This document shows positions 1 through 64,000 of a stretch of 64,000 nt of DNA, piece after piece. Source of the DNA: Nymphaea colorata (Eukaryota; Streptophyta; Magnoliopsida; Nymphaeales; Nymphaeaceae); NCBI RefSeq assembly GCF_008831285.2, contig NC_045143.1:9991503-10055502 (forward strand), written 5' to 3'. How positions within the stretch are numbered: the first letter of the stretch is position 1; each line of letters begins with the position of its first letter. The notes under the pieces are model-generated. The model was not told the DNA's origin. It saw nothing but the letters and a program-made list of their open reading frames with translations, and ran no database searches. Position numbers and translations under genes: made by a program.

Positions 1-1657
1 CCCCAAACCATTAGGCCAACCCCCTTTAAAAAAATATACCATTTTCTCTAGTTAAAGAAACATATATAGCTCATTTATGAAAGGGTTATGAAATTTCGAC
101 ATAGAGCAATCAAATGTTACACTGTGACGAAGAAGAGAAAGGATGCTAAATGACATTTAGCCAATTATATGCAATCCTTTTCTTTTCTTTAATCGCTTTC
201 CTTACTAAAAACTTGTCTAACGACTTTTCACTTAAGGTATCACAATTTCCATATAATTAATTTAAAAGTGCCTTAAATTTTCATTTTCTTTGTAACCTCA
301 GCTTCATCGGACATCGGAGCTAGTTGTATGTCATGAGGCAGGCAGGGGTCCCTCTACTTTTATTATTATCTTTTAATTATAATTAATACACAATCAACTA
401 AGAGAAAGAAATTTCAATGAAATGAAAGAGGGCTTCGCTTTTGCTCCAGCGATGGAATTAATCCTCCTATTCACTCGAAAAAAAAAACATTTTTTTTCAC
501 TTAATAATTTTATTATGTAATGATCCGTAGGTTAACCTATTGGCGAGCAAAAATGGAGAGCAGTTTATATGTTAAATCGTAAAAGGAGTGGGTGTTTTAT
601 GTCGCCCCTTATATACATGTGCCCTAATAACACACAAATCGGGCTCGCAAAAAATGAGGCCCAGCTCAGAAAATTAAAGAAGGTGCACCTTTATTTGAAA
701 TTACAAAAAAGGCAGCCCCTTAAATAAAATTTCATCTCTTTTTGTATAAAGCAGTTTTGCAGCGCTTAATACGTGTGAGCTCCCACTCAAGGGGCAATAT
801 TTGAACCATTTCTTTTTGTTCACACTTAAAAAGTTGGATCCGTAATCAGTCGGGTTTCTTAGCTTAATATGGCAAAATTCTCCCACATAATCTAAGAAAA
901 ATGGATAATCAAGTTAATTATAACAAAATTCTCCCCTCAATTTAATTTTAAATTTACATGTAAATTTTACAAAATTTTATTTATTTTAAATATGTTCTAG
1001 TTAAAATTTTGAAACTACAATTCAACCCTCTTCATAAAAAGAATTATAGCTTCGCCCTGGTCGTATCTAATATCTATTCTATTGCAACTCCTTTATAAGT
1101 CTTATTAGTTTACTTTGAAAAATACGTCCGCATGTGACAACATTCATGCAGATCCCGAAGATGGATCCGCCTACTCTGGATGTATTAAGAAAAGTTATGA
1201 ACTGACCAATCTTCATAATGAAATTTCATGGCATAAATTCAAGTGTCCATTCCAGAAAAGTTGGTGCACTTGTAATATGAGAAAATAGAGATCATCTTTT
1301 ACGATTTTTGTTTTGATGCATGTGCAGATCTTTTGCCTACACTAAAACAAAAGCGGCTTCTGATTTGGTCGCCCCTTTTTCTTGCCCATTTCTTGGATCC
1401 AGTCGGGGAAAATGACCTTAGAAAATGACTCATGATTCATTGCTAAGATGTCAATCTCATCCTTCTTGTCTTCATAGAAATATGAGACATTGAGTCTTAT
1501 ACTGCACCACCATGTCTGATAACCAGATCTGGGTTTGTTGTACTGGATCTGGGTCCATCTAGAACCGGTCTATTGAGATCCATATCAGACTGAATAGAAA
1601 GGTAACCAGATCTGCAGAAAAGAAAAAAAAAATCTTTCTAACAAAGATTAATTATGC

Positions 1658-1700
<43 letters not shown>

Positions 1701-3233
1701 TGCCAGTGTATCATTTATGAAGATAGCATAGTGTTATCTTAAATATAAAAGCGACATGATAAACCTAAGAGAAAGAAATCTCCAAATTTTAGGTTTGTTA
1801 TTGCTTGATAGATACAAAGAAAAGATAAATCGATTGTCTCTTAATGTATCAGTCAGAAAATTATCGGAGGAACATGTATAATATTAAAGAAATCATATAT
1901 CCACCACCTTTATAGATCAGGTAATAAACATCAATGTAATGAGTTGAATTTTCCTGCATCTAATATCTAGACGATCAACATATCATAATGCGGTTTGGAT
2001 TTAGATATGATTTTATGAGTTTGCTTATTAACTTAAATGTCATATTTGGGTTCGATTCAGATTTCAAATTTATAAGTCAATTTAGACATTGTATAGACCT
2101 TTCTTCATGCACATTTGAATCCAAATATGTGAGGAATATTTCTGACTTGAATCCAATGCTTGACATATCTTTCTCAAACAGATACAAACGCATGCATACA
2201 CACAAATTCAAGTTGTTTAATTTATTGGCCACTATTTTTTATCCAAACGACAAGACATTAAGAAAGTTATGCCTTTAGTAAATTTAAATGCCCTTAATAG
2301 GACAATACGAATTGAAACTATAAAATGACTTGAAGAAATCTTTTAAAGAAAAAAAAATAGAGGCTTGAAAAAAGAATTTCATTTAACATCATAAACCGTA
2401 TACCAAATTAATTATACAATTCAATAATGTTTTGATCATCCAAGAAAAATTAATTGGCTAAAAATATCAAATTATAACATGGCTATTTTATTATCTTACA
2501 AACATTTTTCATTAGGCACAGAGAAAAAGAGAGTGAGAGAACCATTGACCTCACCAAACAAATATTATTTCCACATTGGCATCTTCATGGAATCATGAAG
2601 ATAATCTAAAGAAAGTAGAATTCAAAAGTTTCTGTTGCTCTATTGTTATGGACAAAAAAATAAAAATTCTCCACATCACATGGAAGATTTGCCTGAGCTG
2701 TCTTGATGGTGAAGTATAAGGAATCTCGATGATGGGCGCCCCTGAATAAACAAGCTGATCCATTTAAAGTCCTCACAATGTTCAAGACATCCATGTGAAC
2801 ATGAAGGAATTTGCAAAAGCATAAAAAATTGGCATATTTTTTTTATTACAAATCATGTTTTGGTTTCTGAAATATAATTATGACTTTTTGTCGAAGCATT
2901 CTGATCTATTATGATATGATGATTTTCCATGATTTTGATTTTATTTATTACCTACATTTTCAAAGCAAAAAATTCTAAATACGCTGTGTAAATTACATCC
3001 GATCGGTTATTTTTGATAGCTTGATCACTATATATGTATATTGGATGATTTAACTGTTGCTAAAAAACAGTCGCTACTCACTACATTGGTATTAAAGGCG
3101 GTTTATGGTGTGGTGACAATTTATAATGCCTTTAGCAATAAATTGTGGTCTTCTTAACTACAAGTTCCTAAATTTTATCCATTAGGTAAATATTGACTAT
3201 ACACACATATATATATCTATATCTATATCTATA

Positions 3234-3330
<97 letters not shown>

Positions 3331-3993
3331 CATGTTGTAAGTATTGGATTCTATCTCGCGTCAGAGTCCTTAAAAAAGTTGTATCTCGTACCAATCAAAT
3401 CATGCTGGCTAAAAAAGATTATCCTATTATTGTATGGTGAAATGCAAGATGTATCAAGATCAAGATATATCTAGATCGTATGGTCAGATGCAAAAGATTA
3501 TCCTTTTCGCATCATTTTGTTGCCGTTGTGCAAAACTTATATGAATGACATGCAGATATATCAAAAAAGGCTACATATATTCATCGTGGTCTTTAATCTA
3601 ATTTGTTGGAAACAAACTCGCGAATCAACTTTTAACAAAACAAAAAAGAAAGTGGATTTCTAAGACTTAAGGATACATAAAATTGTAAAGCATTGTTTTT
3701 TAAAGTTCTTTAAATGTCAACTTATCTGTCATAATTAGACGACCAATATTTTATTTTAATAGACAAATTATTTACATCATGTCTATATACATGTCCAGAT
3801 ATAAAAAAGAAGCCCAAAAAAGGAAAACACTGCAAAACTAAACTCTCTTTATTAGTTCTCCGTGTAGGTTTTCATGAAAAAATCTTCCGGCCTCTCATAG
3901 CACACTCTTGTTACAATGGGCGGTATGTTTAATTACATCCGGCAAACGCTACATTTGGCAGCCGTGATTTTACCAAGCTCAAAATAGTCGGAG

Positions 3994-4041
<48 letters not shown>

Positions 4042-5695
4042 CCCATGAAAAGCCTTGGTTGCCTCAATGTTAAGCTGGCATTTAAATGCGTGCATTACAA
4101 TAACTGGCATTAAATGCCTGCCCAGGTATCCAAATTACACCTATTTTAGAACAACTATTTCAATAAAAGAAGAATTAAAATATATGAGAAATAACGATAA
4201 AAGATCTGACGGGATGCTTCCTTTGTCTAATGTTTCACATTTCACTTAGCTAAAGCATCACATCTTGCCAAAAACACTTTTTGTGGACGGCAAATAAAAA
4301 TCACGGTCGGCAGACAGCGGCAGAGCCAAAAACATTCTCCCTAAGCGGCACTAGTTACGTAATTTTAAATTTTAAATAGCATTTGCATGTAAATGAGAAA
4401 AATTGGCATGAAGTTTCAATATGAAAATAAACACTTTTTGTGGACCCATAAAGGCAATTGCTCACAATGCTCACAGCTACTTGTAAAAAAACAAATCTTC
4501 AAGACCTTGAATGAAATTCTTAACAATGTAATCTAGATATAATTAAAAAAAAAAGTATGACATCATAAAGAACGTTCACATCCATTGTTCTACTGCCTAT
4601 GGTTGTATGAAAGATGACTTCATGAAAGAAGAAAAGTTCCACATGTTGTTCTCCATCAGATGACAAGAGAACAAGAGAATGACACACGTAAAGCTAAATC
4701 TACTTTGCGGGGGGCGGAGCCACATGTCGGCATGTGTGGGCAAATGCTTACACAGTCCAATAAAATCCCCTTATATACATATTGATTGATCCTATTTTTT
4801 TGCATATTTATACATAAAAAGGTGCCTCTCAAAAACATGGTGAGTGCCCCTCAGTTGAGTAGGAAGAAAGGTCAAGTTACATGCAGAAATAGGTTGATTG
4901 TTGATCGTACAACCACAATATTTAATAAGCATTAGGGAAGTACATCAGAAAAAAGGAAAGTTCAAAATTCTCCAGTCAACACATCTTGACAATAAACAAG
5001 TGGTCACCAAAAGCAGGTTTGTCATTTTCTCTTTTTACTGGTAAACTAGCTATAATGTCTTATGAAGACAAAAATGAATTAGTTCTCTAAGAATTGACGT
5101 AGATAACTAGATAAACAACATAAAAAGTTAAGAAAGTAACCGCAAAAATCTTTCAGTCGAGGCCATAGAAGTGTTCGATTTTCTTGAGACCAATAATCTA
5201 TACTCCCCATCCAAGAAGAACTCACAATACTTGCATGATTTAAATTGCTTCCATAATTTGAAGACCAATCAAACACTTACTAAACTTACAACATTTCATA
5301 ATTTGAGTTAGGAAAATTTAAACTCAAAGTTAATTAAAGAATAAAGGAAAAAATTTATTAAAGGATCCTTGTCTAAAAGATCACCAATATCCAGGGAAAA
5401 CCAACAAACAAAAGTCCAATAATTGTAGAACCTTTTCATAGATTCTTGGACTCCCCTGAATTACATCAATTCTCAATCAATCAAAGGTAGTTATAATGCA
5501 TTATCCTCTCTTTTTTTTTTCTTTTTTAGCTAAAGGACACAAAGTATAGACTAATTAAACTACAAAATTTTATGAACTTTTGAGAATCACCTGTAAAGAA
5601 GGAAGGAGCACTAGAAACCTTGAAGAAAATGAATAGGTGAGAGATCAAAATAAAAATAAATGAACAAGGTCAAAACATTGTATATGCATGTCTTC
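1..5695. other. Intergenic stretch with microsatellites and old repeat debris
   Basis: I find no gene here. The only reading frames are short and lack recognisable domains. The stretch holds pure TA microsatellites near 1660-1698 and 3994-4038, and a compound CT-then-AT block at about 3206-3327. A 'ggcggagcca' motif near 4729 resembles the ends of the TIR-like dispersed repeats at 46.1 and 57.4 kb. The segment at about 3060-3110 carries a 'ctaaaaaacagtcgct' motif that is related, in reverse, to sequence near 54.3 kb and may be MITE debris. Confidence 0.6.
3206..3327. repeat. Compound microsatellite (CT)n(AT)n
   Basis: A short TATC-type run passes into CT repeats and then about 80 bases of AT repeats. 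Predicted proteins made of alternating Ile-Tyr across this block are artefacts of the repeat. Confidence 0.95.
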
Positions 5696-5927
5696 TGTAA
5701 AGAGAAGATGACATAGAATGAAAATGAATACTCTTGCTTCTTCAATAAATTGCAATAGAGGAAGAAACTGTGTAACAATCAATATAGCTGTATATGGAAA
5801 TATACAACAAACTTAAAGATAAGTTATAACAGATTTTGCTGACATTTATCTTCACAAAATTACTCAATGTTATCTTTGTTGTAACTAGTCCTTTATCTCC
5901 TTGTGGCTTGATGCTATTTCTTTAACA
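5696..5927 (-). repeat. 3' LTR of the decayed Copia element
   Basis: In element sense it starts TGTTAAAGAAAT and ends CTTTACA, so it has the standard TG...CA ends. It shares outer blocks with the LTR at 10081-10318, including the shared AAACTTAAAGATAAG motif. Positions 5846-5900 are reversed relative to that partner. Confidence 0.8.
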
Positions 5928-8720
5928 CACTACCTCAAGTTGAGCATGGCTGGAAGCATGCTAAGTTTGTCCATGAACTCTTCAAATAGAGCTGTTCTAT
6001 AGCCCTAGTGATTCCATCAGCTAATTGTTCAGATGACTTAATGAACTTTATAGAAATATGACCTTTAGAAACATTTTATAGAATTATGTGAGCATGAAAT
6101 ACTAGATTTGTGGCAAGATATAAGGCTCATATATTATTGTACCATAACATAGGTGCTTCATCACGTGATCGACCCAATTCCAATAACAAAGCCTTGGCTA
6201 TAACAATTTGGTTGTTGCACATGCTAGCAACTTGTATTCCGCTTAGGTATTTGAGTGTAGTATTGTTCGTTGTTTTTTTGAAGCCCATGATACAATATTG
6301 TCACCAAGAAATGTAGCAAAGCCTTCAGTAGGCTTCTGGTCTTCAACATTATAGGCCTAGTCTACATCAATATATGCACTTAGGAGTAAATGATCGGGGC
6401 AGAGAATGCATAATCCATAATTGCATGTACCCTTTAAGTAATGAAAAATACATTTTACTAGAACCCAGTGTTGCTTTGTCAGTTGTCACATGAACTAACA
6501 CACTCACTTGATGGTGAAAGTGACTTTTGGTCTAGTTACAATGATATATTGAAGTGTGCCCAACCGACCCTGATAGAGAGTAGGATTCAACAATAAAGTG
6601 TCAGAAGGTGTAGACTGGTTGCTGGACATAGGCATAGTGATTGATTTTGCATTTATCATTTTGGCTTCGACCAAAATATGATGTACATATGTTTGTTGTT
6701 TTACACTTATGGAATGAAATCAACGATCTATTTTTTTTTTCAAGAAAAAATGTAAGTGATGGCAAATGAATTGCAGAGTTGATTAAGGATCTAGTCAATA
6801 ATTCAAACAGATATGCCGGTGACAATCACATCATTGACATATACCAACATATAGAGCTGCTCTTTTCCTTTATCAAGAAACAAAGAAGTATCAAACTGGG
6901 ATACATGAAAACTAATATAATGTAGGAAATACTTAGTTGATGGTACCACGCCCACAGAGCCATTTGAGACCACATAGAGCTTTATTCAATTTGCATACAT
7001 ATGTTGGAAAGCAAGTGTCTACAAATCCATTGGGTGGAGCAAAATATATCATTGAGGTAGCCATTGAGAAACGTGTTATCAAAATCAAGTAAAGCGGCAC
7101 GTTGTGTGGCAAGAGTGAAAATCACCTGCTTGATCGGTTTGAATATGATACTAAATGTCTTAAGTTATTGATGTAGTCAATTATGTTGCATTGGCAAGAG
7201 CGAGAATCACTCGAATAATAGTCGGCTTGATGGTGAGACTAAATGTCTCACCATAATCTATACTTGCCTCTTGGGGAAAGCCTCAGGCAACCAATCTTGC
7301 GTTGTTTCAAGCTATGGACCCATCAACATAACGTTTTATTTTGAAAATCCATCTTGTGCCAGTGACATTAAACTATAGATCTGGAGGAACCAAACATCAT
7401 TCTTGGTTTTGGTGCAGAGCATCCACTTCTTATTTCATGACTATGAGCCAAGGAGGAGACAAATTTCTTTCTTTGAATGACATAGGTTCATTGTTGGGAT
7501 GAATGAAACATTCTCTCATTGACCTGAAAACACCTTCAATTTAAGAGATCCTATCATTAAACTAGTTAGCATGTGATGTGTACAAGATGTTTGTGTTTGA
7601 ATCTCAACGGAAGTTGATAGAGAAGTTAGAGTAGGCTCTTATAAAATGATTGTGGGTGAAATAAAACCAACCTCTGGTAAACCAAGAGTAACATCAGGTT
7701 ATTGAGAAGACAAAATTCCATGATGATGGTAGTTCAAGAGGTTATGTTTCTCAACCTCTCTTTCATGAGCAAAAAAGGTACAAAGTCATCATTATTTTCT
7801 TATCTATCATGATGGGGGTCAAAGAGCCATGATTATGAGCCGATATATAATATTGAGAAATCCACTTATTAAAACCAGTAGGTTGAAATGGCATATCTAA
7901 TGATAACCATTGATAATACTCATCAAATATGATGTGCCTTGAGATGATGGCTCGGTTAGATTTTGGCTCCAGGCATAGATAGCCTTTGTAGCGTCTAGTA
8001 CCCAAATTAACATGTATGCAGCTGTCATGGGTTAAACTTGTTAGTATTATGGTCAAGAAGGGTAACACCTAAAATACCAAAAACACATGAAAGAATAATC
8101 ACGAACCATATTAAATAACATTTGAAATGGTAATTTCTTTGTTGAGTTTGAGTTTGCGGAACCAATTATAATATATATTGTAGTCCTAGCCTCCACCCAA
8201 AAGTCATGGTGCTATTGTGCATTGTTAATCATGCTTAATCGAGTTTCAACAATGTGCTAATTATTTCTTTCAATAATGCCATTTTGTTCAGAAGTGTATG
8301 GGCGTGAGAACCAACACATTATGCCATGAGATTCCAGTTCCATCTCAAAAATTTTGTTACAAATTCCATTCCATTGTCAGATTGAACCATTTTGATATGT
8401 GTTCACAATTGCTTGTCAACTGCAGTTTTGAAATTCGCAAGGCATTGATAGACTTCAAACTTGCACTTTAGAAGAAATAGCCATGTGAATTGAGAGAAGT
8501 TGTTAAGGATCAACAAAAAGTACATATACCTATCTCGAGATGAAGTAGTGTCAGACCCCATACATTCATATGAATCTACTCAAGAGCCTTGGTCGCATGA
8601 AAATTTGATGAAATAAATGAAAGTTTATGTGATTTTCCAATCAAGCAATGTCTATACTCTTTTTTTTTTTTAATAGAGGAGTTTACTGAAATGACCAAGT
8701 GACTTCAATAGAGTAACTAA

Positions 8721-9023
8721 CTATCTTCCTAGTAGCATGCCTAAGCCTTCTATGCATTCTTCGTATGACCCACAAACATCATTTGAACGTTGAGCAAAAG
8801 TCTCTATCTTCTTTTCTTGATTTCTAGCTGGCTTTACTCGAACGTGGTAGAATTTGTCTCTAGTTTTTGGCCCATGAAGAAGCTCCCTACCTGTCAAATT
8901 ATCCTTAATTACAAAATTAAATTTAGTAAATTCACTAAAACACCCATTATCCAAAGTAAATTTCCCCATCAAAATCAAATTATTTTTCATTTGAGAGACA
9001 TGAAGACTATTTTTTAAAATCAA
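8721..9023 (-). pseudogene. Copia GAG-pre-integrase fragment
   Basis: This is the longest surviving frame of the decayed element, at 100 codons. It reads LKNSLHVSQMKNNLILMGKF, followed by VIKDNLTGRELLHGP and a tyrosine-histidine pair. That is the usual Copia segment between the protease and the integrase zinc finger. A degenerate protease-like stretch (TITVGNGKFLPIK) lies just upstream in the element sense, with a stop in between. It is not expected to make a functional protein. Confidence 0.8.
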
Positions 9024-10080
9024 TGAAGTGCCTTAGATCTTAACCAGCACTTTCTCTAGAAGCTTTATAGGTAAAAATTTACCATTGCCAACTGTTATAG
9101 TGTCCAAGCCTTTCTTGTTTTGCATGGTTTCATCATTGTTAGTGGCCTCAATGTCAAGGTACATATGTTCATCTCTAGCATCTTGAAGTGTCATTATAAA
9201 GTAGGCATGTGGGATGTCTCAGATTGTCTTTGCAGTGTCATCCCTTTTGGCCACATGACAGACAACACTTTCCTTATGCTTCATTATTAGAGGATTGAGA
9301 CTGATTATTTCCATATTGATTCTGGCTTCGACCTCCTTGTCCTTGATAAGAGCCACATCAATGACCGCGGCCTCGCCTATGCAGGCCTGTTGAAGATAGC
9401 ATTTTTAAACAGATAGCATTTTCTAACTTGTTTGGCTGCACAAGCACATTGGGCTTTAATATTTGCAATATTTTCTCTTGATTAAAAAGAATATCATAGA
9501 GATAAGAAAATGTCAACACCTTTGACACAAACGTGACAAGCGAGGTCATGAGACTTTCATATTCACTTGAAAGTTCATTTGTAAATATTTGAATGCTGCA
9601 AGAAAGTCCACCAATATCTTACTCTTCTCCAAATACTCTACAATCCTCATGTTTCCTTTCTTCATAAATATGAGAGCTTTCTTCATCTACATGACATGAA
9701 AGGGAGACTAGGATCCATATACCTTTTTCAATGTGGTCCAATCTTCATGAGCTCAGCGAGATCTAATGATTTGCCTATATCTACCTCTGATACAATGGCC
9801 TTTATCCAACTTAATGCCCACTGATCATATTTTCTCCATGATACAAAGTATTGGTTGCTTTCTTCTTTTTCATTTGACATAATTTTTTAAATTACGGGTT
9901 TAAAAATGGAAGCATTGACATATTTTAATATCTATTGAGATATCATGACTAACTCAAGTTGGCTCTTCCACAACTTGTAGTTGTCCATGTTCAACTTTAC
10001 ATAGACTAGCCTAGCAATGGCAATCCATTGGGCAGTAGACAAGAAAGTCATTGGGCTGTGAAGCGCTAGCTTTGATACCA

Positions 10081-10318
10081 TAAAGAGAAGACAACATACA
10101 TAAAATGAAAATGAATACTCTTGGTTTTTCAATAAATTGCAAAAGCTCACATGACTTTTATATAATAATCTTATACAACTAAGAAAGATCATGCTTAACG
10201 GTCTATACCATAGTATACAATAAACTTAAAGATAAGATTGTGACATGGAGGAGATAAAGGACTGGTTACAGCGATGATAACATCGAGTATTTTTGTAAAG
10301 AGAATTGTTTCTTTAACA
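10081..10318 (-). repeat. 5' LTR of the decayed Copia element
   Basis: In element sense it starts TGTTAAAGAAAC and runs directly into the primer-binding site, with the terminal CA eroded. It is similar in length to the other LTR, but its 10250-10304 block matches the reverse complement of 5846-5900. Confidence 0.8.
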
Positions 10319-10714
10319 TTTGTATATCATACAAAGTTGTATTTTGCTAAACACAACTAAACCTTCATGCACAAGCATGCGTTAAATTAGAACTTGATCA
10401 CAAGAACATGAACAAGAGCAGTAACTAATGTGCACATAACCACAAGCCCCAATCCAGCAAATCGATTTTCAAAGTCAGCAAAGCATGAACTTGGAGTGAG
10501 AGAAATGATGACAAACAACAACAACAAGCAAGAACCGACCCCTAGCCTACTTCAACATAACATAAAAGGGGTTGGGTAATGCAAAATGCAAATGAACTAG
10601 TATAACAGGTTTAACGAGCAAGATGTGGGAAATAAACAAGATAGAAATTAACATGATGCATTGTTGGATCAAGAGCAGATCTGTGAGGAAACCTAATGTC
10701 ACCTAACATTCTCT

Positions 10715-10782
<68 letters not shown>

Positions 10783-11985
10783 GATGAGCTATTCTTGTTG
10801 CAAAGAGCATGAGACCACATTGCCATGAGTAGCAAACAAAAGACAACGATGCAATGGAGCAATGAAAATGCTCATGCTACTGATGGTCCACCATAGTGCA
10901 ACAGCGGTTGCGGTGGCGAATGTAAGGGATTATAAAAGAATGTGATTCCGTGATAGAGAGAAGAGAATTCCTAATAGGCAGAAAAAAGCATGAGACTTTA
11001 GTCACATCTATCAGATTGGGAGAAAAGGCACAAGGCTTTAATTCCATATTAGCACTAGAAACCAACTCCTTCCTCTGCATTTGTTACAATGTAATTTTTT
11101 GTTAAGTTTGAATTTTAGTTCTACATTTGCAATGAAATTCTATGTTTTAAACATTACCTAAATGAAATTCAAATTTTGATTGTGATGGAAGTAAATGATA
11201 GAAAATCAACTATTGCATTCGTCACGTAAAAGAACAAGAAGTAAAATGTAATTACTTTATCTAGTGCAGATGTAGAACACACGATGTTGACATCAACTAC
11301 TAGTAACCTAAAGTGAGTTAGATCAATTATGAATGAGATGAACATCCATACTACTACATCTGTGACAATAAAATTGTTGCGAACCGGTTGTGTCTGACCT
11401 CGGCCAAGCAAATGGTATGAGTCACTCATGTGGCCAGCCTAGGCATTGCTGGGTAAAGAAGTGAGATCAATGAGTCAAATAGAAAGCAATGCACTTAGGG
11501 TATACAATATAGTAGTGTGAAAATGAAGTGCATCAATGCAACATGATCAGCAATTCCTTCAAAGATGCAATCCCATCAGTAAGTTCGCATGCATAGCATT
11601 AGGCTGCATACATGGGTACACAAGGGTTTAGGACTAATTCTCTAAGTGGATGCATAGGCAGTGTCCTTAAAGAGTGAATGAATGCTCGGCCCTGAGTAAA
11701 ACAATGGTCTGCAGCGTTGCTTAGTCACATTAATTAGTTGGCAATTGGCTTTAGCTGACTTCCTTCCAAGGAAGTCTTCCTCCTACCTAGATTTCATATA
11801 GAAATAGATAGAGGCGCTTGGAGGAATGACGTGTTATAATAAGGCCTCATGCCTATGGTTTGTTGATAGTTTATTGTGAGATAAATCTATGATGATGCCC
11901 ATGATTTGCCAAGTGCCTAAAACTCATTATCTGGTCTATGGTATGAAAAAATGAAAAATTCTTCCACTGCCTTAAAGGAAAGGTA
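10319..11985. other. Intergenic stretch
   Basis: I see no gene or clear element. An (AT)n(AG)n compound microsatellite lies at about 10722-10783. Short frames at 10877-11080 and 11169-11429 show no family signature. Confidence 0.5.
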
Positions 11986-12300
11986 GGCTGGCCGAAGGCT
12001 TCTAAAAACCTTCAACACTGCATGGGCTGAAGTAGCTCAAAACTTTGGCCTATAACAAGTTAAGTAGGCGACAAAGATAGATGACATGCCGAGTTTAGGA
12101 TTGTAAACTAAGTCCTCATGAAGTTGTATTTTGACTACACATTCATCTTTTTTAGGTAACAGTATTGTGCTTTGGGTTATTCAACTTGATTAGGAAGATC
12201 GATAAGTTAATGTACAAGTTAGATCTGGCACCAAAATTCAAGATGCGTCCAATGTTTCATGTATGCAACATGAAGCACGAGTATTACCTCATCTCTTTAA
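11986..12300 (+). pseudogene. Ty3/Gypsy integrase C-terminal remnant
   Basis: Plus-strand translation at about 12170-12290 gives KLMYKLDLAPKFKMRPMFHV, followed by CNMKH. This matches the conserved tail of Gypsy integrases, which typically reads 'AYKLxLPxxxKIHPVFHVSxLK'. A possible upstream piece reads LSPHEVVF and resembles the 'GxSPFEVVYG' motif. Stops break the frame and I found no LTR nearby, so this is an isolated scrap. The limits are approximate. Confidence 0.55.
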
Positions 12301-13589
12301 AAAATAACATAGTCTATTTCGACTTAATTACCATTATGTGATCTCTTTAAAAGCATAACATAGTCTATTTCGACTAAATATGGTACATGAGCGCCTGGCA
12401 GCTTCTGGTTTGTTTACATATACGTATATATATTTATTTATTGCATCCTATTAAAAGGTTTCTTTTTCTACACTTAAAATAAGAGAATGAGAAGGCGTAT
12501 AGAAGATAGAGTCAATACCTGTCGCCTATTAAAAAGGAAAAAGGGAAAAAGTGAATGAGAAAACTAGTTTTGTCGGTTGTATACATAAATAAATGAAAAA
12601 TATCTTTAATTGGAGACCTACCCTCTAACTGTAATTCTAATTGGTCCTCAAAGCTTCAATTTTTACACACAGGCCATACTTTTCTGACGACTGCCAAAAG
12701 AAGGCCTCCATTCACTGTTGTCCTACAATTCTAGTTACAGAATCAACCAATTTAAATCAATTGACAGTTATGCCTTCTGTATTACATAAGAGCAAAAGAA
12801 CATTTGCCAACTTAAAAGGCAAAACGTTCAAAAGCATAAAGTTTCATGCCCTTCAACGTGCCAAACGTGCCAAGGTTTAAAGTCTTGGAGGCTGCCAACA
12901 AAAACGAGGCCGTGCCCAAATGAATCAGAAAGATAGAAACTGTTTTGGAAAAACAAGCACTAGTCTCCTGAATGAGAATTTCTCAAAATATGAACGGCTA
13001 AATTTTCATCAAACGCCCGGACAAACTTTAAAGTTATCATCAGCATGTGGGAGGACTTTTGGCATAGGACAGATCACATATCAAAGCTGGTATGCCTCTT
13101 ATGGAGCCTCTTGTTTTCTGAAAACCAAGGGCGAATACAGTATGCGGGCCATGGCAGGAAACCCAAAAAAGCGCAGAATATGCCAATTTTGAGGGGTCGT
13201 CCAGAGAGTCCCATCATCCATTACGAAGCCATCCAGCTATGGTTTCTGTAGTTTTAATTGACAATTGGGTAGGAGGGCTAAAGGGCTAAGAAGGAGAGAT
13301 AGACTCTTTGGATGAAGAACAGAGGGTTTAGTTAAGATAAGGATCAAAACCCACGAGCAGGAACTCAATCCCATTCCACATGATGATGAGTGCAGCCCTC
13401 AACGACGCTTTGTGGCTCAAAGAAATAAGTCCGTCCACATCTCTTCCCACCAAAAAAGTATGTGACGTGTAGCTCTATCCAGAGCCACTGTATTCTCGAC
13501 CGTTACTCCACCCGGTTTAAAACTCCATTCGACCACATCCTCTCCTTCTAAAATTCCATATAGCGAGAAGAACTCTTTCTCTTTCTCTC
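12301..13589. other. Upstream flank of the OXS3-like gene
   Basis: I see no recognisable gene. The reading frames at 12641-13251 overlap each other in different frames and have no domain signature. The stretch just before 13590 is pyrimidine-rich (a TTTCTCTTTCTCTC-like run), which is common in plant 5' leaders. Confidence 0.45.
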
Positions 13590-14061
13590 ATGGCTAATGA
13601 GCATTCCGTTTTTGCCAATGAAGATAGCTTTTCTGATCGTGATGATGATTATGATGATGAACCAGAGACATTCGATATGAGCTCCCTGAGGAACCACCTT
13701 CCTGGAAAGTAAGAAGCTGGCTGCCCATTAATTGTTTGTTTTCCTTTCTTCGTTTCTTGGTGGTCTTGAAACTGCTGATCATGATTTTGTTGTTGGTGTT
13801 CATGAATTTGGACGCCTGATGTGAGGCTGATTGTGGGTGTTTGTGGTTTTGTGCAGAAGAGGGTTGTCGAGGTTTTTCTCAGGGAAATCGCAGTCTTTTA
13901 AGCGGATTTCGGACGTGAAGAGCGTTGAGGATCTGGAGAAGCCTGAGCAACCTTGCGTGAAGAAGAGGAAGAAGTGCAGCAAAAAGCATGGGCCATTCAT
14001 GCCTCCTGCTTCTTGTAGGCCTGTGTTGAGAACTCCTTGCAGGCCCTGTGTCGGGGTGTAG
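13590..14061 (+). CDS. OXIDATIVE STRESS 3-like protein, two exons
   Basis: The predicted protein has 107 residues. Exon 1 is 13590-13708, with donor AAA|GTAAGA; exon 2 is 13857-14061, with acceptor GTGCAG. The phase joins cleanly to give LPGKRGLSRFFSGKSQSF, then ISDVKSVEDLEKPE and a KKRKK run. That arrangement (an RGLS..F.GKS.SF block, then a VxSxEDLxKPE block, then basic residues) is the signature of the plant OXS3/OXS3-like family. Members are small nuclear proteins linked to heavy-metal and oxidative stress tolerance. The N-terminus is acidic (a DRDDDYDDE run at about residues 16-24), and the C-terminus is rich in Pro and Cys. The start is the first ATG after a pyrimidine-rich leader. The family call is by motif recognition only. 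The nuclear role is family knowledge, not something read from this sequence. Confidence 0.72.
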
Positions 14062-15457
14062 TTTGATCTGAGCTGAGGTCCTGTTTGTTGCACTCGTAAG
14101 ATTGCTTTGGCTCGATCACCGGGTGGTGGATGTCTGGCTGCCTATGATATTTTAGAGATTCCGAGTTTATGGAAGCCAGAGTGATGGGAAATCAGACGGG
14201 GATAGAACATGTGTATAAACAATGGAGTACAAGGAAAAGTTCTCGGTAATTAGGATTGTTCATAGCTGACCACTTGTTTTTTTTCTTCTTCTTCTTCTTA
14301 TCCGATGTTGACATATGGCCATTGAAGTTGCTGCTCTTCATGATAAACACGGTTTCAGTTATTTCATTGTTTGATCCATGAAATGCAGCCATTTCGCCCA
14401 AATATGTGCATGGACTTACATCTTCGAGCAGCCACAGTAGGTACCACAAATTATGCATGCATGAACTACTGGTTGTGGATGCAAGAGCTGCAGAAAATCT
14501 TCACCCGTTAAGGGAAACCATCATCCCTTTCATGGATTGTTAAAGGGAAATTTGCAAGCCTATGATTGGTCAATTCTTGGGGTCCCTTTATCTGCTAGCT
14601 CTGCGCAGCCGTGTCGTCGCAGCAAGGATGCCCACTTGCAATGTTCTGCCACAGGCAAATGGGCTTATATTCATGTGTCTGGGGGATTGCGAACTTCTAT
14701 TTTGATAAGTTACATGTTAACACAGTTCGTACTAGTGATTGTGATCGGATGCAAGACCATAATGAAACCTTCTTTTTCATTGCAGACCATAATGAAACCT
14801 TCAACAACTGGTTGTTGTCTTCTCTCACGGCTTTCGAAGCATGACAAATCCTGAAATCAATGGTTTTCTTGTGCACTTTTCAAAAGCAGAATGAAGAAAG
14901 GCTGCCCGGAAATGATCCCAGGCCCAAGGCATAAAGATCTTATGTAGAATGTTACCAAAGTAAAGTTTGGAAAAAATTGGTACCAAGTCCAAAAGAACAT
15001 ACTGATGGCACAAAATTGTACAGCAGGCAGCAGGCTGCAAGCAACACAAGCCACAGGACCCAATTTCTACAGGCATCTTAAACTGCATCGACTTCAGAAA
15101 AGTCCCCCACCTATTCTAGAGAACCATTTGTTCTGCCTTTCAACTTGGGAGGTGTCAGAAGTTACATGCAGATGCTCACAAAAAAAGAAACAAAGTTACG
15201 GTGACCATTCAAAATTACATTAGATTCTTAAAAAGGAAAAGCAAAGAAAAAACTCATTCTAGATTGTGAGTCCTTCAAATGGCATTTAGTACGATCATAT
15301 GTGCCAAAGTCCCTACTTGTTCAACATGGCTGAGGCTCCCTAGAGATGTTTTTCATAATACGCGGAAGCCAAAATGGATTGAGCAAAATAAGAATAACAA
15401 TCTTAAAGCAAATTCGGCAACTAACTTCAGCATCTGATACTAACTGATCACATGCAT

Positions 15458-15524
<67 letters not shown>

Positions 15525-15763
15525 CGGAGAAAGACAGAGAGAGAGAAAGACAGAGACAGAGGCAAAGAGAGAGGAGTTAAAATCCTATGGCCATCCGGAT
15601 CTCCATTTAGTCACAACCACTCGATACATTGAAACAGGCGGTGTTGTATAAGAGGTCGAAGGATTTCTCCATCCAAACCTAAAACCTAAACCCATATGAA
15701 AAAATCCACACATTCTCTCTCCCTCTCACTCTCTCTCTACCAATATATATATATATATATATA

Positions 15764-15838
<75 letters not shown>

Positions 15839-17311
15839 TGTGTGTGAGTGAAAGAGAGAGAGAAAGAGCCGATAAAATGGAAATATATAACAAAATTTGG
15901 GGACAAGAGGTCCCCTAGGTACAAAAACAATCCGTGAATGAAACGGATTAGTGAAAGAGAGAGAGAGAGAACAGTTGTCATTGTACAGATTAGTGATCTA
16001 TCTTGTTCTTCGCTATGCAAATAGGTAGATTTGCGGTTAATTAGTTCATACATCGGTCTTCGGCTGCATTTACGCACTACGATGTATAGTCGGCCGAAAC
16101 TGAATGAAACTTTTGTGTTCCCTAAAACCAGTTCTATATATGTATTATGTAATTGGGTTCAGATTTGGCTTAAGTGATATCTGGATTCAAGTGAAACAAA
16201 TAGTGCAAGTTGATGCTTATACTAGGCCCGGACTGGGGTTGACAATTAAAGTTATAAGCAAGGATGGTATATTACAATTTGAACAAGTGACTGCAATCAG
16301 GCTTCTCTGACGTTCACATTATACTTGTAAAATAAGGGAAAAGGGAAATGTTGTCGAGTATGCGTAGAAAAGGGTTCGTCATTTACAATAAGCGGAGATG
16401 CCAATCATGGTTCGTAATCTTGTTGAAAAACCTTTTTATAATGAACTAGAAAATATTTTGACTTGAGTTGACCTGACTGAAGCAAACCGCGCACCTTTTT
16501 TGTGTACAAATTATTTTCTTTTCAATAAGAAATTAGAATGTACTATGCAGCAGTATTGTGAAAAGAAGAAACTGTGTTATATCGGCAGGCCGCTAATTCA
16601 GTGAAACGGCTAATTCTGGAACAAGTAATTAATTATAAGTAAACAGACATTATTATTATTATTTAAATTTAAATGAGAAAAAACATACAAAAGAAGTGAA
16701 AAAAATAAAATTTTTCTATATAAAAACAATACAATAGTTAATTGGTATACGAAACAACTGGTACCTGTGTACTGGTTATGAATCAAATTGATTTGCCCCT
16801 AGTTGACTTTGAATCAGCTCATTGAAGCCAACTTTTCCAATACTGCACACTTCATGTTACTCTTTGAGTTGCATCACAGGCCATAGAATTTTGTTTAGTC
16901 CATCCTTTGAAAGATTAAACCTGAAAAAAAATGTTCATTATTTTATGGTTGAAACTACGATCGAAACTTAATCTATGAAAGTTGCTTCAATTTTCAATTT
17001 TACATCAAAACCAAATCTTAAATATGATTTTTAGTATATCTAGGATGCTGCCCAAAATGGAAAAGTTCATTAGTTAGTAGCCAGACTGGTCAATATGACC
17101 CGAACCCAAATTCTCTCAGTTTCAATCGGACCCAAAATCCAAAATATGGGTCCTCTAGATCTCTATGCGAGAAAAGTTTCCGTTGGCCTTGGATAAGAAC
17201 CGCCTGTTTGATGTGGCAGTTTATCAAATCATATGCGTCTTTACTCTCTCACAGACGAGGAGACCAAGCATCACTCGCTCTGCTGGTAAAGGCAGCAGAT
17301 TCTCTGCCACC
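14062..17311. other. OXS3-like 3' region, repeats and HflX upstream flank
   Basis: I see no gene between the OXS3-like stop and the HflX start. The first few hundred bases are probably 3' UTR. Two compound microsatellites, (AT)n(AG)n at about 15461-15525 and CT-AT-GT-AG at about 15715-15870, fill the middle. The stretch before 17311 is the likely HflX promoter and leader. It contains an in-frame upstream ATG at 17165. Confidence 0.5.
17165..17311 (+). other. In-frame upstream start extending the HflX N-terminus
   Basis: An ATG at 17165 opens a frame that runs without a stop into the HflX exon 1 frame, adding 49 residues. Its context is weak (T at -3, C at +4), whereas the 17312 ATG has A at -3. 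If the transcript starts upstream of 17165, the longer form would carry a different N-terminus and perhaps different targeting. I prefer 17312. Confidence 0.35.
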
Positions 17312-20300
17312 ATGAGCCTTCTTCGCCTCTGGTGTGCCTCCCCGACTGCCTCATTGCCGCTTTCGGCGGGTACCCATCAACGGAAGCTCGACAGCCACCG
17401 CTTTGATCTTGTTTTCTTTCCTCCTGGAAAAACCTCCTTCCGCATCAGAACCTCCAGAAGCTTGGATTTTCCTCAGACGGTAGAGAACGAAGATAGGCAG
17501 GACGCTGGTGAGAGTCCTAAGGATGGGTTGGATGTGGAACATCGGGAAACTAATGGCGGAGTTCGTGCAGACGGTGTTGTTGGTGGGGAAGAGGCCGATT
17601 TGGCTCGTAGCAATTTGGGGACGCCTGAGAGAGCTCGGAAGAAGGTAGTGGAAGTCGACGAATCCGATAGATTCACGCTTCGAAACGGACGGGAGGTGGG
17701 ATTTTGGTTCGTTATTTTCTTCGTTTGCACCATCTGTTGTTCTCTTTGGCCTTTGTATCGTTTATTGATGGCTTGTCTTGAGCTTTCATGTGGTAATTGC
17801 CAAGAGAAGTTCGGAGAAGTTACGATTTTTTGATTGGACCGAATGCGATGAAGGTAGAGGTTGATCACTAGTGGTCCCTCTGATTTTTCTTTGTAGCGTT
17901 AAAGTTCAATTGTGAATTAAACTTTTTGGTGTCTCACTCAGTGATGTTATTTCCTTAAAAGTATGACCCGTGGTGACTGATGTACACTATTTTCTCCTGG
18001 TGATTGACATATGAGGATATGCCTTAATTTCTAAGAGAATAGGCTAAGCATCATCAATAGTTGATTAATGACTCAAATTGTGAAATGAATTTTCTTTTCT
18101 TTTTTCTTTATCAGTGAACCATATAATCGTCTAGTTCTTTTTTCTGTACCGAAGTCAGAAAGTCAGCAAATAGAATTGGAAGTCTATAAGTAATTTTTTT
18201 GGCAAATTAATCTCATAATTATTTATAATGGACCAAGTAAATCTACATGATTGATGCTTCATATAGTTTATCTTTGTTACTTTGTTTGTTTGCCAGGTTT
18301 TTGAGGAAAAAGCTTACTTGGTTGGCGTTGAACATAAAAGAGGAAAAGATGATTTATTTGTTATCGAAGAATCATTAGAGGAACTTGCTCAGCTGGCAGA
18401 CACTGCTGGATTGAGGGTAGTTGGATCTACATATCAAAAGTACGGTTTACGATATCTTAAAGCAAGAATAGATGAAGATATATCATGTCTGTGTGTAACA
18501 GAGAAGCATTTGATCACATACTTTTGATTCTGCTGTTTAATGTCTGTAGACTGTACATAATAAATCCACTTATGGCTGTGCTATTCTAATATCAAGCTAA
18601 GAGATTGTTTCTTTGTGTACTATCACTCAGTAATGGTCATGTACATCTGCATATTATTATCATCTTTCTGTGGTGGAGTTTATGTTTTATCAGCATGCGT
18701 GAACCTAATGAAAACTTGTGCTTGTTGTACTTCTGTTGCAGGCTTGGGAATCCCAACCCAAGAACATACATAGGATCTGGCAAGGTTGCAGAAATCCGAA
18801 CTGCAATTCATGCTCTGGACGTTGAGACCGTAATTTTTGATGACGAGCTATCACCAGGGTAATGATCATGTAACATGGACAGTGTACAAGATTAATCAAT
18901 AGGTGGTCTTTCATCTTGTGTTTCTCAAATCATTGTTGAGTTGAGTGATATCATACTTGTCATAGAAGAATGTGAATGGCTGATTCTTCTGCTCCAATAT
19001 GGATAGTACGAATTTGTTTCTCTATATCAATTTGTTTATGGAAAATAAACTCGGTTCTTACTTCTCAGTAGGCATCTACTAGAAACAAATAAGATCTCAG
19101 ACTGGGAGCCGACGTATTGAAGAAGACATGAAAATGCCTAATCTAGACTCTAGAGAAGCACCATTAGATCAAAACTCATCATAGGCTTTGGGTTTCTTCG
19201 AAACCAAGTTTCAAATGGCCTTAAATGGATATCATGAAGCCAGGTGTACACTGTACCCAGTTGGAAAACTTGAGGACAGGAGATGCAGTTGGTCTAACTT
19301 AGAGTAATCCCTTGTCTATGCTGCAAAGATATTTTGATTCACTCCAATGTTGTCTGGTAGTCTTGGTAGGAAACTATGCTAGAATAGCATGTCTGACACC
19401 ATTTTATTGCAGCCCATGTGACATAAAGTGTGTAATGTATGGCTTGCAAAGATTAAACTTAGGTTACTTCTTTTAGAACGCTCCTCGAGATATAGGGAAA
19501 TAACTGCCTATAAAGTTAAGTTTTTTGGGATTGCCATAGGATTTATAAGATTCCTTTATGTTAATCTTATGCTATACTATGTGTGAAAGTTTCTCAGCGC
19601 AAACTCTATGCACAATTTCATTTCTGGCATTAATTTTGCTGAAACTTACAGACAACTTCGCAACCTTGAAAAGGCCTTTGGAGGAGATGTACGAGTTTGT
19701 GACCGCACAGCCCTTATTTTGGACATTTTTGATCAGCGTGCTGCAACTCGTGAAGCATCTTTGCAGGCAATTGCTTTAACTGTACCATGCCTAAAATTTG
19801 AATTATCTATCAAAAATTGGGTCTTCTAAGGTGTTTCACTGAGGAACCTATGGGGAGTTTTTGATTGTCATTTCTCACTACACCAACAAAGTAGATGTCA
19901 GTAGGTTCCCAAGTGCTTGACTGTTAAAATGCCATGGACATATGAGACCTGTTATGGAATGAAGGTTTAAAGGTTTTTTAAATTGAAATGCGAAAATGGC
20001 TATTAGAATGCTTTATGCTTGTCTATTAAAATGCCAAAATGACTAGGTTATGTAAACATGAATTTTCATTGAAACTAAGATGGTCTCATGCATCATCAAG
20101 TTGTCTTCACATTCTATGTAGAATAAAAAATTCAAAAAATGATCCTTGAGAAATAGAACAGTAGTTCATTATTGTTCTTCCTACCCTTTCATGTTTATCT
20201 AAATGGAATAACAGTCTCCTATTTATGTCTTCGATATTGATGCTTTTTTTTTTATGGGAGTCTTTTTACTTTTAATAAATGGTTTTCCATGGTGTACACT

Positions 20301-23300
20301 TCCATCTTTTTTCCAAGGGCTTGAAATTAAGGTTTTGTCTTTTAATGATGAAGCTGAAACATTTATTTGGGAATAGTAATGAAGTACTGATATTTAGTTC
20401 CTGCTGAGTAACCACTTGATTTCTGATGGCTGATGGGATTACTGAGATGGTCAATAGGCCTCTTGTAAAATATGTGTTTTGTGTCTTAAATGTGATGGAT
20501 ACTTAAACCGGAAACTTGAAATCACATGGAGCACTTTTCACCTGCTAGGTTTCATTGGCTCAAATGGAATATCAATTACCACGGCTAACAAGAATGTGGA
20601 CGCACCTTGAACGACAAGCTGGAGGGCAAGTGAAGGGAATGGGAGAGAAGCAGATAGAAGTGGACAAGCGTATCTTGCGAACTCAAGTAAGTGGCTTTTT
20701 TTTGTCTATTTGAAGATGCTGGCTGCCTACATTTTGTGCTGGATTTTCCTATTTACCAAATAATTTTACTGCATTAAGTCAATCAAAATGTTGGGGATGT
20801 ACTTCAAATAAACCTTGGAAAACTTAAGCCAGATTATGGAATGCAGGAATGGGGAGGGTCGGAGGCCTAGGATGTAGAGGATTGTAGTGTGAATGATTCA
20901 GCTTATTCAAATTTTCTGTTATTCTTGGACTTTGCATTACCTATTTTGTCTTGGCAATGGTTAGCAAGTACAGTGAATAAGTTTGTGACTCGCCCAAGTT
21001 GACCTGGACTGAACCCTATTAAGAAAAAAAAAAAAAGACTAATACTGCTTTCTCAGGACCAAACTTCGCCTAGCCAGCCAAGACATATAGCTTTCAAAAT
21101 TTTTTTCTGTAAATTATATCATTATGTTTTATATTGTTAGCTTTTGATGTGTAGTATACTGTTATATTTTATGCATATAGGTTAAATGCACGTGGTTTGT
21201 TCTATGCATAATTGTTCTTTTTGTATGGTAAAACATGTACATGTTAATTTTCAAGTTTTCTCACTATAGAACTCTACAATTGTCATTTATTCTAGTAAAC
21301 TAAATACAAAACAATGTTACGAATGTCAACAGGTCAGGTATACAGTTACCTCACCCGTCTGAGAAAATAAGGATCCAATTAATAATCAGTTCCTGGTTTC
21401 TTTTACAGTTTTCTCTCCAACTTTGAATCTGAGTAGGAGAACCCAACAACATCATGACCCATTTACTCTTTTTTACCTGTAAAACTGGTTACCTTAAGCT
21501 AATTGGAGCAGGCTTGGTTTAAAGAATTCAAATTCAACTGTGGATGTGTTTAGGTCAGACCTGATTAAGTCAGACTTGAGGAAGCCTGTGTAGAACCAAA
21601 TCCAACCCCTTCACATCCCTAGACACACAGAGTTACTTGAGTTGATTGTAGCAGATCTGATATCTTGACCTGAGGTTGCAGACCAAGGCCTGCAGTGCTT
21701 CAAATGCTGAATTGATTATCGAGAACTATATTAAGATAGTTTCTTCAGTGCAATAAGTATAGTTTCTTCAGTGCAATAAGTGTACTTCTAGGATCCTATT
21801 CATATGGTGGATGGAGTAACAGGCTTTCTTAAAAAGCAAAGGAGGGAAGAGAGCCACTTTTGATATCAATTGTGAACAAAAGTTCAGAACTTCACTTGTG
21901 GATGAGTGTTCTTAAAGTTCCCAAGACCCTTTTAGGATTGAAAGATAATTTTAGCCTATGTCATAGATTTTGTTGGAATTTTGAATAGTTTCTTTGAGGA
22001 GAAACCACAAAATAATTTGAGCATTAGTATCTAATAATCATAAAGACTTTGTGAACAAGAAGCAAACTCAAATCACCTAATTCTTGATTTATATGGTTTA
22101 GGAATAATGCAGTTAGTGGTAGGCAAGTCTGATTGTTTTTTACAATGGAGAAAAGTTAAAATTGATGATGCCAAACTAGCAGAAAGATCCACAAGATTGC
22201 ATATCTAATTCCTGATTCTAACTGATATTTCTTGCAACTATTGCTTGGAATGATTCAATTCTAGGCTTCTTCAAAGCTCTCTTCATCTTTTTCCATGCAG
22301 TTCAGGGTATAATCGTGAAGGATAGTATTATTTTCTGTTGCTTCCTTTTCTTCTCAATATATAAATACTGCTGATATCAACTTTATTTGATTTTGGCAAC
22401 TACACCTACGTAGAAATATGTTCACCTTGTGGCATGCTCAGTTTTGTGTTTTGTCAGATAGGTGTTCTGAGGAAGGAGTTGGAATCTGTTAGACAGCATA
22501 GAAAGCAATACCGAAATCGACGTTTGTCTGTACCTGTACCTGTGGTTTCTCTTGTAAGTGCAAGCAAACTGGTCTTGTCACTCGATTTATGTACCCTTCT
22601 TCAATTTTGAACTCTTCTCCATTTATTTCTTCTGAATTGACTTCTCAGGTGGGTTATACAAATGCTGGGAAAAGTACACTTTTAAACAGACTATGTGGGT
22701 CAGATGTTCTTGCAGAAGATCGCTTGTTTGCAACATTGGATCCAACTACAAGAAGGGTGAAGGTTTGCCAGCTTCTTTTGCCTAACCTTTCTTTTGAAAG
22801 CTTCATTCGTTTCCATTTTCTTTCTCTCTTATTTTCTTCTTATTTTTTGCAAATGGATAAGCTGGGATTAGTATCTAATCTGAGGCCCCTCCTTATTAGG
22901 TCTGGCCACATTGCTTTCTATCAACAACACCATGATATTTTGGGTATTCATTATTGAAAGGTCCCGAAAATGAATTTTGTGATGTGCAGAAGCCTCTGGT
23001 TTCCATTGAACAACAGTTCACCCTCTTGCTTGCAAATAGTGGTTAGTTTATGTTTCAGGCTTCATGGATGTGCTAGGATGTCTTATCTACCAGAAACACA
23101 TGAAGGAACTGGCAAGCTTGAACATAGCAAGGATGGTGATATAGGGGCCAGAATGGGTGTCCTAAGATTTTGGGATGTACTTAGTGGCATATGGCTTGGG
23201 ATGGCTTTATTCTTGTTCTGCTTCATCCTTCTTTTTCTCATAACAGGATCCCTGTTGATAAACCTGATATGTGATAAAATTTTCTATTTGTCTATTTTTT

Positions 23301-25629
23301 GCAGATGGGAAATGGGAGAGACTTCCTTTTAACGGACACTGTTGGATTTATCCAGAAACTGCCAACTACTCTTGTAAGCTATTTCTGACTATGGTTTCCC
23401 CTATTCTCTCCTCTTTTTGATTTCCCTTATTCTATCCTTTTTGTTGACAATTTTGTTTATTATTCTCGTCAGTGTGTGTGCTTTCTCATACTCTATTGGA
23501 TAATGAACGTGCTGTCTTTTCTTGTCGTCATATACAAACGAGAAATATATTGATATAAATATTTACGTGTACATGCTGATCTAGGTTGCAGCTTTCCGGG
23601 CAACACTCGAAGAAATCTCAGAATCCTCACTGCTGGTGCATGTTGTGGACATAAGGTATAGTTTCTTCTTAATCTTTTCTATGTTTGGGGTCCATACGTT
23701 TCTTCTTTTTCATTCACTATCTTAGCTGGTTAACTTATTATCTCTGCAAAATGAAGCCCAGCCACCCCCTTGCACAGCAGCAAACAGATGCAGTTAGCCA
23801 GATACTGAAAGAATTAGATGTGACCTCCATTCCCAAGCTAACGGTCTGGAACAAGGCATGTATATGTTAGTGGAATTTTTAAATTTATTTTGATTTTTGC
23901 TTGCTTCTGGATAAGGGGATTTTTTTTTTTTGCATATATAAGTTGACACCTTTGTCCACCGACCTGGCATTTTTTGTTTTTGAGAGATGTATATTATTCG
24001 TTGGTGCTACGAAAAACAGTGAAATTTAGTAGAATTACTAGAAAATTAGAAATAATGGGATTTGTGGCTCTTGTTTCAGTTTTAAGCCACATTCTCATCC
24101 AGCTGACTAATCCTCCAGACTCAGTAAGCTTAGAGAGGAAAAAAAAGGCTGTGAGACCCAAGATTCCACCCACGCTCCTGCTCTGAAGAGTCCAAATAAG
24201 TCAGTCAATATAAAGCTTTGATGGGAGCACATCCAAGCCTAGTGTTTGGACTAAAAGTTGACACCGAAGAAGTGAAAACCAGAGGAAGGAAATATGTCGG
24301 TTCCAATCAAAGCCATGCTGGTATCTGACTAATATTCTCAATGCCTCATGGAAGAGTTTATTTTTTTCCCATTTTTTCAGGTTGATATGGTGAACGATCA
24401 TGAAGAAATTAAGCTACAAGCAGCTGAGAGTGGTGATGTTATATGCATATCAGCTCTGACGGGTGAGGGACTGCAGGAGTTCTGTGATGCAATTCAAACA
24501 AAATTGAAGGTAAGGTTGCAGTCTCTGAGAAGCTTCTTTTCTTTTGTGTCAATTGATATGTAGAGGCTGCTTCTCTATTTGGGTTAAGCAGATGATATGA
24601 AACTAACACGTTTGATGTTTAAGGACTCAATGGTATGGATAGAAGCACTTGTACCTTATGACAAAGGGGAGCTTCTCAATACTATACATGAAGTTGGAAT
24701 GGTGGAGAAAATGGTAAGTGTGTCGCTCCAGTAAATACTGGGGATCTGTATGAATATGGCCTTTACAGAATATTAGCACTTTTGCATCTTTTTTTGTTTA
24801 ACAAATTTCGGAAAGTCAGTCAACTTATCGCGTTGCTCATCACCTTTAAATGTTGTGTAACTGGAAAGGTGTATTTAAAAGATCGATTAATCTTCCTTCA
24901 GGTAAGCAGAAACCACCCGAAGAAGGGTGGCGAAGAAGGGTGGAGTTCTCCTGACCCCAGGGGTCTAGGGCTGCTTTGGGATTTGGGTAGACCAGTAGTT
25001 CATTCATTTGTCAACTAGAGTGTCGCACTGTTACCATTTCCAATTTAGAGAAGTAACACTTATGAGAATCAAACTAATGACTGGACTCTCGCAAGTCTTG
25101 CAAGCCCGACCAGCTACGCTATGCTCCTCGGGGCAATCTGAAAGAGCATTTTTCAAGCACAGAATTTCTTGGATGTGTCAGACCTGCCAAGTTGGTTGCG
25201 CATGTTTTCCAAGTCCTACTTCTATTGTCCATTGTAAAACCTAAGCCCTTAGGTGCTTCTCCTTGACCGACCAAGAAAATCTCCCTATAGCTCGAGTCTT
25301 CTAATTAGGCACACCTTAAGTATTGAACTTCTATACCTGCTTCGACTTGGAGACTTTAAGATAGCCCTCCTGTTCAGGTTTACAGAGCCTTTTTGCATGA
25401 ATAGTTTTACTGATATGGTTGAAGGCCAGATCCAAAACTTTATTGCTCGTACAGTTTTCCTCAATAAGATCTACTGATGATGTATGCAGTGCCTCTATGT
25501 TCTTGACACCTTCCTGTTCTTTTTGTCAATGTTCAGGATTACAAGGAGGAAGGTACATTCGTTAGAGCATATGTTCCTCTTCCGCTTGCAAGATCATTAA
25601 CTCCCATGAGGCAGTTCTGTGCTTCATAA
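17312..25629 (+). CDS. HflX-type GTPase, 13 exons, predicted organelle-targeted
   Basis: Spliced protein of 550 residues. Exons: 17312-17695, 18297-18439, 18742-18858, 19652-19766, 20549-20686, 22458-22553, 22649-22762, 23305-23373, 23585-23655, 23762-23855, 24381-24509, 24624-24713, 25537-25629; every phase joins. Residues 1 to about 120 are Ser/Arg-rich and poorly conserved, as in a transit peptide. An HflX N-terminal domain follows ([12 protein letters not shown] from 129; [26 protein letters not shown]), then the ELAQxxYQLPRL-type helix at 254-266. All G motifs are intact: G1 GYTNAGKST at 333-341, G3 DTVGF at 380-384, G4 NKVD at 446-449, G5 SAL at 471-473. Bacterial HflX binds the 50S subunit and splits stalled ribosomes; plant nuclear homologues are thought to act in plastids or mitochondria. 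The start at 17312 has A at -3 and +4. Introns 4 and 10 use GC donors. An in-frame ATG at 17165 would add 49 residues. Confidence 0.9.
21736..21781. repeat. Exact 23-bp tandem duplication in HflX intron 5
   Basis: The 23-base unit (atagtttcttcagtgcaat plus aagt) occurs twice head to tail without a mismatch. This is a recent local duplication within the 1.77-kb intron 5, which otherwise shows nothing recognisable. Confidence 0.9.
24930..25134 (-). mobile_element. tRNA-derived SINE in HflX intron 12
   Basis: On the minus strand the block begins near GCCCCGAGGAGCATAGCG. It then shows an RNA polymerase III box A (TAGCGTAGCTGG at about 25110-25121) and a box B (GTTTGATTCTC at 25064-25074). The A-to-B spacing is about 35-45 bases, as in tRNA-derived SINEs. 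The body continues toward lower coordinates past a CCCTAGACCCC stretch to about 24930. The 3' limit is uncertain and I see no obvious poly(A). It lies antisense to the host gene. Confidence 0.6.
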
Positions 25630-27500
25630 ATAAATGGTGTTACCAATGGATTCGGAAGCCCTTATTTCCAGAACTAGGTTCAGATCATAGAGCAACTGTA
25701 CCTTCTGCAGGAGATGAGGTATCGGTGGCTACTGGCTGCATTGCTTGTACATAAACCGCACGGATGAGACCATAATGGAATGAAAGAAATGATTTTTTGT
25801 TGTAAATCTGCCGACTTATTTTGCTGCGTGTCAACAGGGGGAGTCCCTCCTCATGCTCTTTCACTGGCGAGCATAAAAACAAACGGTCATCCTTTCGAAG
25901 TAGCTACCATTAACCGCTTAATATTTGAGAGATTACAAATATTTGCCTGAGCTTATATGCTTCATGAATGAAAATGTTAAGATATACTTAAAAAATTTAT
26001 TTTACCCTTAAAAATATAGTTTCTTTTCAAAAATTTATAAATTGTACTTTTTAAGTTGATTTTTCGGTAATTCACATCACATTTCCGCCCCCTCCTTCGT
26101 CGTTTTCTCTTTTATGAAGGGTAAAGTGACTTTCAAATGTATTCCAAAATTCATCACTTACGAATTATGTGTTTGTGGGTTTTCTTTATAAGTGGTGATT
26201 TGTAAGGTTGGTCTTTTCTGTAAGTACATTAAATAGTTGAGCCGGATTTTGTAAATTTTTCCTTTTTATGAAAAACGTACATTTATGTAGTAAGAACCTT
26301 GTGTTGACTTAAAATTTGGAACCGTTTTCCGTGTCTTCTGATTTTCAAAATTACTGCAAGTTCTTCCTCCGGAGCCCGATTGGTTGGGACATGTCAAGTG
26401 GATGGCACTAAGAAGACTTGGAATTCTACACGGTTGTTGTCCAGCTTTCCTATAAAAAAAAAATCACACATAGGGATGAAATATGTCAGTCTTGCAGACA
26501 TGATGACGACAAGATTTAGATCTAGTGGCAGATTAGGTCCTAGCTATGCAGTTCAGTTAATTGGGTTAGAAATGTTAGACCAGACTTGTATCTTAGATGT
26601 ATCCGACATGAATAAAAGCGTTTATTAACTACTACTTGTTTGTGTTTTTCGTTTTCATTGAAAGGATATTCTTTTTAAACTTAGAGACTATAGTACGTTT
26701 CCAAGAATTGATCTTTTTTTTTAAGATTATCAAAAAAATGTTAGTATTCATATCAGATTCCGGTAATAAACCTCATGTCAAATAGTTCAGCTCAATAGAT
26801 CACTATTGTAGGGTTAGATTTAGATTGCACATATAATTGATTAAAACATGTGTAAAGATCAGGGGTTCTCAGGGTGATTTTTTTTGAAATTTTAACAAAG
26901 CCTCCACCTGCTTTCTTACTGGAATATGACCCCATGACTGCCACTTCAACAAAAAGAACAGCAGATTTAATTTGAAGAATGGCCTTCTTGGATTTTTAAT
27001 ATGCATATATTCCACACAAGGAGAAAAGAAAATGGCTACCCACTTAAATTTTCCAACAGAAATACCTGCACAAAAATATAGAAATAAAAAATATAATAAA
27101 ATAAATAAGACCCCAAATGGTTGGCAGTCTGCAGTTCCGAATCAACCCCGCTGGACGAGCTTTCCCTGAATCTATTAACAAAAAATAAAGAGCATGGATG
27201 CTGTACAAAAATACGAACAGAAACAGTCCCTGCACTTGCACATTAACAAGGTGCAGACGACCTATTCCATTCTCTTACAGAATTCAGTAGCAAGGCTGTA
27301 CATAATAATTCCATTGTAGACTTATCAGGATTACAATCAAGTAAGACAAGATTAATTTATCGTTGACACAAAAAATTACGCATGCCTTTGCTATTGCACC
27401 GACATAGAACTTTTCTCAACATCCTCCTCCATTGCCATGGACCTCCTACTGTGATCTGACCCAGTCAAAAAATGAAATTGGTACATCAAGTTTGGCAGCA
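25630..27500. other. HflX 3' region and intergenic
   Basis: The first few hundred bases are probably the HflX 3' UTR. Beyond about 26.0 kb I see AT-rich intergenic sequence with no recognisable gene. The short frame at 26380-26628 has no family signature. Confidence 0.45.
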
Positions 27501-27924
27501 CTTTTCTGCCTCTACACGTTTCATTTGATTTATCCTGTCAGCAACAGCTTAAGCAGTTCCATGAGAAGCTGATCGAACCTCCACAGCAATTTTTTGAGAT
27601 CTTTCTTGCACAATACGAGCAATGCCGATATAGCACTCTATATGGTTAAAAGGAGGCCATGGATCAGGCCTAATAGTAGTATAAAGTCATACGTATTTGA
27701 TGCCCCAACGAGCTACAAAAATAAATTGTTTAGATCTTCCCACAGGAAATCCAGCAAGCATTAGCAGCCATCAGATCACTACTGTTATGATAAGCAGCAT
27801 TTCTGTGCTTCCAGATGCTCCATATTGTCATGGGGAGGACTGATAGTCAGGATTTTTCATCCATGTCGATTTGAAAATTTGCATTTTCCAACATTGCCAT
27901 TGATGTCGTAGAGAATCTTTAATT

Positions 27925-28107
27925 TTAATCCTCCGATCGAATTACTCTCCCATCCTCTGCCACAGTCTTTGCATTGCTGCAAGTAAGAAAAAGATGAGTG
28001 GTCGATTCTGCCTTTTGCTTGCAGATAACACACATATTAGGAATTGGAATGGCCCATTTCTGAATTTTATACAATGTCAGCAGTCTTTCCTCTATCGCCA
28101 AATTCAA
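27925..28107 (-). pseudogene. LINE ORF2 C-terminal zinc-binding domain fragment
   Basis: The translation includes AIEERLLTLYKIQKW, MCVICKQKAESTTHLFLTC and SNAK. This matches the zinc-binding region after plant L1-type reverse transcriptases (zf-RVT), with its C..C...ES..HLF..C pattern. Downstream on the same strand the frame resumes with WSIWKHRNAAYH, the usual tail of these proteins. An upstream frame (ELLKRVMQQIDSWG) resembles the end of the reverse transcriptase. Confidence 0.75.
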
Positions 28108-28818
28108 ACACCATTTAGCCCTAGGAATACTTCCACTTTTTTAGATAAGTTTCATTTGTAAATTGGTACTAGATTGAACTCTGATTCTGTAATACATTTC
28201 CATGTGCTTGATAGAGTCCACTTGAGTAGATCCCCACGAGTCTATCTGTTGCATTACTCGTTTGAGAAGTTCTGATTTACATGTTTGATCCATGGCGACT
28301 TGATTTTATTAAACATAATTGACTTGTGCTGATCAAGCATCTGGTGGACAGTGCAACCAAAAAATTTTCTGCAAATTGCCTCATCTTCTGCATTAACAAG
28401 AAACATCCACAGGAGGGGAAATAGAAACTACAGAAGATGATGATAATGCTGTAGAGGTGGTAGCTGAACATGCTTAGCAGCAGCAATCCTGTCAGAAGTT
28501 TTACCATTATTGGCTCACTTTTTACTGAATCGAACCGATACAGATCGATCCAGTTATTGAACTCTCTTAACTCCTTGTATCATGTTTTTATTTGACACAA
28601 TCCTTAGCTCTACACAGTTTGACGGTTGGTGCAAAATCCAGAGTGAATGGGCTTTTTAGTCTAATTTGATGCTAGATCAATGGACTGCCAGGATCATTCT
28701 TTGTTGAGATCCAGAAGTTCTATTGAAGCTCTCTGCAAATTCAAGGTAAGGGTTAAATGCAAGGTAAGACAAACATAATTTTGCTTTACGCCATTTGGTG
28801 TTTATTTGCATAATAATC

Positions 28819-29160
28819 TTTCGTTTTAGGAAAGAATCACTTCAGCAATTGTCGAATAGCATTGTTCACCTTCAAACTTCTTGTACTCTCCTTGGTAATT
28901 TCAGTTGTCTGAGAGGACCGATGGATAAAACTAGAAGACATCCAATGGCATCTTTCTTTGCTAATTTTAACCAATTTCTTGATTTTTGCAATCTTAAAAT
29001 GATTATCGATCCAGGCTATGAGATGACATGGTCGAATGATAGAATGAGAATTAACAGTGTTACGCCGAATTCACTGGGTGCTGGTCAATAGGGCTTCGCT
29101 GCAACTAAATAATGTCATTCAATCTAAAAGTTATGCCCAGGACTACGTTCAGCCATGGGT
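28819..29160 (+). pseudogene. LINE endonuclease fragment, opposite orientation
   Basis: The plus-strand translation LLGNFSCLRGPMDKTRRHP is followed by FNQFLDFCNLKMIIDPGYEM and TWSNDR. It matches the L1-type apurinic-endonuclease motifs 'GDFNxxRxPxEK' and 'GxxFTWSNxR'. After a frameshift it continues as [18 protein letters not shown], matching the 'LDRVLVN' block. The Asp of the GDFN motif reads Asn here (GNFS), so a catalytic residue is lost. It faces opposite to the flanking LINE parts. Confidence 0.72.
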
Positions 29161-29707
29161 ATTGTTTCGCTCCTGTATCTTCCAAAGGGGGGAAAGATCT
29201 CTCGGAGTTGTTCTATGAATCCGAAAGAGAGTGCTTGGGTCCTCCCAATAACGAAGTATTTATTAATACATATTTATTATAGTAAATATATTCTATGAGA
29301 GGGTGGTGCCCCTGCTTACCTCTGGCTTGTGGGTAAGGAACAGTCCATTTACTTTTTCCATGTTTCAGCATCAAGTTTGCCCTAGAATCATCATTTTCTC
29401 TATTATTCTAATTTTTATATAATTTAATTTTTTACCCTTGTCTTCCCGAAACATGCTATCAAGCATACTATGTTCATTAACAAAGTCGACATGTAAACAT
29501 ATTTACGCTTAGCATGCAATACTTCATCAAAACAGCTCGATAGTGGTTGAAATAATAGCCTGCATACCTTGATCAAGGCCAGGGTTTTGTGGTACGCCTT
29601 CCTATTCAGTTGGTACTATAGGGATTGGTTTGCTTTGAGGCAGCTGTCTCCTTTCTTCCATAGACAAATAAACTGGATTATTACGCATGACCTCCATTGC
29701 AACCTTA

Positions 29708-30690
29708 TTATGGTCTTTGTTTGCCTCTTCTAGAACTACCTCCATCTCCTCTGTTTCTCATGCTAGGGCCTGGAATTGATTTGCCTATTGTTGGGAGACA
29801 CCCCTTGCTTTGTTGCACTACCACTGTCGGCTTAGTTTCCTCCGGATGAGCAACCCCATTACATTTTGAACCCTTCTTCCACTGTCTTCTGGCCATTTTG
29901 ACGTCAGACCAGCCATTCCCTCCGATTTGTTCTTCAACCTGAAATTTATTCATCCGGAATACTCTACCAGATGAGTATTTTATTTGCAATACACAATAGT
30001 TTCGATTGCTCTCATAAACTTTTTCCTGCCACAAATGCTTGCCATCGATCTCCAAGTCGGCCTCTGATTTAGGGCCAAAACGGAGAGATTTGTGCAAAGC
30101 TCAACGGGACATGTCTTGCCTGTGGAAGCCTTTTTGAATAAGTTGCCCACCTAACGCAGGAGCGGCACCCTAGAAAATTTTCCAATAACAAAGAAGTACC
30201 GGTAGACCTGGCAAACGGATCCACAAAGGGACGTATAAGTTGTCCTCAACCTTCATCGAGTCTCAAGGATACCTTTTTGTTGCAACAAGAACTCTGCCGG
30301 CTATTTTCCAAGCTCCCTTCCATAGAACCACCTGCAGGTCTGATTCGATATCTACCCTCACCAAGAAGACACCCTTTCCCAGGAAGGAAAGCCTAGGATT
30401 TCTAATCTCTATTCATTGTCTTCATAGATTGTTAGTACTTAGTAGTATATCCGTGTTCCATACTCTTGGAGTTGGAATCCCCGAGAAAGCATGTCAGGGC
30501 AGTCTATCAGAAGGGGTTTTTCATCTTCTCTAACGCCTGGTTGGTGACAGTGATGCAAGGCTTACCATCATGCAGGCGAATCTCAAGCTCCCCACCGTGG
30601 CCTATAGAATCCTTTGGAGATGCCGACACCATTTCTGCTCGCATTCTGGATGACGCCGGCTTCCCAACAGCGATTTTCCATCTCCGGTGT
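29708..30690 (-). pseudogene. LINE ORF1-like (DUF4283-type) remnant
   Basis: The reading is patchy and broken by stops. The N-terminal part (about 30520-30690) reads SIGHGGELEIRLHDGKPCI. The middle (about 30120-30260) reads LYVPLWIRLPGLPV. The longest open piece, 29708-30097, carries DLEIDGKHLWQEKVYESNRN and a basic tail. This order fits ORF1 of plant L1 elements. The basic C-terminus is consistent with RNA binding, though no intact zinc knuckle is visible. Confidence 0.6.
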
Positions 30691-31660
30691 TAGGGCTTTG
30701 GGGGGTTCAATACTGGGCTCACGAACATCCTCGACTGGCTGGTTAGCTTGGATTTTTGGGAATACTATGAGATTGATATTCTAACTGCGTATGAAAATTG
30801 GTCTTGACATTGGCTTACGAATCAGTTAAAGTTCTTTGGCAATCTCCAGTTGCAAATGGGTCAGATCACTGTAACATGATGCATTAGAATTTGGGTCGGA
30901 ACTGAATCCAGTAAATAGACATACTTTTCAAAGGAAATCAGGAACATTTGCAGCCCTTGGCACAGTGAGATGGGAGCTGGTCATGTTTTGAGTGTTGTTT
31001 ACTAACTTCTACAAACCCAAGCAAAATGTGCCTTCATGGTTTTCATTAATCATATTGAAACTGAAAATGTCACCTTCGGTCTGAGGTGATCTAAGATCTT
31101 AAGATTATAAATTCTAATTTTGTGTTTGAAAGATGTAACGGTCACATCCCCTTCTCTGATGACCTGATATTTATGGATCTGAGGCATAACAGTGATTTTA
31201 AATCTATGGTTTTCAAAAGCACAGTGTGTTAGAACTATGGATATGAGGTAGATCTCTTATCAAATCATACCATGGATTGCATCTTAAGGCGTGGGGAGGT
31301 TCATCCTAAGGATTTTGCTGCTATTCCTTAGAAGGTTCATTACCAAGTCCTTCTCCAACTTCTCCCAAAACATAGTGACGTTAAAGCGCATCAGATGGAA
31401 AGGAAAAGGACACTGAAGTTTTTCTGTTGCTTACATCAAGAAACCAACAAAACACAGAGATCATCTTTTTCTAACAAAATCTTCTCGGGAACAGGGAAAA
31501 AAAACCAACATTTGTCATGGAAAGTGGCCACTAACCCAGTAGTGCTCCTCTTCAATCAAAGAACTCTTTTTGCTTTAAAAAATGTTCCCACCGTGTAAAG
31601 TAACTATTGAAAGTGAACAATACACAAGGAATCAAGCATGGGAGAAGGAGCAGCTTGTCC

Positions 31661-32206
31661 TTATAAGACTGAAGAAGTAACGTTTGCAGATAAAGATGGC
31701 AAAGACCACCGGTCCCAGAATTTGATATCAGATGGCAGCATGACATAAGGACAAACGAACCCTCTCTGTCTCTCATTCCATGTTCCCCTCAAAGTAATGC
31801 CAATGGCCCGCGCTGCTTCGTCAGTGTCGTGCATCAATAATCTCTCTCTGTAACCTTTTGTGAAAATAAAAGAAGAGCTTTTGTGAATGATGTTGACACC
31901 ATGGGCAAGATTGATGACAGGTAGCGATGGTGCAAGAGCTCTTTTATCGTCGAAGGGAAAGGGGAATATATTTTCCCCGAATGCTGACAGGAGGCGCTCT
32001 CCTTCTAACAGGGACAGAAAGTGATGGGACAAAGAACTGCCCTTTACCCAATTCTCTCTGAGTGCAACACTGCCATCATCTCCCTGCGTGCTGTTAGATA
32101 CGTTGGCTTTATGCAGGAATATCATGATTCGTGCTTTGCAGCCATGAACTGGATCGAGTGCTGAACTTCTGACCGTGGCCCACTAATATTCTCTTGAAAA
32201 TTGAGC
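31661..32206 (-). CDS. Unidentified ORF, possible orphan exon
   Basis: A minus-strand frame ends at 31661 and is open for 154 codons from the ATG at 32125. It extends further upstream to a TAG near 32200, where an AG could serve as a splice acceptor. The translation has a balanced, protein-like composition (for example PFPFDDKRALAPSLPVINLA and DTDEAARAIGITLRGTW), with no low-complexity run, signal peptide or membrane segment. I do not recognise the family. It may be a last exon, a gene remnant or a chance frame. It lies between the LINE remnant and the 3' side of the BEL1-like gene, on the same strand as the latter. Confidence 0.35.
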
Positions 32207-33419
32207 CCATGTTTCCTCAACAAAAGAGAAAGCTCAGTTTGGTCTGCAAGTTACACGAGCCCATTTACCACTTTGTGTAATTAAATGCGGTGAAGGCCGC
32301 CTGAGTGGAAGATTTTGTCAGTTGAAAGTGTGTCGCTTCTTTGCTTCTGCGCCTCGCAGGGTCCACCTATCCAAAATACAACAGCTTATACCGTCGGTTA
32401 CGAGGAAAAAGCAGTTCAGGCAAGCACTTTAGAATGTGAGTATGAAATGATGGGAGAACCCAAACTCAGCACAGTTCATACAGCTAACATTATAATGGAA
32501 TATTATCAATGTACGGCCAAATTAGTATGTGTGGTTACCCGTGTAATGATTGATGAATAACCCTTTTGTTGCAGTCAACGGTGCCTTTTCGTGGCTGGTA
32601 ATCTTGAATTTTGAGGGTGTGCAGCAGTTCGAGCAACCGAGAGAGGCTGCTATAGGGGAAAACGTTCTGAATCTTAATTTATTGAAATTGAGTTGCCAAT
32701 CTTCTTTGAGGATCACAGTTCTTCGAATATCTGAAGTTCTATCCATAAAGCACCAGGTGGAACAAGGAAAGAATGCATTATTCTCAGGTGGCAGCCATTC
32801 GAAGAAGAAAATCTAACGTTGCAGAGCGCACAGTTTGTCCACCCCATCATAAGAATATTAGCTTCGTCGTCATCTGTAGATGGTCTTTTCCACCACAGCC
32901 ATGAAAGTTCTCATGAAGCGCTCAAGCTTTTAAAATTATGAAGGCTTCCTTTTTCAACGATCATTATGAGTTTTATTACAGGATGATATTTTATGAGAGA
33001 TACAGAGAGCGCAAACTTCAACGAACTGCATTTGCATTCGGTATTAAACATGGAATACGTCGATCAGGCACAGAACAACAAAAATAGAATATTCACTCTA
33101 CATGGTGCATATGATGCTTCTATCTCTGAGGTACATAGCAATTTTATATTTTGAGTTACACAGTTTCTCCATGCAATAAGATTTGTACTGCAATGGACAA
33201 CCTTTTTTTTTTCTCCTTTTCTAGTTTGAACCCAGATGTACCCAGCATCACAATTGTAAATGAAAAATATTTAGTATACCTGTACAGTACATGCTACAAT
33301 ACACTCTCCTTTTCTATATTACAATATGCTTCATACTGAGGCCCCATTTACAATGGGACAAGAATGACAAAAACAATAATCATCCATATTTATCAGAATA
33401 AACTGTTGACAAGCATGAA

Positions 33420-36400
33420 TCAAGCCACAAAGTCATGTAACATGTGCGATGAACCAAACCTTTGTGTTCTGCTCCCCATATTCATGAACTCATAATTGGA
33501 AGTGGTTGTGCTAACAGAAGTTGAATTGTACATATCCTCCCCTTGGGTTGCCACAAAGGTTTGTGGTTCACTGGACACTGCTAGCTGGCCACCATCACAA
33601 TGTTGCAACCCCAGAGTGAGTGAAACACCACCATTGGCACGTCCCTTTGCAGTGTAAGAATCATTCTCTAATCTCCCTAAACCTGCCATTTGGTATGAAA
33701 TGAACCTCTCACCAGTATCAGAATGCAAAAGAGCATCTTGGAGAGGATTGCACTGGTCCGTACGAGATCTCTGGTCCCTGAATTTTGTGTTCCCATAGTT
33801 GCTGCTATCTTCAACAACATGAGGGCTATTATTGAGTTCATCAGCACTCGCTAGTTCGGTATCCAAGATAAAGTTCGTCTTTAATCCTCTGTTTTCACTA
33901 GCAAGATTTTTGTCTGCAGTAGTCTGTCTGTTACCCTGTAGCTCTGTTTCTTTAGGATCTCTTTTCGAATCATCATCTTTAGCTGCATTTTCAGATGATG
34001 AATTTGAATCTGCCTCAGCCTCACCAATTTCCTCTTTATACATCTCCTCAACCATTGGCTTCCAAAGTCGAACTCGGGCATTTATGAACCAATTTGACAC
34101 CTGAATAAAAATGAGATTTTGCCATAAAAAAATGTTACTAGATGCGTGCATGAATGAGAGAGAGAGTGTGTGTCAATGCATCATTTCTCTACCTGGCTTC
34201 TACTCAAGCCCGTTTGCCTTGCAAGCATTAGTTTATCAGAGTCACTGGGATAACTGGTGAAGAAAAAAATTACAAGAGGAAAGGTGGTCAAACATTTTCA
34301 AACAAATACGAATGGAAAAGAAACAATGACTGATGAAAAATCTTACGGATGAAGGAAGTGCTCAAAAAGCCAAGCACGGAGAATGGAGACGGAACTTTCT
34401 GGTAAGCCCCTCTGTGGCCTCCAAGCATGCTGTTGCAACATTCCAAGCTGTTGCAGAGCCCTCTGTTGCCTAAGCTGTTGATCTACAAACCGAAGCCGAG
34501 TTATGCCACCACCCTTGCCATTTGACGGATCCTGCTCACCAAGATTCTTTCTAGCAGCCTGAACTTGGCCACTTATTGCATCTCGCAAACAGCGGAAGTG
34601 CCTTGAAATAGTTTGAAGGGCAAGTGTGGTGTATGTTTTAGCAGCACCACATCCAGCAATTACATCAAAGGATGAAACGACAATCTGCATTTGATGATAA
34701 TATTGCTTGTATCTTCTGTCAACCTGAAGGACAACAATCATCATGGCTTCAGAAAAGTTATTCCTAGGAAGCACGGACGGTTATGCAAGATTGGGTTCTA
34801 CAGTCTGAAATTCAAACTCTATTCCATTTCATGTTGGACAGGTCCCAGATCAACTAAGAAACCAGAGACGCAAGAGGTCAAAAGGGAATATGTCAAACAA
34901 CCAAGGATGATTCCAGACAACAAGCATGATGGCACCCTTGTCCAATCATTGATCTTAGAAACAGCCAAGTAGACGATCCACCAAAAATATTATCTCATTT
35001 ATTTTTTTTTCACAGTTAATAACTTAATAAACAAAAGTCTACATGTAGGACTTTCAAACTTTTCATTTTAAACATCAGATTAGTTTTTCCCTATCAATTG
35101 CTACCTTACAAGGTTAAATTTGCTGCTTGCAAAAGTCATGTTTCCACTGAAAATGACTTAAAAGAGAATGGTGTAAAAGTAATCCCACTGAACTGTTAAT
35201 CATGGTTAAAATAATAAAGAATGGAACTGTCCTAAGAAGCAAATGATGGATAGTTTTGGAAATAAAAAACATGAACTCTTCAAGAGACACTTGTGGAACT
35301 TATTACTATGAAGAAAACAGCTGACACAAGAATCATCCATCTAATGAAGTCTAGTGTGGGGTGGAGGCCCAAAAACAAAAAAATAAATAACTCTTTTATC
35401 TACCTATGCCAAGATGTTTCAAACACTATTTATGAGGGGGAGAATGGCCTGGCATTCAGTAGCTGTTTCCCACAATATACCATTCATTTGGCCAAACTCC
35501 AACTTTCACATGGCTCGTATCTCCAACCTTATGAACAAAATCTACTTCCTTCATCTATATACTGTGAAGGTGCCAATAGGGATACCCCATTCCAAAAGGT
35601 GGAACTATTTTGAAAAAACAACAAAATAAAAGAGAAGGTGAGCTTAAGGTACTGAAGGAATAGAAAATGTTCCACTAGCTCTATAGGGGATTATTACATT
35701 TTTCCACATGGTGAGAAGTCAAAAGTGTTAAACTACACCACTGATACACAGGAAAAAAAGTTAAGTGAGATACATTTTTTAAGTACTTGCAATGGTTGCA
35801 TGCTCTTTGGAAGGAAAATGTACCGATAATCACCCATGAAACTATCATGGACGGACCAACAGGATAATCCTGAACTCAGTCAAACACAAAATGCACTAGA
35901 AAATGTCTAGTAATGCTTGGCAAATTTCAATTTGGGAGAAATGTAATAAGAGAATTTTGGATATGGATAATGCAAATTCTCTAGTTGCTGCATGCACATG
36001 CACAGACACAGAAGGGTCACATGTTGTACACACATGAAAAAAGATTTTCAGGCAACTCCGTAACATGAAAGAATGTTCATATATCAAATGCAGACAAAAA
36101 GAGTGAAACCAGTGCCCGTCTTCCTAATGAAGTCAAAAGCAGCCAGTGCAACTCTCAAGCACGACAGTAAACACTCCAAGAAAAGAAAATGATGGATGCT
36201 TCCATTGGTGCATAAGCCAATTAAGCAGTCCTCTGCACTGAATCTTTTCTGTCAAGCTAGTCCAAGGAAGGATCGAGCATTTATGCACCACCTAAAAGAC
36301 CAATAATGGTCATATCTCACACATATAAACAAGATGAATGCAATTTAAATAGAGGCAGATACCAACAGAAAACTTACCCACTACAGTCCTGTCCAAAATC

Positions 36401-39128
36401 CTCACTGCAACAGGTCGTAAAATCAGTCATGGACAAAACAATGTTTTTTATGGGAAAATCCCCAATTTGAGCAGAGTTGTCAATTTTATGGTTTTGAACC
36501 TATCTCCTATCTAAATAGGTAAAGAGGTGATAAGCACCAGATTTCCTAAATGCTTATCCGGTACCTACGTGGGGCAGTTGGCCTAGTCATGACCAAAAAC
36601 ATTTAAAGAAAGATATCAGTATCAATTTAAAAACAAAAAACAATTATCAAAAACCACACAAAGAAGAGCAAAATCCTACATATTTTACAACAAACATGGT
36701 GGTATTATTTTTAATCATAAGAAATGTTCAAAGACCATGTAAGCCAAAAAAAAATTCTTTTTTTAAAAAAATTAACACATTTCGATGTTCCAGGCACTAT
36801 AAAAAAAAACCTCTCATTTAGGAGACTTTAGGCTCATAAGGGTCCCTTCCAGGCATGTTTGAACTTTGAACTGAACATGAGGAATGAAGAACCATGTAAA
36901 CAACAAATACCCGTGATGTAAAACTAATGAATGACTCATCACAATTGTGTTACCAGTTTTCTGCAGCTTGAGCAGGCACAATTATTTTCAGTTTGAATAG
37001 ATGAAGCTATGATCCTAAACCCCGAGGACAGGCTTTTTTATTTTTTTTTTCTCTTGTCTAAAAGGATGCAATTATCCAAAATACACAGATAAATGATGAT
37101 AAGGAATGTATCTAAGGAGCTTTCTACCATTTATTTAGTTCAAATTTTTATTTCAGTTGAACTTGTCAAAGCCAGGCCTAAGAGATGGAAGAATAGTTGA
37201 CTCCACACTTCAAAACCAGCGTAGGTGACAACCTCACAATTATATAAACCATTGCCTCTAATAGATGGGAACATGTACCAGAATGATATAAGTTTCTCTA
37301 GGTTTGTTAAATTTATGAAATGGGACCGATAATTAAGAGGTCATATAAGGGCATAATAGCATGCAAAACATGCCAAGCCCTATTCACCAAAGTGAGTTTT
37401 TCCTCCTTTTTTTCCTTTGGTAACTTGAGGAAACTGCACCAAGCCCAAGAGACTTCAGTGCTTTCACAGTGGTATATAATCTTGAGGCCTAGTACCTCTA
37501 CCTTAGGGGCCTATGCCTGCTAGCACTTACACAGGGAGTTGACGTCGGAAATTGAACCACCAACAGCCCTTTTACCTGCTGGTGGTATACAACATGAAAG
37601 GGAGGGAGATAAATATGCTTACAAGCAAGAACCACATAGCATAAAAATTAAGAATCTGATCTGAGGGTCCATCAACTCTATCAGGCAATGCTGAGATGCT
37701 ATATTTTCTAAAACAGGAACAAGTTTGATGAAATATCAGGTAAAAAAATGTAAATGTACCGCGGCCCAAAACTCACTCAAATGCCTGGTCTGGCAGATCT
37801 CAATCCGTCTGTACCATGGTTCATACATAAAAAGGTAGATACCAAGACAACTGGTGGGAGGGCAGTTGGGTTTCTAAACCCCACATTTGTTCTCACTTCT
37901 CAATATGATCTCTATAGTCTGCTTCACACACAAAGGATGTTATATTACACACATGTGTGTGTGTATGTGTGTTTCACAAAGGAAATGAGAGAGAGTGAGC
38001 TAGAGAAAAAGAGAGAGAGAGAGAGAGTTCTACCTCATCCTGCATAGACAAAAGCTGTGTCAATTTTGCTTGCATCTCCTGCCTTTCAGCTGGTGACAAC
38101 TCATTGGAGACACTTTGCATCGATTCTTGAGCCAACCCAGTGGAGGATGGGTTACCAGAAGCATTTTTTCTTGTATCCATCTCACCAGTGGATGTCTGAA
38201 AGCTTTGGCCCTTGTTCGTCTCAGATCTCAAAGCATTTCGAACATTTACAACCTCATCGAGTAACTGCTGCGCTGCCTTGAGATACTTGGAATTAGTAAT
38301 AGTACTTGCAAGATTTGTCAATCCATATGAAGACCCACCCATATGCATCTGTTTTACCACTAGGGGCGGTTGAAAATTGTTTACAGTATCCCCTTTTGCT
38401 ATCTGATCAGTCCCTGAAAAGGCAGGTGGAAATTTAATGCCACTTGGTTGCTTACAACTGAATCCATCATTTTTGTGAGCTTCATTCTCCAAACTCTGGG
38501 AACCTACAAATGGAACATCAGGATTTTCATGATGAAATTGGAAAGGAGAAGCTGTAATTGCAGATGGTATGTGAGTGCCAAGGCTCAAAGATAGCCCTTG
38601 CCCTTGCACAGCTGCTACATCGGCCCGTTGCACTTGCAAACCTTGTCCACCTTGCAAGATGCTCAACGGTGTCCCCATACCCACCTCGGGGTTCAGATTC
38701 AAAGTGTTACGTGCCAAATCATTACCACCATTTATTTGTTCTCTAATGCCCAACATATTGGTAAGTGTAACTCTTGGTTGCATAAACATTTCATTCCTAC
38801 CATCCCTCCAGGTATTCAAAATGCTTTCCTCAAGGCGAGGTGCAACCAAATTGGAGATGATGCCTGGGTATGATGCAGTTGGACGTGAGACCTCCACGTG
38901 TGAATCCTGTGATACCATACTGCCAGCTGCAGGAAGTTCAACACAATTTTGTGGAGATCGAGGGTGGCCTGGCAAGTTGTTTGTATATGTACTGGCACTT
39001 GAATAGTTCATATACATCACGTGCCCTGGAAGTGCCGAATCTGGGAAGGGGTTCTGACTACCATCCTTCAGGTATAAGGTAGGCATAACATCATTTTGAC
39101 TACTGGAACCAGGGAAATATGTAGCCAT
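33420..39128 (-). CDS. BEL1-like homeodomain transcription factor, four coding exons
   Basis: Spliced protein of 737 residues. Coding exons: 38034-39128, 34347-34723, 34193-34253, 33420-34100. Exon 3 is exactly 61 nt, a hallmark of BEL1-like genes. Domains: ZIBEL-like [11 protein letters not shown] (about 179-189); SKY box [14 protein letters not shown] (280-293); BELL domain (about 351-428, across the exon 1-2 junction); TALE homeodomain (about 466-528) with the three-residue loop insertion PYPSDSDK and recognition helix [15 protein letters not shown]; a second ZIBEL motif [10 protein letters not shown] (669-678); C-terminal LHDFVA. BEL1-like proteins dimerise with KNOX TALE proteins through the SKY/BELL region and regulate meristem, organ and cell-wall development in the nucleus. 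The MATYF start and the overall layout suggest the BLH1/BEL1-like-1 type, but I cannot assign an orthologue. No broken motif was seen. The 3.3-kb first coding intron holds the left edge of a tandem duplication. Confidence 0.93.
37400..37590 (-). repeat. Possible SINE-like insertion in BEL1-like intron 1
   Basis: The minus strand holds a box-B-like GGTTCAATTTCC near 37550, but box A is weak. It begins about where homology with the duplicated copy stops, so it could be a later insertion. This call is tentative. Confidence 0.25.
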
Positions 39129-42100
39129 GACTATCTTCTCTAAAGATTGAACTGCTTGGAAGATTCAATATCATCCAAGTGTGAATGCCATACAACAACA
39201 CACCTACACAGAAGAAGTACTCAAATATGAACTGATATCATTATCCCAACCAGATTCCGGACAAATCAAAAAAATTATGGGGTGAACTGATAATGTTACC
39301 CCAACCAGATTCCTGTTAAGTCAATGAATACAGGTTGGTTCCCAGGAGCAATATTGTCTGCAAAAGCCTTGCATAAAAGGTAGGAAATGTCAGAACCTGA
39401 GATGATAGATAAGGAACATTTAAGAAACAAACGTTCCAGGTAAGAAGCCTCTTCGATTTTCAAAAGAAAGGACTATATAATGCATCAAGAAGGGAAACAC
39501 ATACACCAGAAGTTTTATATTTCCATAACAACCAGCACAAAAATGATAAAGGAAGAAAAAGCTTTTTCTTCCTTTTCTAGGCCATGCAGGAAATTGAGGC
39601 CCAAAAGCAGACAAATGAACCATCATTACCTATTACCAGTGTGTGAACCCAAAAGTGAAGGATAGAATGGAAAGGCAACCAATTCACATGATCAACATTT
39701 TCTTTTCAGATTGGCAACAAACTCAGGCAGTATAATTCCCTACCTTCAAAGAAAAAAAAGTATCAGAAATGTTCACATTTCCTATATACTGATCTTACCA
39801 AGAACTAGTCCACAAAAGCAGACAGATATTTGTATCTGAAATACAGATAAGAAGATACAGAAACTGTGCAGGAAAAAAAACCAAGTAATCCACTAAAAGC
39901 AGCAAACAATTTTATGGACCATGATGCCAAAAATGTTAACCACAAGGGCCAATATACAAAGACCAAATGAAAAACAGAAAACAATTTGCCATGAACAGAA
40001 GAAAGAAAGATGTGCCTCACAAGCAAATTGCTTCCAATCAAACAAAACGCTAGAACATAACATACTCCATGCAGCCATGAAGAAATTAAAACCTCGCATG
40101 ATGAAACATATGTATCAAACATCACAATGGCAAAAATTTGCAGGAAACAATAATTTTCCTACCTATTGGACAATTTTCCTTCCTATTTGACAAGACCATG
40201 TAGGTTAATTTTATTGCATGGTTAAGGATGAACTGATGAAGAGACAAATGTGAAAGATAGAGAACAAGCAGGTGGATCATAAGATCAATGTGGATGTGAT
40301 TACACAGGCACTTATGGACACATCACATCGTGCCATAAAATATATGTAACTTTCAAAGAATGCAAAACGAAAGGAACAAGTATCAATTCTTAGTTAGAGG
40401 TACACAGAAGCAAACCTGATGAACAATATTGCTAGGCTTGACACCATCTTCCTTGTTCACAACTTAAAAGTCGTCTGAAGCATTTGGTTACTCAGTGAGA
40501 CTTAAGATTCAACTGTCCACATTTAGAACATCAACTGCATATTCAATGCAAATAGCTCAACCAATGACTGTCCCCAATCATCTTCAGTGCTATGCAGGCT
40601 GAACTAGACGCACCTAAAAGTATACATGTGAAATGAGTACAAGCCATCGAACTGATAGCACAATGAAAGATAAGAAATTTGAAGACTGAACCATAAAAAC
40701 AGTAGAGATACACCAAAAAAAGCACTGGAACATTAATGAAGGTGTTCTTACACAGTGTCCTGCACCCAGGATCGAATAAAAATGTAAATTTTGACAGGAC
40801 TTGTATCCCTTTGTTTCAACTTCTCAACAGTACAGAGCGGTCCTGTTACTACTATTGAAAACATTCGGCCCCTTCCACCTAGCAACCCGAAAATTCATTT
40901 AGACTAACTAACATGATAATACAAAACCCTAAAAGCAAGCAAAAAAACTTTACTTGAGCTTTTAAGACCAGGCTTTAGTTTCCTTGTTCACTAATCTAAT
41001 AGATGGTGATTTCAACAGGGACAATGACAACTTTGAAAACATGCAATATGTAACAAATTTAAGCGTCCACCTAAACAGATGTTGGCCTCTCTGTGTGTGT
41101 GTGCAGAGAGAGAGATGCAAAAGGATCACTCTTTTTTTTTTTTTTAAGCTCTTAGTTTTCTATCGTTGCGTCACATTAAACTAGAAGCAGAAAGAAAATA
41201 TAACAGCGCGATAAACTTAAACCATAGTATGTCATTTTTGTTAAAAAACATTCTTTTGAGCTAAAATCGAAGAATATGCATTTATTTACTTTCATTGCTA
41301 TTGAACAGCCCATGCTACAAGATGAATCATTGCTCAGCATACTTTCCTCATCTTTGAGAATTATAAAATACAAGGCAGCTCAAATAACTAAAGGACTTCA
41401 AAAACATCAAAAGGAGAAAATATTTCACAAAAGGAAGCCGACGAGAACTGCTACAGTAATTACAATGTCAACACTGGTTCACAGTATATTCTAGAAAGAT
41501 AGCTTCAACTGGAACGACACCTCTAAACACATGACAAAAGAAAATACTGGGGAAGAAAAAAAAAACCCTAAAACGAGAGAAGAGAGAGACAAAGAGAGAG
41601 GTAACTTACTCGATTAAGACCAGACTTTGATACACCAGTTTGAGGAGAAAATGAAATTGCTCAGCCCGTTCTTCTGCAGGTGGCTAGACGGAAAAAATTC
41701 TCGGGGTAGGGTAGAGATAAGCAGGTAAGGCAGGCAGCAACGGCTTCTCGACAGACTGACGTTGATCCAGAGAGAGAAGCTCAAGAGAAAAACAATCAGA
41801 CAGAAAGAGAACAAGCAATGGAGAGAGAGAACTTGGCAGAGACCAAAAGAGATGCAGAGGGAGAGAAAGAGGCAGAGGTACGAAAATGGCGTGCCGAGAA
41901 AACGAAAGGGTAGCAGGTAAATGAAGAAAGGAGCGAGAGGTAGCCCCCTCTCTCGCTCGCTCGCTCGCTATCACCCTCTGCCTTTGTGCCTTTTGTGAGT
42001 CTAATGGGAGGCAAAAAAGAGGGGAAGTTGCAGAGGTTCCGCAAGAGAGAAGGTCCCTTAGAAGGAGACAACCCGATCCCGAGACCAACCAGAATAAAAA

Positions 42101-42145
42101 AGGATCCTGATTAAAGAACTGGCAGAAGAAACAACGCTATCATCA
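39129..42145 (-). other. 5' leader and leader intron of the BEL1-like gene
   Basis: The predicted first exon runs from about 42145 to 41610 and ends at a strong donor (ATCGA|GTAAGTTACC). A leader intron then runs to about 39204, with acceptor CTGTGTAG, and a short untranslated piece leads to the ATG at 39128. Leader introns and CT-rich leaders are usual for BEL1-like genes. The sequence around the acceptor is kept in the duplicated copy near 50.65 kb. The transcription start is inferred from the TATA-like box, so these limits are estimates. Confidence 0.5.
41684..42088 (-). other. Upstream ORFs in the BEL1-like leader
   Basis: A 134-codon ORF (41684-42088), overlapped in another frame by a 91-codon ORF (41796-42071), lies inside the predicted first leader exon. 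Both end before the donor at 41610 and would be met by scanning ribosomes before the main ATG. The peptides are rich in Leu and Ser, reflecting CT-rich DNA, and match no family I know. A role in limiting translation of the main protein is an inference. Confidence 0.4.
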
Positions 42146-42173
42146 GGCAGCAAAAGCAAAGAAACCAACATCG

Positions 42174-42185
42174 TTTAAATAATAA
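42174..42185 (-). promoter_or_regulatory. TATA-like box of the BEL1-like gene
   Basis: The minus strand reads TTATTATTTAAA just upstream of the CT-rich leader. The same motif and its surroundings are kept in the duplicated copy at 51852-51863. Transcription would start about 30 bases downstream, near 42145. Confidence 0.5.
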
Positions 42186-42287
42186 TTTTTCCTGTTCTTC
42201 CTCCCACTCTTTTTTTAATTTTAGTTTTTTCTGGTTTTCCCTTTTTTTTTTCTGGTGGGGTGGAAAGAAAGTCATACTTCACCTTTG

Positions 42288-42293
42288 CACGTG
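42288..42293. promoter_or_regulatory. G-box (CACGTG) upstream of the BEL1-like promoter
   Basis: A palindromic CACGTG lies about 105 bases upstream of the TATA-like box, inside the conserved string ctttgcacgtga. The duplicated copy keeps it at 51961-51966. G-boxes bind bHLH and bZIP factors in plants; use here is inferred. Confidence 0.45.
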
Positions 42294-42912
42294 AGATTTC
42301 ACCATGAGGGAAAAACATTTGAATTATTAATAGATGAAAAGATTCACTAATTTAGGGGTGAGGGCTCCCCACTCTAGGTGATTCAGAAAGGACACGCTAT
42401 TCTCTTGCAAAGTACCAAATGAATTCTAAATTGCGAGAAAGGCAGCCTTCCAATGCCCTTTGAGATTTGGTCAATCATGGCTCTCATTTTTTTTTTCCCC
42501 AGTGAACCTTGTGGGTCTTGATTACTTCTTCCGTGTTACTTAAAATAAATAGGTTTAAATCTTTTAGTTTTTTTAAAATGTTGAACATTTCAAGACAAAT
42601 ATATATATATATATATCGAGATCGAGAGAGAGAGAGAGAGTGATAAATGCTAAACACTTACATACTAGCAGTTACAAAACAATTTGGACTCTTAATATTT
42701 TGAAATCAATGGTTGACAAAAAATAAAGAGAAAAACAAATATAAACTAAAAAATATCCATAATTTTTTCTTACTTTTTTCCTCACAACCATCAAACTAAA
42801 AAAGGTTTAAGCATTGAGATTGTTTATCATCTATGTATCATTTAAGCGTCCAACAAACTATTAATTTTTTATATAAATTTGAACAGTGATTCTCAGAGTC
42901 ATCCGACCATCT

Positions 42913-43010
42913 AACTAAAACCGTCCAGTTTATCATAATGATTTAAAAAAAAATTAAAACCATCTAATTAAAACCATCCAATTTATCATAATGGTTTAAA
43001 AAAAAAAATA
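42913..43010. repeat. Short imperfect tandem duplication
   Basis: A unit of about 48 bases containing 'accgtccagtttatcataat' is followed at once by a near-copy, 'accatccaatttatcataat'. Each ends in a poly(A) run. Confidence 0.75.
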
Positions 43011-44289
43011 TGATGAACATTTTCATCTATATTTATTCTTACTTTTTTCTTTTTGTTTTAACTTTCAACTATGTATCTGATTTAAAGGGACAACTCATGT
43101 AACCAAAGTCATCATTCACTCACTCACTCTTCATCTTATATATATATATATATATATATATCCTTTTTTTTTGTGGGTGGTGAATTGAAATATCCAAGAA
43201 TATCTTAGATTTCTACTTGTATCAAACTATGTATAAGATAATCTAAGATATTCCAGGACATTTGAATTCACCACCCACAAAAAAAAAAAGGGTGAAATGG
43301 CATTAGAAAGAAGAAAAAAAATTAAGAAATCCAATGCCATTATCCTACCCCTCGGTCAACCGAAAGCAAATTGGACATAAGCCAGTCATACACAAAACAC
43401 AGATTCACAAAACCAGAAAGTTCTTGGAACTTCCAACTATCGTACTTCTCAACTGCACATTTGAATCGGCATAAACAAGCTAGAGAGGCATGGCGGGCTC
43501 CATGAGTTGTCGTCTTCGAAAGGCAGGCCCTGCTTCTGACCCATGCATGAGTTTCCAATTCCAGAAAGAGGAATCCGATTCCATGGTTGTTGGGGGAGGG
43601 CCTCTTGCCTCTTGGTCGGTTCAGTCCAGGGCCAATGGAGTCATTTCCTTTCCCCGTGTTTGGTTCAGGGGTTTAGGTTGGACAGGTTTTCCCTGCCACC
43701 CCCACAGATGGGGAAGTACAGTTAAGGTGTTAAAATCTCGTAGCGACCAGTTGGTAGACCTAAACCCTCCCTTAAACCATTAAAAAAAATGACAGCAGAA
43801 AGCCTCATGGTTTAGAAAGGAAGGAAATTGGGAAGTTGGTAGCTCTGCTGATTGATTCATCACACCTCCTGGCAACAGTCATGTGCTTGTATTGTCGATT
43901 TCTTGGCGTGGTTGTGGAGATAATAAAATAGAAGAAGATGTCACCAGAAAAGAAAACCTTAGGCTGCACGTTAGCAATGTAATGACCATTAAGTTCTGAC
44001 ATCTAATCACAAGCTTGAATTTGTTGTTTCTCATGAGTGCCTGCCAACACGATCTTAGCTACGATTTTTCAAATCCCACGATCGCCGGCAGAGAGAGAGA
44101 GAGAAAGATATGGGAGAAGAACCAGAATTCTTATTTAAATCAATCACCAATTGCCTTGGGCCTTGAGCTTTTTCTCCAATATTTTAAGCTCCCTGGGTAC
44201 TAGATCTGCAACCAAAAGAAACTCTCTAATGGCTTTCTTTAATATGAAAGAGAAAGAGAATCTATGGCTGCTCTCTCTCTCTCTCTCTC

Positions 44290-44332
<43 letters not shown>

Positions 44333-44830
44333 TAGATGGTGACTGATTTTTTTAAAAAAATTTAAAGTCATCAAATGTGGGCCAGATCGGATAATAAGAA
44401 TGTCGACATATCATATTCGAATCAGATATACCCTTAATTATATATGTTTTTTTGGATATTCATTTGAATCCAATTTTATAATCTGAATCTGATTTTATAT
44501 TCATATATAAATCTGAATTCGAATTCTACCAAATTTGGCTTATTTTCAAAATGTAAGAGCATATTACATAAAACATAAAGGATGTTTATGATCTGAATCC
44601 ATATCCGAATGATCAGATGTATATTTGAATCCAAACCCAAATCTGATTGGATGTCATTTCTGAAATTTGAATTCAATCTGGTTTCTTCGTCAGATATTAA
44701 TTTTTTTTTTCATATTCAATTTTTCAAAACGGTTTGGTTGGATATCTTATCCAAATCAGATATATTGGCATCCCTTTGGATAGGTTAGATCTCCTCCCTC
44801 TCACTCCATTCCTCCTTCTCCCCATGAACT

Positions 44831-44955
<125 letters not shown>

Positions 44956-45431
44956 AGTATCTTTAATGTCTAAGGGTGCCGTCTGTTTTTAGGGCCATGT
45001 AGAACCATTTTTCATGAATTCAAAACGTCAACGACATTCAAACGTTCGAATCTATATAACAAGGAAACGGTGAAAATGTATATGATCTGTTCGTTCATTG
45101 GATTTCAGAAAAGTGCCAAATGAAATGGTTTTATAAAATTTGATTCATGCATCAAAATTTTCATTCTTCTTTTAATCCTTTTAATGTTTATATTTTTTAG
45201 TTCATGGGTATAGTTGAGTAAGTTAGAAATAAGTGGCATAAAAGCATGCAACCTCTAGACGAATTTAGTAACGTAAAGTATGACACGCATATATATGCAT
45301 AGAGTGGTGGCACGTGATGTTGTTGTGTTTTAATTAGATAGTTTTCCTAATATAATGGAACAGGTGATAGAAGAATTCCCCAAAGAACAGTTGGTGCGCC
45401 TCGTGGACCGATCCCAATGAACATGAACGAG

Positions 45432-45492
<61 letters not shown>

Positions 45493-46119
45493 AAGAAAGA
45501 GAGAGAGATGGCATCTTATCATTGACGCGAGGCCATAGTGAGACAATAATAAGATCTAATGTCTTCTTATATTAATTTTTTTTTATCATTGTCATTATTT
45601 ATTACGATTGTTCTTATAGTACTTAAAAAACCTCATGAAGCAGGAAATAAATATGTTTTGTCGCGAAACAATTATATGTTGAACGGGGACATTTTCATGG
45701 CCAGTCCATCCATATCCCTGTCCCTCTCTCTTACATGAAATTTATTTTTTTTGAGGTCCTTCTACCTATACCAATTGAACTTGAAGAATAAGAAAATACT
45801 ATATGGAACCGATTGGCACAAGAGCTTGTAAACGAAGTTGATAGGTTGTCAGTTTTCATTTTGAGTGTCAACTTTTTGTACTACAAAAGAAGAGTTCTTA
45901 ATACACAAGTTGAAACACAACAGAGGCAAAACTCTAAGACATCGAAAATACTAAAAGCTTTGGTTGTCTCTTGTTAAACTGTTAATCTCTCCCTCACTCA
46001 CCCGAAAACGATCACACTACCTTAGCCAATTTGCACTAAAAAAGCATGTGGTTAGCAGTTTTGGCTGCTTGTGGCAAATGAAACATCTGTTTGTTAGCTG
46101 GACTTGAGAGGAGAACTAT

Positions 46120-46275
46120 AGTATGAGCTGGTGTGGGTCACTACCTACACTAGCCTTTCAAAACCTACATTGCATTAGAACTGGATTCGAGTTTAGCTAA
46201 ATGCGGTGTCCACATGAGATCCCAGTCAGTGATCTGAATGCCCTTTAACCAAAAAATCCTGGCTCTGCCGCTAGC
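46120..46275. repeat. Dispersed repeat with TIR-like ends, copy 1
   Basis: It shares the string 'gtgggtcact' and following sequence with 57424-57560 in the same orientation. It ends in ggctctgccgctag, while the other copy starts with agtagcggagct. These ends are inverted matches, so it may be a short non-autonomous DNA element. It is absent from the matching place in unit B. Confidence 0.45.
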
Positions 46276-46659
46276 TGGACTCCTATCTTTTGTCTACGAA
46301 TGAGTCGAAGAAGTTTACCCTTGCATACAATGTAAAGAAACCATTGGCCACGTTGTTTCATTGAGTTGTGCCAAGCCAAACCCACTTGGGTCATTTTTCA
46401 TGGCGACCTTTTTTCCAAATGTGTGAGGCATGCGGGTTGACAAGTATACTACTCGTCAGAGGTAGGGTGAAGGGTGAGAAGCTTTGACCTCTTGAAGATC
46501 TTTTCTTCCGAAAGTTGTTTCATAGATATGACGAGGACTTATCATTTTATTATTATTATTTTTTTCGGTTTTCTCTCTCAAAGAAAACCGGTGCATTGCA
46601 TGCAAATGCAATTATATAAAAGGAACAAATGTGACTTTTCTTTGGATGATTAAAAAATT

Positions 46660-46990
46660 GACATTTTGGCATGTCCGTCTCTTTCTTAAAGTTTTCCGGT
46701 GCTTTTAATTTTCGAAAGCTGCCAACTTGTTTTCCCATTTTGTTAATTATTTTTCTCTATTTATAAACGTATATGTTTATTAATTTATTTTATGTAGTCG
46801 GTAGATCCATTAAATTTTTATTGGTGTGAAGTAATATTATCCTATAAAACTAGTCGCTGACTTGACTCAGACAACCACCAAACTTTCTGTTAAAGACAGC
46901 TTCAACTTGCTATCTCTTGTCCGATAACTACCTCTTTTATCACCTCCTTCACTCGATCGGTCCACTCGTAGTCATAAATATATTGCCATT
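46660..46990 (+). promoter_or_regulatory. Strongly conserved TATA-containing block, copy A
   Basis: This is the best-kept part of the duplication; its partner is 54690-55010. By eye there are about 20 substitutions and one 5-base indel in the last 245 aligned bases. It holds CCTATAAAACTAG at about 46838-46850, followed by a leader-like pyrimidine-rich stretch. It looks like a plus-strand core promoter, but no gene follows. It could instead be an unrecognised repeat. Confidence 0.4.
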
Positions 46991-47943
46991 ATTTCAAAAT
47001 AAAGATAGATATATTGTGGCCATTATCATAAATATCACAAACCTAATTTTTGACAAATAATAAATTTATTCTAAAAGTTCGCAAATATGCGCTCAACTTT
47101 TGCAAGAAATTGTCAAAGAAAATGTCAGCTTTTAAAGAGTACATGAGCGGTGATTTTTTTATTTTTTTCAAACCTTAAGCGTTTTTTATAATTTATTGTT
47201 ACTAATATTATTGTCATTGCTGTTGTTATTATTACGAAGAGCATTACGAAAGATATAACCGGCTGGAGATGAGGCTTGAGACTTGCTCCAAAGCCTTTAA
47301 TGAAAATCCATCAACCTTTTATGAACATTTCAACGCCCTCTCTTTCCTTTGTTAATTGGTATTATTTCATCACTCACATATTTTTGGTTCCAAGGTGCAT
47401 AGCATAGTTGATCAACCTAAGTATCATATGTTTTTAGTTCGATTTTCATAGACATTATTCATTTAGACTACAAATGGTAGCATGTAAGACACTTGAATTG
47501 AAAAGTATACCGTAAAACCAGCGAGGTCCCAAAGCAACCTTTTATCTTGGAGCGGACCGCCATCACTCATTATAATTTTGAGTCCTTTATTTGTACAATA
47601 CAATGGAGAGCCCTTGGCTTATAAACAATATTATGCATGTAAATAAACAACAAGGTCCTCTAATAATAAACAAAAGTTGGTTACATCTTCCTTAAAAAGT
47701 AGTAATAATATATAGAATTAGATCATGCTGTTGGTTGTGGTCTGGATCTTATGACAATGAATAGAATGGAGAATCTCACCTTTCAAGCACATGCACACGC
47801 TTTTAGCATGGTTTTACTAGAGCCCGTGTTTCCTATCAAACTATGTTCTTTAGATATGGTTTTTGATATTATAATATAGTATGTATGATTCCTTTTACCC
47901 TTTCTTGGTGTCCATGCACGTGTTCAGACAGGAATATACCACG

Positions 47944-47944
<1 letters not shown>

Positions 47945-48010
<66 letters not shown>
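47945..48010. repeat. (AT)n(GT)n microsatellite
   Basis: About 60 bases of AT repeats ending in GT repeats, near the right edge of unit A. Confidence 0.95.
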
Positions 48011-48017
<7 letters not shown>

Positions 48018-48783
48018 TCTTTCATATATATGTGTTCTTTCATAGTCAACAATTTTGTTCATTTGATCTTTAAAGTAACTTGACACTTAGTAGCCAAAAT
48101 TAACATCCACACGCTGCAATAGATTACAAAAGAAACAAACAGAAAAATGAAAAAGATAATATTCATTCTCAAATTCCAAAAGTTTGTGCCGTTTCCGGTA
48201 TTAATCAAAAGAGATGGGGATGAATTGTGAACTGTTGGCGTTCCACTTTTACCCCTGCAGGTGTCAGAAAAAGACGAACGTCACCGCCCGTCGAAATAAC
48301 ACAACCCAAAACGGGATGACGTGGTTACGTGACGTCATCATCTAGACCTACTTTTCCTACGAATCGTGGCGACCTTTGATTGGTTAAGGGCAGTTAGGTT
48401 CTTCGAGCGCGCATTAAACCAGTGGGACCCAGCTGTGTGCGTCGTGCCGCTCGGGTACTGGAGCCGGAAGCTGGAGGACCTACTGTCTGACCCAAATCCG
48501 ACCCAAAAACTTGGTCTACTAATTAATTCATGTCCACAGCTCAAATTAAAATGATCTAGGGGTGATTTTAGACTTAAAGATATTAACACACTGGGTTTTT
48601 ATAAACATGTTTGATGCAATCGATAGATGTCTCTCTCTCATCTAGTCGTTGCTATTTTCTCTAGATATCTCGGATCCATGCCAGAAATTAGATACTCCAT
48701 ATCATCCGAAAACCATGGATTCAGTTTCTTTTGAAGATTTGAAATTCATGTATTCAAAGCTTGAGGGTTTCAGTGGGCGGGTG

Positions 48784-49040
48784 TCTAGGACTGTTTTATG
48801 ATGCTTCAAAATGATACTTTCGTCATGTTTTAACTTGCATATCAGTTTTCGATGAGCAAGCATGTCCTCCTCCCCAAAGGTCTAGGGCTGTTTTATGGTG
48901 TTTCGAAGTGACAACTCCATTATACTTCAACTTGCATATCAGTTTGGGTGAGCGAACATACCTTCATCCTTAAAAGTTTAGGGCTGTTTTATGGTGCTTT
49001 CAAGTGACACCCATGTTATGCTTCAACCTGCATATCGGGG
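48784..49040. repeat. 97-bp tandem repeat, three copies
   Basis: Copies start at 48784, 48881 and 48977, each opening with a form of tctagggctgttttatgg and containing cttcaacttgcatatc near its end. The periods are 97 and 96 bases. The third copy ends near 49040. The array lies in the spacer between duplication units A and B. Confidence 0.85.
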
Positions 49041-51851
49041 CTCTCTTTTTGTAGCATAAAAGATTGAAGTTACGAGGATTTGAAAATTGGCCGCTTACTA
49101 GCCCCCACCCCAATCCCTTTGAAAAGGGTTTAATTAAACCCTGTATTTGTGGGCATATCCAACCTTTGGGGTCTTTAAATCCACCTCTCGATCGTAGCCT
49201 TAATATTCACTTTTGACATCTACAATTTGCACAAGCAAAAGACAAGTGCTTTGTTCCGGCCCATTAGGAGCGCACAATAATTCGGCGACTCAAATAAAAA
49301 GTATAAACGGTTTCAATCTAATCTGCAAGGCAAGCATGGAAGAGATTCGGTTTATTAAACTATACAAACTAGAAGATACCATTGATCTTTTCTTTTTGTT
49401 TCTTTCCTGCAATGGCAGTAGTACATGACTGATAAAGAGAAAAACAAATAGGGAGATCAGACTTTTTGAGTACTTGCAAACATGTCCTGATAAGGCCCCA
49501 TGAAACTTTTATGGATGGACCAACAAGGTAATCCTCAACTCAGTTAGCCCAAAATGTACTTGAAAATGTCTAGTAACGCTTGGGTGTTTCAGTTTGGGAG
49601 AAATGTAATAAGAGAGTTTTGAATGTGAATAATGCAAATTCTCTTGCGGCAGGGTGACGTACATGCATGCAAACACACATACGAAAACATTTTCAGGCAA
49701 CTGCCTGATGTGAAAGAACATTCATATGCCAAATGTAGACATAAAGAAGAACCACAGAAAATCCTACATATGTTACAAACAATATTGTGGTATTATTTTT
49801 GAAAATAAAATAAAAATGTTCAAAGACCATGTAAACATTTTTTTTTTAATTCAACATATTTAGTTCAATTGTATTTCAGTTGAACATTTCGAGACAAAAT
49901 CTTCATACCATATAAACCATGGGCTTCAGTAGATGGGGACCATGTACCAGAATGAGATAAGTTTGTCTAGGTTAGAGATTTTTATAAATGAAACCGTTAA
50001 TTGAGAGACCATATAAGGATATAACTGCATGCGAAGAATATGCCAAGACCCATTCAACAAAGATAAGTTCTCATGACATCAAGATGTCTGATTTAAATTA
50101 TATCAAGATATCATATTCAATCTCATAAACTAATTAAAGGGAAGGGAAACATGTGAGTCTAGATCAAGTGATCAACCACCATTAATGGTTACACATTACA
50201 TGTGCACACAAAATTGAATGTATTATCTAAACAGAAACTTGATTTGGAATACCATCTCAATATGCGCAGAATCACATAAACATTCTATTCTCCCTTAATC
50301 TAAAAACTAGTGCTCTAAAAGAACATCACTCGACTAAAAATGGCTCAAAAGGTAAACCAAAAACCTTGTGCATGTACATCTGGAGCATAAACACAAATGA
50401 CAAGAAGAAAACAAAAAGTTAGAAGGACAAGATAAAAAGTCATGAACTCGGATTAAGTAAATCAGGTCTTAGAATCCATAAGAAGGGAAAACCTCTTTAG
50501 CACCAAGCTTCCCTGCGACACATTTTAAAATTAATAGAAACAAATAGCTAGCAACAATGCAACAACTTTGACTACTTCTTTGAAGATTTAACTGCTTGGA
50601 AGTTTCAGTTGAGTCAAACATTAATGCCATACAACAGGATACCTACACAGAGCAAGTACTTGAATATGAACTCAAAATGTTATCCCAACCAGATTCCAGC
50701 CAAATCAATTAAATGAATGAGGCGTGAACTGATAATGTTACACCAACCAGATTCCTGTTTAGTGAATGAATACGGGCTGGTTCGCAGGAAAGAACAATAT
50801 TATCTGCAAAAGTAAAGTAGGATACGTGAGGCATTCAGATGATAGATAAGGAACATACAAGAAACAAATATGCCCAGTAAGAAGCTTGTTCATCTTCAAC
50901 AAGAAAGGAATATTTAATGCATCGCAAATGGCAGCATATGCACCAGAAATTTTATACTTTCCATCACAACCAGCATGGAAGATGACAAAGGAACGCATCA
51001 AAAGGTTGCTCTTTCTTGTCTAGGCATTCAGGAAATCAAGGTTCGAAAGTGGACGCAGGACCCAAAGATAGGATAGAAAGGGAAGAGGTCATTACCTAAA
51101 GCACCACTACTCCTAAAAGAAACAAAAACAAAACCCGAAACAAAAAGTAGTCAGAAGTCTCAGTTCAAATCAATGAAACTCAAAAAATCTCAAAATAGAG
51201 AGGTAAGTCATTTTTTCTAAGGCTCTAGCACAACACCTAAAACCCACAAAACCCGCTTCCATTATCAGCCTTCCATTGAACAGAGAGAGGCAAACATGGA
51301 TACCAAGAAAAAAAAAAAAAGGAAAACAAGTTGGTATTCCAAAAATTGACAGAGGACTCAGAAAGAGAGCAACAAAATTTTCAAAGTCTCATTTGCAGAA
51401 CCCCACAAAAGACAGAGCTGTCTCAAACCTCCCAAAGAACAACTGAAAATCGCACATGGGCAATCATCACCAGAAAACACCAAAAAACGATTATTGGAAC
51501 AATCAATAGATAAGCCCAGAACAAGGCCAAAAAAACGTTTGAAAAGGAAATCCAGTATTTCTCCAGCATGGACAAAAATGTATGAGGTTGGTGTTCATAA
51601 AATTGGCAGAAAAGAATTTTCCAGAAAGAAAGGCACATACACACTATCACCCTCTGTCTTTAATGCGTCTCGTGGGTGCAATGGGAGGCAAAGAAGGTGG
51701 GGAATTTGCAGAGGTTCCTCAGGAGAGAAGAACCCCTTAAAGGAGACAACCCGATCCCAAGAACACCGAGAATAAAGAAAAGGTCGTGATTAAAAAACTT
51801 ACCTAAGAAACAAGGCCATCATCACGCAGCAAAAGCAAGGAAACCAACATC

Positions 51852-51966
51852 ATTTAAATAATAATTTTCCCCGTTTTTCCTCCCTTTTTTTCTCCACTCT
51901 GCTTTCCTCATCTTTTTCTTTTTCCTGGCGGGGAGGGAAGAAGGTCATACTTCATCTTTGCACGTG
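51852..51966 (-). promoter_or_regulatory. Retained promoter copy in unit B
   Basis: The stretch holds the duplicate TATA-like motif (51852-51863) and the duplicate G-box CACGTG (51961-51966). Spacing and neighbours match the intact promoter at 42174-42293. There is no coding sequence downstream for it to drive. Confidence 0.45.
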
Positions 51967-53644
51967 ACATTTCACCGTGAAGGAAAAGCACTCAGCGTTA
52001 TTAATAGATGAAAAGGTCTCACCAATTTTGGGATGAGGGTTCTCCATCCAAGGAGATTACAGAAGTACACACTATTCTCTTGACAAGTAGCAAATGAACA
52101 CTAAATTTCCTGAAAAGCAACCTTCCAGTCACCTTTGGTCAATTATGGGTGTCATTGTTCCCTAGCCACTCTTACCGGTCTTGGCTAGTTGCTTCAGATT
52201 ATGTGAACACTTCAAATCTTTTAGCCTTTAGAAAATATTGAACATTTTACATACATATATATACAGATAGAACAATGTTGTTGAATGGTTAAAATTTAAC
52301 AGTTCATCCTTAAAAATACTTTAAATCATTGTTAAAGTCAACATAAACTGTTGGCCCATCCTAAACCGTAACTAATGATAATTTAGTGACACTTTTTTAA
52401 AGACAAATTTTTAAATCTTAATCACAACATTCGGCACACCATAACATAGTGATGTGCATGAGTGTCAACCAGTGAATTCCCACTGGTTGAAGAGATAAGC
52501 TTCCATCTGTATATTATGTTTTTCATCAGGTGGCTGTAGCTAGAGTGAATTCCCCACTATATCAGGAACAAGCTTAAATGCAACTAAGATCTTGGATATT
52601 CCCGGATATTTGAATTTCCCACAGACAATGAGAAGGTTGAAAAAGTATTTGGACATCGTGCAGTCATATACAAAACATTGGTTCACAAAACCAGGAAGTT
52701 CTTGAGCTTCCAATTGTACATTTGAATGGACAGAAACAAGATCACGTATGGCCGGGGCCATGACCTGTCATCTCCGAGAGCAGGTCCTGGTTCATGAGTT
52801 TCCAAATGCAGAAAGAGGAATCGGATTCCATGGTTGATGGGGAGGGCCTTTTCAGTCAGTTCAGTTCAGTTCACAAATGCAAGGGCCAGTAGTCATTTCC
52901 TTTCTCGTGTTTGCTTTAGGGTTTAGGTTGTCCCAGTTTTTCCTGCTACCTTCGTAGTTGGGGATGTACAGTTAAGGTGTTAAAATCTCCAAACAACCAG
53001 TTGGTAGACCTAAACCTTTCATGAAACCATAAAAAATTTAGCAGCAGAAATCCTAAGGTTGCATTTGATAGCTTCAAAGATTCGAGGTTGCATAAAAAAT
53101 GTGTTTTATGAGATCCTCAGTTTAAACATATCGAGGATATCAGGATCTCAGTGGCATGAATTTGAAATCCATTTTCTCATGAATTCGCCCATGTTGATAA
53201 ATTTGAAATGTTCAAATTTATGCAATATTAATAAGATCGTGGAAATGCGATTGGTTCATTCGATGTTAGAAACGTAGTGTCAAATAAAATTATTTTGCAA
53301 GGTTTGATGCATGGATCGAATATTAATTTTCTTTGGCCTTTCAGATGTAGGCACGCTGAGTTCATCCAATATTACTATAATAATAATAATAAATAAAAGT
53401 TAATGCTATCAGATGTTGGATGGTTAGCATCTAAAGATTCATCGCTAAAAGACCAAATTGTCGAAAAAGTTATCATGATCTATCATCACTTTATAAACCA
53501 TTGGTAATGCTAATATAATTATGATTAGTTTTTAGTAACAAATTCTTAAAATTTAGCCATCCCACAAGATTATGTGTCCAGTAAAATTGAATCGACATGT
53601 CATTACATTGGGCAGCTGTGATTTCATGATGGCTGAAGGATTTT

Positions 53645-53787
<143 letters not shown>

Positions 53788-54204
53788 CCGATCCTTATGG
53801 TTATGAATGAGCAATCAAAGGCACGATATAATCACATGATGTCTTTTTCATCGACGGCATTACTAAGACAATAATAAGAACTACTATATTATTTTTGTCA
53901 TCATTGTTATTATTTATTACCTTACGTCTTATACTTGGAAACCTTATGTGTCACGAAATAAATATACTTTGTCACGTCAGTAGCAATTACATGTTTGATG
54001 GGGACAATCACGACACAAGTGTGAGGCAGATAATGTACCGTCAAGATCCATCCTGGTTTGTGGGGTCTCCACCAGTCCATATTGGAAAAGTTGTCGATGG
54101 ATCGAATGTACTAAAAGTTGTCTAAGCAAAGGCACATTAGTTCCAAGATATCACATCATAAACTTAGCATCATCTCTATCTATCTCCCTCTCATATTTCC
54201 TTTG

Positions 54205-54257
<53 letters not shown>

Positions 54258-54689
54258 CGACAAGGGTCATAAATTGTATTAAAGCAAGCGTTATTGCTCC
54301 ATAAACTGTCGCTAATGTCAATATAGTGACGGTTTTTTAGTATGATTGTTTTTTCCAAATTTTAGCTACTCGACATTTAGGAAATTGAATTGTCCTAATA
54401 AAAAAAAGCCCCTAAGACATTAATTTCGAGTTTGAGGCTTGCTTGTTCTATGTTAAGAACAAAGCTACCTGCCTTGAAGCAAAAAAGAAATACCTCTCTC
54501 TCTCTCTCTTTGCCAATTTGTTTTATAATTTCGGTGATATCTTATCACTCTTTTGGTCTATATAATTAACTTTTAAAATTTTGTCGGCTCTTTTTCAAAA
54601 GAAAACAAATTACAGGATGGCATACTGTTGACGCCAGTGCATTCCATGCTAAATAAAGTGGGACTTTTTCTTGGATTATTAGAAAATTG

Positions 54690-55010
54690 GCATTTTGTCG
54701 AACTTGTTGCTTTTTAAAAGTTTTCCGGTTCTTTTAATTTTTTGAAAGCTACCAACTTGTTTTCCCATTTTGTTAATTATTTTTCTCTATTTATAACCGT
54801 ATATATTTATTAATTTATTTTAGGTAGTCGGTAGATCCATTAAATTTGTATTGGTGGGAAGCAATATTGTCTTATAAAACTAGTCGCTGACTCAGACAAC
54901 GACCAAACTTTCTCTTAAAGACAGCTCCAACTTGCGATCTGTTGTCCGAGAACCACCTCTTCTATCATCTCCTTTACTCGATCGGTCCACTCGCACTCAT
55001 AAATATGTTT
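54690..55010 (+). promoter_or_regulatory. Strongly conserved TATA-containing block, copy B
   Basis: Partner of 46660-46990. It keeps CTTATAAAACTAG at about 54870-54882 and the downstream leader-like stretch. A 94-codon frame at 54942-55226 starts inside it but has no family signature and is not kept in copy A. Confidence 0.4.
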
Positions 55011-55209
55011 CTTTTAAAAAGCATAGTTGGCAATCTTCAGAATTGCCCGAGTCTACTTGGATCGCTTATAAATCTGGTCAAAAGACAAGGTTTAGGCGCA
55101 GTAGAACCTGACTCTGCCCAACTCGTTCTGACTCACCTGGAATCGTACAATTCAGCTGTAATAAAAATACATTATGATTATTTGAATACTCGACCGAGTC
55201 AACAAGTCA

Positions 55210-55280
55210 ACTCCCTGACCCAGTGACTTGGTCATCTACCTATCCCTGACCCAGTGACTTGATCATCTACCTATCCCAGT
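55210..55280. repeat. 31-bp tandem duplication
   Basis: The unit beginning ccctgacccagtgacttggt and ending catctacctat is repeated once with a single difference (ttggt versus ttgat). A partial third start (cccagtcac) follows. Confidence 0.85.
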
Positions 55281-55619
55281 CACGGCTTTATCAATTATGT
55301 TCAAAAAAATAAATATGTTATTGCTATTATTATAAATATTATAAAAAGACACCTAGTTTTTGGGTAAATAACAAATTTCCGTTCTAACTTCTAAGACTTG
55401 GCAATTGTGTTCTTAACTTGCGATAGAAATGATAGAAGAACGACCTGTTGAACAAAAAAATCGTCAATTTGTACTATAAATGGCAAAAGCGCCTCTTGTA
55501 ATACGTATAATTCCCTTTTATCCTTCTTGCCCATGGTGCACAAGCACATGCACATGCACATGTGCAGATACATATATATACAGGAATATATGCACCTTAC
55601 ACTTTTGGACTGCCATAAT

Positions 55620-57423
55620 GAACCCTCTCTGTACTTCAGATGGACCAAAATTTTGTAGTAGAGAGTACTTAACTTATTGGTGGTACACAAATCCCAACTA
55701 ATTGATTCAGAGTGATGGGCATCCAAATATAATTTATTAATAGTGTTATGTGTCACAGGCTAACTTTCTTCGGTCCGTGCAGTCCGGTGATAGCACCTTC
55801 GCTGTAAACCAAAAGGGGCTCAATCATGTGTGAAAGACTTGAGAATAGCGAGGTTGCAAGGAAATCAAAATTGCAAGGAAATGGAGGGATGTTCTTGCAT
55901 GGGCATAGACTATATTGGTCACGAGAGAGATGTAAGCAAAAAAGTTTAGAAAAAAATATCAACCTTACTTACATGTGATGGCCGAGTCCTCTTACAGGAT
56001 TCAAATGCCGACCACTCTAAACACAGAATCCCTTACATGCACTTGGAACCAGTGGGAGGGTATTTCGTTACTGGTAAACAAAAACATAAACCAAAGACAT
56101 TGTAGGCAAAATGGAAAGTAAATAAAAATAGATTCAAACACAGGGGAACATAATGTCTTGTATCCATTAGTTAGATTATACGATGGCATGTTTAGATGGT
56201 GCATTCATAGTAAAAATGAAGATTAATGACTTCGATCATGCCATATCTTTATCGTAGAAATCAAATTTTCTCACCAAATTGACAATATCTATATTGATGT
56301 AACCTTCAATTTAATAGACGGTGCACCATTAAAAAAGTTGTTAAAACTTAAGGAGTTGTTTGACAGCAGGAACATTATGTGAGTGTACGATGAATCTACC
56401 TAAAAAATTGGGAGAGATTCATGAAATAGTAGAGCTAATGTTCCATTAATTTATTATAAAACGTTCAAGAGTAGTCATGCTGCCATATGACCCTTAAAAA
56501 TAGAAAACTGTCCATTTCAAATATTTTAACTCAATCTGAGTATAGCAGTATAGCATCAAGAAGCTTTGTTTTGAGAATAAGGTCTCAAATATTGCTACGC
56601 TATAAATCATCACTGATGCTCATGTGGTAACTGCTCTTTTAGCTGTAATTTTTTAGTTTTTAGCGGTGCAGTAGATGGAGTTCTCCTTGACAGTAAATCC
56701 AAAGGACTCAAACTAAATGTAGCTTACTTGCAAAGAACTAGACATTGGATTCCCTTATTTGGTTGTAAACAAAAAATTATAAACCTTTCTCAACAAATGA
56801 CTGAGTAACATATCCTCGCTCAACTGTTGTCACATATCAAGGTTACCCAACTTTTTGGTGTATCTCAGTGTCTTTTCAATAGAAACAAAACCATTAAATT
56901 AATCGATTGTCATAACAAATCAAAATTTAAAAAGTATAAATAAATAAATAAATAAGGGCCCTTGCAGTCCGTGGTTACGTGCACATTTCTGTGCATGAAA
57001 ATTATCCACAGGAGTGTGCAATGATTAAAATTTCCTTATTAAAATACAAAAAAGAATAAGGTAAAGAAGGATTGTGAAAAAATGAAAATAAATCTAAAAT
57101 ATTCATTAGTTTATTATAAAAATAAAATTCAAAATACCCTTATTCCGCTTTGGTGCATACTTGTGTGTACAGAGATGTGCATGCAACTCTCTCGATTTTC
57201 GTTGCCTTTTGCCTTTTGGCAAAAAAGGACGAATGTCGCTCTTCAACATGTAGCAAGAAAGAATGGCCGTCGTCATCACCTGCTGCTGTTGCTGGATAGT
57301 GAGGGGTGATGTCAAGCAGATCAGCCCAGCTGCCTCACTGAACAGCAAGGTTCTTCTTGCCATTTCCCCTTGTCGTGGAGCGATCTACAACAACGAAGGC
57401 AGATGTCGTATACATGCGCATGA
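55620..57423. other. Intergenic stretch
   Basis: I see no recognisable gene. Short frames such as 57106-57363 on the minus strand (starting MARRTLLFSEAAG) have no clear family match and overlap frames on the other strand. Confidence 0.4.
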
Positions 57424-57560
57424 CCAGTAGCGGAGCTACTGGAGTGGGTCACTGCCCATGCCAGCCCTTGAAATCTTGCATTGTGATTAAATTGTACGTA
57501 GGTTCAGCTAAGTCCAGCCGCATGTGGTGCTCACACTAGACCCGAGTCAGTGCCCTACAA
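57424..57560. repeat. Dispersed repeat with TIR-like ends, copy 2
   Basis: Related to 46120-46275. It opens with ccagtagcggagctac. It lies about 50 bases from the UFM1-like exon and may mark an insertion next to it. Confidence 0.4.
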
Positions 57561-57610
57561 TCACTCATTCTCCTAAGCGAACTCTCAGCGACCATTCCTC
57601 ATGAACTCAC

Positions 57611-57678
57611 TTGTCATTGGTGACGATAGCACTGGCCTGAGGAGGCACCTTGAGTTCCTTAGCGGCAAACTTCAGGTC
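57611..57678 (-). pseudogene. Orphan UFM1-like exon
   Basis: Minus-strand translation gives DLKFAAKELKVPPQASAIVT, then ND. The central part of ubiquitin-fold modifier 1 has the same pattern (LKFAAEExKVPPQTSAIITNDG). The piece is bounded by a plausible acceptor (CACTTTAG) and a GTGAGT donor. UFM1 is a small modifier conjugated to lysines of ER-associated and ribosomal proteins. I found neither the first nor the last exon nearby, and a TIR-like repeat lies where the next exon might be expected. It is most likely a gene fragment or pseudogene; an intact gene with distant exons is less likely. Confidence 0.55.
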
Positions 57679-59747
57679 CTAAAGTGAAGAACTTAACTAG
57701 GAAATTGCATTTTGGGTTCTAAAAGTCATCATTGCTGTTGCTTGTCTGCTAATTATTTTGATTAAGGCAAAGGTGTCCAAATAAGAGCCAAAAGACAACA
57801 TGAATTTCTTTCCACTGACAACTATTGGGACCCATTTATGTAGAGGAAATGTGATGTTTGCATGAGCTCTTAAGAAAATGTATCGATAGTCATTTGCAAA
57901 AGAAACTTAGCACTGAAATAATAATTGGATCCATTAAAAGCTCATGTAGAATTAAGTACCCTTAAAATTTTAATCGTGAACTTCGATAATAATTGGAAGT
58001 TCAATTCTTGTGAATTGATTATATGGATGAAGAGAGAGAGAGAGAGAGAGAGCCATAAAAGTGCAAGATAGATCCTTGATGTGCAGAAAGGAAAAAAGAA
58101 ACATCAAGAAGTGATAATATAGGCTACCTTGGGACGACCTTTATTAAAGTGGAATAAGACCATCTCATGGCTTCAGCCATTGTCTGTCATGAGTTGCACA
58201 TCAGACCCAACTCTTAAAACAAATTATAAGGCGATCGCACACCTCTAGGCCCTTAGGTTTTAGAATTGAAAAGAAGATCAATTAAAATCTATATGTCAAG
58301 ATTAGGGATGTAAACAGATATGGTTTGAGATATACTTTTCCCTTTCGTGGCTCTAGAGTTTGTGCTCAACATATATAATTTGACTTTCATTTTAGTTGGA
58401 TTATCTGAATCCAAAACTGCTTAGATCCCTAACTAAGAAAGATTTCCACCACAGAATCTTTGCAATTCCAGGTAGATATTGATTAGAGCCTGGAAGTGCA
58501 TAGCGCGAGAGTGGACTTAATTGTTTGACTGGTTTCAGGGCAAATCAATAAGGTTGGTTTTATGGATGATTCAACAAGTCCCATTATAGAATGTGACTTT
58601 TCACCACTTGCCCACTTAGGTTTTGGCAACTGAATGTTGATCTATTAGGTGCAGTTTTCCTTGGTTTTACAGTTTACTTCTTCTCCTCAGGATAACTTAA
58701 TTTATTATATTAATCATTTCAATCATTAATTCTCATGTAATGGTCCCTTAAATCAATTCAATGAATTCCACTCTCTCTATATGCAATTTCCAGCCAATGG
58801 CTTTTCTGGTTTCACCGAGAAAGTTTTACCCATGAATAGTGATTCATCATGGATCAGAGAGAGAGGAGGATTTCTTAGGAGTCGTGGTTAAGAGTAAGCA
58901 TGGATCTGATACTGCAGTAAAAACCCTCGTGCTGTTTGGAATCTCTATACTGTTTACGCTGGCAGGCACCTTACTCAGCGCCGTCTGCAGCACCTGCACG
59001 CAGTCCTTTGTCTTACAAGCAAAGATGAATCATGCAGAGCATCTCAGAAAGTAAACCCTCACCAGTTCTTCGGCTGCACGTACGTGAATAATATTTGGCA
59101 GGAAGTCGTTCACTGTTTTGGAGTTTGTCTGGCTTTCGGCGGGGATGCTAATGACATATTGAAAAGTGTCTGCGCCTGATCACGGAGGTTATGCCACATG
59201 CATTTACATACTCATATCATAACAGCAGGCTCTAGAAATGGTCAACCAACAATGCCCGTAGATGGAGGCTTCACTATGCTGGGGCCCTGATCCACTCTAA
59301 CCCTAAAAATATCCTCAGTTAAAATTGGAATACAGCCTAAACATAATGTAGTCATTTTCTCCTGCGGTACTGCCAAAGAACTCATGGACTTGGAGGCCTC
59401 TACCTGGACATGTTTCTAACTGTTGATGGGACAGTCTTCTTCCTGTTGGTATTGTAATGTCTGCACAGTTCCAACTTTGTTCAGTAAAAGGTTCGGGAGG
59501 CACTGCCCAGCATCTTCGCATTCACCACACACACACACACACAGTGGGAGACAGACAGAGAGACATCATATGGAATTATCATGGGAGGAAATGTAGGGAA
59601 AAAATTATAAATAGAGCATTCAATTCAAGTTACGTCAGAAATAAGAAAAAGAGCTTAAAATGAACGCTTAAAAGAGATGGGTCCTGACTGTCCATTTAAA
59701 GAACTAAGCCTTTTATTTTCCTCACCAAATAACCATCCTTCAAAACT
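57679..59747. other. Stretch without recognised genes
   Basis: A short GA run lies near 58029-58052. A 71-codon plus-strand frame at 58839-59054 contains a hydrophobic segment (TLVLFGISILFTLAGTLL), but I do not recognise it. The part just below 59748 is probably the 3' UTR of the carrier gene. Confidence 0.4.
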
Positions 59748-59880
59748 TTAGTTGATATCCTGTGTTGATCTTAATAAACTATATACTTTCTCATATACAA
59801 CAAATGTAATTGAAGCAGCAGGAATATTCTTGGCCAGGCTCGGAGTAATTCCTCTATAAAACCCACGAATCCCCTCAAAT
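59748..59880 (-). CDS. Terminal exon of a mitochondrial carrier family gene (partial)
   Basis: After acceptor TTTTCCAG the minus strand reads FEGIRGFYRGITPSLAKNIP, then AASITFVVYEKVYSLLRSTQ and DIN, ending at TAA (59748-59750). The G(I/F)RGFYRGxxPxLxxxxPAxxITFxxYE pattern is the signature end of mitochondrial carrier proteins (last repeat loop plus sixth transmembrane helix). These proteins move metabolites, nucleotides or cofactors across the inner mitochondrial, peroxisomal or plastid membrane; this piece does not show which substrate. I found no other carrier exon up to 61.48 kb, where a Copia element begins. The rest of the gene may lie beyond the window, or this may be a fragment. Confidence 0.68.
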
Positions 59881-61127
59881 CTGGAAAAGGATCTACAGGT
59901 AAGTGCACGAAACATGGAAACAAAAAAAATACATAAAACACTCTCAATAAAAGATCATATAACAACTGACTATAGTTTTTTTTCCATCTTAAACGCAAGG
60001 TTTTTAAATTTTGTTTCAAACACCCTGCTTTGTTCATCCCCATTAAGTGAACTATTGTTTCCTTTGATCTAGACATTGGGGAAAATGTAGACATTGGGAA
60101 AAATGTCCTTCCTGCCTGGCTGCCAATTAGCATGCTGCAAAATGTTCCTCCAGAAAAATGTGCCACATCCTTTCATCTTGCTGGAGTGCTAAAAACATGA
60201 GAATTGCACCAATGTTTGCAGCATCGCTATCAAGAGGAAGAGCACATGGGTGACATAACCAACCATTGGACAGAAATTAAAACAAGGCTGAACAGTCTCT
60301 TCCACGACAGAACAGCAAGTTTGCAGCAACCTTGTATATGGACATCTTATAGGAATTTGTTTGGTCTCTTGAATTTTTGGTATCAAATGCTTCAAGCACG
60401 TGGGTCTTCTTAAAGTATGATGAGAGTCAACTACTTCAGCGTTCTCCTATGGTGCACCCGTTGGAGTTCCATCACTTCATGAGTGCTATGTAAATCCATT
60501 TGTCATTAAAAGGAATTTAAATGCAAGTGGCACCCACAAAGATTGGTGACAACCAGTGCTTATAAACGAACCAAACAAGAGTTCTAGAACATAAGACAGC
60601 CACGGAAAGGAGATCAAACTGAGCTTCTCAAATCTCCTAAACACTTCAACAAAGAATCACAAAAGCTCTAAAGCATGAACTCTTAAATCCATAAAATTGA
60701 GGAAGATTTGGAGGATATTTCTCCAATGAAAAGAAAAATCCTAGCAACTCCAAATATTTAAAATTTCGTGAACAGGTTAAGAAAGGAAAAGGAAATTTCG
60801 AAGATTTACAATCATAAGCAGGATTTTTCAGCCATTCTGGAGAACTTTCTGTTCACCAAGAAGTAGACGAGAGTGAACCTAACTTGGGATCTGATTGATT
60901 GTTACCTGTTCTAACTTTTAAGTGAATGAACAAATGATATGGCGCACTAACAAACTATGAGAAAGAAGGAAGAAAGCCCACGTGGGCGATCAACAAAAGG
61001 CAATAACTGTTCCATCATCGATTCTGCTATAACTCCTTATGGGACATGAGTGCTGGGTGCAGGTGCGGATGCAGCACATCCCAAAAAACGGGTGCGGGGG
61101 TGTGGCGAGGGTACATATATATAAATT

Positions 61128-61164
<37 letters not shown>

Positions 61165-61483
61165 GTCATAACTCATAATATATAATATATATACATAATT
61201 ATATGGTTGTTTCTTAGCTTAATCTGTCATTTTTTTTACTTTTATTACTGTAAATAAAGAAAGAGAGGGAAGAGAGAGAGAGAGAGAAAAATGGACAAAA
61301 TTTTGAACATGAATAGGAGAGGATGCATTGGCGTGTGTGTCAGAGCCGCATCCTCGTCGTGCTGACGCAGGTGCTGCCCCTTTTTTGAATAGTCCGTGTG
61401 ACACAGATAACTCCATTGTTTTGACAGGCATTGACAAGGTGGCCCGCAGGAGAGCAAAAAGGTCATTTTACATTATTAAGGTG
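59881..61483. other. Possible carrier-gene intron or intergenic DNA
   Basis: I see no further carrier exon on the minus strand. A TA microsatellite lies at about 61117-61162. GC-richer stretches at about 61050-61110 and 61330-61385 share 'gcaggtgc'-type words and may be debris of a DNA element. Confidence 0.35.
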
Positions 61484-61766
61484 TGTAGAAACATGCAACA
61501 CACGAAAGAAGAAGAGAGGAACACACGATATACGTGGAAAAACCTCAGAAAGAGGAAAAAACCACGGGAAGCTCTGACCTAGGTGCACACCGCAACCCTA
61601 GGAGAGAGAAAATTATATTCACTTAATCACACAATTACACTTAAGTGAAGATTATATAGGAGGGAGAGAAGAATGCCGCCTAGGGTACCGAGCCGGCATC
61701 GGTACCCGTGCCCCATGGGACCGGGTCCAGAAATGGACCCGGTTCCCCATTACACCTATTTTAACA
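61484..61766 (-). repeat. 3' LTR of the right-hand Copia element
   Basis: In element sense it starts TGTTAAAATAGG beside a perfect polypurine tract (CTTGAGGGGGAG at 61767-61778) and ends near TTTCTACA at 61484. The 61484 limit is chosen because it gives TG...CA ends; 61482 is also possible. The 5' LTR is outside the window. Confidence 0.75.
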
Positions 61767-64000
61767 CTCCCCCTCAAGCTTGGCATACATGTCAAACATG
61801 CCAAGCTTGCTAACATTTTTCTCAAATTGAGATGTACATAAAGACTTAGTTAAAACATCAGCAACTTGATCTTCAGACTTCATGTAGGGCAGGATCAACT
61901 CCTTAGAATCTATGCGTTCCCGTATGAAATGGCGATCGATCTCCACATGTTTGGTTCTGTCGTGCAAGACTGGATTGTTTGCCAAGTTAATAGCCGACTT
62001 GTTGTCACAATACATCCTCATCTTCTCTTCCATTTTCACCCCAATATCTGCTAACAGAATTTTGAGCCATAACATTTCTGTAACCCCCATGGCAACCGCC
62101 CTGTATTCAGCCTCAGCACTGGACCTGGAACAAACTTCTTGTCTTTTACTTCTCCATACCACCAGGTTACCTCCAAGAAAGATGCAGTATCCTGTGGTAG
62201 ACCTTCTAGTATCTGTGCAACCTGCCCAGTCGGCGTCAGAGTATCCTTCAATACTGAGTTGACTTTGTCGAGTATAGAGCAGTCCTTTCCCTGGGTCATT
62301 CTTTAAGTATCCCAATACTCTTTCAGCACTTTTCCAATGACAATCAGTAGGGGCATGCATAAACTGACTTAACACACCCACAGCATACGTAATATCCGGG
62401 CGAGTAAGGGTGAGATAAATGAGTTTACCAACCAGCCGCTGATACCTCCCTTTTCCTTCCTCATCCAAGATCGTCCCAGTTTTGATACTTATCCTTGTGC
62501 CAGACTCCATTGGAGTAAGAAAGGGCCTGCATCCCAGTTTACCTGTCTCTTTTAGAAGGTCCAAAGTGTATTTCCTTTGGCTCATAACAAGACCAGTCTC
62601 AGATCTAGCAATCTCAATTCCCAAAAAATACCTCAGTTTACCCAAATCTTTGAGGTCAAATTCAGCAGCTAACGTTTCTTTCATCTTCCTTTTTTCTTCT
62701 TCGTCATCACCTGTGACAATCATATCATCAACATATACTAGTAGGAGGCTCACCAGACCATTTCTCTGCTTGATGAAGAGGGTGTGATCACCATTTCCCT
62801 GTTTATATCCATTAGTCTTCATCACAACCCTTAGTCTTTCAAACCACGCTCTAGGGGACTGCTTGAGGCCATACAATGCTTTCTTGAGATAACAACACTT
62901 TCCTTTCTGCGCATATCCAGGCGGCATGCTCATATAGACTTCTTCCTCAAGGTGCCCATTCAAGAAGGCGTTCTTGACATCAAGTTGGTCCATGCTCCAC
63001 TTCTTTTGTACTGCCAGAGCTAAGATGACCCTTACTGTCTTCAGTTTAGCAACGGGAGCGAACGTCTCAAGATAGTCAATCTCATATTTCTGGCTAAACC
63101 CCTTTGCAACAAGACGAGCTTTATAGCGTTCTACAGTGCCATCAGGTTTGTACTTCACAGTAAACACCCACTTGGAACCAACTAAGTGAGTTCCATTAGG
63201 AATATCAACAACCTCCCACGTATTGTTCTTTGCCAGGGCGTCCATCTCCTCTGTCATGGCCTGTAGCCATTTGGGATCCTCCCTGGCATCCTCCACTGAC
63301 CTGGGAATAACAGCCCTAGATAAAGAGGTAATAAAGCACTTGTAGTCTTTACTGAGTTTAGCATACGAGACAAATCTCTGAATAGGGTGAGAAGTACATG
63401 ACCTGGTGCCTTTGCGTAGGGCTATGGGAAGATCTTCATTCATTGGACTTGGATCATCCGGGGAGCTCACAAGATCGGGATTGGTAACATCAACAACCTC
63501 CATCACATCATTCTTCTTCCTGGTGTATACCTGACCAAACAAATGATCACGGGACTGTTCTTCCACAGGGCCCCCTTCCATCTGACTGTCTCTGTCCTCA
63601 CTGACTGTGTCATCCACACTCACACTCGGAGAACTAGCCGTGTAATCCAAGAAATCTGTGAACTGAATCAACTGATGCGAAGAATACTCGTCCACTCTCT
63701 CACCTAAACACTCCCCCTGAAGAGGATTCGCAGGAAAGTAGGCCTCGTGTTCATGAAAGGTAACATCCCTGGAGACATAGACTCTAGAAGTGCTAGGGTC
63801 AACACACTTGTATCCCTTCTGAGTGGAGGAATAACCCAAAAAGACCGCTTTGATGGACCGAGGATCAAGTTTCTTGAGAGTGGGACTATGATCATGGACA
63901 AAGCAAACACACCCAAACACCCGAGGGGTCAAAGGCCAGGGATTCTGATTAGGCCACAAAACAGAATAAGGGGAATGACCATTCAACACACGAGTAGGCA
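61761..64000 (-). CDS. Copia pol polyprotein, C-terminal part, runs off the window
   Basis: The frame is open from the window edge to its stop, about 746 codons, with no break. In order it shows: integrase C-terminal region (PTRVLNGHSPYSVLW, then PRVFGCVCFVHD and KAVFLGYSSTQKGYKC); reverse transcriptase (QLDVKNAFLNGHLEEEVYM, YALYGLKQSPRAWF-type block, catalytic YVDDMIVTGDD, LRYFLGIEIA); RNase H (YSDADWAGCTDTRRSTTGYC, SSAEAEYRAVA, CDNKSAINLANNP, HIDRHFIRE-type block). Gag, protease and the integrase core lie beyond the window. The stop TAA falls inside the first bases of the LTR. Intact catalytic motifs suggest a recent, possibly active copy, in contrast to the element at 5.7-10.3 kb. The 63989 codon read as Met by ORF callers is GTG, so it is not the real start. 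Confidence 0.95.
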   Translation of the reverse strand, partial: PTRVLNGHSPYSVLWPNQNPWPLTPRVFGCVCFVHDHSPTLKKLDPRSIKAVFLGYSSTQKGYKCVDPSTSRVYVSRDVTFHEHEAYFPANPLQGECLGERVDEYSSHQLIQFTDFLDYTASSPSVSVDDTVSEDRDSQMEGGPVEEQSRDHLFGQVYTRKKNDVMEVVDVTNPDLVSSPDDPSPMNEDLPIALRKGTRSCTSHPIQRFVSYAKLSKDYKCFITSLSRAVIPRSVEDAREDPKWLQAMTEEMDALAKNNTWEVVDIPNGTHLVGSKWVFTVKYKPDGTVERYKARLVAKGFSQKYEIDYLETFAPVAKLKTVRVILALAVQKKWSMDQLDVKNAFLNGHLEEEVYMSMPPGYAQKGKCCYLKKALYGLKQSPRAWFERLRVVMKTNGYKQGNGDHTLFIKQRNGLVSLLLVYVDDMIVTGDDEEEKRKMKETLAAEFDLKDLGKLRYFLGIEIARSETGLVMSQRKYTLDLLKETGKLGCRPFLTPMESGTRISIKTGTILDEEGKGRYQRLVGKLIYLTLTRPDITYAVGVLSQFMHAPTDCHWKSAERVLGYLKNDPGKGLLYTRQSQLSIEGYSDADWAGCTDTRRSTTGYCIFLGGNLVVWRSKRQEVCSRSSAEAEYRAVAMGVTEMLWLKILLADIGVKMEEKMRMYCDNKSAINLANNPVLHDRTKHVEIDRHFIRERIDSKELILPYMKSEDQVADVLTKSLCTSQFEKNVSKLGMFDMYAKLEGEC

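Follow-up and report, generated by a model that had tools for sequence, protein, structure and literature searches.

Background

Plant homeobox genes with tandem duplications have been described in maize and barley, and these cases can be set beside the locus analyzed here. In the maize allele Kn1-O, a local tandem duplication is found at the TALE homeobox gene knotted1, as is the case at our locus; Kn1-O is however a dominant mutant allele, whereas here the duplicate is old and diverged and its outer copy has no detectable coding sequence. The 16-kb tandem duplication of maize Bif3, at ZmWUS1, resembles our case in that a partial gene (promoter, first exon and part of the first intron) lies in the tandem segment. 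The Bif3 duplication alters cis-regulation; as a mutant allele it retains an intact coding copy and its effect has been measured, unlike the ancient and coding-less duplicate found here. Barley Kap1 (Hooded) also carries a noncoding duplication in a homeobox gene, the knox gene BKn3, but this is far smaller (305 bp), lies within intron IV and has a known phenotype. A sequence-only reading of our locus had called a local tandem copy of a developmental regulator's control region unusual, which these documented cases show to be overstated.

Unprocessed gene relics (duplicated pseudogenes) retain intron and flanking sequence, with the coding function lost. The outer copy described here differs from the usual relics in keeping, as far as can be detected, noncoding parts only, its coding sequence being gone rather than broken.

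Results and discussion

The intact gene and the tandem units

The window, i.e. the whole 64-kb stretch analyzed here, is C6:9991503-10055502 of the Nymphaea colorata genome (407.8 Mb, 783 contigs). It contains an intact BEL1-like gene, the 5' half of which constitutes unit A, and a second unit, B (Table 1). The four joined coding exons of the gene give 737 codons without an internal stop. Pfam POX scores above the cut-off in exons 1 and 2, and Homeobox_KN reaches 18.7 bits in exon 4 against a cut-off of 24, which we attribute to the last exon having been scanned alone. The gene of unit A thus shows the POX domain and TALE homeodomain of a BEL1-like gene in an open frame, the homeodomain match being sub-threshold.

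Table 1. Coordinates of the gene, the two units, their principal blocks and related repeats on other contigs
Feature	Position	Strand	Remarks
BEL1-like (POX + homeodomain) gene, intact	33420-39128	-	Pfam POX, open joined frame
Coding exons of the gene	39128-38034, 34723-34347, 34253-34193, 34100-33420	-	splice sites read by eye
Unit A: part of intron 1, coding exon 1, 5' UTR, leader intron, core promoter, upstream flank	35734-47120	-	continues weakly to 47.94 kb
A block: 5' UTR, acceptor, end of leader intron; finishes at the A of the ATG	39128-39622	-	B 50569-51064; 80.9% identity over 482 columns; part common to the C1 paralogue
A block: core promoter and leader start, TATTTAAA, G-box at 42288	41968-42590	-	B 51644-52247; 79.6% over 597 columns
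A block: upstream segment	43371-43812	-	B 52649-53060; 82.4% over 403 columns
Best preserved long block, A copy	46627-46991	-	B 54656-55016; 87.5% over 360 columns
Spacer between the units	48008-49421	.	1.4 kb, carries a ~96-bp tandem repeat
Unit B: collinear copy without detectable coding sequence	49422-55440	-	continues weakly to 55.58 kb
Expected exon 1 and start of intron 1 of B	50070-50568	-	499 bp, no significant similarity to A
Transposon-like repeats with unit-B leader pieces	C8 ~13058932-13061076; C2 ~35859.0-35862.2 kb; C7 ~3192.7-3194.6 kb		

Simple repeats were masked and the window was compared with itself. At a threshold of E≤1e-4, 14 rows were obtained, eight of which are A-to-B matches on one collinear, same-strand, broken diagonal, as the sequence-only reading had led us to expect. 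Of the other six, one is a shifted A-to-B match inside one of the eight, two are pairs at 5.7-10.3 kb, two are palindromes matching themselves and one is a local tandem repeat. When the scoring was made more sensitive and the intervals between neighbouring blocks were searched, 12 collinear blocks on the same strand were found (at least ten had been proposed), all of them noncoding and ten with E of ~1e-10 or less. In detail, the aligned bases amount to 3072 of 11387 in the main chain of A and to 2987 of 6019 in that of B, and the offset between the units falls along the chain from 13.7 to 8.0–8.3 kb. The near limits proposed earlier, 35.77 and 49.47 kb, move to 35.73 and 49.42 kb. Intron, leader, promoter and far flank are indeed covered, and the extent can be stated more precisely as the 5' half of the gene, from part of intron 1 to ~5–6 kb upstream of the promoter.

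In 60 Markov simulations of B a total of 41 hits arose, the best at 39.7 bits, compared with 57–396 bits for the ten main blocks. Two blocks, the smallest ones at 37132-37167 (37 bits) and 43241-43274 (34 bits), score at noise level and are supported by their position in the chain. Among five 8-kb control stretches, two gave no match, two gave one weak match each (E=0.006 and 3e-4), and the fifth, which overlaps unit A, matched mainly itself. The farthest pair, ~47.88–47.94 and ~55.50–55.59 kb, has a local score of 22.5 that was equalled in 3 of 2000 simulations; the outer limits of ~47.94 and ~55.59 kb given by the sequence-only reading are therefore weak yet probably real. One further row under sensitive scoring is on the opposite strand and lies within a palindrome (43171-43222), and an inverted-repeat search of 35–57 kb gave TA-repeat pairs only among the 25 of 876 that were listed. 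Adjacency, shared orientation and collinearity, as expected of a tandem segmental duplication, were thus all found.

A MITE-like palindrome at 43173-43278 in A is retained in part in B, suggesting that it is probably older than the duplication and that DNA without obvious function has survived as well. Apart from the G-box at 42288 (51961 in B), motif scans of A and B were uninformative, and no Rfam family was matched in the window at gathering score. Segment 44394-44774 of A has no counterpart in B and resembles sequence on C13, C1 and C2. Part of the extra length of A is probably a repeat insertion at this place, and the shortness of B, which is indeed about half as long as A, is not due to deletion only, as had been supposed.

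Unit B and the spacer

The similarity between A and B ends at the ATG, which is lost in B, restarts within intron 1 and stops abruptly at 49422. Compared with exon 1 and the beginning of intron 1 in A, the segment 50070-50568 gave a best match of 16 bp (E=0.94). Likewise, a tblastn search with the protein of the gene, the intact gene being masked, gave no convincing match elsewhere in the window (a single one, with E=0.57, at 0.5 kb), and no coding remnants of exons 1–4 were detected in B or in the spacer. No clear trace of exons 2–4 or of the 3' UTR was seen between A and B; the spacer has a 31-bp match to 32.0–35.7 kb at E=0.043 and no significant match to the upstream flank of B. In structure, unit B thus corresponds to an unprocessed pseudogene or gene relic, with intron and promoter blocks kept and coding sequence undetected.

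The ~96-bp tandem repeat of the spacer is present in about two to three copies at 48783-49036, and a palindrome, TGACGTCA, lies at 48330. Near 51802 (minus strand), B has by eye a donor-like CTTAG/GTAAGT just downstream of the conserved TATTTAAA, at which place A has CTTCTGCCAG; it is possible that this site is the end of the first exon of a B transcript.

Copy number in the genome

The sequence-only reading had itself raised a dispersed repeat family as an alternative. Four genome queries were run, reaching six of the 12 blocks (the first in part only); the blocks in 37132-37398, 43241-43812 and 45005-45691 and the spacer lay outside them. Common words were skipped in this search, and repeat counts are lower bounds. 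In detail, query 46600-47140 returned A, B (46627-46984) and 40 bp on C10, the B counterpart of 47001-47120 being missed. Query 41900-42600 returned A, B and 124 bp on C7. Query 39128-39700 gave, besides A and B, matches of 227 bp on C7, of 119 bp on each of C2 and C8 and of 76 bp on C12, and also an inverted self-match of 28 bp. Finally, query 36000-37000 returned A, B in two pieces, at least ten further places around 36.65–36.80 kb and 44 bp on C3. The ~90-bp intron block 36656-36742 belongs to a dispersed repeat family. The long blocks that were queried occur as the A-B pair plus short pieces elsewhere and are thus no dispersed repeat; this one block excepted, A and B as wholes lack the many copies of such a repeat or of a transposon, and the homology of the long blocks queried is specific to the pair.

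Divergence of A and B, and the outgroup paralogue

After realignment, the 12 blocks comprise 2914 ungapped columns with 81.4% identity. K80 distances range from 0.10 to 0.31, seven of the 12 lying at 0.20–0.24. As local alignment favours well preserved stretches, the true divergence is probably higher. Identities are heterogeneous when all blocks are considered (p=0.034) and homogeneous without 46627-46991 (p=0.40, 80.5% identity), which fits a single duplication event. At ~20% divergence, allelic haplotigs or a false duplication by the assembler are unlikely.

A POX search of the genome gave 23 matches in 12 places. Three paralogue loci were compared at length, and only C1:16671143-16674924, the C1 paralogue, matches A in segments that are also present in B, i.e. 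41952-42213 (68.7%), 43623-43783 (68.1%) and a stretch just before the ATG. Its protein identity is 46–51%. No match was found between intron 1 of A and intron 1 of this paralogue, so that the outgroup covers three segments only, and the block at 46.6 kb was not found in the 30 kb around it. Isolated matches to other paralogue loci, e.g. of 44463-44774 to C13 and of 44394-44459 to a second C1 locus, are taken to be repeats, since this sequence is also present on C2. A second BEL1-like gene, with one TAG in a matched frame, is located in tandem ~8–9 kb behind the C1 paralogue (C1:16680258-16682601).

Over 345 codons of exon 1, Ks between A and the C1 paralogue is 0.83 (NG86) or 0.90 (YN00), which exceeds the A-B distance of ~0.2; the tandem duplication, although old as had been proposed, therefore postdates the divergence of the C1 paralogue. 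Of 702 three-way columns, 381 are the same in all three sequences and 180 set C1 apart from an identical A and B; a change private to B occurs in 59 and one private to A in 49, and the remaining 33 have three different letters. Calculated by hand from these counts, A and B differ at 20% and A and C1 at 37% of the columns; the distance between A and B equals about one quarter of the paralogue Ks or, after correction for multiple hits, nearly half of that between A and C1 in these segments. The private changes of B and A (59 versus 49) do not differ significantly (p=0.39; p=0.88, 0.25 and 0.52 for the single segments), and a 2:1 excess of changes in B is disfavoured (p=0.010).

Judged by its Ks, the C1 paralogue may stem from a whole-genome duplication. 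According to a genome study (PMC7015852), duplicate genes of Nymphaea colorata peak at Ks ~0.9 and a split is dated to 147–185 million years. If the whole-genome duplication lies near this split, the tandem duplication would, very roughly and by hand calculation, be 30–85 million years old.

The best preserved long block

Of the 360 columns of the long block at 46.6 kb, 45 are mismatched (binomial p=3e-4 relative to the other blocks, uncorrected for its choice from 12). Its core, 46727-46826, has 4 mismatches in 100 columns, which was matched by 8 of 2000 permutations; with the block removed, the best remaining 100-column window is unexceptional (1185 of 2000). Across the block the mismatches per overlapping 100 columns are 12, 10, 7, 5 and 14, a profile that resembles a peak rather than a plateau, though not decisively. 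Equal similarity is seen in two short intron blocks (87.4% of 87 columns and 91.2% of 34), which are too short for the permutation test. A protein-coding function was rejected, the reading frame being broken by a 1-bp indel, as was a structured RNA (folding z from -1.9 to 0.8 in eight foldings). CCAAT and TATAAATAG occur on the gene strand in both copies, which carries little weight in AT-rich DNA. The better preservation of this block may reflect constraint or gene conversion.

Fragments of the locus on other contigs

Fragments on C7 are closer to B (84–85%) than to A (76–78%) and include B sequence without a match in A; no BEL1-like coding sequence was found by tblastn in the 30 kb around them. 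In two three-way alignments, B and C7 share 32 and 23 sites, A and C7 15 and 4, and A and B 5 and 5, and the C7 copy is therefore derived from the B side. Over 1.9 kb, the copies on C2 and C8 show 98% identity. The C8 copy has terminal inverted repeats, GGGCCCGTTTGAT and ATCAAACGGGCCC, with TTA on both flanks. PIF/Harbinger elements have terminal inverted repeats and a 3-bp TTA/TAA target duplication, and its inverted ends and TTA flanks make the C8 repeat a candidate PIF/Harbinger-like element that has captured a gene fragment. B-like DNA probably entered the transposon-like repeats after A and B had separated; capture of gene fragments by plant transposons is described in two studies (PMC8903248, PMC2572040).

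Exon-1 coding sequence in two pieces, 82–86% identical to A, is located at C12:15359140-15361043, together with leader-intron sequence 39685-40029, which is present in A yet absent from B. A repeat of at least 3 kb on C12, C163 and C1, with copies 91–99.7% identical and five on C12 spaced 13–18 kb apart, joins the intron-1 pieces 36646-36804 and 37775-37953 directly, whereas the window separates them by 970 bp. A three-way test of the intron piece at 36.65–36.76 kb gave 10 versus 7 versus 7 sites, which points to no single source. At the end of the window, 61763-64000 matches C7:3198356-3200690 at 67% over 2.35 kb, an interspersed repeat.

Origin and fate of unit B

We consider it probable that the locus is an old partial tandem duplicate, the outer copy of which is now a coding-less promoter/leader relic. 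A local tandem duplication would have copied the 5' half of the BEL1-like gene, comprising part of intron 1, the ATG exon, leader, promoter and ~5–6 kb upstream, or else a larger segment would have been duplicated and trimmed afterwards. A, which adjoins the coding exons, would have remained the gene, and B would have lost its coding exon and any 3' exons, changed its length by indels and persisted as a relic. A special case of this history, to which we give somewhat less than an even chance, is that a complete second BEL1-like gene was duplicated and its 3' part deleted later. The abrupt beginning of B in intron 1 would agree with this, as would the second gene in tandem on C1, since tandem copies evidently occur in this family here; the lack of any clear exon 2–4 or 3' UTR trace between A and B, beyond the 31-bp similarity at E=0.043, argues against it. 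That the A-B matches are instead copies of a dispersed family lying in order by chance is highly improbable: block 36656-36742 does recur in at least ten further places and B-like pieces exist on C7, C2 and C8, but for the long blocks queried, long copies were found in A and B only, the 12 blocks keep a single order, several have matches at corresponding gene positions in the C1 paralogue, and the C7 copy descends from the B side.

Two aspects fit less well with a relic. Freely decaying beside a constrained gene, B might be expected to change faster than A, which is not detectable in the segments shared with C1, and the block at 46.6 kb is preserved above the other long blocks; nor does the relic reading account for the 1.4-kb spacer at the junction. 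The first two aspects might point to B as a retained regulatory module, either a shadow enhancer or an alternative noncoding promoter, kept by selection after the coding sequence was lost. The promoter-leader, upstream and pre-ATG segments are common to the C1 paralogue and show no detectable acceleration in B, and the block at 46.6 kb, with its well matched core, has neither a kept reading frame nor unusual RNA folding and is found only in the A-B pair. We nevertheless regard such a module as unlikely, as the A-B identity in the C1-shared segments (~80%) is not above that of other blocks, the two short intron blocks, one of them part of a repeat family, are equally preserved, gene conversion between neighbours could yield the same patch, and the block was not found in the 30 kb around the C1 paralogue. 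Under the relic reading, if B is active at present, it would most likely serve to start noncoding transcription or to supply A with additional cis-regulatory DNA.

Conclusion

An inert B would be no more than an ordinary relic, and we take it to be mostly that, except for a single well preserved stretch with a possible role in regulation. Gene fragments carried by transposons also seem to have come from B. Should B, against our expectation, be a gene-less regulatory duplicate under selective retention, with the ancestral promoter, leader start and acceptor kept, a rate of change no higher than that of the intact copy and a distal element shared with A that is far better preserved than its surroundings, it would represent a shadow control region, or a noncoding upstream promoter with transcripts running or splicing into the intact homeobox gene. 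A duplicate of the control side only, located beside the intact gene and accompanied by an outgroup paralogue in the same genome, offers a natural setting in which to ask if promoters without their gene decay or persist.
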